NCBI GenBank assembly: GCA_017161705.1
Contig: JADFCW010000013.1
Location: 1 to 43,118, forward strand
From: Candidatus Sumerlaeota bacterium
Lineage (GTDB): Bacteria; Sumerlaeota; Sumerlaeia; JADFCW01
Reading direction: 5' to 3'
Length of the DNA: 43,118 nucleotides
The notes under the pieces were generated by a model. The model worked only from the letters and a program-made list of their open reading frames with translations. It was not told where the DNA came from and did no database searches. The translations under genes were made by a program, and so were the position numbers. This document shows, piece by piece, positions 1 to 43,118 of this stretch (the stretch's first letter is position 1; each line of letters starts with the position of its first letter).

Positions 1-1122
1 GACGGCGCCAACGGCATTCAGATTGTTGACGTCAGCGCCCCCTCGACGCCCACGGTCCGCGGGGTCTATGACACACCGGGCTGGACCTATCAAGTGGCTG
101 TTGCCGGTTCTATGGCGTATATTGCCGACGGCGCCGGCGGGCTTCAGATGGTTGAGGTCAGCGATCCGGCCTCGCCCCAGTTCCGCGGCGCGTACACCAC
201 ACCAAGCGAGGCGCGAGGGGTTGCGGTGGCAGGCAATTATGCATATATTGCCGACGGGAATTTGCATATCATCGATGTGACCAGCCCGTCGGCGCCGCAG
301 TTCCGCGGCGCCTATTTCACTCCGGGCGAGGCAAAAGCCGTCGCCGTCTCAGGCGGGCTGGCCTATGTGGCCGACGGGACCAGCGGCCTTCAGATTATTG
401 ATGTCAGCGACCCTCTGTCGCCGGTCTTTCGCGGAGCCTATGACACTCCGGGGGATACGCACGGTGTGTTTGTCGAAGGCATCATGGCGTATCTGGCCGA
501 TGGCGGGGTCGAGTGCGGACTGCGCATCCTCGAGGTCAGCATGCCCTCGCTTCCCCAGCCGAGGGCGTTTTATCCGACGCTCGACGAGGCCCGCGGTGTA
601 GCCGTTTCCGACGGCTTTGCGTATGTCGCTCTCGCACGGTGGGGCCTGCTCGTTCTCGACGTCCGAAACTCGTTGTCGCCGCAGCTGCTCGGACTGTACA
701 ACACACCGGACGAGGCGCAGGCCGTGGCTGTGTCCGAGGGGCTGGTCTATCTTGGCGACGGTCTCAGCGGGCTGTGGATTCTGCACTATACGGGCGGCAC
801 CGTCCCTGCCGCGCCTTCCAATCTCACCGCCGCCGCTCTCTCCATGAGCTCTATCGGGCTTCGCTGGCAGGACAACTCGCTCAACGAACTGACCTTTGAG
901 ATCGAGCGCCGTTTGGGAACCACCGGCCCATGGGCCCTGATCAAGAGCGCGCCGCGCAATGCGACTGCCTATGAAGACACCGGCTTGAGCTCCAATACTC
1001 TTTATTCCTACCGCATCCGCGCCAAAAACGGCGTCGGCTATTCAACGTATCCCAGCGCCGCCACCGCCCGCACGCTCAGCCGTCCCGCCGCCGCACGGTC
1101 GGACTGGATTTGGTATCGGTAG
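1..1122 (+). CDS. LVIVD-repeat beta-propeller protein with C-terminal fibronectin type III domain (5' partial)
   Basis: The reading frame is open from the first base of the window, so the N-terminus lies outside; the track's Met at 94 is internal. About six repeats of roughly 43 residues follow one another, each of the form 'AYIADG..GLQIIDVSDP.SP..RGAY.TP'. This is the LVIVD repeat pattern, which is known to form beta-propellers in exported bacterial proteins. After the last repeat (about nt 800) comes a fibronectin type III-like domain (starts 'PAAPSNLTAAALS', then 'LRWQDNS' and 'YSYRIRAKNG'). The protein stops shortly after that domain, with no recognisable sorting or anchor signal. The likely role is extracellular or cell-surface binding; no catalytic residues are visible. 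The family call is secure, the ligand is unknown. Confidence 0.85.
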   Translation, partial: DGANGIQIVDVSAPSTPTVRGVYDTPGWTYQVAVAGSMAYIADGAGGLQMVEVSDPASPQFRGAYTTPSEARGVAVAGNYAYIADGNLHIIDVTSPSAPQFRGAYFTPGEAKAVAVSGGLAYVADGTSGLQIIDVSDPLSPVFRGAYDTPGDTHGVFVEGIMAYLADGGVECGLRILEVSMPSLPQPRAFYPTLDEARGVAVSDGFAYVALARWGLLVLDVRNSLSPQLLGLYNTPDEAQAVAVSEGLVYLGDGLSGLWILHYTGGTVPAAPSNLTAAALSMSSIGLRWQDNSLNELTFEIERRLGTTGPWALIKSAPRNATAYEDTGLSSNTLYSYRIRAKNGVGYSTYPSAATARTLSRPAAARSDWIWYR

Positions 1123-1185
1123 TCCGCTCCAAGCGCGCACCGCCCGAAGGTGCCCCCGGAATTTCTGTACTTCCCGGTCAGACGC

Positions 1186-1650
1186 CTATTTGGGACCCTC
1201 GCCCCGTTTGAGAGATTCTAGAACGGCCGCATCCAGAAGGTCTTTCGGTCTTCCTGATGCCCGCTTATTTTGGATGAGGTCGTCGAGCGAGAGGATACGA
1301 ATAGGAAGTCCTTCGATCTCCACCTGGAGGGAGCGGATGTAGGCCTCCGCAAACCGCAACCCGGAGGCACCGGTCATGATGTCAATTCTTCGAGGGGCCA
1401 TTCCAATTTGAAATACCGTGTCATCCTGTTGAAAGTCGGTCTCGGTCAGATTGAGCAACGGTGCGCCAAAGCGTTGGATGGCCCGCAGAACGGCTTTTGC
1501 ATTTTCCGGTGAGGGCTCGACCCAAAGATCAATATCCATGGTCGCCCGGGGAAAGCCGTGGGCGGCCATAGCGTAGGCGCCGACGACAAGGAACCTAACC
1601 TTTTCGTCGAACAACGCTTGTAACATTTCTTTGTAGTCTTCGTTCAACAT
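1186..1650 (-). CDS. Minimal nucleotidyltransferase (DUF6036/AbiEii-like), candidate toxin of a two-gene module
   Basis: This is a 154-residue protein with the core of a polymerase-beta-type nucleotidyltransferase: 'VVGAYAMAAHGFPRATMDIDLWV' gives the helical Gly motif and the metal-binding DxD (DID), and 'RIDIMTG' supplies the third acidic residue. It resembles the stand-alone family annotated as DUF6036 or AbiEii/AbiGii-like nucleotidyltransferases. I chose the Met at 1650 because family members begin about 18 residues before the Gly motif. It overlaps the 3' end of the small upstream gene by 56 nt, which indicates co-expression. AbiEii proteins are known toxins that nucleotidylate tRNA or other acceptors; whether this shorter form is a toxin is inference from the gene arrangement. 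It could also be a housekeeping nucleotidyltransferase. Confidence 0.8.
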   Translation of the reverse strand: MLNEDYKEMLQALFDEKVRFLVVGAYAMAAHGFPRATMDIDLWVEPSPENAKAVLRAIQRFGAPLLNLTETDFQQDDTVFQIGMAPRRIDIMTGASGLRFAEAYIRSLQVEIEGLPIRILSLDDLIQNKRASGRPKDLLDAAVLESLKRGEGPK

Positions 1651-1786
1651 CGTGCCGTTTGCTCAACGAGGCAACCTCGCGCGTCAGCGGCCACACCAGC
1701 GCAATGCGTTCGGCAGGCGAGCCGGGAACAAAGTCATCGTTTGCTCTGCCGCCCAAGCGCTTGAGCGTTACGCGGGATTTGTTCAT
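1595..1786 (-). CDS. Small conserved-type protein upstream of nucleotidyltransferase, candidate antitoxin
   Basis: The C-terminal 63 residues of the 122-residue ORF read like a real small protein: 'DDFVPGSPAERIALVWPLTRE' followed by a basic 'DVERRLQRNVTSVVRRKG' tail. I recognise the PG[ST]PAER.ALVWPLTRE pattern from short proteins encoded directly before this type of nucleotidyltransferase in many environmental genomes. The start is set at the ATG at 1786 because upstream residues look like non-coding translation. The gene overlaps the nucleotidyltransferase by 56 nt. The charged helix-rich composition fits a small partner or antitoxin, but no DNA-binding fold can be assigned by eye. A palindrome lies 57 nt upstream. 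Confidence 0.65.
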   Translation of the reverse strand: MNKSRVTLKRLGGRANDDFVPGSPAERIALVWPLTREVASLSKRHDVERRLQRNVTSVVRRKG

Positions 1787-1842
1787 GGATTGTTTCTGTC
1801 GCATTTGTGTCGGTCTTCCGGCAGGCTTTTGGCCTCCAAACT

Positions 1843-1856
1843 TGTCATCCTTGACA
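1843..1856. promoter_or_regulatory. Palindrome upstream of the nucleotidyltransferase module
   Basis: TGTCA-TCCT-TGACA is a perfect 5-bp inverted repeat with a 4-nt centre, 57 nt before the start of the small gene on the minus strand. This is where an autoregulatory operator of a toxin-antitoxin module would be expected. A 5-bp repeat can occur by chance, so this is only a candidate. Confidence 0.25.
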
Positions 1857-2057
1857 GCATGAGAGTTAGCCGGATTGCCTGTCAATCCCGAATCTCGGCC
1901 ACGGCACGGTTGGGTCCTCCATTCCGGAATGCAGAATCCCACACTCCGTATTGCCGCACTCAAAGTCGCATGCGACGTTGCACCGGTGGATCCGGCGAAA
2001 TTGGGGCAAGGTCAAGAACAGGTGTGTTTAACTCCAAATCCTTGGGCGCAGAAGGAT

Positions 2058-2076
2058 TTGCCAACTGGCATGGCAA
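2058..2076. promoter_or_regulatory. clpB: Inverted repeat TTGCCA-N7-TGGCAA upstream of clpB
   Basis: The perfect 6-bp inverted repeat with a 7-nt spacer lies about 90 nt before the clpB start codon. Size and symmetry fit a dimeric repressor operator. It does not match the CIRCE, CtsR or HspR heat-shock operators known to me, so any link to clpB control is inference. Confidence 0.3.
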
Positions 2077-2166
2077 TTGATACCCCAGAGGTGAATGAAT
2101 CAATGCGACGGGCGGCGACATGTTCATGTGTTTCATTAGCCACCCGCCTGCGCAAGGTGAGAGAAA

Positions 2167-4782
2167 ATGGACATCAATCGGTTGACGCAAAAATCGCAAG
2201 AGGCCCTGCATGACGCCCAGACCAAGGCGCTTCGCTACGGGCACGTCGAGGTGGACGGAGAGCATCTTCTCCTGGCACTTGTCGAACAGCCGGAGGGGCT
2301 GATTCCGCGGCTATTGCAAAAAATGGATGTGCCCGTCGAGTCGTTCAAGTCGGCGATCGAGCGCGAGTTGGAATCGCGTCCGCGCGTTTCGGGACCTGGG
2401 GCCAAACCTGGCGAGGTTTATGTGACGCAGCGACTGAACCGCGTCTTCGTTGCCGCCGAGGACGAAGCCAGACGGCTGAAGGATGAGTATGTCTCGGTCG
2501 AGCACCTCGTGCTGGCAATGATTCAGGAAGGCGAAACGACGGCCGCCGGCCGCATCTTCCGCCAGTTCAACGTCACGCGCGACCGCTTCCTTCAGGCCTT
2601 AACGAGCGTTCGCGGCCATCAGCGCGTCCAAAGCGCCAACCCCGAGGCCACCTACGAAGCTCTCGAGCGATACGGCCGCGACTTGGTCGAGGAGGCGCAG
2701 CGCGGCAAACTCGACCCCGTGATCGGGCGCGATGCCGAAATTCGGCGTGTCATTCGCATTCTGTCGCGCCGCACCAAGAACAATCCAGTCCTGATCGGCG
2801 AGCCGGGCGTGGGCAAGACGGCGATAGTCGAGGGACTGGCTCATCGCATTGTGCGCGGCGACGTGCCCGAAGGCCTCAAGGACAAACGCGTGTTTGCACT
2901 CGACATGGGCGCTCTGGTCGCCGGAGCAAAATACCGCGGCGAGTTCGAGGAGCGTCTCAAGGCCGTCCTCCAGGAGATCAAGCAGAGCGAAGGCCGCATC
3001 CTGCTCTTCATTGACGAGTTGCACACCATCGTCGGGGCGGGCCGGGCCGAAGGCTCGATGGACGCCGGCAACATGCTCAAGCCCATGCTTGCGCGCGGCG
3101 AGTTGCATTGCATCGGCGCCACCACTCTCGACGAGTACCGGAAATACATCGAAAAGGACGCCGCGCTCGAACGCCGATTCCAGCCCGTTATGGTGGACCA
3201 GCCGACCGTCGAGGACACCATTTCGATCCTGCGCGGCCTGCGCGAACGGTTCGAGGTGCACCACGGCGTGCGGATTCAGGACAACGCGCTGGTGGCCGCC
3301 GCAACCCTTTCGCACCGATACATCAGCGACCGGTTTCTGCCCGACAAGGCCATTGACCTCGTGGACGAGGCCTGCGCCATGATCCGCACCGAGATTGACT
3401 CGATGCCCGCCGAACTCGACGAAGTGACCCGCCGCGTCACGCAGCTCGAAATCGAAGAAGCCGCGCTGAAAAAAGAGAAAGATAAATCCAGCCTCGAGCG
3501 TCTGGAGGCGCTCCGGAGGGAACTGGCCGACCTCAAAAACCGCGCCGACGCCATGCGCGCGCAGTGGGAAACCGAAAAGGCAGCCATCCATCGCGTCCAG
3601 CAATTGCGCAGCCAGATCGAGGCCGTGCGGCTGGAGATGGAAAAGGCCGAGCGGAACTACGACCTCAACCGCGCCGCCGAACTGAAATACGGCAAACTGC
3701 TCGAACTCGAACGCCAACTGCAGACCGAAGAGCAGCGGCTCAATGAACAGCTGAACGGCACACGGCTGCTTCGCGAAGAAGTGACCGAAGAAGAAATCGC
3801 CGACATCATCTCGCGCTGGACGGGTATTCCTCTAACGCGGCTGCTCGAAGGCGAGCGGGAGAAGCTGCTCCGCCTCGACGAAGTGCTCCATCGCCGCGTC
3901 GTCGGCCAGGACGAAGCCGTGCAGCTGGTGGCCGACGCGGTGATCCGCGCCCGGTCGGGCATCAAGGACCCGCGCCGGCCCATCGGCTCGTTCATCTTCC
4001 TCGGCCCGACGGGCGTGGGCAAAACCGAATTGGCCAAAACGCTGGCCGAGGCGCTCTTCGACAGCGAAGAGAACATCGTTCGCATTGACATGAGCGAGTA
4101 TATGGAAAAGCACACGGTGTCGCGGCTGGTGGGTGCACCGCCCGGCTACGTCGGCTACGAAGAGGGCGGACAACTCACTGAGGCTGTCCGCCGCAAACCC
4201 TATTCGGTCGTGTTGTTCGACGAAATCGAAAAGGCCCACCACGACGTGTTCAATGTGCTGCTCCAAATCCTCGACGACGGCCGGTTGACCGACGCGCAGG
4301 GCCGCACGGTGGATTTCAAAAATACCGTTATCATCATGACCTCGAACATCGGCTCGCACCACCTGACCGAAGGCATCACCGAGAGCGGCGAGATCGAGGA
4401 AGCAGTGCGCGAGCGGGTGATGCGCGAACTGCGCCAGCACTTCCGCCCCGAATTTCTCAACCGCGTGGATGATATTGTTCTGTTCAAGCCGCTGCGGCTG
4501 GCTGAAATTGAAAAGATCGTGGACTTGCAGATGGAGCAACTGCGGCGGCGCCTGGCCGATCGCCGGATCACGCTCGACATCACCGAGCCGGCGCGGCAGT
4601 TCATCGCGCGCGAGGGCTACGATCCCGTCTATGGCGCGCGGCCGCTCAAACGCTTCCTGCAGCGCGAACTCGAAACGCGCATCGGACGGGCGCTCGTGGC
4701 CGGCGAAATCCCCGATGGAGCCGTACTCCGCGTGGAACTGGATAAAGGCGCACTGGCGGTCAGGCACGCCGATCATCGGTAA
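2167..4782 (+). CDS. clpB: ATP-dependent disaggregase ClpB (Hsp100)
   Basis: The 871-residue protein is full length for ClpB and resolubilises aggregated proteins together with DnaK in the cytoplasm. The N-terminal Clp repeat domain ('[20 protein letters not shown]') occupies about residues 1-150. The first AAA+ module has Walker A GEPGVGKT at 211-218 and Walker B '[10 protein letters not shown]'. A long coiled-coil M domain rich in Glu, Arg and Leu spans about 400-530 and separates ClpB from ClpA and ClpC. The second module has Walker A GPTGVGKT at 613-620 and Walker B '[11 protein letters not shown]', followed by the C-terminal D2-small domain '[20 protein letters not shown]'. Heat-shock control would be expected, but I could not find a known heat-shock operator or promoter upstream. 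Confidence 0.98.
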
Positions 4783-5211
4783 TCTGCTTTGCCGCTCTTC
4801 CCCCGTATCTGTCGAAGTGTATCGCATTTGAGCGCAGCCCGTCCTCTCCATTCGGATGGCTTGAACTGGAATCCAACCTTCAGGTCATGTTGGCAAGTTC
4901 TCCCTGGAGGCCGGGCTTCCAGATGCAGACGACCAGGATTCCGCTATAGAGCGAACGATGCTATTCTGATGAGCGGGGATAGCACCCCAAATCGCTCAAA
5001 CTGTATTGGGTTCACACATTCGCGAGAACTCCGCGAGGGTTGAAATGCATATACGGCGCGGCGAAGCGGGAACATCGGAAAGTCTCCATTAAAAGACATT
5101 TGATCCCTGCGAGCTCACCTAAACCTCGGAATCACCGGCAGTGTGCTTGACAAGACCGGTGGCGGGCGATGAAACTCCCGCCTATTGATTTTAGGAGATA
5201 CCTGTCGGGTT
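4783..5211. other. Intergenic region clpB-argS
   Basis: The 429-base spacer contains no convincing gene; the 84-residue ORF at 4789 has no recognisable features. No terminator hairpin with a T-run follows clpB. The only signal seen is the candidate argS promoter near the 3' end. Confidence 0.5.
5147..5175 (+). promoter_or_regulatory. argS: Candidate sigma-70-type promoter for argS
   Basis: A perfect -35 TTGACA (5147-5152) is followed after 17 nt by TGAAAC (5170-5175), a weak -10 matching 3 of 6 bases. Transcription would start near 5182, before the Shine-Dalgarno-like TAGGAGAT (5192-5199) and the ATG at 5212. The -35 and spacing support it, the -10 is poor. Confidence 0.4.
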
Positions 5212-6915
5212 ATGAAAACGCAAATTGCCGAACTGATTCAACAAGCTGCTGTCGCCTATCTGCAAAGTCTCGGTCTCGCCCCGCCCGAATCGTTGGACTG
5301 CGCCGTTCAGTTGCCGAAGAATCCAGCCCACGGGGATTTCACCACGCAGGCCGCTTTTGCTCTGGCCAGGCGCCTCGAGCGCCCGCCGATGGAAATCGCC
5401 CGCGGCCTCGCCGCCCACTGGCCGCCCAGCGATCTGGTCGCTTCGGTCGAAGCGGCCCCGCCCGGTTTTCTCAACATCCGGCTGCGAGCCGGCGGCATGG
5501 CCGACGCCCTGCGGGCTGTTTTGTCGCAAGGCGCCCACTACGGTCGCAGCCGCATGGGAGAAGGCAAGACTGCACAGGTCGAGTTCCTTAGCGCCAATCC
5601 CACCGGCCCGCTTCACATCGGCCATGCGCGCAATGCGATTGCGGGCGACACGCTGGCGCGGATTCTTGCCGCCGCCGGGTACGCGGTCACGCGCGAATAC
5701 TACTTCAACGACGCCGGCAATCAGATGCGCAATCTCGGCGAGTCGCTGCGCGTCCGCTATCTGCAGGCGCTGGGCCGCGATGCCCAGCTGCCTGAAGACG
5801 GCTACTACGGCAATTATCTGGTGGACATTGCCCAGCGGCTTTGCAGCGAACGCGGCGACTCGCTGGCCGACAGCACGGACGTGGATTTCTTCACTGCCTA
5901 CGCCGTCAAACACATCCTTGCGCTTATCGAGGAGGACTTGCGCGCGCTCGACATCCGCTTTGACGTCTGGACGACCGAGACCTCGATGTATCGCGAAGGC
6001 CGCGTCGAATCGGTTCTCCGCCGTCTGCGCGAGCGCGGTTTTGTCTATGACCGCGACGGCGCGGTGTGGCTTCGCTCGACCGCCTTCGGCGACGAAAAGG
6101 ACCGCGTTCTCATCAAGAGCGACGGCTCGATGACCTATCTCGTTCCCGACATTGCCTATCACGATCAGAAACTGGAGCGCGGATTCGATCTTATTGTGGA
6201 CCTGTTCGGCTCGGATCACCACGGCTATGTGCCGCGGTTGCGCGGGGCCATCGAGGCCTTGGGGCACGACGCCTCGCGGGTGCGCTGGCGGCTCTATCAG
6301 ATGGTAACGCTGCTGCGTTCGGGCGTGCAGACGAAGCTGTCCAAGCGCGCCGGGGAAATCGTGACCATCCAGCAAATGATTGCCGAACTGGGCCGCGATG
6401 TCGTGCGGTTCTTCTTTCTTATGCGCGAACTCGACAGCCATCTGGTGTTCGACTGGGACCTTGCGCTCAAGGCCGACTGGACGGAAAATCCCGTATATTA
6501 CATTCAGTATGCGCACGCGCGGATTTGTTCGATCTTCGAGAAGGCTGCCCGCCTGGGCTTTCGCTGGGAAGGCCTCGAGGCCAGTCCGCTCGAGCGCTTG
6601 ACGCTGCCCGAAGAACAGGCACTGATCAAAGAGTTGACGCGGTTTGGCGACGTGGTCGAGAGGGCGGCGCGCGATCTCGAACCGCACGGCATTACGCTGT
6701 ATTTGCGCGAACTGGCGGCGACGTTTCACAACTACTTCACGCGCGGCACGCGTGACCCTGACAGCCGCGTCATCCAACCCGACGATCCGGGCCTCATGCA
6801 GGCGCGCATGGCTCTGATTGCAGCCGTTCGGATTGTGCTGCGCAACGGCTTTGCGCTTCTGGGCATCAGCGCGCCGGAAAAAATGGAACGACAAGCCGCT
6901 GCACCCGAAGGTTGA
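5212..6915 (+). CDS. argS: Arginyl-tRNA synthetase
   Basis: This class I aminoacyl-tRNA synthetase charges tRNA-Arg with arginine. The translation has the N-terminal Arg-tRNA-synthetase additional domain with 'LPKNPAHGDFTTQAAFALA', the catalytic 'SANPTGPLHIGHARNA' with HIGH at residues 135-138, and a KMSKS-like 'KLSKR' at 375-379. The C-terminal DALR anticodon-binding domain includes 'YIQYAHARICSIF'. The length, 567 residues, is typical. The track starts at TTG 5185, but the ATG at 5212 begins the usual 'MKTQIAELIQQA' helix and is downstream of a TAGGAGAT ribosome-binding site, although the gap of about 13 nt is slightly long. The HAD hydrolase follows 33 nt later. Confidence 0.97.
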   Translation: MKTQIAELIQQAAVAYLQSLGLAPPESLDCAVQLPKNPAHGDFTTQAAFALARRLERPPMEIARGLAAHWPPSDLVASVEAAPPGFLNIRLRAGGMADALRAVLSQGAHYGRSRMGEGKTAQVEFLSANPTGPLHIGHARNAIAGDTLARILAAAGYAVTREYYFNDAGNQMRNLGESLRVRYLQALGRDAQLPEDGYYGNYLVDIAQRLCSERGDSLADSTDVDFFTAYAVKHILALIEEDLRALDIRFDVWTTETSMYREGRVESVLRRLRERGFVYDRDGAVWLRSTAFGDEKDRVLIKSDGSMTYLVPDIAYHDQKLERGFDLIVDLFGSDHHGYVPRLRGAIEALGHDASRVRWRLYQMVTLLRSGVQTKLSKRAGEIVTIQQMIAELGRDVVRFFFLMRELDSHLVFDWDLALKADWTENPVYYIQYAHARICSIFEKAARLGFRWEGLEASPLERLTLPEEQALIKELTRFGDVVERAARDLEPHGITLYLRELAATFHNYFTRGTRDPDSRVIQPDDPGLMQARMALIAAVRIVLRNGFALLGISAPEKMERQAAAPEG

Positions 6916-6948
6916 GGGAAAAATAGACGTCCACTGGCATACGCACCG

Positions 6949-7635
6949 ATGATCAAAGCCGTCTTTTTCGATTACGACAACACGCTCTATGACTTCGAGC
7001 GCGTACGGCGTTACGGCCTCGCCCTCGCGCTTCAGCATCTCTATGAGCGCCTGCCCGACACCCGCGGCCGGCTCTCGATCGAGCGCCTGGCCCAACTGCG
7101 CGAGGATGTCGCCGCGGAAACCGACAATCCCGACGCCCGCCTGACCGAAATCCGCACCGAGAGTTTCCGCCGCGCCCTCGCCCTCTGCGGCTACGGCCCC
7201 GACCTGGCTCCCGAACTCGCGCGCATCTATTCGGAAGGCCGCTGGAAAATCGCCCGCCCCTACGAAGGCGCGCTGACCGCGCTGCGCCGGCTCCACGGCC
7301 GCTATGTGCTCGGGGTTATCTCGAACGGCAACACCCCTCACGACATTTTGGACCTGCATGACTACTTCGACTATTGGATTTTCGCCGACGAGGTGGGCGT
7401 TGCCAAACCCGACCCGCGCATTTTCCAACTGGCCATGGAGCGTGTTCCATGCGGCCCCCGCGAGTTTCTTTTTGTCGGCGATTCCGTCGAGTATGATGTG
7501 GCGGGTGCGGTCAACGCCGGGGTTCGTTCGGTGTGGCTGAATTCCCAGGGCAAGCCGTATCCGGACGGCGCGGCGCGGCCGGATTTTGAGATTGCCGACC
7601 TGGCCGAGTTGGTCGAGATTGTGGAGAGACTGTGA
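6949..7635 (+). CDS. HAD-superfamily hydrolase (YjjG/haloacid-dehalogenase-like phosphatase)
   Basis: The 228-residue protein has the four HAD motifs in order: 'FFDYDNTLYD' with nucleophile Asp8 and Asp10, 'VISNGN' as motif II, a conserved Lys in 'VAKPDPRIF' as motif III, and 'FVGDSVEYDVAGA' as motif IV. A helical cap lies between motifs I and II, as in subfamily I HAD phosphatases acting on small phosphorylated metabolites such as nucleotides or sugars. It lies 33 nt after argS on the same strand and may be cotranscribed. No clear ribosome-binding site is seen before the ATG. The substrate cannot be predicted from sequence. Confidence 0.9.
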   Translation: MIKAVFFDYDNTLYDFERVRRYGLALALQHLYERLPDTRGRLSIERLAQLREDVAAETDNPDARLTEIRTESFRRALALCGYGPDLAPELARIYSEGRWKIARPYEGALTALRRLHGRYVLGVISNGNTPHDILDLHDYFDYWIFADEVGVAKPDPRIFQLAMERVPCGPREFLFVGDSVEYDVAGAVNAGVRSVWLNSQGKPYPDGAARPDFEIADLAELVEIVERL

Positions 7636-7672
7636 GCCGGTTCGCCCACATCCCCGGAGCGACGCCTCTCGT

Positions 7673-8512
7673 TCAGGAAAAATTCAAATCGCGCCGGAGA
7701 AAAATCCAATAACTGCCCGCCAGAAAAATCGCCATGCTCACGAGCGCCAGAGTCAGTCCCCAGCCCAACTCCGACGCCCACCAGCCGCCGGGCAGCCATT
7801 GATAATCGAAACCGCAAGCCGCCTGATCGGCAATTTTCAGCGCCGTGTCCCGATACGACGTGAAGACGTAGTCCGACAGTTCCCATTCGCCCCAGCGGAT
7901 GAGGTACTTCACCGGCTCGATGGCGATTACAAGGCCGACGCCCAGGCCGAGCGCGGTGGTCAGCGACTTGGCTGCCGTCGAAACAAAAACAGCGTAGCTC
8001 ACAATGGCGAACAGCGGGATGAGACTGAGCAACAAGGCCCAGAGCGAAACGCCCAGAATGCGCGGCAGCGGATAAATCACCGTGCCGTCATCCACAATCG
8101 GGCCCAGCTGGAGTTGGCTATGGGCCAGGGGGACAATCACTGCGAGGAACAGAAGGACGAGCAAGAGGACGTAGCCGAAGGCGAAGACAATTTTGGCGGT
8201 CAGGAACGTGCCGCGCCGAATCGGCCGCGTCAGAATGTTGCGATACGTGCCGCCCGCAGTCTCGCCGGCAACGAGAATCGAGCCGAAAATGACGCCGAAA
8301 AACGGAATGACGGAAGTCACGGCCGAGATCAAGCCCTTGAGAATGATGTCAAAGGCGTTAGTCTCTCCGCGGGGGCCGGCTATTTGCTGAACCCCTTTCG
8401 GCCAGAAAAAGGCCAAAAGCATGACGGCAATCATACCGAGATAGGGAAATTTTTGCCGGCTGTATTTCGAGAACTCGTTGTGAAGTGCGGCCCAGAATCC
8501 GTGCATGCGCAT
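7673..8512 (-). CDS. ABC-2 family transporter permease without an adjacent ATPase
   Basis: From the Met at 8512 the product has 279 residues and begins 'MRMHGFWAALHNEFSKYSRQK', a cytoplasmic amphipathic start followed by about six hydrophobic segments, for example 'YLGMIAVMLLAFFW', 'VTSVIPFFGVIFGSILVAGE' and 'FAFGYVLLLVLLFLAVIVPL'. The 'GETAGGTYRNILTRPIRRGTFLTAK' region is typical of ABC-2 permeases. The track extends 14 residues further upstream, but those read like intergenic sequence. Such permeases normally sit beside an ATP-binding subunit; here the HAD gene converges on one side and a repeat-filled spacer lies on the other, so the ATPase must be encoded elsewhere. Substrate unknown. Confidence 0.8.
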   Translation of the reverse strand: MRMHGFWAALHNEFSKYSRQKFPYLGMIAVMLLAFFWPKGVQQIAGPRGETNAFDIILKGLISAVTSVIPFFGVIFGSILVAGETAGGTYRNILTRPIRRGTFLTAKIVFAFGYVLLLVLLFLAVIVPLAHSQLQLGPIVDDGTVIYPLPRILGVSLWALLLSLIPLFAIVSYAVFVSTAAKSLTTALGLGVGLVIAIEPVKYLIRWGEWELSDYVFTSYRDTALKIADQAACGFDYQWLPGGWWASELGWGLTLALVSMAIFLAGSYWIFLRRDLNFS

Positions 8513-8610
8513 TACCCATCTGCGAGATGAACGGCGGGAAAACCCCGCCGGCAACAGAGCGAATCGTCAGCGGCCGGAACCGACTTGTCAAGGCGCAGAC
8601 AATCTTTCGC

Positions 8611-8875
8611 CATGGTTATGGCCGCAGGCCGCGTCCGGTGCGTCGAAACTTGTCGGGCAAAAGCAGCATGGCTGCCGCAGTCCAAAGCGAAAGCATTCCG
8701 CTTTGCCGGATCAGGGCAAAACTTTTGGAGTGCGGCAGCCATGCTGCCGCTTTTGCTGTAACGGTTCATCGCAAGACAACCGACCGCCCTCTCTTTTTCG
8801 GCCGCCTTAGAATGTTCCATCTTGAGATCCAGCCGTTTAGCGAAGATCTTTTTTGTTGCGGCAGGCGGCCACGTT
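8611..8875 (+). repeat. Dispersed REP-like palindromic element, copy A
   Basis: This is one of three related elements in the window. Two hairpin arms face each other: 'GCAGCATGGCTGCCGC' followed by AGTCCAAAG, and after about 40 nt CTTTTGGAGT followed by GCGGCAGCCATGCTGCCGC. Each intact arm folds alone (GCGGCAGC/GCTGCCGC, 8-bp stem, 3-nt loop), and the arms are also reverse complements. Copy A has lost three bases of its first arm. Flanking blocks shared with copy B include GAAACTTGTCGGG and GGTTCATCGCAAGAC (copy B has GGCTCATCGCAAGAC). The ORFs read through it (for example 8485-8913) are products of the repeat, not genes. It lies between divergent genes. Confidence 0.85.
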
Positions 8876-8970
8876 CGTTTGTCGGATTCATCCCTACTTC
8901 GTGGGGATTATGAATACTAGCGGACGTGAAAGCCGCTCAGGGAATTGGAAGGAATAGCGCAAACTAAAGT

Positions 8971-9047
8971 ATGGACTGCGAATGGCACGCGGGAGCATGG
9001 ACTGCGGACAGCAAATTGAAGTTTCGATTCCATGCAGTTTGGACTGC
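8971..9047 (+). repeat. Short TGGACTGC repeat units upstream of the phosphodiesterase operon
   Basis: Three copies of TGGACTGC occur at 8972, 8998 and 9040, in contexts ATGGACTGCGAA, ATGGACTGCGGA and TTTGGACTGCAC. The unit is the reverse complement of the GCAGTCCA portion of the REP-like hairpin arms just upstream, so these may be decayed pieces of the same family. Confidence 0.45.
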
Positions 9048-9103
9048 ACCTTTTCCATATTCCACTTGAAGAAGTATTCGCGGGAAATGACCCGTGCAAA
9101 CTG

Positions 9104-10765
9104 ATGAAGGATGAATTACAGAAAGAAAACCGCGATCGGAAACGGGTGTTGATTATCGGCCTCGACGGTGCAACGTGGGACGTTATCCATCCGATGATTG
9201 CCGCGGGCCGGCTGCCGACGCTGTCGTGCCTAGTGCGCGAGGGCGCATCGGGTATCCTGCGTTCGACCATGCCGCCGCTGAGCCCTGTAGCGTGGTCGTC
9301 TTTTCTGACGGGCCAAAATCCCGGACGCCACGGCGTGTTCGGTTTCGAGGAGCCGGTCGAGGGAACGTATGACTTTCGGCCGGTGACCTCGCGGCCCGCC
9401 GGCGACCGCTCGCTGTGGCGCATCGCAAGCGACCACGGGCGGCGCGTTGTGGCCCTCGACATTCCGTTTTCCTGGCCACCTGAACCGGTGAACGGTTGTC
9501 TGGTGGCTGGGTTCGGTGCGCCGGTCCGCGAGGGCGTCGAGTTCACCTATCCGCCAGCATTGCGAGCCGCGCTGGAAAAACGGTTCGGCGAGTTCCGCGT
9601 TGCGGTTCCCGACATCAAGGCCGCGCCGCCGCGCGAGGCGGTGTTTCGGCGCTGGGATCGAATTCTCGACAACCGCGCCCGCGTCGCCGACGCCCTGATT
9701 GCCGAAGAAGATTGGGACATCTTTATGATTGTGCTCGGCGTTACCGATCATCTTCAGCATGGCGCGTGGACCTATTTCGAGCCGCTGCACCCCGACTGGC
9801 GGTCGCCGGAAGCCTCGCAGGCACGCGATGCCCTCTTTCGCTACTATGCGCGGGCGGATGAATTTGTCGAACGACTTATCCAGCGCGCGGCATCGTTGGT
9901 TCACGTTGTCGTTCTTTCCGATCACGGTTTCGGGACCACGCGGCGCGGCGATCTGACGCGGCAGGTCTTGAGCGAACGCGGCTGGCTGCGCTATCGTTCA
10001 TGGCCGCTGCTTTCGGGCACACGCGTTATGAGCTGGCTGCATCGCACGTATCAGGCGTCGTCATGGTTCAAGCGGCTGCTGCATCGGCGGCGCGCGGAAC
10101 GCCGCTGGCTGAAGCAAGTCGCAGCACGAGCCATTGACTGGCCGCAAACGCGCGCCTTTCCGGCGGCTATGGGTTGGCAGGTGTATATTCACCGGCGCGG
10201 CGGCGCTTTTCCGCAGGGCTGCGTCGAGCCGGGCGACGACTATGCGCTGCTCTGCTCGCAAATTCGGGAAGCGCTCGAGCAGTGTTCGGCAGACGGCTTG
10301 CCGCACCGGCCCATTCGCCGCGTCTGGCATCGCGATGAGATCTATCGCGGAAAGGCCGCAGCCCGCGCTCCCGATCTGTTTGTCGAATACCAGAATCTGC
10401 ACATGCCGGACAGCGCAATGACCCCGCCGGCCCTCCCGCCGAATACCGCGCAAGACCTCGTCGGCAGTCACACGCTTGACGGCGTTTTCATCGCATGGGG
10501 CCCCGACATTGTTCACACCAACCTCGACGGCGCGCGCATCGAAGATGTGATGCCCACTGTCCTGCACTTGATGAATTTGCCCGTGCCCGACGACCTCGAC
10601 GGCCGGGTTCTCGAACAGGCGCTACGACCGGAGGCGCTGCAACGGCAGCCTGTTCGCTATGAATCAGGGACAGGGGCGGCCGTATCCTCCTCCCCCGCAC
10701 CTCTTGCCGCCGACGAGGCCGAGTCGGTCAGGCAGCAACTGCGAAATTTGGGCTATTTGGATTAG
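9104..10765 (+). CDS. Alkaline-phosphatase-superfamily phosphodiesterase/nucleotide pyrophosphatase-like protein 1
   Basis: The 553-residue product belongs to the type I phosphodiesterase/nucleotide pyrophosphatase branch of the alkaline phosphatase fold. Metal-site residues are visible as 'IIGLDGATWD' (Asp21), 'GVTDHLQHG' (Asp215, His216) and 'VVLSDHGFGTT' (Asp273, His274). The probable nucleophile lies in 'PPLSPVAWSSFLTGQNPGRHG'. The C-terminus has the 'LPVPDDLDGRVL' and 'LRNLGYLD' signatures common in uncharacterised members. There is no clear signal peptide. The start at ATG 9104 avoids the repeat-derived residues in the track ORF, which begins at 9032. A close paralogue starts 13 nt downstream and a GT4 enzyme follows, so it probably acts on a glycan or lipid-linked phosphodiester. 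Substrate unknown. Confidence 0.85.
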   Translation: MKDELQKENRDRKRVLIIGLDGATWDVIHPMIAAGRLPTLSCLVREGASGILRSTMPPLSPVAWSSFLTGQNPGRHGVFGFEEPVEGTYDFRPVTSRPAGDRSLWRIASDHGRRVVALDIPFSWPPEPVNGCLVAGFGAPVREGVEFTYPPALRAALEKRFGEFRVAVPDIKAAPPREAVFRRWDRILDNRARVADALIAEEDWDIFMIVLGVTDHLQHGAWTYFEPLHPDWRSPEASQARDALFRYYARADEFVERLIQRAASLVHVVVLSDHGFGTTRRGDLTRQVLSERGWLRYRSWPLLSGTRVMSWLHRTYQASSWFKRLLHRRRAERRWLKQVAARAIDWPQTRAFPAAMGWQVYIHRRGGAFPQGCVEPGDDYALLCSQIREALEQCSADGLPHRPIRRVWHRDEIYRGKAAARAPDLFVEYQNLHMPDSAMTPPALPPNTAQDLVGSHTLDGVFIAWGPDIVHTNLDGARIEDVMPTVLHLMNLPVPDDLDGRVLEQALRPEALQRQPVRYESGTGAAVSSSPAPLAADEAESVRQQLRNLGYLD

Positions 10766-10778
10766 CGGGAAACGATGA

Positions 10779-12335
10779 ATGCGGAATGAAGAATTCGGCA
10801 GGAGAAAAGGCGAAGGAAAGCGCGTTCTGGTTGTGGGTCTCGACGGTGCGGCGTGGGAGATCATTCGGCCGATGGCTGCAGAAGGACGCCTTCCATGCCT
10901 GGCCGGCTTGATGGCGCGTTCGGGCTGTTACGAATTGCGCTCGACCGCACCGCCGATTACCCCGCCCGCCTGGTCGTCGTTTGCCACGGGCGAACCGCCG
11001 GACGTGCATGGCATCTTCGGTTTCAACTATCCCAACCCCAATGACTACTCGCTCCGCCTGACCACTGCTGCCGATTTGCAGCGGCCGGCGCTCTGGCAGC
11101 GCCTCAGCCGGGCCGGCCTGCGGGTTCTGCTTCTCGACGCGCCATTCACATTCCCGCCGCCATCCGTCAATGGCTTCGCGGTCAGCGGTTTTCCGACACC
11201 CGCTGCCGGCCACTTTGCCTATCCGCCCGATTTGGCCGAGCGTCTCACGGCAGAAGGGGTCGCTTGCGAGCGATATCCCGCCGAGCCGCGCGATCCGGCC
11301 GCCCCCGATTTTCTTTCGTGGCTCGACCGCTTTCTCGATGCGCGGCTGGCCATCTTCAGAATCCTTTCGGCGGCGGTGGCGTGGGACTTCTCTATGGTCG
11401 GGACGATGGCTCTCGATTGGGTGCAGCACGCGCTGTGGAAATATTATGACCCCCGTTTTGTGTTTGCGTCGGAGCCCGAGGCGGCTGGGCACCGCGAAAC
11501 GCTGTTCGCCGCTTATCGCCGCGTGGACCGCTGGCTGGGCGACCTGATCGAGAGCGCGGGCGGCGCGCCGCACGTCCTCATCTTGTCCGACCACGGCTTT
11601 GGCACAACCTACCACTATGACTGGATTTGCGAAGCGCTCTCGCAGGCCGGCCTGGTGCGTTGGCGATCGAGCGCGGGAGCGGCGCGGCGACTGGGTGGAA
11701 GAATGCTGCAAATCGCCCGATCGTCGCCGCGGATTCAGCGGTGGGGCAAACGCCTGCTCGGCGAAACACGGACGGCCCGCGCATGGGCACGCGCCGCGCG
11801 CACTTATGAGGCCATTGACTGGGCTCGAACGCGCGTCTTCCCCGCCGGCGATTACCACCTCAATTTGTATATCCACGCGAAGCCGCGGTTTGCACGCGGC
11901 ATCGTGGGCGCGGGAAAGGATTACGAGCGGGTATGCGCTGACGCAAAGAACGCACTCCTGGAGTTTTGCCCGCCGGGCCATTGCGCGAAGCTCGCGCGGT
12001 CGGTTTCCTGTCCTGCGCGGCCGGCGAAAGAATCGGCGCTCCCCTTGCGGCCGGACTTGATTGTCGAGTTATCCGTGTTTCCGCTCCCGCCCGAGCCGTC
12101 CGTCCGGCCAATGGCCGGCCTGTGCGGTTTTCATACGCCGTCGGGCGTCTTGATTTCCCCGTTTGGACAGCCGTCCAGCGCCGACATCTGTAGTGTCGCC
12201 CAGACCATCCTCGACTTCTTCGGCGTTTCATGCGCCGCCGACACGCAACCAGCACCGCCCGGAGGTCTCGAACTCGGCGCTGCCGAAACCGCCGCCATGC
12301 TTGATTCGTTGCGCCGCCTGGGCTATATGGATTGA
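10779..12335 (+). CDS. Alkaline-phosphatase-superfamily phosphodiesterase/nucleotide pyrophosphatase-like protein 2
   Basis: This 518-residue paralogue of the preceding gene has the same layout: 'VVGLDGAAWEIIRPM' with metal ligand Asp22, 'STAPPITPPAWSSFATGEPPDVHGIFGF' around the expected nucleophile, 'LDWVQHALW' at the place of the second metal ligands, 'LILSDHGFGTTYHYD' (Asp271, His272), and the terminal 'LRRLGYMD'. In the 'VTDHLQH' block of protein 1 the Asp-His pair is replaced by 'ALDWVQHA', so one metal ligand differs between the two copies. The gene starts 13 nt after the first copy and ends 9 nt before the glycosyltransferase ATG. The charged leader 'MRNEEFGRRKGEGK' before the core may not all be translated. 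Confidence 0.85.
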   Translation: MRNEEFGRRKGEGKRVLVVGLDGAAWEIIRPMAAEGRLPCLAGLMARSGCYELRSTAPPITPPAWSSFATGEPPDVHGIFGFNYPNPNDYSLRLTTAADLQRPALWQRLSRAGLRVLLLDAPFTFPPPSVNGFAVSGFPTPAAGHFAYPPDLAERLTAEGVACERYPAEPRDPAAPDFLSWLDRFLDARLAIFRILSAAVAWDFSMVGTMALDWVQHALWKYYDPRFVFASEPEAAGHRETLFAAYRRVDRWLGDLIESAGGAPHVLILSDHGFGTTYHYDWICEALSQAGLVRWRSSAGAARRLGGRMLQIARSSPRIQRWGKRLLGETRTARAWARAARTYEAIDWARTRVFPAGDYHLNLYIHAKPRFARGIVGAGKDYERVCADAKNALLEFCPPGHCAKLARSVSCPARPAKESALPLRPDLIVELSVFPLPPEPSVRPMAGLCGFHTPSGVLISPFGQPSSADICSVAQTILDFFGVSCAADTQPAPPGGLELGAAETAAMLDSLRRLGYMD

Positions 12336-12344
12336 GCCGTGGAA

Positions 12345-13577
12345 ATGAAGAGTCCAAGTGCTCGCCCGCGCATTCTTTTCGTCGCGCAGATACTCCCCTA
12401 TCCGCTCGATTCGGGCGCCACGGTACGTGCCTACTACATGCTGCGGCATCTGGCCGAGCGGTACCGCGTGACGCTCTGCGCGCTAGCTCGCAAAACCGAC
12501 CGCGCCGATGCCGTCGAGCATCTGAAGTCCTTTTGCGAGTCGGTTTATCTCGCGCCGATCCGGCGGTCGCTTCTGCAAGACGTCCTTGCGCTGGCAGTCA
12601 GTTTGGCGTCACAAATTCCGGTGTTGATTGCGCGCGAGCGCTCTGCGGAATTTCATCGCGTTATCCGTCGCGTAGTTGCCGCAACACGGCCCGACGCCAT
12701 CCATGTGGACCAGATCAAGGCGGCGCCGCATGTCGAAGATCTGCGCGCCGTCCCACGTCTCATTGACATGCACAACGTATATGACGAAATGCTCGAAGGC
12801 CTTGCGCGCCTGGCGCAATCGCCGCTTCGGCGCCGACTGCTTCAGCGTGAGGCGCGCCTGATGCGGCGCTATGAAACACGCATCTGCACGGAGTTCGACG
12901 AGGTGCTTGCCGTCACCGGTGCGAATGCCGGACGCCTGCAGGCCATGACGGCGCGCAAAACGCCAGTGACGTGCATTCCGATTTGCGTGGACCCGTCGGC
13001 GGTCTCCGTTGTCCCCGCGCGGCCCGACGCGTGCGAACTGCTTCTTCTCGGCCCGCTGGCGTATCCGCCGAATGCCGATGCCGCGCTCTGGATGATCCGG
13101 GAGATATTCCCATTGATCCATCGCGAACGGCCCGAGGTCCGGATCCAGATTGTTGGGGCGCGGCCCGACTATCGGCTGCAGCGAGCGGCTTCCGTCGAAC
13201 CGGCGGTGTCGCTGACGGGCTATGCCGAGGACCTGTCGCCGTTCTGGCCGCGGACGGCGGCACTGGCCGTTCCGTTGCGCGCCGGCAGCGGTATGCGCGT
13301 GAAAATTCTCGATGCAATGGCGCGCGGCGTGCCTGTGATTTCAACCCGGCTGGGCGCCGAAGGGATCCATGCGCGGAACGGCGACGAGATTCTGTTGGCC
13401 GACCATCCGGCCGGCTTTGCACGCGCCGTCATTCGGCTGATTGGGGATTTCGACCTGCGACAGTCGCTTGCGCAGAGCGCCCGACGTCTGGTGGAACAAC
13501 AATACGACTGGCGGGTGCGCTACCGCGAGGCCGACGCGGTGTATGCGCGCCTGCTTTCTCAAGGAAACCGCACGTAG
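12345..13577 (+). CDS. Family 4 glycosyltransferase
   Basis: The 410-residue protein has a GT-B fold signature. The N-terminal half contains 'ILFVAQILPYPLDSGATVRAYYMLRHLAERYRVTLCAL', as in exopolysaccharide-type sugar transferases. The C-terminal donor-binding half has 'LLLLGPLAYPPNADAALWM' and 'AVPLRAGSGMRVKILDAMARGVPVISTRLGAEGI', the GT4 nucleotide-sugar site. The N-terminal pattern recalls transferases of the PEP-CTERM/XrtA exopolysaccharide loci, but no exosortase is present here. ATG 12345 is preferred over the GTG at 12339. It is the last gene of the phosphodiesterase operon, so the three products probably act on one surface or secreted polymer. Confidence 0.85.
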   Translation: MKSPSARPRILFVAQILPYPLDSGATVRAYYMLRHLAERYRVTLCALARKTDRADAVEHLKSFCESVYLAPIRRSLLQDVLALAVSLASQIPVLIARERSAEFHRVIRRVVAATRPDAIHVDQIKAAPHVEDLRAVPRLIDMHNVYDEMLEGLARLAQSPLRRRLLQREARLMRRYETRICTEFDEVLAVTGANAGRLQAMTARKTPVTCIPICVDPSAVSVVPARPDACELLLLGPLAYPPNADAALWMIREIFPLIHRERPEVRIQIVGARPDYRLQRAASVEPAVSLTGYAEDLSPFWPRTAALAVPLRAGSGMRVKILDAMARGVPVISTRLGAEGIHARNGDEILLADHPAGFARAVIRLIGDFDLRQSLAQSARRLVEQQYDWRVRYREADAVYARLLSQGNRT

Positions 13578-13585
13578 TAGGATCG

Positions 13586-13601
13586 CCCGTGCAACGGGTT
13601 T
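13586..13601 (+). terminator. Weak candidate terminator after the glycosyltransferase
   Basis: CCCGT-GCA-ACGGG forms a 5-bp stem with a 3-nt loop followed by TTT, within the 41-nt gap between convergent genes. The stem is short and the T-run is only three bases. Confidence 0.3.
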
Positions 13602-13618
13602 CCCCTGGAGTATCACGA

Positions 13619-15634
13619 TCACGCCAGCAGTTTCTTTGCGCGCGCGATCACGTTTTCGACCGTCAGGCCGTATTGCTTGAACAGCTCCTGATACGGCGCG
13701 CTTGCCCCGAACTTTTCGATCCCGATCACGTCGCCGCCGTCGCCCACCCATTCGCGCCAGCCCATCGGCGAGGCCGCCTCGATGGCCAGCCGTGCTCGAA
13801 CCGCCGGCGGGAGCACCTCGTCGCGATAGGCCTGCGGCTGGGCGCGGAACAGCTCCCAGCTGGGCATGCTCACGACGCGGACTGCCGCACCGTCGGCTTC
13901 CAGCTTCGCCTGCGCTTCGAGAGCCAGATGCACCTCGGAGCCGCTGGCGATCAGGATCAGATCGGGTTTCGAGGCTTTTTCTTTCAGCAAGACGTAGGCG
14001 CCCTTGAGCACGCCTTCGGCGCCGGCATATTTTGCCGGATCGAGCACGGGCACGTTTTGGCGCGTGAGCACCAGGACCGTAGGGCCGGTCTTGCGCAACA
14101 TGGCTGCGCGCCAGGCATACGCGGTTTCGTTGGCGTCGGCCGGCCGGATGACGCACATGTTGGGCATGGCGCGAAGCGCCGCCAGATGCTCGACGGGCTG
14201 ATGCGTCGGGCCGTCCTCGCCCAGACCGATCGAGTCGTGGGTCATGTAGTAGATCACCGGCAAGTTCATCAGCGCGGACAGACGCATCGAGGGACGCGCA
14301 TAATCGGTGAAAACAAAAAACGTGGCCGCATAGGGCCGGATCCCGCCGTGCAGGGCCATGCCGTTGCACGCGCCGCACATGACGTGTTCGCGGACGCCGA
14401 AGGCAAAGTTGCGATTGGCGTAATGGCCCTTGGCGAAGTAGCCGGACGACGCAATCAGGGTACGTGTGGACGGGGCCAGATCGGCGCTGCCGCCGGCGAG
14501 AAAGGGCACTTTCTCCGCGATGGCGTTGAGGACCTTTCCGCCGGTCGCACGGGTGGCCGCAGGTTTTTCGGAAGCGCCGAAGCGCGGGATTTTGGCATCC
14601 CAGTCGGCCGGCAATTCGCCTTTCATTGCCGCCTCGAACTGGGCGGCCAGTTCAGGGAAGGCTTTCCGGTAGGCGGAAAACTTTTCATTCCACTCTGCTT
14701 CCCACTTACGTCCGCGCTCGACGGCCTGGCGCATGTGGGCCAGCACGTCGTCGGGCACAAGGAACTTGGCGTCTTCCGGCCAGCCATAGGCGCGCTTGGT
14801 CAGCTTGCATTCCTCTTCGCCCAACGGTTCGCCGTGGGCTTCCTTCGTATCCTGTCGGTTGGGCGAACCATAGGCGATGTGCGAGCGAACGATGATGAGC
14901 GACGGCCGTTCGGTTTCACGGCGGGCGGCTTCCAATGCGGCGCTCAGCCGGCCGAGATCGTTGGCGTTGTCGCCGATATTCTGCACATGCCAGTGGTAGC
15001 TCTCAAACCGCCTGGCCACGTCGTCCGAATACGTCAGATCGGTGTTCCCCTCGATGCTGATGTGATTATCGTCGTAGAGGAAAATCAATTTGCCCAGACC
15101 CAGATGACCGGCCAGCGAGGCGGCCTCGTGCGAAGCGCCCTCCATCAGGTCGCCGTCGCCGCAGATGACATAGGTATGGTGATTGACGATCTCAAAGCCG
15201 GGGCGGTTATAGACAGCGGCCAGATGCGCTTCGGCCATGGCCATGCCGACGGCATTCATGCAGCCCTGGCCGAGGGGGCCGGTCGTAGTCTCGACCCCCG
15301 GTACCACCTCGTATTCCGGATGGCCGGGCGTCTTGCTTCCCCATTGGCGGAAGTTTTTCAGGTCGTCGAGCGTCAGGTCATAGCCGGTCAGAAACAGCAC
15401 AGCATATTGGAGAACGGACGCATGGCCAGCCGACAGCACGAAGCGGTCGCGGTCGGGCCAATGAGGATTGCGGGGATTATACTTCATACACCGATTCCAG
15501 AGCACATAGGCCAGCGGCGCCAAAGCCATAGCCGTGCCTGGATGGCCGGACCTGGCCTGCTGAACCATGTCCATCGACAGCGTGCGGATAGTGTTGATGC
15601 AAAGCAGATCGAGTTGTTCCTGATTGGTGCTCAT
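13619..15634 (-). CDS. tkt: Transketolase
   Basis: The 671-residue protein matches the usual transketolase length. It moves two-carbon ketol units between sugar phosphates in the non-oxidative pentose phosphate pathway, using thiamine diphosphate. Visible motifs are '[21 protein letters not shown]' near the N-terminus, the thiamine diphosphate motif GDGDLMEG (159-166) leading to '[10 protein letters not shown]', and the transketolase signature region '[24 protein letters not shown]' in the pyrimidine-binding domain. The start is Met at 15634 ('[12 protein letters not shown]'), which follows a strong GGGAGGAG ribosome-binding site; the longer track ORF adds 24 unrelated residues. The gene stands alone, converging on the glycosyltransferase operon. 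The thiamine synthesis gene thiE lies far away near 41740. Confidence 0.98.
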
Positions 15635-16077
15635 CAAGCGCTCCTCCCGAAAGACAAGACAAAGTGGAATGCATTTTCTGCTCAAAAGGCATTTGTCGTA
15701 AGCCAAAGCGCCCGCCGATTGTCAACGACGAGATTCGACCTTTATCCTTTGGAGAAAGGCATGGCGCCTTTGGGCGGGGTGTTTTTGGAGGGTCTCGGCG
15801 GTTGGCCAATTGTGTAAATTTTCTTTGACTTCGGACGTGCGCACCCCTTACATCTCAAAATGGCAATGGAGTTTGCCATCCCTCTTTTCAGGGTAAACCA
15901 CCTGAGTCATCCTCAGCGTTGATAACTCCTGCGGCGAAGGTTCGCGAGGCGGCGGCCTTTGGGTTCTCCGTGCACCAAAATCATTTCCCCCCGCCGCCGA
16001 GGGCAGTAATCCTCTGGAATGTGATGCTTTCCGTTTTTTGTTTCATGCGGCGCCGATTTGTTTTTGGAGAGGTGGAG
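15635..16077. other. Intergenic region between divergent tkt and the efflux operon
   Basis: The 443-base spacer must hold promoters for tkt and the TolC-HlyD-RND operon. On the plus strand TTGACT (15825-15830) is followed 17 nt later by TTACAT, a weak pair. On the minus strand a perfect TTGACA complement lies at 15720-15725, with no good -10. The N-terminal extension in the track before 16078 does not look like protein. No repeat or RNA gene is seen. Confidence 0.45.
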
Positions 16078-17499
16078 ATGAAAAAGTGCCTGATGACCAT
16101 ATGCCTGGCGGCTGTTGCTCTAACCGGTTGCGTGAAATTTCAAAACAAGCCATTGTCGCCAGAGCAGAATCTGGAGGAATTCGAGAAACGAACGCTGAAC
16201 GACCCCAATCTGAAATCATTCCTGATCTCCAACAAGGACATCGAGCAGTGGCCGCCACGAGCATGGAACCTTTCCTTGCTTACCTTGGCCGCCTTTTACT
16301 TCCACCCCGATCTCGACGAAGCACGCGCGGGTCTGGCCGTTGCGAGCGCCGGTTTGCTCACAGCCCGTCAGCGCCCCAATCCGACGGTCTCCGTCAGCCC
16401 GCAATTCAACAGCAGCACGCCCGACTCGGCCGGCGTCTCTCCATGGATTCTGGCATTCGATTTTGACATTCCCATCGAAACGGCCGGCAAGCGCGGCTAT
16501 CGCATTCGGCAGTCGGAGCAACTCAGCGAGGCCGCCCGGCTCAAGATCGCCGCGGCTGCCTGGCAGGTGCGAAGCCGCGTGCGGAGCCGTTTGCTGGACC
16601 TCTACGCCGCCGGCGAAACCGAATCCCTGTTGAGGTCGCAACTGGCTATTCTCGAGGACAATGCGCGTCTGATGAAGCTCCAACTCGAAGCGGGCGCCGT
16701 CTCGCCCTTCGAGGTCAGCCAGGCCAACATCGCTTTGGCGGCAACCCGCCTGGCCGTGGACGACGCTGTTCGAAAGCGCGCAGAGGCGCGCGCGGCGCTG
16801 GCCAACGCGCTCGGGCTGCCCGTCAAGGCGCTCGATGAAGTCAGTTTGTCTTTCGAGGATTTGGAGAAAGAACCGGCAGACATCCCGCCGCTTGCTGTCC
16901 GTCGCGAGGCCCTGCTCAATCGTGCCGATCTCCTGGGTGCGCTTGCCGAATACGAAGCGGCCCAGGCTGCTCTGCAAATCGAGATCGCCAAACAGTATCC
17001 CGACATCCATCTTGGCCCGGGCTATGAGTATGACCAAAGCGAGCACAAGTGGGGCATCGCGCTGTCGCTGGAACTGCCGGTGTTGAACCAAAACAAAGGT
17101 CCCATTGCCGAAGCCGAGGCTCGGCGCGCCGAAGCGGCTGCAAAGTTCACTGCGTTGCAAGCCCGTGTGCTCGGCGAGATTGAATTGGCCGCCGCCAGCT
17201 ATGAGTCCGCCGTCCAGAAAGTGCAAACGGCCAGGGAATTGGTCAGCAATTCGACCAAACGCGAACAGGCGGCCCTGGCCATGTTCAAGGCCGGAGAAAT
17301 CTCTAAATTGGAACTCGCCACCATCCAGATCGAACGCAAGACCAACGAACTGGCGCTTCTCAATGCCCGGGTCGAGGTCCTCCAAGCGCTGGGTACTTTA
17401 GAGGACGCCATGCAGTGTCCAACCGACGGATTCGACTGGCAGTCGAGGGTCCCGTGGAAGGAGAAAGCACCGGTCAAGGACAAGACCGACAGACCGTGA
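16078..17499 (+). CDS. TolC-family outer membrane efflux lipoprotein
   Basis: The 473-residue product begins 'MKKCLMTICLAAVALTGCVKF', a lipoprotein signal with lipobox LTGC (Cys at about 18). The rest is rich in long amphipathic helices such as 'LLRSQLAILEDNARLMKLQLEAGAVSPFEVSQANIALAATRLA' and its C-terminal counterpart 'TKREQAALAMFKAGEISKLELATIQIERKTNELALLNARVEVLQALG', the duplicated outer-membrane-factor helical pairs. In a tripartite pump it forms the trans-envelope channel. The ATG at 16078 follows GGAGAGGTGGAG, a strong ribosome-binding region; upstream residues in the track are not part of it. The adaptor gene starts 41 nt downstream. Confidence 0.93.
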   Translation: MKKCLMTICLAAVALTGCVKFQNKPLSPEQNLEEFEKRTLNDPNLKSFLISNKDIEQWPPRAWNLSLLTLAAFYFHPDLDEARAGLAVASAGLLTARQRPNPTVSVSPQFNSSTPDSAGVSPWILAFDFDIPIETAGKRGYRIRQSEQLSEAARLKIAAAAWQVRSRVRSRLLDLYAAGETESLLRSQLAILEDNARLMKLQLEAGAVSPFEVSQANIALAATRLAVDDAVRKRAEARAALANALGLPVKALDEVSLSFEDLEKEPADIPPLAVRREALLNRADLLGALAEYEAAQAALQIEIAKQYPDIHLGPGYEYDQSEHKWGIALSLELPVLNQNKGPIAEAEARRAEAAAKFTALQARVLGEIELAAASYESAVQKVQTARELVSNSTKREQAALAMFKAGEISKLELATIQIERKTNELALLNARVEVLQALGTLEDAMQCPTDGFDWQSRVPWKEKAPVKDKTDRP

Positions 17500-17540
17500 C
17501 CGCGACGGCCGCTAAACTGTCGAATGAATGGGAGTCAGCA

Positions 17541-18716
17541 ATGATGAAAACAACACGCACCCCTCGCAGGCTCTTCGCTCGGCTGGCTGTTTTTCTGGCC
17601 ATTGCCGGGGCGGGCGCCGCGCTTGCGCAGGAAGCCGACGAGGAGGAAATTGTCACCGAGGTTCCCGTCCGCGTGGGCAAAATCGTCCGCGCCACGCTGC
17701 ATGGTTACGTCCTGGCTTACGGGAAGGTGGAATTGGAGCCTCCCAGCCCCGGCCGGCCTCCGGCCACGGCGCGGATCGCAACGCCGGTAGCGGGCATTAT
17801 CGCCGAGGCGAGATGCTCGGAAGGACAGCAGGTCGCCAAGGGCGACATCTTGTTTCGGCTCGACAGCCGAGTGGCCGACGTGGCTGTCGAGAAAGCGCAA
17901 AAGGCAGTGGAGTTTGCCGAACAGAATCTGGCGCGGCAGAAAAAACTCCAGCAAGTGGAGGGGACATCGAAAAAGCTTTACGAAGAAACCGAGCAGCAAC
18001 TCCATGCCGCCCGGGCCGATTTGGCCGCCGCGCAAATGCAGCGGGAATTGCTGACCATCCGCGCCCCGCTGGCTGGAACGATTATGCGAGTCAACGTCAA
18101 TCCGGGAGAGGCCGTGGACTTGACGTCAGTGCTTGCCGAGTTGACCGATTTGGACCGCCTGGTAGTGACCGCAGAGATTCCAAGCCGTGAACTGCCGCTG
18201 CTGAAAATCGGCCAGCGGGTGGAGTTCACCACGGGCACGTCTCCGGTGCAGCGCGCAGCCGCGGCCGCTCCTGCCGATTCCTCTTCGGCCAGCACAAGCC
18301 CGCTCGCCCGCGCGGAGGCCAAACCCTCGCCCTCGGCAGGTTCCCCCCGCGTGGGCTCTTTGGTTTTCATCCGTCCCCAAATAGATCCGCAAACAGACAC
18401 CGTCCAGGTGCGTGCATCGGTGCCCGCCGGTTCCGGATTGCGGCTCGGTCAATTCGTGAGAATCCGTATCTGCTACGAAGAGCGGAAAGACCGTCTCGCC
18501 GTACCCAAAGAAAGCCTCGTGACCGATGCCGCCAGCAGCACGTTGATCGCGATCGTCGAAGGAGACAAAGCGGTAAAAAAGCCTGTCAAGGTAGGGCTGC
18601 GCGAGGACAATCTGGTCGAAATCGAAGGCGAAGGGCTCGCAGAGGGAATGACGATAGTGACTGAAGGCGCCTACGGTCTTCCCGCTGAAACCAAAATTCG
18701 TGTGATCGGCCAATAG
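17541..18716 (+). CDS. RND efflux periplasmic adaptor (HlyD/MFP family)
   Basis: From the ATG at 17541 (after GGGAGTC) the product has 391 residues, with an N-terminal signal peptide ending near 'GAALAQEADEEE'. It carries the split lipoyl domain ('VAGIIAEARCSEGQQVAKGDILFRLDS' and 'IRAPLAGTIMRVNVNPGEAV') around a helical hairpin ('VEKAQKAVEFAEQNLARQKKL'), then a beta-barrel and a membrane-proximal domain ('VPKESLV'). It would link the inner-membrane pump to the TolC protein. An odd feature is a low-complexity Ala/Ser/Pro stretch, about residues 235-270, inside the barrel region. The pump gene starts 5 nt downstream. Confidence 0.92.
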   Translation: MMKTTRTPRRLFARLAVFLAIAGAGAALAQEADEEEIVTEVPVRVGKIVRATLHGYVLAYGKVELEPPSPGRPPATARIATPVAGIIAEARCSEGQQVAKGDILFRLDSRVADVAVEKAQKAVEFAEQNLARQKKLQQVEGTSKKLYEETEQQLHAARADLAAAQMQRELLTIRAPLAGTIMRVNVNPGEAVDLTSVLAELTDLDRLVVTAEIPSRELPLLKIGQRVEFTTGTSPVQRAAAAAPADSSSASTSPLARAEAKPSPSAGSPRVGSLVFIRPQIDPQTDTVQVRASVPAGSGLRLGQFVRIRICYEERKDRLAVPKESLVTDAASSTLIAIVEGDKAVKKPVKVGLREDNLVEIEGEGLAEGMTIVTEGAYGLPAETKIRVIGQ

Positions 18717-18721
18717 AGACC

Positions 18722-21700
18722 ATGATGACACAATCTCGTTTGGGGCGGTTTGCCACACGCCATGCGATCGCTATAACCTTTATTAGTTTTGCTCTGTGCG
18801 CGGGCGGCGTCTATTCCGTCTTCCACATCCCCTCGTCGGTTTTCCCTCAGACCAATTTCCCGCGCGTGGTCATTCTCGTGGATAACGGCGTCATGCCGGC
18901 CGACGAAATGATGGCCACGATCACCCGGCCCATCGAAGAGGCGATGAAGGATATTCCCGGCGTGACGACCATCCGCACGGCTACCGGCCGAGGCTCGGCC
19001 GAGGTGAATGTGTTTTTCACTTGGAAGGTGGACATGATCCAATCCGAGTTGTATGTGCTGAGCCGTCTGGCGCAGATTCGCAGCACTCTGCCCGCCCCTG
19101 CTTCCACGCGCGTGTTCCGTCTGACCTTCTCGGCTTTTCCGATTATTGGCGTCAGTTTGACCAGCCAATCCCGCGATATCACGCACTTGTGGGAAGTCGC
19201 CCGCTACAATCTCAAGCTGCGTTTTCTGCGCATTCCCGGCGTCGCCCGCGTGGATCTTGTGGGCGGACGCACGCCTGAATACCATGTCATCGTGGACCCG
19301 CTCCGGCTGGCAGCGGCGAATTTGACTTTGCAGGAAGTCAACGATGCACTGCTCAAGAACAACTTGATCGCGCCCACAGGGATGAACGAGGAAAACCACA
19401 CCCTGTATCTGACCGTCGTGGATGGTCGTGTGCACACGATCGAAGATATCGAGAATCTGACCGTATCCGTGGTGAACGGACACCCCGTCCACGTGCGCGA
19501 CTTTGCGCGCGTTCAGCGCGGCCCCGAACCGGTGTTCAATGTGGTCACTGCCGACGGCGAAGATGCCGTCCTGCTCAACATTCGCAGCCAGCCCGACGGC
19601 AGCACGCTGGACATTGCAAAGCACCTTCGCGCGGAGTTGGCGGCGTTGAAGCATGAACTCCCGCCTGACATGAAACTGGCTTTTTTCTACGACCAGTCGG
19701 TGATCGTTCGCGAGTCCGTCAAGAGCGTTTGGGAAGCGATTCTGTTCGGCCTGCTCTTGTCGGTTTTCATCCTGTTGTTTTTTTTGAAACGCATCGGCAC
19801 CACGCTGGTGGCAATCACCGTTATTCCCGTGACGGTCCTGGTCACTTTGGTGGCCATGAAATTGATGGGCATGAGTTTTAACTTGATGACCCTTGGAGGA
19901 ATCGCCGCTGCCATCGGTCTAATCATTGACGACGCCATCGTCGTGGTCGAGGCAATCCACACGAAACTGATGCAGGGAGAGGACCGGCTTCAGGCTGTCC
20001 AGGAAGCGATCGGGGAGATTTTCCGCCCGCTGGTGGGCTCGACTTTGACGCCTGTTGTGGTGTTCATCCCTCTGGCCTTTCTCGAAGGCATCACAGGAGT
20101 ATTTTTTCGGGCGTTGGCGTTGACCATGGTGGTTTCGTTGTTGACCTCGTTGGTGCTAGCCGTGACCCTGACGCCTTCGCTGGCCGCCTGGCTGGTTCGT
20201 GCGCGCCCGACGGAGCGTTCCCGTGGCCATGCCGAAGAGGGCGGTTTCATCCTGCGGGTCGTAGTTCGGCTGTATGAAATCGCCGTTCGGGTGGCGTTGC
20301 GTCTGCGCTGGCTGACCCTTCTGGCCTGCTTGGTTGTGTTGTGGGCGGGCTATCGGCTCTACGGCCGTCTGGAGAGCGAGTTCCTCCCGCCCATGGACGA
20401 GGGCGGATTTGTGATTGATTACAAGACTCCGCCCGGAACCAGCCTAGCCGAAACCCACCGCCAGTTGCTTCATGCCGAGGAAATCCTCTGCGCGGTTCCG
20501 GAGGTGGAAAGCTATTCGCGCCGAACCGGTGCGCGGCTGGCCCTGGCCATCGCCGAACCCCATACCGGCGACTTTCTGGTGAAGCTCAAGCCCGATCGCA
20601 AACGAAAAACCCAGGAAGTCATCTCCGAGCTTCGCGCCCGATTCAATGCGACCGTTCCCGGCGCTTCGTGGGAATTTCCAGGAATCCTCGGCGACCTCAT
20701 CGGCGACCTGATGTGGGCGCCTAAGCCGATCGAGGTGAAAATCTTTTCTACCGACATAGACTTTCTCAAACGCAAGGCCCCCGAAATCGAAGCGGCGATC
20801 AAGAAGGTGCCCGGCGTCGTGGATACTTTCGACGGCCTGGTCTATGCCGGCCCCTCGATCCGCTTACGGGTGCGCACACTCGATGCCCAGCGCTTTGGGC
20901 TTACGGCCGACGATATCGCTGCAGCCGTCAACACCGCGATGCTGGGTCAGACCGCCTCGACGGTGCTCGAAGGCGACCGCGTGGTCAGCATTCGCGTTCT
21001 GGCCGATCCGGCTTATACCAACGAGGTGGTCGCGCTGCGCGATCTCCCGCTCCGTGTTCCGGGCGGTGGAATTATCAAGTTGGCGCAAGTCGTGGACTTT
21101 GTCGAAGAACCGGGGCAATTGGAATTACGCCGCGAGGACTTGCGCCAGGACGTGGCGGTTACGGCCCGATTGGAAGGACGCGACCTCGGCAGCGCCATGG
21201 CGGAAATCAAAGCAATTCTGGCCAAAGATAAATCGCTTCCGCCGGGAACGCTGGAGTTCGGCGGCCTTTACCAGCAGCAACAAGAGTCCTTTCGCAATTT
21301 GCTGGTGGTGCTGATTATGGCAATTGTGCTGGTCTTTACCGTCCTGCTGGTTGAGTTTCGCTCCTTCTATCAACCTATTGCCATTGTATTCGGAGCTGTT
21401 CTGGCCCTGTTCGGAACGATTCTGGCCCTGTATGTTACCCATACCTCCCTGAATGTAGTTTCCTTCCTTGGAGCGATCATCGGCGTCGGCATTGTGGCCA
21501 AGAACGGCATCCTGATGCTCGACTATGTGGATCATCTTTGCGCAGAAGGAATGGACGTTCGCGAGGCCTTGGTGCGTTCCGGCCGCAGGCGGCTCCGTCC
21601 GGTGCTCATGACCTCGATGGCCGCCGCTTTGGGCATGTTGCCGCTGGCTTACGGAATTGGGTCGGGCGCCGATATGCTGCGGCCGCTGGCCATCGCGGTC

Positions 21701-21817
21701 ATCGGGGCACTGTGTATCTCGGTGCTTCTTTCGCTGGTGGCCACACCAACGGTTTATCTCGTGCTGCTGCACCTGGGGAAAACAAAAACCCCAACGACCG
21801 ACTCGCCGTCCAGCTGA
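18722..21817 (+). CDS. RND-family inner membrane efflux transporter
   Basis: The 1031-residue protein has the duplicated RND architecture: an N-terminal membrane helix, a large periplasmic porter loop, helices 2-6, a second periplasmic loop and helices 8-12. The proton-relay pair is present in 'GLIIDDAIVVVEAI' (Asp403-Asp404), and the C-terminal half has 'GIVAKNGILMLDYVDHL' and 'LRPVLMTSMAAALGMLPLAYG'. It would export drugs or other amphiphiles using the proton gradient with the adjacent adaptor and TolC lipoprotein. This differs from metal pumps mainly by lacking an obvious CusA-type methionine cluster, but the substrate is not predictable. Operon order tolC-hlyD-acrB with tight spacing. Confidence 0.95.
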   Translation: MMTQSRLGRFATRHAIAITFISFALCAGGVYSVFHIPSSVFPQTNFPRVVILVDNGVMPADEMMATITRPIEEAMKDIPGVTTIRTATGRGSAEVNVFFTWKVDMIQSELYVLSRLAQIRSTLPAPASTRVFRLTFSAFPIIGVSLTSQSRDITHLWEVARYNLKLRFLRIPGVARVDLVGGRTPEYHVIVDPLRLAAANLTLQEVNDALLKNNLIAPTGMNEENHTLYLTVVDGRVHTIEDIENLTVSVVNGHPVHVRDFARVQRGPEPVFNVVTADGEDAVLLNIRSQPDGSTLDIAKHLRAELAALKHELPPDMKLAFFYDQSVIVRESVKSVWEAILFGLLLSVFILLFFLKRIGTTLVAITVIPVTVLVTLVAMKLMGMSFNLMTLGGIAAAIGLIIDDAIVVVEAIHTKLMQGEDRLQAVQEAIGEIFRPLVGSTLTPVVVFIPLAFLEGITGVFFRALALTMVVSLLTSLVLAVTLTPSLAAWLVRARPTERSRGHAEEGGFILRVVVRLYEIAVRVALRLRWLTLLACLVVLWAGYRLYGRLESEFLPPMDEGGFVIDYKTPPGTSLAETHRQLLHAEEILCAVPEVESYSRRTGARLALAIAEPHTGDFLVKLKPDRKRKTQEVISELRARFNATVPGASWEFPGILGDLIGDLMWAPKPIEVKIFSTDIDFLKRKAPEIEAAIKKVPGVVDTFDGLVYAGPSIRLRVRTLDAQRFGLTADDIAAAVNTAMLGQTASTVLEGDRVVSIRVLADPAYTNEVVALRDLPLRVPGGGIIKLAQVVDFVEEPGQLELRREDLRQDVAVTARLEGRDLGSAMAEIKAILAKDKSLPPGTLEFGGLYQQQQESFRNLLVVLIMAIVLVFTVLLVEFRSFYQPIAIVFGAVLALFGTILALYVTHTSLNVVSFLGAIIGVGIVAKNGILMLDYVDHLCAEGMDVREALVRSGRRRLRPVLMTSMAAALGMLPLAYGIGSGADMLRPLAIAVIGALCISVLLSLVATPTVYLVLLHLGKTKTPTTDSPSS

Positions 21818-21837
21818 CAGCAATTCGCCTGTTCCCC

Positions 21838-21875
21838 CATCCGGGCGGCACCTTGGCGTGGATTTTGCCCGGATG
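21838..21875. other. 9-bp perfect inverted repeat after the RND gene
   Basis: CATCCGGGC (21838-21846) is repeated inverted as GCCCGGATG (21867-21875) with a 20-nt loop, 20 nt after the RND stop codon. No T-run follows, so it is not a standard terminator. It may stabilise the transcript end or act on the downstream gene. Confidence 0.4.
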
Positions 21876-21986
21876 ATTCCAAATCCTTACCTACGTTGGC
21901 TTAATCATGTTTGCGCTTCCGGGACTCGACCTCAGGCCATCAGGCAAAACGCCATCGTATTCATAATTAAAAATGAAGGGGCAGCG

Positions 21987-23102
21987 ATGAAACGTCGCAA
22001 GATCCTTTGCACACTGGGCGGCGGACTGGGTGCGGTTGCAGTGCGCGGACGGTCAGGATTAACCGCGTCCAGTGGAGGAACGCCATCCACGGCGACGGAT
22101 TCCGATTTCCAATTCAGTTGGAGCGAAACCCGATCATCCATAGGCATCGCAGATTTTTCCTTTCAACTTCGCCATGCCGCCGAACGCAAGCAGCCAGCCT
22201 CCGAGCGACTATCTAACCCGGTTAATTTTCTGGAGCACTGCCGTCGGTTGGGCGCGGGCGGCGTTCAAATCTCTATTCCCGCGGGCGATGAGGCGTATCT
22301 TGCAAAACTCCGCCGTCAGGCCGAAGCCTGCGGCCTGTTTATCGAGGCCTCGGGGAGTTTGCCCCGAACCGACTCCGATGTAGCTAGCTTCGAGGCGGCG
22401 GTTCGGGCGGCCAAATCCGCCGGGGCAGCCGTCATGCGCATTCCCATCGGCGGCCGGCGCTATGAGCAATTTGACAGCGCCCAGGGCTATCGTACGTTTG
22501 CCCAACGGGCGGACGACTCGCTCGCGCGGGCCGCGCCGGTTGCCGAGCGCCACCGCCTGCGGCTGGCCATCGAGAATCACAAGGATTTCCGTGTGCCCGA
22601 AATGCTGGCTATGCTAAAGCGGATAGGCAGCGAGTGGGTGGGCGTGTGCGTGGACACAGGCAACAGCATCGCCTTGCTCGAAGACCCGATGGAGGTCGTG
22701 CGGGCGTATGCGCCGCTGGCTTATTCCGTGCATCTCAAAGACATCGCCGTTTGCGAAGATGAGGAGGGATTTCTTCTGGACGATGTTCCCTTGGGCGACG
22801 GCTTTCTGGATTTGGCTGGAATGATCGAGACCTTGCGCCGCGCGCACCCGGAGATTCGGTTCTGCCTGGAAGGGGTAACGCGCGACCCGCTCAAGGTGCC
22901 GTGTCTGACGGAAAAATACTGGGCGACGATGGCGGACGTTTCGGGAGCCGAACTGGCAAGGACGCTTCGGCTGGTACGCTCGAGGGCAGCCAGGATGCCC
23001 GACCCGCCGGTCAGCCGCCTACCGTTGGAAAAGCAACTGCAACTCGAAGAAGAGAATGTGAAGCGAAGCCTCGCCTACGCCCGCGAGAAGCTGAAACTGT
23101 AA
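21987..23102 (+). CDS. Exported sugar phosphate isomerase/epimerase-like TIM-barrel protein
   Basis: From ATG 21987 (after GAAGGGGC) the product has 371 residues. A short basic, hydrophobic N-terminus 'MKRRKILCTLGGGLGAVAV' suggests export or membrane anchoring, though there is no clean twin-arginine motif. The body is a xylose-isomerase-like (AP endonuclease 2) TIM barrel: 'FLEHCRRLGAGGVQI', 'LRLAIENHKDF' with a likely metal-binding Glu, 'GVCVDTGNSIALLEDP' with Asp, 'YSVHLKDI' with His, and 'FCLEGV'. These positions match the divalent metal ligands in the family. The C-terminus ends in a charged helix 'LEEENVKRSLAYAREKLKL'. Such proteins act on sugars or sugar acids; the substrate is unknown. 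Confidence 0.8.
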   Translation: MKRRKILCTLGGGLGAVAVRGRSGLTASSGGTPSTATDSDFQFSWSETRSSIGIADFSFQLRHAAERKQPASERLSNPVNFLEHCRRLGAGGVQISIPAGDEAYLAKLRRQAEACGLFIEASGSLPRTDSDVASFEAAVRAAKSAGAAVMRIPIGGRRYEQFDSAQGYRTFAQRADDSLARAAPVAERHRLRLAIENHKDFRVPEMLAMLKRIGSEWVGVCVDTGNSIALLEDPMEVVRAYAPLAYSVHLKDIAVCEDEEGFLLDDVPLGDGFLDLAGMIETLRRAHPEIRFCLEGVTRDPLKVPCLTEKYWATMADVSGAELARTLRLVRSRAARMPDPPVSRLPLEKQLQLEEENVKRSLAYAREKLKL

Positions 23103-23190
23103 GTCGGCCTGGGTAGACCAGGATAAAGAGATCTCCTGTATCTGGAACGATAGAAGTCCGGGAGCCGTTCGTGCGGAAAATTGATTCGAC

Positions 23191-23493
23191 CTATTCCTTG
23201 GAATGCGAAGCGTGATCGGAGACGGTAGAATGCATCTTGATGATGCGGCCCGGTTTGAAGGTAATCACCGACCGAGGAGGGATGGGATATTCCTTTTTGT
23301 TTTTGGGATTGCGGCCGATTCGGGGTTTGCGGGTTTTGATCTGGAATACGCCAAAATCGCGAATCTCCAGCCGCCGGTCGCGTACAATCACTTCTTTGAG
23401 CGCCTCGATAATCTGATCCACCACGCGCAGGGCGTCCTTGTCCTTCCAATTCATTTCTTTGGCAATCCGGCGAACGATATGGGCTTTGATCAT
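23191..23493 (-). CDS. HU/IHF-family DNA-binding protein
   Basis: The 100-residue protein reads 'MIKAHIVRRIAKEMNWKDKDALRVVDQIIEALKEVI', then 'LEIRDFGVFQIKTRKPRIGRNPKNKKEY', then 'VITFKPGRIIK'. This matches the HU/IHF fold: two helices, then beta arms with the RxGRNP DNA-intercalation motif. It would bend and compact DNA in the nucleoid. Compared with classic HU (about 90 residues) it has a short C-terminal tail 'MHSTVSDHASHSKE'. The start at 23493 has a GGAGG ribosome-binding site; the longer ORF in the track is not real. It lies 107 nt downstream of the radical SAM gene on the same strand. Confidence 0.93.
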   Translation of the reverse strand: MIKAHIVRRIAKEMNWKDKDALRVVDQIIEALKEVIVRDRRLEIRDFGVFQIKTRKPRIGRNPKNKKEYPIPPRSVITFKPGRIIKMHSTVSDHASHSKE

Positions 23494-23600
23494 GATTCGG
23501 CCTCCGTGCTCCCGCGTTCTCGTAAACAAGCGTGGTAGAATACGTTCCCGGGCAACGCAAGTCTTTTTTGCGATACCGGCAATCTGCGCGAGATCGTCTC

Positions 23601-25160
23601 TTACGTAGCCGCTGCGGTTGTCGTTTTGGGCGTCGTTTGGCGCCGGTAGTATTCGGCGATTTCCCGCATGATGGGCGTCTTGTGAACCCCCCACGCGCAG
23701 ACGGAGACGTGCTTGACCTCGCCGTCGTTGGGATCCACGTAGGCAAAAGCGGCGGGGCAGCGTTCGAGGCGGTGCGTTTCAAGATTGTAGCTGTCCTCGA
23801 ACGGAAGAATCACGATCTGCATTTCGGCCTGGATGGCGCTGCGGCGGGCGAACACTTTCGGGCGGCCCAGCAGAAGGTCCACTGCCGCCAACAGGCCGTG
23901 TTTCCATTTGCCCAGTCCCTTGCCCTTGATGATTCGGCTTTTGTAGAGATGGCGGTTGAGGATTCGGAAGAGCGAGACGACGGCGCGCAACCGCATGACG
24001 TCGTTTTTCAACCGCAGCCGGGTCCACAGCCGCCCCCAGAACGTCCTGTCCATGTTGGCTTCGGCGGCGGCCAGACGCTTCTCGGCGTTGACCATATCCT
24101 GGGCAAAGGCATAGAGTGAGCCGCGCACAAAGTAGTTGAAAGGCAGGAGCCGCTCGCCGTCGGAAAAGAGCATATACATGCTTTCGCAATTGGGATGGGC
24201 GCCGAAAAACGGCAATGGCTTGACGCTGAGGTATTTCAGCATCGTTCGCAATTGCCCAAACAAGCCCGCCGGCAAGAACTCGATTGTCTGGCCGGGGAAC
24301 TGCTGCTCGACCAGGTCTTCGACCATCTCCGTGTTGATGCGCTCGACCTGGATGTTGAACTCGTCGGTCCGCCAGTTGTGCGCCAGCGGCATAAAATAAA
24401 TGGCACGGACGTACTTGATGCGCTTGTGGGCAAATTCCAGAAGGCGCGCCACGTCCTTTTCGTTGTAGCCGACGGCAATCAGCGACATGAGGACCACTTT
24501 GGCGCCGCCGGGGAATTTGCCGATGTTGTCGAGCGCCTGGATCTTGGTCGCCAGTACTTTGTCGGTGCCGCGAAATGCGCGATATACCTCGGGATTGTCG
24601 TTGTCATAGGCGAAGCAAATCGTCGCCCGGGTTTCCAACACCTTCCGGCAGTATTCTTCGTCGGCCAGCGCCAGGCCGTTGGTCACGATCCGGGGGGCGA
24701 GGCCGTAGGACTTGGCCAGGCGGACGATCTCGAGCAGGTCCTTGCGGACGGTCGGTTCGCCTCCGAACAGCTGCAGATGCGGCTTGGGATTGTATTGGGA
24801 AATGTGGCGGAAAATCTTGTCGAAGTATTCGATCGGCGGCTCAAACAGAAACCCCATGCTGGGCGTGTTGTTGATGCAGCAGGGACAGTTGAGGTTGCAC
24901 CGGTTGGTCAGGTCCACGAAGACCACGTTGGGGGTTTTGGGAATGGGGCAATGGGTGCAATCCATCCGGCAGCCGATGTACTGCGGCACGATGTCGAGCA
25001 CGGCTTTGGCGCGATAGCGGCGGGCGTTCGAGGAAATCAACGATTCATGAGTGCCACAGCTGGGGCATTCTTTGATCAGATAGACCTTGTTGTCCCGATC
25101 CATGGGGTGGACCGGAACCAGTTTGCCGCACGAGTTGCAAAAGCCCAAATTCTTATTCAC
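23601..25160 (-). CDS. Radical SAM enzyme with N-terminal zinc ribbon (MJ0619/Tes-like architecture)
   Basis: The 519-residue protein has four Cys in a zinc-ribbon-like start (C8, C11, C32, C35), a second Cys cluster 'IGCRMDCTHCP' (C64, C68, C71), and the radical SAM motif CxxxCxxC at C88, C92, C95 in 'TNRCNLNCPCC'. A SAM-binding 'LFGGEPT' follows. The order zinc ribbon, GCxxDCxxCP, then TNRCNLxCPxC is the layout of the MJ0619/tetraether-synthase-like radical SAM family. Members methylate pterins or couple lipid chains; that function here is inference. It contains several further Cys in the C-terminal half that could bind an auxiliary cluster. Start ATG 25160. Confidence 0.82.
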   Translation of the reverse strand: MNKNLGFCNSCGKLVPVHPMDRDNKVYLIKECPSCGTHESLISSNARRYRAKAVLDIVPQYIGCRMDCTHCPIPKTPNVVFVDLTNRCNLNCPCCINNTPSMGFLFEPPIEYFDKIFRHISQYNPKPHLQLFGGEPTVRKDLLEIVRLAKSYGLAPRIVTNGLALADEEYCRKVLETRATICFAYDNDNPEVYRAFRGTDKVLATKIQALDNIGKFPGGAKVVLMSLIAVGYNEKDVARLLEFAHKRIKYVRAIYFMPLAHNWRTDEFNIQVERINTEMVEDLVEQQFPGQTIEFLPAGLFGQLRTMLKYLSVKPLPFFGAHPNCESMYMLFSDGERLLPFNYFVRGSLYAFAQDMVNAEKRLAAAEANMDRTFWGRLWTRLRLKNDVMRLRAVVSLFRILNRHLYKSRIIKGKGLGKWKHGLLAAVDLLLGRPKVFARRSAIQAEMQIVILPFEDSYNLETHRLERCPAAFAYVDPNDGEVKHVSVCAWGVHKTPIMREIAEYYRRQTTPKTTTAAAT

Positions 25161-25444
25161 AGAAAACCCTCTTGATCAAAATGCCTTACAACACGATAAA
25201 ACCTTTAGTCGAGTTGGGTTGACGGGTAAAGGGAAAAGTCAATGAGCGGGCAACCTTGATGGGGCATTGCCCAAACAGGAGCGAAGATTTCAATAATCGG
25301 CGGAATGCCCGCCGCTGGGACGGCTGCGAAAACCTGTTGCCAGAGACTACTCTCTTATGCTTGGTAGTTATCACGATGTCGGCAAGAGGGAAGTCCATGT
25401 TTTTCCCGGGTTTTCAATCGTGATTTTGTTGGGAGGCTTGAACG

Positions 25445-26254
25445 GTGGGCGAACCAAAGGATATTCTGGACGAAGCCTATGAACTATACGACGCGGCGCA
25501 CGTCGAAGAGGCGCTCGAACTGGTGCGGCCTCTTTTGTCGCGCCAAGGCACTCTCAGCCACGAGAACCGCCTGAGCCTGCTCCGCCTGGTCGGGCGGTGT
25601 TCTCTGGAAATCGGCGATTACGAGCGCGCGCGTCAGGCCTTCGATACGGCGGCGCGAATCGCCGCCGATCTCGACCGCCTCGATCTGGCCATTTCGATGT
25701 TTTATCTCTGCCAGTTCGACGAGGCGGAGATGATTCTGGAAACGCTGCCGATGTATCCGGAAATCGAGGGCGAGATTTACTGGTATCGGGGCTTGCTGGC
25801 CGAGCGCCGCGGCGATTTCGAGCGCGCCGACAGCCTGTTCAAGCGCGCCGCACGACTCGACAGCAAGCGCTTTGTCGCCCCGGTCCGGATGGACGAAAAC
25901 GAAGTGCGCGATGTCTACGATGCCGTGCTGGAGGAGTTCCCGCCCGAAATGCGCAACATCGCCCAGGAGGTCCCTGTCCTCGTGGAAGATTTGCCCAGCG
26001 ACGAACTGCTCGAATCGGCGGGCGGGAGACTTCACCCGCTGATCCTCGGTCTCTACGAAGGGACGCCTCTGGATGAGAAATCATCTATGACCCCGTCGCC
26101 GGAAACCGACCGGATCATTCTCTTTCGACGGAATATTGCCAAAATCTCGCACAGCCGCGAAGATATGCGCCGCGAACTGCGCCAGACTCTGATCCACGAA
26201 ATCGGCCATCACTTCGGCCTCGATGACGAGGAACTGGAAGAGCGCGGTTTTTAG
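25445..26254 (+). CDS. TPR-zincin metallopeptidase fusion
   Basis: The GTG start at 25445 follows GGGAGG. The 269-residue product has an N-terminal half of tandem helical hairpins ('AYELYDAAHVEEALELVRPLL', 'GDYERARQAFDTAARIA', 'GDFERADSLFKRAARLD'), which are TPR-like, up to about residue 145. The C-terminal half matches the minimal zincin family PF06262/DUF1025: 'VLEEFPPEMRNIAQEVPVLVEDLPS', 'LGLYEGTPL', 'IILFRRNI', and the catalytic HEIGHHFG at 251-258, ending 'DDEELEERGF'. The usual family member is only about 120-140 residues with no TPR part, so this is a fusion. It is probably a cytoplasmic peptidase with a protein-binding arm; target unknown. Confidence 0.87.
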   Translation: MGEPKDILDEAYELYDAAHVEEALELVRPLLSRQGTLSHENRLSLLRLVGRCSLEIGDYERARQAFDTAARIAADLDRLDLAISMFYLCQFDEAEMILETLPMYPEIEGEIYWYRGLLAERRGDFERADSLFKRAARLDSKRFVAPVRMDENEVRDVYDAVLEEFPPEMRNIAQEVPVLVEDLPSDELLESAGGRLHPLILGLYEGTPLDEKSSMTPSPETDRIILFRRNIAKISHSREDMRRELRQTLIHEIGHHFGLDDEELEERGF

Positions 26255-26330
26255 ACTCTTTCATCAAGACCTCTATCCGTTTTCGGAGATCTTTCTAGTT
26301 CTGGCAGGAGGCAAGTTGGGTTCTTTAGTG

Positions 26331-26610
26331 TAGGCATCTTGATGGAGCATTCCGTGTTTTGTTATGCCTGCAGGCTGTGTTTGGTGCGTTGAAACTTGTC
26401 GGGGGAAGGCGGCAGCCCTGCTGCCGCAGTCCAAAGTGCGATATCACGGCAACAATTTTGGAGTGCGGCAGCCATGCTGCCGCTTTTGCAGTATCGGCTC
26501 ATCGCAAGACGAACTATTGCTCTCTCTCTTTTACGGCCGCCTGAAACTCTTTCATCTCGAGATGTAGCCATCTAGGGAAGATCTTTTTGGTTGCGGCCGC
26601 AAGCCGCGTT
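26331..26610 (+). repeat. Dispersed REP-like palindromic element, copy B
   Basis: This copy fills most of the spacer between the convergent zincin and alanine dehydrogenase genes. Its first arm is GGCGGCAGCCCTGCTGCCGC followed by AGTCCAAAG; after about 25 nt it has TTTTGGAGT and GCGGCAGCCATGCTGCCGC. Matches to copy A continue on both sides (GAAACTTGTCGGG; CTCATCGCAAGACGA; CTCTCTTTTACGGCCGCCT; GAAGATCTTTTTGGTTGCGG). The start block 'CTTGATGGAGCAT' is shared with copy C. Confidence 0.88.
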
Positions 26611-26663
26611 AGAAGGCAACCTGTTCCCTGCCGCCCATCTTGGCCATTTAGCTCCCGGTTTTT

Positions 26664-27788
26664 TTATTGCATTATCTCCAGCGCGCTATCCACGGGCACA
26701 TATGGCAGACCAAACAACTCCGCAACCGGCCGCAGCGTGACCTGTCCCAACACCATATTCACTCCCACGCGCAACGCCGGATCCGCCGCCACAGCCCCCC
26801 GCAGTCCCAGCCTGGCGATTTTCTGCACATAGGGAAAAGTAACGTTGGTCAACGCAAAGGTAGCCGTGCAGCCGACAGCCCCCGGCATGTTGGTCACGCA
26901 GTAGTGGACCACTCCGTCCACTTCGTACACGGGGTCGCCGTGCGAGGTCGGCCGCGAGGTTTCCAGGCACCCTCCCTGATCAATGCATACGTCCACGATC
27001 ACCGCCCCGCGTTTCATGGTTCGCAGCATTGCGTGCGTGATCAGCACCGGCGCCTTCGCCCCCGTCACCAGCACCGCACCGATCACCAGGTCGGCCTGCG
27101 GCAAAAGGCGGCGCAGATTCTCTTCGTTGCTCATCAGTGTCGCCACATTCGGCGGCATCACGTCGGCCAGATAGCGCAGACGGTCGAGGTTAACATCGAG
27201 GACAGTCACGCGTGCACCCAGACCGGCGGCCACCCGCGCCGCGCTCGCGCCCACCACGCCGCCGCCGACGATCAGCACTTCCGCCGGCGCCACCCCCGGC
27301 ACACCGCCCAGCAGAACGCCCCGCCCGTGCATCGGCTTCTCCAGATACTTAGCTCCCTCCTGTACGGCCATTCGGCCGGCGACTTCGCTCATCGGCGTCA
27401 GGCACGGCAGGCGTCCGTCGGCGGTCTGGATGGTTTCGTAGGCAATGCACACGGCGCCGGTTTGCAGGAGCGCGCGGGTCAATGTCTCCGAGGAAGCCAG
27501 ATGAAAATACGTCAGAAGCATCTGCCCCCGACGAATCAGCGAATACTCCGACGGCTGAGGTTCCTTGACCTTGACCACCAGATCGGCCTGCTTCCACACC
27601 GCATGTGCGTCGGGGGCGATTTCGGCTCCTGCGGTGCGATATTCGTCATCGGACAACCCACTGCCCTCGCCCGCGCGCGTTTCCACCACGACGCGATGGC
27701 CGTCGGCGGTCAGCAACCGCACTCCGCTCGGCACCATCCCCACGCGGTACTCATGTTCGCGGACCTCGCGAACCACGCCGATGATCAT
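26664..27788 (-). CDS. ald: Alanine dehydrogenase
   Basis: The 374-residue product starts at ATG 27788 ('MIIGVVREVREHEYRVGM'), which is standard for alanine dehydrogenase; the track's extra 61 residues are not real. The NAD-dependent enzyme interconverts L-alanine and pyruvate plus ammonia. Key residues sit where the family has them: Arg15, Lys75 in 'VVKVKEP', His96 in 'TYFHLAS'. The Rossmann motif 'VLIVGGGVVG' (GGGVVG 175-180) follows 'GGVPGVAPAE'. 'TNMPGAVGCTATFALTN' is the usual C-terminal block. It lies 29 nt downstream of the Tat-exported DUF362 gene, so the two are probably cotranscribed although one product is cytoplasmic. Confidence 0.96.
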   Translation of the reverse strand: MIIGVVREVREHEYRVGMVPSGVRLLTADGHRVVVETRAGEGSGLSDDEYRTAGAEIAPDAHAVWKQADLVVKVKEPQPSEYSLIRRGQMLLTYFHLASSETLTRALLQTGAVCIAYETIQTADGRLPCLTPMSEVAGRMAVQEGAKYLEKPMHGRGVLLGGVPGVAPAEVLIVGGGVVGASAARVAAGLGARVTVLDVNLDRLRYLADVMPPNVATLMSNEENLRRLLPQADLVIGAVLVTGAKAPVLITHAMLRTMKRGAVIVDVCIDQGGCLETSRPTSHGDPVYEVDGVVHYCVTNMPGAVGCTATFALTNVTFPYVQKIARLGLRGAVAADPALRVGVNMVLGQVTLRPVAELFGLPYVPVDSALEIMQ

Positions 27789-27817
27789 GCCCGGACACCC
27801 TTCGCCTGGCGACTTTC

Positions 27818-28915
27818 TCAACCCCACTCGTATTGCTTGGGCATGTTGCTGTGCAGCTTGTACGTGCGTTTGACGTTCTCGGGTTTCTCGCCCTGAATCT
27901 CGATCTTCGCCAGGTCGGCCTGACCCATTCCCGCCTGGGCGCAGAAATTGAGGTAGCCGACTTTCTTCCAATCAATGCCCATGACCTCGATGGCCACGCG
28001 GTCGGCTGCCAGAAAATCCGTGCTCGCAATAGCGATCCGGTGGTCCACAGGCGTGCCGCCGGTCGGGCCGTTGCCCTCCATGCCCTGGAAGCCGTCAATC
28101 AGCGCCAGATGCGGCCGCAGCTGCTCGGCCAGCTTGAACAAGTTGAAATTGACTCCCCGGATGGTGTTTCCGCCGTGCGTGATGGGCTTGTCGTTCCGCC
28201 CTTTCTTGTCCTTGCCCCAACCCGCGGTGGTATCTTTGATGACAGCGCCAACCAGAAGATTTTTCAAGGACAACGTGGCCACAACCCGGTCGTGGGTCTT
28301 CAGGCGCGCGGCTGAAATAATATAGGTGTCGGGGTCGAACACCATTTTGGTTGTGCGCGCCGGAACCACCCGGAATTTGTCGTCTATGCAATACATATAG
28401 GTGAACGGCTGCGTGTCGAAATCAATCAGCGGCACCTGGTATTTGCGTGCCAGTTCCTCATAGCCATAATTCTTGAATCCCTCGGTGGCGGGCGCGTTTG
28501 CCGACGACTCGCCGATCACGATCTCGCCCTTGAAAATCGGCCTGAGAAACTCGATGATGCCCTCGGCCACCGGCGCCTGGGTCGCGCACAAGGGAATCGC
28601 CGTGTGAACGAAGTTCGGTTTGATCAGCACGCGTTTCTTGCCTTCGAGCCCGCGCCGGATTTCCGGTTCGATCGCCTTCAGCGCCTCGATTGTGTTACGC
28701 CTCTGATCGTCGCCCTGAATCAGCGAAACGCGGCTGGTTGTTTGCAGCGCGTTAGACACGCCGGCCAGCTGGTTCAGCGACTCGCCGCCGACGGTCGCTG
28801 GCGCGTCGGCGGGAAAAGCGCTTCGGCCCGCGGTTGCCAGCGCCGCGCCGCCGCCCGCCGCAAACAGGCTGCGCAAGAAATCCCGCCGCGATCTCCACTC
28901 CCTTTGTTGCACCAT
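27818..28915 (-). CDS. Tat-exported DUF362 domain protein
   Basis: The 365-residue protein begins 'MVQQREWRSRRDFLRSLFAAGGGAALATAGRSA', a twin-arginine signal (SRRDFL at 9-14) with a hydrophobic region and an Ala-rich end. The body has the DUF362 signature: 'RVLIKPNFVHTAIPLCATQAPVAEGIIEFL', 'GEIVIGESSANAPATEGFKNYGYEELA', 'AARLKTHDRVVATLSLKNLLVGAVI', 'LIDGFQGMEGNGPTGGTPV'. The typical ferredoxin-like cysteine motif found in other DUF362 proteins is absent. An AGGAG ribosome-binding site precedes the ATG. Export of a folded protein suggests a cofactor, but the family has no established reaction. Confidence 0.88.
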   Translation of the reverse strand: MVQQREWRSRRDFLRSLFAAGGGAALATAGRSAFPADAPATVGGESLNQLAGVSNALQTTSRVSLIQGDDQRRNTIEALKAIEPEIRRGLEGKKRVLIKPNFVHTAIPLCATQAPVAEGIIEFLRPIFKGEIVIGESSANAPATEGFKNYGYEELARKYQVPLIDFDTQPFTYMYCIDDKFRVVPARTTKMVFDPDTYIISAARLKTHDRVVATLSLKNLLVGAVIKDTTAGWGKDKKGRNDKPITHGGNTIRGVNFNLFKLAEQLRPHLALIDGFQGMEGNGPTGGTPVDHRIAIASTDFLAADRVAIEVMGIDWKKVGYLNFCAQAGMGQADLAKIEIQGEKPENVKRTYKLHSNMPKQYEWG

Positions 28916-29224
28916 TGTCCCGATTCTCCTTTCGTATATAGCGTAATGAAAGTATCGGCAGGAAATGCGGCCAGTTCAAGAGCAATCTCATCGCTTGCTG
29001 CGTTCGGTTCGTTCCTGCGGACAAAATTTCGCGCAGAAGCGCCGGGCGGCAAAGTTTTTCGCTTGATTCCCCTAATCGCCCGTCCAGCATCTTCTCTCTG
29101 TTTGTTCATCGCTCCAGACCCACGCGGTGTTTCTTGCAGCGGTTGCTTTGGGCGAAAAGAACGTTGTGCAAGTTTTGAGCGGGCTGCGTGTCCGCCCCAC
29201 TTATTTCATAGAGGAGAACCATCC
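28916..29224. other. Divergent spacer between DUF362 and argC
   Basis: The 309 bases must carry both promoters. AAAGGAG serves the minus-strand gene and GAGGAGAACC serves argC. No clear -35/-10 pair, riboswitch or ARG-box-like palindrome stood out. The short ORFs across it are low-quality extensions. Confidence 0.4.
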
Positions 29225-30280
29225 GTGATTCGAGCCAAAATCATCGGGGCCGGCGGCTACGGCGGCGTCGGCGTTACGGAACTTCTTTTGCGTCATCCCA
29301 ATGTCAAAATTCTCGGCCTCTACGACATCGCCGATATCGGCAAGCCGTTCAGCGCTCTCTATCCGCACCTGGCCGGCTTCTGCGATCTGCCGATCCTCGA
29401 CGCCGCGCACGAGGCCGATTCCGAACCCGCCGACGTGGCCTTCCTCGCCACGCCCGACGGGGCCGGTCAGCAACTGGCCCCCGGTCTGGTGGCCCGCGGC
29501 ACACGCGTCGTGGACTACAGCGGCGATTTCCGGTTCAATACCCCCGCCGACTATCAGGAATACGCCACACGCATCGGTCGCAATCCGGTTCACGGAGCGC
29601 CAGAATTACTGGCCAAATCTGTTTATGGTCTGGCCGAGCTGCATCGCGCCGCCATTGCCGAAGCGCCTGTGGTTGGCAATCCCGGCTGCTTTGCCGTGAG
29701 CATCATCCTGGGCTTTGCTCCCGCCGTCAAAGCCGGCCTGGTGGCGCTCGACAGTCTCATCGCCGACTCGAAGACGGGCGTCTCGGGCGCCGGCAAGACA
29801 CCCCGCCCCAACTTCCATTATCCCGCACAATACGACAATATGTATGCCTACAAGATGACCGGCCATCAGCATGTCATCGAGATCGAGCAACAGCTGTCGC
29901 GCCTTGCCGGACAGCGCATCGCCCTGACCTTCACGCCGCAAGTCGTCCCTGTCTGCCGCGGCATTCTGTCGTGCTGTTACGGGACGCTGGTTCGCGACGT
30001 GTCGCTCGACGACGTCCGGCAAGTCTATCTCGACTTTTACCGCGGGGCAAAATTTGTCCGCGTCCTGCCCAAAGGAGCGGCCGGCCAAAATGCCGCCGTA
30101 CGCGGCTCCAACTTCTGCGACCTTTGGATCAATGTGGACCCGCGCACCCGCCGGATGGTCGTTATCTCCCACATTGACAACCTGATGAAAGGCCAGGCCG
30201 GCTCCGCCGTGCAGAACATGAACATCATGTTCGGCTTGGATGAAACGGCGGGATTGGACCGTCCGGGGATCTATCCGTAA
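29225..30280 (+). CDS. argC: N-acetyl-gamma-glutamyl-phosphate reductase
   Basis: The GTG at 29225 follows GAGGAGAACC, giving 351 residues; the track ORF begins much too early. ArgC reduces N-acetyl-glutamyl phosphate with NADPH in arginine biosynthesis. The N-terminal 'IIGAGGYGGVGVTELLLRHP' binds NADP. The catalytic Cys is Cys155 in 'VGNPGCFAVS', where many homologues read NPGCYPT. 'SKTGVSGAGKTPRPNFHYP' and 'TGHQHVIEIEQQLS' follow as in the family, with the catalytic His in the latter. No other arginine gene is adjacent. A related semialdehyde dehydrogenase such as LysY is an alternative, but the GVSGAG block fits ArgC. Confidence 0.93.
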   Translation: MIRAKIIGAGGYGGVGVTELLLRHPNVKILGLYDIADIGKPFSALYPHLAGFCDLPILDAAHEADSEPADVAFLATPDGAGQQLAPGLVARGTRVVDYSGDFRFNTPADYQEYATRIGRNPVHGAPELLAKSVYGLAELHRAAIAEAPVVGNPGCFAVSIILGFAPAVKAGLVALDSLIADSKTGVSGAGKTPRPNFHYPAQYDNMYAYKMTGHQHVIEIEQQLSRLAGQRIALTFTPQVVPVCRGILSCCYGTLVRDVSLDDVRQVYLDFYRGAKFVRVLPKGAAGQNAAVRGSNFCDLWINVDPRTRRMVVISHIDNLMKGQAGSAVQNMNIMFGLDETAGLDRPGIYP

Positions 30281-30491
30281 GTTTTTGCTGGGTGTTTTGC
30301 CTTCCCACGGACAGCCCTCGCATACAGGGTGAGCGCGGGTGCTATTGTCGTCTTTGGAGAGCTTCCCGGCAGAGGGCTGTTTTTCCTTATTTGACACGGC
30401 AACCTGTAGTTATTGCAGGATGTTGGAAGGCGGGGAATGCCTCGGCGGAGTTTTTTTCAATCGCCCAGTCCAACACATCGGGAGGTTTGTC

Positions 30492-31826
30492 ATGAGGATG
30501 AATCGCCGCAGTTTTCTGGCAAGCGGCATCGCGGGCGGTGCGGCCCTGGGGGCACCCGCTATTCTCGGTGCGCAAAAGAACAAGAAATACAAGACCGCCC
30601 TGATCGGCAGCGGCTGGTGGGGCATGAACATCCTCAACGAGGCTATCGCCGCGGGCGAGTCCGATGTCGTAGCCCTGTGCGATGTGGATGAGAACCAGCT
30701 CAATCCAGCAGCCGAATCGGTCGAGAAAAAAACAGGTTCGACGCCGCGGAAATACAAAGATTTCCGCGAGATGCTCCAAAAAGAAAAACCGGACATCTGC
30801 ATTGTCGCGACGCCCGACCACTGGCACCCTCTGGCGATGATCGAGGCAGTCAAAGCGGGTGCGCACGTTTACGTGGAAAAGCCGATCAGCCATACAATCC
30901 GCGAGGGGCGGGCAATGGTCAAGGCGGCGCGCGAGGCCGGCCGAGTCGTGCAAGTTGGAACGCACCGGCGGATTTCGCCGCACAACGTGTCGGGCCGCGA
31001 GTTCATCCGTTCAGGGAAGGTCGGCAAAATCGGGATGGTGCGCGCGTTTGTGCTGTATGCCGGCAGCGGTCCCGAAACGCCGCGCAAAAATGTCGAGCCG
31101 CCGAAAGGTCTGGATTGGGACATGTGGTGCGGTCCGGCGCCCGTACGGCCCTACAACGGACAGCCCGGCGGCATTCATCCGCGCGGCTTCCGACAGTATC
31201 TCGACTACGCCAATGGCACGCTCGGCGACTGGGGAATTCACTGGCTCGACCAGACTCGATGGATTCTGGACTTGAAATACCCCAAAACGATTTTCTCGGT
31301 CGGCGGCCGGCCCATCAAAGGCAAGCCCGTCCTGACCCAGGAAGAACAGACAACCGATGCGCCCGACCACCAGATCGCCGCGTTTCACTTCGACGACCTC
31401 GACGTGACATGGGAGCATCGTCAGTTTGGCGGCAACAACGCCGAGAAAGGCGAGTCGGTTGGCTGCTATTTTTACGGCGACAAGGGGACGTTCCACATGG
31501 GGTGGAAGAGCGGCTGGACATTCTATCCGTCCAATTCCAAGGAGGCGGTGATTGCGGAAAAGGCGCAATTGAATTCGCCCGACGACCAGAATATCAAAGA
31601 GCTATGGGCGGATTTTCTGCGCTGTATCAAGACCGGCGAGCGCCCCGTAAGCGACATCGAGGAAGGCCACCTTTCGACCACCATGAGTCTGCTTGGCATG
31701 CTCTCGATGAAACTCGGCCGCAGTGTCGTATGGGACGGCGAGAAGGAGGAAGTTCTCGGCGACCCGGAAGCCAACAAACTCCTTGAACGCCCCTACCGTG
31801 CCCCCTGGGTGTATCCGAAGGGATGA
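30492..31826 (+). CDS. Tat-exported Gfo/Idh/MocA-family oxidoreductase
   Basis: The 444-residue product starts at ATG 30492 after GGGAGG. The N-terminus 'MRMNRRSFLASGIAGGAALGAPAILGAQ' is a twin-arginine signal. The Rossmann domain 'TALIGSGWWGMNILNEAIAAG' binds NAD(P), and the conserved Lys is in VEKP (Lys130). The C-terminal substrate domain contains 'LDWDMWCGPAP', 'LDYANGTLGDWGIHWLDQTRW', a common pattern for the exported members of this family. These enzymes oxidise sugars or inositols with NAD(P); because the protein is exported folded, the cofactor must be bound before export. The substrate is unknown. The preceding spacer has no gene. Confidence 0.93.
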   Translation: MRMNRRSFLASGIAGGAALGAPAILGAQKNKKYKTALIGSGWWGMNILNEAIAAGESDVVALCDVDENQLNPAAESVEKKTGSTPRKYKDFREMLQKEKPDICIVATPDHWHPLAMIEAVKAGAHVYVEKPISHTIREGRAMVKAAREAGRVVQVGTHRRISPHNVSGREFIRSGKVGKIGMVRAFVLYAGSGPETPRKNVEPPKGLDWDMWCGPAPVRPYNGQPGGIHPRGFRQYLDYANGTLGDWGIHWLDQTRWILDLKYPKTIFSVGGRPIKGKPVLTQEEQTTDAPDHQIAAFHFDDLDVTWEHRQFGGNNAEKGESVGCYFYGDKGTFHMGWKSGWTFYPSNSKEAVIAEKAQLNSPDDQNIKELWADFLRCIKTGERPVSDIEEGHLSTTMSLLGMLSMKLGRSVVWDGEKEEVLGDPEANKLLERPYRAPWVYPKG

Positions 31827-31832
31827 GAGCGC

Positions 31833-31878
31833 TATAGGGGAGTCGGGGCGTGCAAGCGGTACGCCCCCATAACCTATA
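31833..31878 (+). other. Nested stem-loop between Gfo/Idh and sirtuin genes
   Basis: TATAGG (31833-31838) pairs with CCTATA (31873-31878); inside it GGGGCGT (31845-31851) pairs perfectly with ACGCCCC (31861-31867) around a 9-nt loop. It begins 7 nt after the upstream stop codon. No T-run follows, so it is not a typical terminator. It could be a transcript-end stabiliser or part of the sirtuin leader. Confidence 0.35.
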
Positions 31879-31991
31879 TTGGATTCGGCTGGCGGAAATT
31901 GCAGGCGCTGGGCGAAGTGTAAAACAATATAAACGCGCATGCAAAAGCAGAGGACGAAAACTCCAGCGCTGTCGCTCCACGCGAACAGAAA

Positions 31992-32729
31992 ATGAACGAT
32001 CAAGACAGTGTTGCTTGGGTTCGCGCGCGGCTGAAGCAGGCCCGTAAGGTTTTTGTTCTCACCGGCGCGGGTATCTCGGCCGAAAGCGGCATCCCTACCT
32101 TTCGCGGCCCCGAAGGCTATTGGAAAAACTACTCCCCGCAGCAGCTGGCTTCGCCCGAGGGCTTTGCCCGCGATCCAAAACTGGTCTGGGAATGGTACAA
32201 TCACCGGCGGCGTGTCATTGCCGGCTGCGAGCCGAACGCCGCCCACCGCGCTGTGGCCGAGATCGAGCGCCGCGCCGGCCAATTCCTTCTCTGCACGCAA
32301 AATGTGGACGGCCTGCATCAGCGCGCCGGCAGCCGGTGCGTGGTCGAAATCCATGGCTCGATCTGGCGCACGAGACCGGCCGCGGGCGGCGGCGCACCGT
32401 TCGAGGATCGAACAATCTACGACGAAGACCAGCTGCCGGTGCGTGCTCCCGATGGCGCGCTCCTGCGGCCCGACGTGGTCTGGTTCGGCGAGGCGCTGCC
32501 GGCCGACGCCTATGCGCGCGTGGATGCCTTTCTGACTTCCGGCCCTGTGGACGTCGCGTTTGTCATCGGCACCTCGGCCGTGTTCCCCTACATCGTCCGC
32601 TGGGCGGCGATCCCGCGGCATCAAGGGGCGCTGGTCGTTGAAATCAATCCCGCCCCGTCATTGCCGGAAAACATCGCCGCCGTGCGCTTCGCCGCTAAAG
32701 CCGGCGACATCCTGCCGCAGCTGCTCTAA
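31992..32729 (+). CDS. Sir2-family NAD-dependent protein deacylase lacking zinc cysteines
   Basis: The 245-residue protein has the sirtuin core: 'FVLTGAGISAESGIPTFRGP' (GAGIS 25-29), 'TQNVDGLHQRAG' (102-113), the catalytic His121 in 'EIHGSIWRTR', 'LLRPDVVWFGEALP', 'IGTSAVFPY' and 'EINPAPS'. It removes acyl groups from lysine using NAD. Tyr69 and Arg72 in 'EWYNHRRR' match the Tyr-x-x-Arg pair that in CobB and SIRT5 accepts succinyl and malonyl groups. The two CxxC pairs of the zinc site, expected between residues 129 and 157, are absent: the segment 'RPAAGGGAPFEDRTIYDED' and onward has no Cys. No strong ribosome-binding site precedes the ATG. nadB follows. Confidence 0.92.
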   Translation: MNDQDSVAWVRARLKQARKVFVLTGAGISAESGIPTFRGPEGYWKNYSPQQLASPEGFARDPKLVWEWYNHRRRVIAGCEPNAAHRAVAEIERRAGQFLLCTQNVDGLHQRAGSRCVVEIHGSIWRTRPAAGGGAPFEDRTIYDEDQLPVRAPDGALLRPDVVWFGEALPADAYARVDAFLTSGPVDVAFVIGTSAVFPYIVRWAAIPRHQGALVVEINPAPSLPENIAAVRFAAKAGDILPQLL

Positions 32730-32898
32730 GCGTCACGACTTTATCCAGGCTGTCTGCTCTGTTCATGCCCTCCCCTCCGTCCGTATCCTTCCTCCATCGG
32801 GACAAACCCATTGACAAATCAGAGCCGCCCGGCAAAGTTTCTGGTTGCTTTTTTGACACGCAGACAAACCAACACCCGCGCATCTAACGAGGTATCCA

Positions 32899-34452
32899 AT
32901 GATCATAGAAACGGACGTTCTTATCATTGGCGCCGGCATAGCCGGCTGCACAACCGCTTTGGCCCTCGCCGATCGGGGCCACAGCGTTCTGCTCACCTCG
33001 CGTGCCGACGATCTGTTCGATTGCGCCACCGCTCATGCTCAGGGAGGGATTATCTATCGCGGCGAGAACGACAGCCCCGACCTGCTGGTCAAAGACATTA
33101 TCGAGGCCTCGGCCGGCGTCTGCAACGAAGCGGCGGCACGCCAGCTGGCCGAGAAAGGCCCCCAACTGGTCGAACAAATTCTGATCAAAAACTTGGGCGT
33201 GCCGTTTTCGCGCGATCCGCAGGGAACCTTCGATATCACCGAGGAGGGCGCCCACAGCGTGCCGCGTATTCTCCATGCCGACGATCTCACGGGACGCGCC
33301 ATCGAGGAGCGGCTTCTGGCCGCCGTCCGCCGCCATCCGCAAATCCGGTTGCTCAACCGAACCACAGCCGTGGACCTGCTGACGCTGTCGCATCACTCGA
33401 AGCGCAAGACCGATGTCTATCGCCCCCCTACGTGTGTAGGCGCCTACCTGCTCAATCAGGAAGCCAATCGCGTGGACATCTGCTTTGCCCGCGAAACCGT
33501 CCTCGCTACGGGCGGCCTCGGGCAAATTTACCTCCATACATCCAACCCGCCCGGTGCGCGCGGCGACGGCATCGCCATGGCCTATCGGGCCGGAGCTCGC
33601 ATCATCAATCTCGAATATGTGCAATTTCACCCGACCACGCTCCATGTGGGCGACGCCAGCAATTTCCTGATTTCCGAAAGCGTGCGCGGCGAGGGAGGCA
33701 TCCTCGTGGATGCCGCCGGTCGGCCTTTTATGGAAAAATATCACCCGCGCGGATCGCTCGCCCCTCGCGATGTGGTCTCGCGGGCCATCCATGAGGAACT
33801 CCTCGCCCAGCATTCCCCGTGCGTCTATCTGGACATCCGCCACAAAGACCCCGGCTGGATTCGCGAGCGATTCCCCAACATCTACCGCCGCTGCATGGAA
33901 GCCGGCATTGACATGACCCGCGACCTGATCCCGGTGGTTCCCGCCGCCCACTACAGCTGCGGCGGAGTGGCCACCGACCTGCAGGGCCGCACCTCGATGG
34001 AACGGCTCTGGGCCGTCGGCGAAGTGGCGTGCACAGGGCTTCACGGCGCCAACCGTTTGGCGTCCACCTCGCTCCTGGAAGGGCTGGTCTGGGGACACGA
34101 GGCGGCGCACGCTATTGCCGCACGGTTGGCGGAGACCCGCTATGACTTCCCGGTTGTGGACGAATGGAAGTATGAAAAAGAAACTGCGGACCCGGCGCTC
34201 ATTCATCAAGACTGGATGACGATTCGCTATACGATGTGGAACTACGTCGGGCTGGTGCGCTCGCGGCGCCGCCTCATGCGTGCGCGGCGTATCTTGCGCG
34301 AACTGTACCTCGAAATCGAGGAATTCTACGCCCGCGCTACCCTGACCGATGCTATGGTCGGCCTGCGCAACGGCGTCCAGACTGCTTTGGCGGTTCTCTT
34401 CGCCGCCTGGGAAAACCGCGACAGTGTAGGCTGTCATTACCGGGTGGACTGA
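32899..34452 (+). CDS. nadB: L-aspartate oxidase
   Basis: The 517-residue flavoprotein catalyses the first step of NAD biosynthesis, aspartate to iminoaspartate. FAD binding is seen in 'DVLIIGAGIAGCTTALALA' and 'TAHAQGGIIYRG'. Further family blocks are 'RILHADDLTGRAIEERL', 'QFHPTTL', 'SESVRGEGGILVDAAG', 'APRDVVSRAIHEEL', 'PAAHYSCGGVATDLQGRTS' and 'LHGANRLASTSLLEGLVWG'. The C-terminal helical domain is present. 'VGEVACTG' separates it from fumarate reductase by context and length. A GAGG ribosome-binding site precedes the ATG. Two TTGACA hexamers lie upstream (32811 and 32853), neither with a good -10. Partner genes nadA and nadC are not in the window. Confidence 0.95.
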   Translation: MIIETDVLIIGAGIAGCTTALALADRGHSVLLTSRADDLFDCATAHAQGGIIYRGENDSPDLLVKDIIEASAGVCNEAAARQLAEKGPQLVEQILIKNLGVPFSRDPQGTFDITEEGAHSVPRILHADDLTGRAIEERLLAAVRRHPQIRLLNRTTAVDLLTLSHHSKRKTDVYRPPTCVGAYLLNQEANRVDICFARETVLATGGLGQIYLHTSNPPGARGDGIAMAYRAGARIINLEYVQFHPTTLHVGDASNFLISESVRGEGGILVDAAGRPFMEKYHPRGSLAPRDVVSRAIHEELLAQHSPCVYLDIRHKDPGWIRERFPNIYRRCMEAGIDMTRDLIPVVPAAHYSCGGVATDLQGRTSMERLWAVGEVACTGLHGANRLASTSLLEGLVWGHEAAHAIAARLAETRYDFPVVDEWKYEKETADPALIHQDWMTIRYTMWNYVGLVRSRRRLMRARRILRELYLEIEEFYARATLTDAMVGLRNGVQTALAVLFAAWENRDSVGCHYRVD

Positions 34453-34632
34453 GCGCGGCGGCGCGCGTTGAAAACACTGTCTCCGCCGCAAATCGTCTCG
34501 GCGCTGCGCCCTGCGCGCACAGACAAAGAGCCGCGCTTCCCCCATCGAGGCTGATTTTACAACCATGCCCATGAATCGAGTATGGAACACCCTCTCTTGT
34601 ATTTGAATCATAAACAACGGAAGGATGTTTCG

Positions 34633-35997
34633 ATGACTGGAGGAGGAAAGAGGTTTGTCGCCGTCATCATTGCGGCGCTGGCGTTTGCCGCCGGCGCAAA
34701 CTGTTCTCCGGCTTCGGAGGCCGCACCGCCATCCGCTCTCAACGTCGCTGATTTTGGCGCCCGCGGCGACGGAGGAACAGACGACACGGAGGCGTTCGCC
34801 AACGCCTTGAAGGCCGCAGCCGAACGCGGCGTGTCCGAAGTGGCCGCGCCGCCGGGGCTTTATCGCATCGGGGGTGCTCTCGAAATTCCCCACGGCATAT
34901 CGCTTTCAGGCTCATGGAAGAGCCCGCACCACGCGCAAACGGTCGGCCCGACCACCGGCACGGTGATTCTGGCTGTCGGGGGCCGCGGGCGCGAAGACGG
35001 CCCGCCGCTGTTTCTGCTCAACGCCAACGCCGCGCTGCGCGGCCTCACCATTTTTTATCCTGAACAGAGCATGCGCGAAGTTGTCCCTTATCCCTGGACC
35101 ATCCAGGGGCGCGGCATGCACTGCACGATCGAAAACCTTACGCTGGTCAACGCCTATCAGGCCGTTGATTTCGGCACGCATCACAACGAGTTGCACGTCG
35201 TGCGCAATGTGTTTGGTCTGGCACTGCGGCGCGGCATCTGGGTGGACAACTGCACGGACATCGGCCGCATCGAAAACGTCCATTTCAATCCACACTACTG
35301 GGCGCGCTCGCCGTGGATCGGCCGCGGCCGCGGGCCCGACTGGAACACCCTGATGAACTATCTCGTCGCCAACGGCGAGGCGTTCATCTTCGGCCGCAGT
35401 GACTGGGAATACGTCCTCAATACCTTTTGCTACGGCTATCGGGTTGGCTACAAGTTCATTCCGGGCCGCAGCGGCATCGGCACCAACGGAAACTTCCTCG
35501 GCATCGGCGCCGACGGCGGCAATATCGGCCTGCTCGCCGAGGCGGCCAATCCCTACGGTCTATTGGTGACCAACGGCGAGTTTGTGGCCATGCGCGGGCC
35601 CGAACCCACGGAGATTGTGACCGGGCCGGATTTCCGCGGCGTATTGCAGCTGAACAACTGCGCGTTCTGGGGGCCGGCTTTCCGCGTCGCACGGCTCCAG
35701 GGGCCGGGAACCGTGAGTTTCAATCAATGCAATTTCGTGCAATGGAATCGGACGCAGCCGGCGCTGCGCGTCGAGGGCGGCGCCGTCAGCGTCATTGGTT
35801 GCCGTTTCCAGAAAGCCTTTCCCCACATTTTCATCGGCGAGCAGGTCAAAGGCGCGACGCTGATCGGCAACCTCGCCACCGGCCCCTTCCAGGTCGAGCG
35901 CCATCCCGACGCGCGGGTGGAAATGCTTGCAAATATCGGCGACTTGCAGGATGGAACGCCATCGCGATCGAAAAAGGAGAAGACCCAAAAACCATGA
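34633..35997 (+). CDS. Secreted right-handed beta-helix (pectate-lyase-3-like) protein
   Basis: The 454-residue product starts at ATG 34633 with a signal peptide 'MTGGGKRFVAVIIAALAFAAGANCSPASEA'. The mature part begins 'LNVADFGARGDGGTDDTEAFANALKAAAERG', the start of the pectate lyase 3/GH28-like fold, with 'PPGLYRIGGALEIPHGISLSGSW' and repeated beta-helix turns ending 'VSVIGCRFQKAFPHIF..KGATLIGNLATGPFQVE'. These proteins bind or cleave polysaccharides; catalytic residues cannot be assigned. Its stop codon overlaps the start of the next gene (ATGA), so it is translationally coupled to the efflux adaptor, an odd partner for such a protein. Confidence 0.85.
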   Translation: MTGGGKRFVAVIIAALAFAAGANCSPASEAAPPSALNVADFGARGDGGTDDTEAFANALKAAAERGVSEVAAPPGLYRIGGALEIPHGISLSGSWKSPHHAQTVGPTTGTVILAVGGRGREDGPPLFLLNANAALRGLTIFYPEQSMREVVPYPWTIQGRGMHCTIENLTLVNAYQAVDFGTHHNELHVVRNVFGLALRRGIWVDNCTDIGRIENVHFNPHYWARSPWIGRGRGPDWNTLMNYLVANGEAFIFGRSDWEYVLNTFCYGYRVGYKFIPGRSGIGTNGNFLGIGADGGNIGLLAEAANPYGLLVTNGEFVAMRGPEPTEIVTGPDFRGVLQLNNCAFWGPAFRVARLQGPGTVSFNQCNFVQWNRTQPALRVEGGAVSVIGCRFQKAFPHIFIGEQVKGATLIGNLATGPFQVERHPDARVEMLANIGDLQDGTPSRSKKEKTQKP

Positions 35998-37121
35998 AAG
36001 CCATTCGCAAGACTGTGACGATCCTTGTGGCGGTTGGCGCGCTGGCCGTCGTGATGTTTTGGATGTCCGGCGGATTTGAGCACAAGATCGAACCGGGCAA
36101 AATCGAGCCGGAAACGCGCCGCGTCGGCGACTTGCCCACCGAAAAAATCCACGCCATCGTCGAAATGGAAACCGCCGAAGTTGTCGGCACGCTTCGCGCT
36201 CAACGCCGTACCGACGTCTCCGCCAAGATCATGGCGGCCATTGCCGATATTCCCGTCAAAGCCGGCGAAAAAGTGAAAAAGGGGCAGGTGCTTGTGCGGC
36301 TGGACGACCGCGACATGCAGGCGCGGGTCGAGCAGGCCAAAAAAGCCCTCGAGGCGGCGCAGGCGCAGGCCAAGCAACTCGGCGACGATCTCAAACGCTA
36401 TGCCGAAGTGCTGAAAGCCGGCGCCATGACCAAACAGCAATATGATCAGCAGGAAGCTGCCTACAAGGTGGCGCAAGCCCACGTCGAACGCGCCCAGCAA
36501 GCCGTCCGCGAAGCCGAGGTCGCTCTCTCTTACACGGTCATCGAGGCGCCAACCGACGGCGTGGTCGTGGACAAACATGCCGACAAAGGCGACACCGCTT
36601 CGCCCGGACAGCCGCTCCTGACCCTCTATGATCCCAGCCAGCTGCGTCTGGAAGCGCCGGTGCGCGAAAGCCTTGCCACGACGTTGCACGTCGGCGATCC
36701 GCTGCGCGTCAAGATCGAGGCGCTCGATCTGGAGGTCGAGGGCCGCGTGGATGAAATCGTCCCGCAGGCCGAGGCGGCCAGCCGCTCGGTTCTGGTCAAA
36801 GTGGCCGTGCCGAAACACCCGCGCATGGTCGAGGGACAGTTCGGCCGGCTGAGCATTCCGACGGGCCAGCGGCGGCGGCTGTGCATGCCGCTCTCGGCGG
36901 TGATCCGCATGGGCCAGCTGACGTTTTGCGATGCCGTGACGACCGGCGGGGTGCTCGAACGCCGGCCGATCAAACTGGGCGAACACAGCGAGTTCGGGCG
37001 GATCGAAGTGATTTCGGGACTCAAGGCCGGCGACGTGGTGGCGCTCTACGGTCCGCCGCCGGAGGCTATTCCTGAGAAGCTGCCGGGAGGACGGTATGTG
37101 GAGGAGGAGCCGAAGCCATGA
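35994..37121 (+). CDS. RND efflux periplasmic adaptor (HlyD/MFP family), second system
   Basis: The ATG at 35994 overlaps the preceding stop by 4 nt; AAAAGGAGAAG lies upstream. The 375-residue product has one N-terminal membrane helix 'TVTILVAVGALAVVMFWM' without a cleavage site, then a lipoyl half-motif 'AAIADIPVKAGEKVKKGQVLVRLDDRDM', a helical hairpin ('VEQAKKALEAAQAQAKQLGDDLKRY') and the second half 'IEAPTDGVVVDKHADKGDTASPGQPLLTL'. The barrel domain and membrane-proximal 'VISGLKAGDVVALYG' complete it. It would connect the following RND pump to an outer-membrane factor. No TolC gene is in this operon, so it may share the one at 16078. Confidence 0.92.
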   Translation: MKAIRKTVTILVAVGALAVVMFWMSGGFEHKIEPGKIEPETRRVGDLPTEKIHAIVEMETAEVVGTLRAQRRTDVSAKIMAAIADIPVKAGEKVKKGQVLVRLDDRDMQARVEQAKKALEAAQAQAKQLGDDLKRYAEVLKAGAMTKQQYDQQEAAYKVAQAHVERAQQAVREAEVALSYTVIEAPTDGVVVDKHADKGDTASPGQPLLTLYDPSQLRLEAPVRESLATTLHVGDPLRVKIEALDLEVEGRVDEIVPQAEAASRSVLVKVAVPKHPRMVEGQFGRLSIPTGQRRRLCMPLSAVIRMGQLTFCDAVTTGGVLERRPIKLGEHSEFGRIEVISGLKAGDVVALYGPPPEAIPEKLPGGRYVEEEPKP

Positions 37122-40100
37122 AGCGCCCCGGCCAGGAATCCCTCACCCAGCGCATTGTCGAGTTGTTTCTGCGCGGCAACCTGTCGGTCATGCTGATCCT
37201 GATTTCGCTGCTGGCCGGCGCGGTCGCGCTTTTGGTGACGCCGCGCGAGGAAGAGCCGCAGATCGTCGTGCCTCTGGCCGACGTCTATGTGCACGTTCCC
37301 GGCGCATCGGCCGAGGAAGTCGAGCGCCAGGTCGCCACACGCCTCGAAAAGATGCTCTATCAGATAGACGGCGTCGAGTATGTCTATTCGATGTCGCGGC
37401 CCGGAATGGCTATTGTGACCGTGCGGTTCTACGTCGGCGAGGACCGCGAGGACTCGCTGGTCAAAATTTACAACAAAGTCCAATCGAACATAGACCAGGT
37501 GCCGCCGTCCGTCGCCGGCTGGGTGGTCAAACCCGTCGAAATTGACGACGTCCCCATCGTCAATCTTACGCTGTACAGCGACCGGTATGACGACACGGTT
37601 CTGCGGCGCATCGCCGAAGAGATCGAGATCAAACTGCAGTCGGTAAAGAACACCAACAAGACGCAGGTGATCGGCGGCCGCCCGCGGCGCGTGCGGGTCG
37701 AACTCGATCCAGCACAGCTGACGTCGCGGAATCTGTCGCCCCTCGAAATTGTGCGCGCGCTGCAAGCCGCGAATATCACATTGCCGGCGGGCAAATTCGA
37801 GCAAACCAACCTCGAATATCTAGTGGACGCCGGCACGTTCCTCGACGGCGTCGAGGGCATCCGCAACCTTGTCGTCGGTGTGCACGGCGGCCGGCCGGTC
37901 TATCTGCACGAAGTCGCCCAGGTCCTCGATGCGCCGGCCGAGCCGGATACGTACACGTGGATTGGATTTGGTCCGGCGGCGCACGATGTATCCGAGTCGC
38001 TGAAGCAGGCGGCGGCCCGGGCGGGCGGATTTCTGCCGGCCGTTCATATCGCCGTGGCCAAGAAACGCGGCACCAACGCCGTCTGGGTGGCCCGTGCCGT
38101 CGAGGCAAAACTCGAAAGTCTGAAAGCCTCGCTCATTCCCGACCATGTCTATGTGCGCACGACGCGCAACTACGGCGAGTCGGCCAACGAAAAGGTCAAC
38201 GAGCTGGTGCACGAGCTGATGCTCGCGCTCATTATCGTTATCGGGCTGATCTACATGGCGATGGGCTGGCGCGAAGCGATCACCGTGGCCGTGGCGGTTC
38301 CGATCACATTCGCCCTGACGCTGCTGCTCAACTATTTCTGCGGCTATTCGATCAACCGTGTGACGCTGTTCGCGCTGATACTTTCCCTCGGTCTGGTGGT
38401 GGACGATCCGATCGTGGACGTCGAGAACATCTATCGCCATTTCAAAATGCGCAAGGAGCCGCCGCTGCGCGCGGTTCTCACGGCGGTCAACGAGGTTCGC
38501 CCGCCCGTCATCCTCGCCACCTTTGCCGTGATTATCTCGTTTGTGCCGATGTTTTTCATCACCGGCATGATGGGGCCGTATATGGCGCCGATGGCGCTCA
38601 ACGTGCCCGTGGCCATGTTCATGTCGCTCGTGGTCGCGTTCACGATCACGCCGTGGATGGCCTACCACGTGCTGAAGGGCGAATACGGCAGGGCGGAAGA
38701 AGAGGCGTGGGAGTTGGAAAAAAGCACCATTTATAAAATCTATAATTTCGTCCTGCCGCCGTTTCTTTACTCGCGATTCCTGGCATGGGGCCTGATCGTA
38801 GTGCTGCTGCTTCTGCTCGGCTGGGCCGGATGGCTCGCCGCCGTCCGATTGGTGCCGCTCAAGATGTTGCCCTTCGACAACAAGAACGAATTTCAAATTG
38901 TCATCGATATGCCGGAAGGAACAACGCTCGAAGAAACCGACACTGCCGCGCGCGCCCTGGCCGACTATCTTCGCACCGTCCCGGAAGTTACCGATTTCCA
39001 GACTTACAGCGGCACAGCCTCGCCGATGGACTTCAACGGCCTGGTTCGCCACTACTACATGCGGCGCGGCTCCAATGTCGCCGACATCCGCGTCAACCTT
39101 GCCGAGAAGAAGGAGCGCGCGCAGCAAAGCCACGCCCTCGTGCTGCGGCTTCGCAACGACCTGACCCGCATCGCCCGCGAGCATGGCGCCAACATCAAAC
39201 TCATCGAGGTGCCGCCGGGACCGCCCGTCATCGCCACCGTTACCGCCGAGGTCTATGGCCGCCCCGACCACCAATACAGCGACCTGATCGGCGCGGCCAA
39301 AGTCGTTCGCAAGCGCTTGGAGCAGGAAGCCGGCGTCGTGGACGTGGACGATACGGTCGAGGACGATCAGGTCAAACTGGTCTTCGTGACCGACAAGGAA
39401 AAGGCGGCATTGAACGGTGTTTCGACGGAAATGGTCGCCCAGACCGTCCGCCTTGCGCTCGACGGCATGGGCGTCGGATCGCTGCGCGTGCCTAACGAGG
39501 TCAATCCGCTGATGATCGAAGTGCGACTGCCGCGCGAAAGCCGCTCAGGCGTCGAAGAGCTCAAGCGCCTCTATGTCAAAGGCATGACAGGTGCGCTGGT
39601 GCCTCTGGCCGAGATCGGATACTTCGAGGAGACCATCGAGGACAAGACGATCTATCACAAGAATCTCGAACGCGTGGTGTATGTGTTTGCCGAGATGGCC
39701 GGCCGCGCGCCGGCCGAGGCGATTTTGGACATCATGGCGGACCGGGAGACCGGACAAGTCGGACAAGCTAGACAGGTCAGACCCGTTGCCCATCGCAGCT
39801 ACCTTCGCATGGGCGCGGGCATTCCCTGGGTGCTCGGAGAGGGATTCCGCGTCGCGTGGGCCGGCGAGGGCGAATGGAAAATTACCGTGGATGTGTTCCG
39901 CGACCTCGGCTTAGCATTCGCCGCCGCGTGTCTGGGCATTTACATTCTGCTTGTCTATCAAACCGGCTCCTACTTCATGCCGCTCATTCTGATGATCTCG
40001 ATCCCGCTGACGATGATCGGCATCATGCCGGGATTCTGGCTTCTCAACCTTATCAGCAATCGGCCGGTCGGTGGCTTCGACAATCCGGTGTTTTTCACAG

Positions 40101-40453
40101 CGACGGCCATGATCGGCATGATCGCACTGTCGGGCTTGGCGGTGCGAAACGCCATTCTGCTGATCGAGTTTGTACACGAGGCGTTGAAGCGGGGGAGTAC
40201 GCTGTTCGACGCGCTGTTGCACTCGGGCGCGGTGCGGTTCCGGCCGATCGTGCTCACAGCGGGCGCGGCGATGCTCGGCGCGTGGCCCATTACGCTCGAC
40301 CCGATCTTTTCCGGCCTGGCGTGGGCCTTGATCTTCGGCCTGACCGTTTCGACAGCCTTTACGCTGCTCGTGATCCCGGTCGTGTATTGGATGGTGTATG
40401 CGAACCGTCCGGGGCATGGGCTAAAACGCGACGATGAAGAAGGAACCGCATAG
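37118..40453 (+). CDS. RND-family inner membrane transporter, second system
   Basis: The 1111-residue pump overlaps the adaptor by an ATGA junction. It begins with 'GNLSVMLILISLLAGAVALL' and then a porter loop 'VPLADVYVHVPGASAEEVERQVATRLEKML'. The proton-relay pair is Asp429-Asp430 in 'SLGLVVDDPIVDVENIYRH'. Later helices include 'IALSGLAVRNAILLIEFVHEAL' and 'ALIFGLTVSTAFTLLVIPVVYWMVY'. It is about 80 residues longer than the first pump, mainly through an extended loop after helix 6 ('EYGRAEEEAWELEKSTIYKIYNF') and an insertion near residue 876-889 that is encoded by a 9-nt repeat array. Substrate unknown. Confidence 0.94.
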   Translation: MKRPGQESLTQRIVELFLRGNLSVMLILISLLAGAVALLVTPREEEPQIVVPLADVYVHVPGASAEEVERQVATRLEKMLYQIDGVEYVYSMSRPGMAIVTVRFYVGEDREDSLVKIYNKVQSNIDQVPPSVAGWVVKPVEIDDVPIVNLTLYSDRYDDTVLRRIAEEIEIKLQSVKNTNKTQVIGGRPRRVRVELDPAQLTSRNLSPLEIVRALQAANITLPAGKFEQTNLEYLVDAGTFLDGVEGIRNLVVGVHGGRPVYLHEVAQVLDAPAEPDTYTWIGFGPAAHDVSESLKQAAARAGGFLPAVHIAVAKKRGTNAVWVARAVEAKLESLKASLIPDHVYVRTTRNYGESANEKVNELVHELMLALIIVIGLIYMAMGWREAITVAVAVPITFALTLLLNYFCGYSINRVTLFALILSLGLVVDDPIVDVENIYRHFKMRKEPPLRAVLTAVNEVRPPVILATFAVIISFVPMFFITGMMGPYMAPMALNVPVAMFMSLVVAFTITPWMAYHVLKGEYGRAEEEAWELEKSTIYKIYNFVLPPFLYSRFLAWGLIVVLLLLLGWAGWLAAVRLVPLKMLPFDNKNEFQIVIDMPEGTTLEETDTAARALADYLRTVPEVTDFQTYSGTASPMDFNGLVRHYYMRRGSNVADIRVNLAEKKERAQQSHALVLRLRNDLTRIAREHGANIKLIEVPPGPPVIATVTAEVYGRPDHQYSDLIGAAKVVRKRLEQEAGVVDVDDTVEDDQVKLVFVTDKEKAALNGVSTEMVAQTVRLALDGMGVGSLRVPNEVNPLMIEVRLPRESRSGVEELKRLYVKGMTGALVPLAEIGYFEETIEDKTIYHKNLERVVYVFAEMAGRAPAEAILDIMADRETGQVGQARQVRPVAHRSYLRMGAGIPWVLGEGFRVAWAGEGEWKITVDVFRDLGLAFAAACLGIYILLVYQTGSYFMPLILMISIPLTMIGIMPGFWLLNLISNRPVGGFDNPVFFTATAMIGMIALSGLAVRNAILLIEFVHEALKRGSTLFDALLHSGAVRFRPIVLTAGAAMLGAWPITLDPIFSGLAWALIFGLTVSTAFTLLVIPVVYWMVYANRPGHGLKRDDEEGTA
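39745..39783 (-). repeat. 9-nt tandem repeat inside the RND gene (reverse orientation)
   Basis: Read on the minus strand the units are TGTCTAGCT, TGTCCGACT, TGTCCGGTC with a degenerate leading TCTGACC. They encode 'ETGQVGQARQVRP' in the plus-strand gene. Being a multiple of three, they do not disturb the frame. The same unit occurs in opposite orientation in the next gene. Confidence 0.7.
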
Positions 40454-41258
40454 AGTCGCCCTCGCGGCGGTTGCTCTTGCCGCGGCCCAACTGTTGGTGT
40501 TTTCCTGTACGCTCGTTCGTCTGGGCGAGCGGGCGCTTGTCGGCCGGCCGGAGCTCCCTGTGTCGCTCACACAGGCGCGCGTGCGCGTGAGTTACAGCCT
40601 GCGCCACGGGACGTTCAAGGTCTCGCGCCTGTTCAACTCGATCTCCTTGTCCAAAATGGCCACCATCCTGATCCTTGGCGACCGGTCGTATTCATCGTCC
40701 GATACCCGGTGCGTCAATGTGACAATCCGCCGCGACGCCCTCCGTATGATCATTCGCTCGTCGTTTCCCGACGGGCCGTCGTGGGACACGCAGTTTGAAA
40801 TCCGTATCCATCCCAACGAAGGCAAACCTGCGCTCGATACACTGCTGGGCGAGGCCTACGGCGTATGTATCACGTGCCGCCTGACCACGGCCGTGCGAAC
40901 CGCTGCCCTACCCTCTTTCGCGCTCACCGGACTTGTCCACGCAGAGAAGGAAGCGATGGCTTGCCGCATCGGATCGTTCAATGCGGAAAAAATGTCCGAC
41001 TCGTCCGACCTGTCCGACTCATCTGACGTGTCCGACTTTTTCGATCCCAAGCGGCGCGACATCCTTCACCTCAAGGCGCAGCGCGTCAAGATCGGCCCCG
41101 CCGCGAAGCACCCGGGCGGCAGAATATTTCCGATCCGCCTCGAATTCGTCGGGTGCGCAGCGCTGGATTTCCAGGAGAAGATTTATTTGGAAAACCCGAC
41201 GGAGAATCAGGGGAACCGGGCAAAGCCGACATCCCCGCTCGATCCGTCGGCTGGGTGA
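40434..41258 (+). CDS. Unknown exported or lipid-anchored protein at the end of the RND operon
   Basis: The 274-residue product overlaps the RND stop by 20 nt, starting at ATG 40434 ('MKKEPHRVALAAVALAAAQLLVFSCTLVRLG'). The N-terminus is a signal with a near-lipobox VFSC, so it may be a lipoprotein. I do not recognise the rest, which is mixed alpha/beta: 'KMATILILGDRSYSSSDTRCVNVTIRRDALRMIIR', 'TLLGEAYGVCITCRL', 'FPIRLEFVGCAALDF'. Residues near 187-201 are 'MSDSSDLSDSSDVSD', encoded by a 9-nt repeat array. Position after the pump suggests an accessory part of the same system; there is no domain to name. Confidence 0.7.
   Translation: MKKEPHRVALAAVALAAAQLLVFSCTLVRLGERALVGRPELPVSLTQARVRVSYSLRHGTFKVSRLFNSISLSKMATILILGDRSYSSSDTRCVNVTIRRDALRMIIRSSFPDGPSWDTQFEIRIHPNEGKPALDTLLGEAYGVCITCRLTTAVRTAALPSFALTGLVHAEKEAMACRIGSFNAEKMSDSSDLSDSSDVSDFFDPKRRDILHLKAQRVKIGPAAKHPGGRIFPIRLEFVGCAALDFQEKIYLENPTENQGNRAKPTSPLDPSAG
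40993..41037 (+). repeat. 9-nt tandem repeat inside the unknown gene
   Basis: Five consecutive units: TGTCCGACT, CGTCCGACC, TGTCCGACT, CATCTGACG, TGTCCGACT. They are in frame and give the Ser-Asp-rich 'SDSSDLSDSSDVSD'. The consensus TGTCCGACT is the same as that of the array in the RND gene 1.2 kb upstream, on the other strand. Confidence 0.85.
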
Positions 41259-41284
41259 GCGATTCGTGCGGTAGCATGAAAAAA

Positions 41285-41360
41285 TGGAGGTGACGGGCGG
41301 ATTCGAACCGCCGAATAGAGGTTTTGCAGACCTCCGCCTTAGCCACTTGGCTACGTCACC
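41285..41360 (-). tRNA. tRNA-Cys (anticodon GCA)
   Basis: Minus-strand sequence folds as a complete cloverleaf: acceptor GGTGACG/CGTCACC, D-stem GCC/GGC, anticodon stem GAGGT/ACCTC with loop CTGCAAA (GCA at 41327-41325), T-arm GGCGG-TTCGAAT-CCGCC. The discriminator base is U, which is the identity base for cysteine. CCA is encoded in the DNA (41287-41285). A T6 run begins one base beyond the CCA. Confidence 0.97.
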
Positions 41361-41432
41361 CCATGCAGGGACCGGCCATTGGGGTCGGTCGTGACCATCC
41401 AATGTCCGGCCCCCGCAACACTCGAAAGAGAG

Positions 41433-41461
41433 AATACACTGGCCGCCCGATGCGATGTCAA
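41433..41461 (-). promoter_or_regulatory. Sigma-70-type promoter for tRNA-Cys
   Basis: On the minus strand a perfect -35 TTGACA (complement at 41456-41461) is followed by a 17-nt spacer and the -10 TGTATT (41438-41433), matching 4 of 6 consensus bases. A start near 41426 would leave a leader of about 65 nt before the mature tRNA 5' end at 41360. Confidence 0.6.
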
Positions 41462-41582
41462 GCCTTTTTCAGCAGCCGGGGAAAGCAACCGCGCGCGGGA
41501 TAAATTAGGCCGCAATTCATCATACGCAGTCCCTTCTTGAGCGGGCAATTCGATTCTTTCGTTTAAGAATCTAGCCAAAATG

Positions 41583-41692
41583 CGTGCCTCTTGATGGAGC
41601 ATCCCATGTTTGCTTGCGGCCAGAGGCCGCGTTGGGTGCATCGAAACTTCTCGGGCAAAAGCGGCAGCATGGCTGCCGCAGTCCAAAGCGAC
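41583..41692 (+). repeat. Dispersed REP-like palindromic element, copy C (truncated)
   Basis: This copy shares the start block 'CTTGATGGAGCAT' with copy B and 'TCGAAACTT.TCGGGCAAAA' with copy A, then carries one complete arm GCGGCAGCATGGCTGCCGC plus AGTCCAAAGCG. The second arm and everything after it are missing; thiE begins 48 nt later. The ORF track extends thiE through this repeat, which is spurious. The adjoining 41361-41582 hold the tRNA promoter and nothing else recognised. Confidence 0.85.
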
Positions 41693-41739
41693 ACTCTAAG
41701 GGTATCTTGAAAGATTCTTTGTGCAGGGATCGGCAAACC

Positions 41740-42390
41740 GTGACACAGACCCCGCGATGGTTGAACCAAATGCGCTGCACGCTGATTGCCGACCGCGGCC
41801 AGTGCATCGGCGATTTTGATACGACGCTCGACGCTGCTCTGCGTGCCGGCGTTCGCGCCGTTCATCTTCGCGAAAAGCAGATGACCACGCGCGATCTTTA
41901 CGAACTGGCCCTTCGTGCACGCGCCCTGACACAGCGCTACGGCGCGCTGCTGATCCTCAACGACCGGGCCGACATTGCCCGTGCGGCGGGCGCCGACGGC
42001 CTTCATCTGGGATGGCAGTCGCTGCCGCCGCAGATTGCGCGGCGCCTGATGGGCCGCAAAGCCCTTATCGGAAAATCCGTCCACAACCTTGACGAAACCC
42101 GCGAGGCCCTCGCCTCGGGTTGTGTGGACTATCTGTTCGCAAGCCCTGTGTTCGAGACCCCGTCGAAAGCGGGTTTGGTGCCGACGCTCGGCCTGAAAGG
42201 TTTGGCGGCCATTTGCCGCGCAGCCAATGTGCCGGTGATCGCTCTGGGTGGCATAGATGCAGCGGCGGCGTGCTCGGCGGTCGAGGCCGGCGCCGCCGGT
42301 GTAGCGGTGATTCGTGCAATCATGGCCGCGCCCGACCCGCACCGGGCCGCTGCCGACCTGCTGGCCGCTGTGAGTGCCGGTGCAAGGTAG
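41740..42390 (+). CDS. thiE: Thiamine phosphate synthase (ThiE/TenI family)
   Basis: The domain joins the pyrimidine pyrophosphate and thiazole phosphate to make thiamine phosphate. The translation has 'TLIADRGQCIGDF', 'VRAVHLREKQMTTRDLYELA', 'LLILNDRADIARAAGADGLHLGWQSLP', 'ALIGKSVHNLDE', 'VDYLFASPVFETPSKAGL' and 'VPVIALGGIDAAAACSAVEAGAAGVAVIRAIM', all ThiE/TenI TIM-barrel blocks. The start is uncertain: GTG 41740 with GGGAT upstream gives 216 residues, the normal length, while ATG 41770 would give 206. The 52 extra residues in the track come from the upstream repeat. TenI, which lacks synthase activity, cannot be excluded; thiazole and pyrimidine genes are not nearby. Confidence 0.88.
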   Translation: MTQTPRWLNQMRCTLIADRGQCIGDFDTTLDAALRAGVRAVHLREKQMTTRDLYELALRARALTQRYGALLILNDRADIARAAGADGLHLGWQSLPPQIARRLMGRKALIGKSVHNLDETREALASGCVDYLFASPVFETPSKAGLVPTLGLKGLAAICRAANVPVIALGGIDAAAACSAVEAGAAGVAVIRAIMAAPDPHRAAADLLAAVSAGAR

Positions 42391-42431
42391 CCGCGGAACG
42401 CCGCAACCGGATCGAGCCAGCCCAACTTCCG

Positions 42432-43118
42432 CTAGGAAGCGGATTTTGGAACGGCTTCGGAAATGCACTTGGCCTGCGTGTGCAGCAAATAGTAGTCGCG
42501 GCCGCCGGCTTTGGAGTCGGTGCCCGACATGTTGAACCCGCCGAACGGATGGACGCCCACGACCGCGCCCGTGCATTTGCGGTTGAAGTAGAGGTTTCCC
42601 ACGTGCACTTCGTCAGCCGCCCAACGCATCTTGTCCGGATTGCGCGTATAGACGGACCCGGTCAGCCCATACTCGCTGTCGTTGGCGATGTTGATGGCGT
42701 CGCGGAAGTCCTGCGCGCGGATGACCGCAAGAACCGGCCCGAAGATTTCCTCCTGCGCGATGGTCGCCTTGCGATCCACGTCCACAATGATAGTGGGCTC
42801 GACAAAAAAGCCGTGATCGCCGATGCGGTTGCCGCCGAGAATCAGCCGTCCCTCGCGCTTGCCCATGTCAATGTAGTCCAGGATGCGCGCCATGGCGGCC
42901 ATATTGATCACCGGGCCGATGTAGGTTTCCGGGTCTTTGGCAGGGCCGATCTTCAGCCGTTTGGTTTTCTCCACCAGCCGCCCCAAAAACTCGTCATACA
43001 CGCTGGTATCCACAATAGCGCGCGAACAGGCCGAACACTTCTGTCCGGAATACCCGAATGCCGAGACCATCACACCCTGCGCCGCTGCTTCCAGATCGGC
43101 TTCGCTATCCACGATGAT
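42432..43118 (-). CDS. Delta-1-pyrroline-5-carboxylate dehydrogenase (5' partial)
   Basis: The minus-strand frame is open to the end of the window; the true start is outside. The 229 residues seen are the C-terminal part of an aldehyde dehydrogenase: 'IIVDSEADLEAAAQGVMVSAFGYSGQKCSACSRAIV' with the catalytic Cys in GQKCSA, 'IGPVINMAAMARILDYID', 'GFFVEPTIIVDVDRKATIAQEEIFGPVLAVI' and 'VVGVHPFGGFNMSGTDSKAGGRDYYLLHTQAK'. The terminal block is typical of the PruA/RocA group, which oxidises glutamate semialdehyde to glutamate in proline degradation. No proline dehydrogenase is visible downstream; it may lie beyond the window, upstream of the gene. Confidence 0.93.
   Translation of the reverse strand: MIVDSEADLEAAAQGVMVSAFGYSGQKCSACSRAIVDTSVYDEFLGRLVEKTKRLKIGPAKDPETYIGPVINMAAMARILDYIDMGKREGRLILGGNRIGDHGFFVEPTIIVDVDRKATIAQEEIFGPVLAVIRAQDFRDAINIANDSEYGLTGSVYTRNPDKMRWAADEVHVGNLYFNRKCTGAVVGVHPFGGFNMSGTDSKAGGRDYYLLHTQAKCISEAVPKSAS

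Follow-up and report, generated by a model that had tools for sequence, protein, structure and literature searches.

The two arrays of 9-nt repeats found in neighbouring genes of a Candidatus Sumerlaeota contig (JADFCW010000013.1, of which the whole 43,118-nt stretch analysed is called the window below) probably belong to a dispersed family of minisatellites that evolves by slippage, is filtered for location by selection, and resembles REP elements in placement without involving a RAYT. We give this reading a probability of about 70%. It would work as follows. The arrays, about 60 per genome, are made of tandem 9-nt units with a palindromic GTC-N-GAC core and a free 2-nt spacer. Each of them would occupy a long-standing site, where slipped-strand mispairing, or short unequal exchange between units, would add or remove whole units. 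Selection would filter location: most surviving arrays would lie within some tens of bases past a stop codon, and those in genes would be confined to places that tolerate an insert of three-residue period (loops, linkers, tails), preferably in the hydrophilic x-Ser-Asp frame.

A dispersed family of 9-nt tandem repeats

Alignment of all arrays gives a unit composed of a constant heptamer, GTC-N-GAC, which is palindromic except for its centre, and of two free bases. The repeat is best described as (GTCNGACNN)n, a nearly palindromic heptamer at a strict 9-nt spacing. We counted it across the 4.67-Mb host genome (G000), a check proposed in the original prediction. The two-unit pattern GTCNGACNNGTCNGAC was found 94 times, against 2 for the reversed control, and GTCCGACNNGTCCGAC 45 times, against 0. 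Both counts are far above chance. Since an array has around 1.5 two-unit matches (76 in 50 arrays), we estimate that the 94 matches correspond to a total of roughly 60 arrays, which are located both inside and outside genes. For comparison, another genome of the same genus (G001, 86% nucleotide identity across the locus) has 75 two-unit matches, against 2 for the reversed control.

For the following analyses, arrays were sampled from the listed pattern hits, with a seed of two perfect units. In the two genomes taken together, 183 of the 186 close pairs of cores are 9, 18, 27 or 36 nt apart; the 9-nt search pattern favours this spacing, and the same register is also kept outside the seeds. Arrays are thus made of head-to-tail units of constant length, as are minisatellites (VNTRs). 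Intergenic arrays also keep the 9-nt period, which therefore belongs to the element itself and does not stem from the reading frame. The window has 10 lone copies of TGTCCGACT with at most one mismatch, for 7.8 expected, which is no enrichment. Hence, the signal lies in the tandem arrangement. There are 13 occurrences of GTCNGAC in the window in all, and outside arrays the core is at about chance level.

Two arrays in neighbouring genes of the window

The first array (40993-41037, plus strand) has five (GTCNGACNN) units, in the order TGTCCGACT CGTCCGACC TGTCCGACT CATCTGACG TGTCCGACT, i.e., with three exact copies of TGTCCGACT. It is matched by TRF with period 9, and better with period 18 (88% matches, score 69). 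The array is in frame in the ORF at 40434-41258 (plus strand), where it encodes SDSSDLSDSSDVSD. The 274-residue product has no Pfam match. Its hydrophobic N-terminus with a Cys may be a signal peptide or that of a lipoprotein. Of the 41 genomes searched, none but the two congeners has this protein, and the G001 orthologue is 77% identical. Directly downstream of this gene lies a tRNA-Cys (GCA), at 41285-41360 on the minus strand.

The second array (39745-39783, minus strand) comprises about four degenerate units. It is located in the gene of an RND efflux pump of 1111 residues (37118-40453, plus strand) of the AcrB family (ACR_tran, PF00873, E=1e-156), which matches the structures of MexK and other RND pumps and whose closest named homologues include Candidatus Sumerlaeota MAGs. 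In the frame GTC NGA CNN, the array encodes GQVGQARQV at around residue 879. It has one exact unit (39757-39765, minus strand) and two intact GTCNGAC cores, and TRF found no match in it. Taken alone, this array is much weaker than the one at 40993-41037 and is unconvincing in isolation. It is confirmed because the congener has a longer array at exactly the same site, with two more units than the window. In the neighbouring gene, the orthologue of G001 also carries an array at the same site, with one unit fewer. The same 9-nt repeat is thus really present, in frame, in two neighbouring genes, as had been proposed: the sequence and TRF establish it for the array at 40993-41037, and the congener for the one in the pump. 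The opposite orientation of the two arrays had been read as evidence against a simple duplication. It carries little information: the core is a palindrome but for its central base, and arrays in either orientation are common across the genome.

The pump segment is not a clean insertion when compared with array-free relatives. Among 80 pump homologues, the loop bearing the array ranges in length from 0 to several tens of residues. In the nearest homologue that lacks an array, this loop is about as long or longer and consists of different residues. As length and sequence vary in all homologues, the array sits in a loop that was permissive already. The repeat codons used for the segment are the same in the congener (CAA GTC GGA), and not unrelated ones, which upholds its origin as a DNA repeat.

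Conserved sites and fast turnover of units

Using the fetched array regions and one BLAST search, 32 of the 51 arrays of the host genome could be placed at orthologous sites in G001. At least two units were present at 30 of these 32 sites, and at least three at 29, against around 3% of random segments with at least two units. Both window sites are among those common to the two genomes. A clean empty site would mark an insertion; two of the 32 congener sites have no array, and one of these has a remnant unit. While the sites are conserved, the number of units differs between the two genomes at both window sites and at most of the 32 paired sites, as expected of VNTRs.

Among aligned units of the two genomes, identity is 90% in the core, 55% at the central base, and 43% in the spacer; selecting units by their core match raises the core value and leaves the spacer value unaffected. 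Fourfold sites of the pump are 72% identical. Hence, the 2-nt spacers change faster than fourfold sites. Within arrays, spacers are identical in 17% of adjacent units and in 22% of those at lag 2, versus 9% expected for random pairs. This excess of identical neighbouring spacers fits the prediction of local tandem duplication. The arrays are old, fixed loci with a fast turnover of whole units, for which slippage or unequal exchange is the probable process. Slippage alone does not explain why one core is common to about 60 sites, nor why the core is constant beside variable spacers. In addition, the core may be under selection, or sequence may be copied from array to array.

Placement after stop codons and RNA folding

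To locate the arrays, genes were called with a purpose-made codon-usage model. We could classify 97 arrays in the host genome and G001, whose arrays are not independent samples: 57 are intergenic (around 58%) and 40 are genic (around 41%), in fetched sequence that is about 86% coding. The intergenic arrays lie between co-directional (51), convergent (5), or divergent (1) genes, and the background of gene pairs (258, 36, and 25, respectively) is mostly co-directional too. In the co-directional intergenic arrays, the median start is around 11 nt past the upstream stop codon, and 30 of the 51 start at most 15 nt from it. Where at least 60 nt were free, 20 of 28 arrays were at most 30 nt from the stop, more than under random placement (p=0.016 with 40 nt before the next start kept clear), and a test on the mean distance gave p=0.0007; these p-values are somewhat optimistic, because orthologous arrays were counted in both species. 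A similar tendency was found in G010, from another family (5 of 5 arrays), and the bias was not seen in G329, in a small sample of six tandem arrays. The orientation of co-directional arrays relative to the genes shows no strong bias (27 with Y on the sense strand, 16 with R, and 3 mixed).

These results qualify the proposal that the repeat tolerates coding sites. Some arrays are indeed genic and in frame, but they are a minority in largely coding sequence, and most intergenic ones are just past stop codons. We infer that the positions of arrays are filtered by selection. The most interesting alternative is that they are REP-like functional elements, in which units in the RNA past the stop codon would pair with each other and act on the termination of translation or transcription or on the stability of the mRNA 3' end; copies in coding sequence would be by-products. 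Their placement would then recall that of the REPs of E. coli, which are concentrated 1-20 nt past ORFs and repress translation when no more than 16 nt separate them from the stop codon (PMC12306157). However, the stop-side position may simply reflect the avoidance of promoters or ribosome-binding sites of the next gene, and this alternative has to accommodate the genic arrays and the six arrays of G329.

Folding also bears on this alternative. Compared with shuffled sequence, the arrays of the host genome and G001 have only a slight advantage in folding (mean z -1.0). The central base is homogeneous within these arrays, and pairing units would therefore form C.C or G.G mismatches. Elsewhere in Sumerlaeota, arrays of other families can form perfect hairpins according to their predicted folds, two of them terminator-like. 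In G030 and G014, the predicted hairpins are strong (mean z -3.5; z -9.7 and -6.8), the central base changing from purine to pyrimidine along the array and creating inverted repeats. Two copies in G030 (L363, 2028-2061 and 3618-3651) have a 15-bp stem and a T-run directly after the stop codon of an atpD-like frame. The congener G021 has no array at the end of its atpD (L376), which was the one useful orthologous site that could be aligned between G030 and G021, the rest being too diverged. A T-run after the array or an A-run before it was found in only 6 of 51 arrays of the host genome and 4 of 41 of G001, i.e., without an excess of T-runs. Intrinsic terminators were rejected as a general explanation, since they fit the two G030 sites and similar G014 arrays, and not the arrays of the host genome and G001. 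Strong hairpins in some families stand beside weak folding in the genus of the host. As the main explanation, we consider a REP-like functional element unlikely. Within the slippage-based reading that we prefer, a mild REP-like role of RNA structure past stop codons is possible by analogy.

Patchy occurrence across lineages

The exact three-unit pattern was found in 8 of 40 Sumerlaeota genomes, with 9 to 34 matches each, and reversed controls were all zero. There are 23 matches in G030 versus none in G021, of the same genus. No three-unit arrays were found in 20 distant genomes. Among 36 named genomes collected through the pump search, two were positive: G061 (identical to G010, with the same match positions; JAFGJS01, Ca. 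Sumerlaeota Zod_Metabat.292) and a MAG of the PVC group (G080). The phylum of the latter is probably Verrucomicrobiota-type, judging from named members such as Kiritimatiellia, Lentisphaerae, and Verrucomicrobia MAGs. In this phylum, 72 of 388 genomes were positive, with up to 828 matches. The arrays of G329 are long and homogeneous (e.g., GTCCGACTT x12), and their period is partly 10 nt, which is what slipping minisatellites would be expected to show. This genome, the one with 828 three-unit matches, has minisatellites of 12-13 units at L410 7-114, L412 11900-12016, and L413 3738-3845. The stretches examined in G457 and G282 were without arrays.

The original prediction had suggested an actively mobile or templated mini-repeat, in which an enzyme or a template would write units into new sites. 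The very patchy occurrence described above is what one might expect from it. Furthermore, the genes next to arrays in other families almost all differ from those in the host genome and G001, so these sites arose separately. Yet the sites are shared in 30 of 32 cases within the genus, and the orthologous sites of the congener being already array-bearing, recent mobility is not indicated. Genes of the Y1_Tnp type (RAYT-type) were present in 7 of 8 array-positive and in 21 of 32 array-negative genomes, and their presence does not track that of the arrays. Their neighbourhoods in the five positive genomes examined (G000, G001, G010, G030, and G014) were without arrays. A RAYT/REP mobiliser was rejected for want of any such association, and we find active writing of units into new sites very unlikely.

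Arrays inside genes

A few arrays are found inside genes because 9 nt keep the reading frame. The idea of a DNA-level repeat family entering coding sequence, with a unit that preserves the frame, was borne out. The frame is x-Ser-Asp (SDx) in 31 of the 40 genic arrays, x-x-Thr in 6, and Val-x-Gln in 3. Protein-level selection for Ser-Asp-rich linkers as the origin, with similarity in DNA being secondary, would fit the majority of SDx frames, but it is contradicted by the use of three frames and by the intergenic arrays, which are the most numerous and have an identical core and 9-nt period, and can be practically dismissed.

Relation to known repeats

The arrays share with REP/BIME elements and their RAYT the features of being short, palindromic, dispersed, mostly extragenic, and near upstream stop codons (PMC12306157). 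They differ in that REPs are hairpins of around 20-40 nt, whereas the arrays consist of 9-nt tandem units with a 7-nt core. In addition, many copies of GTCNGAC are genic and in frame, folding is weak in the genus of the host, and the flanking by a cognate RAYT that is typical of REPs was not found at the Y1_Tnp genes examined. Cyanobacterial STRR heptanucleotide repeats have short tandem units and a conserved heptamer and are dispersed in genomes, like the GTCNGAC arrays. They differ in sequence and period from the arrays described here, with their GTCNGAC core, free 2-nt spacer, and strict 9-nt period. PARCEL repeats are also palindromic tandem repeats, patchy across clades and in frame in proteins; they are coding repeats of 25 residues, whereas our arrays have a three-residue unit and are mostly non-coding. 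Rickettsia palindromic elements are found between and inside genes and are frame-compatible. These elements are long (about 100-150 nt) compared with the 9-nt tandem units.

We found no description of the repeat in the open-access literature searched. We file it among the dispersed bacterial short tandem repeats, as a new variant, and not as a REP. The arrays could also be an undescribed class of post-stop-codon elements in Sumerlaeota and Verrucomicrobiota-type bacteria, kept because their palindromic core functions in RNA or DNA, seeded at new sites by a process unrelated to RAYT, and spilling into protein linkers. This proposal is tentative and we see it as rather unlikely. Distantly related bacteria have one and the same short core in tens to hundreds of copies, yet most of their relatives lack it. 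The arrays offer a natural series in which to follow the seeding of dispersed short repeats, their settling past stop codons, and their leakage into proteins as three-residue periodic segments. Annotators should bear in mind that a Ser-Asp-x run in a genome of this kind can be a DNA repeat instead of a selected domain.

Three-unit arrays were also observed in at least 120 stretches of IMG/VR viral contigs (L236-L355). One array-bearing viral contig was checked and had no phage match; host DNA, proviruses, and misclassified contigs cannot be told apart as the source of these arrays. Some stretches are very dense, such as L273 with 6 arrays in 6.7 kb. Finally, the same hairpin array is present at two near-identical loci of G014, with 7 units in L039 and 6 in L055, a difference in unit number within one genome.
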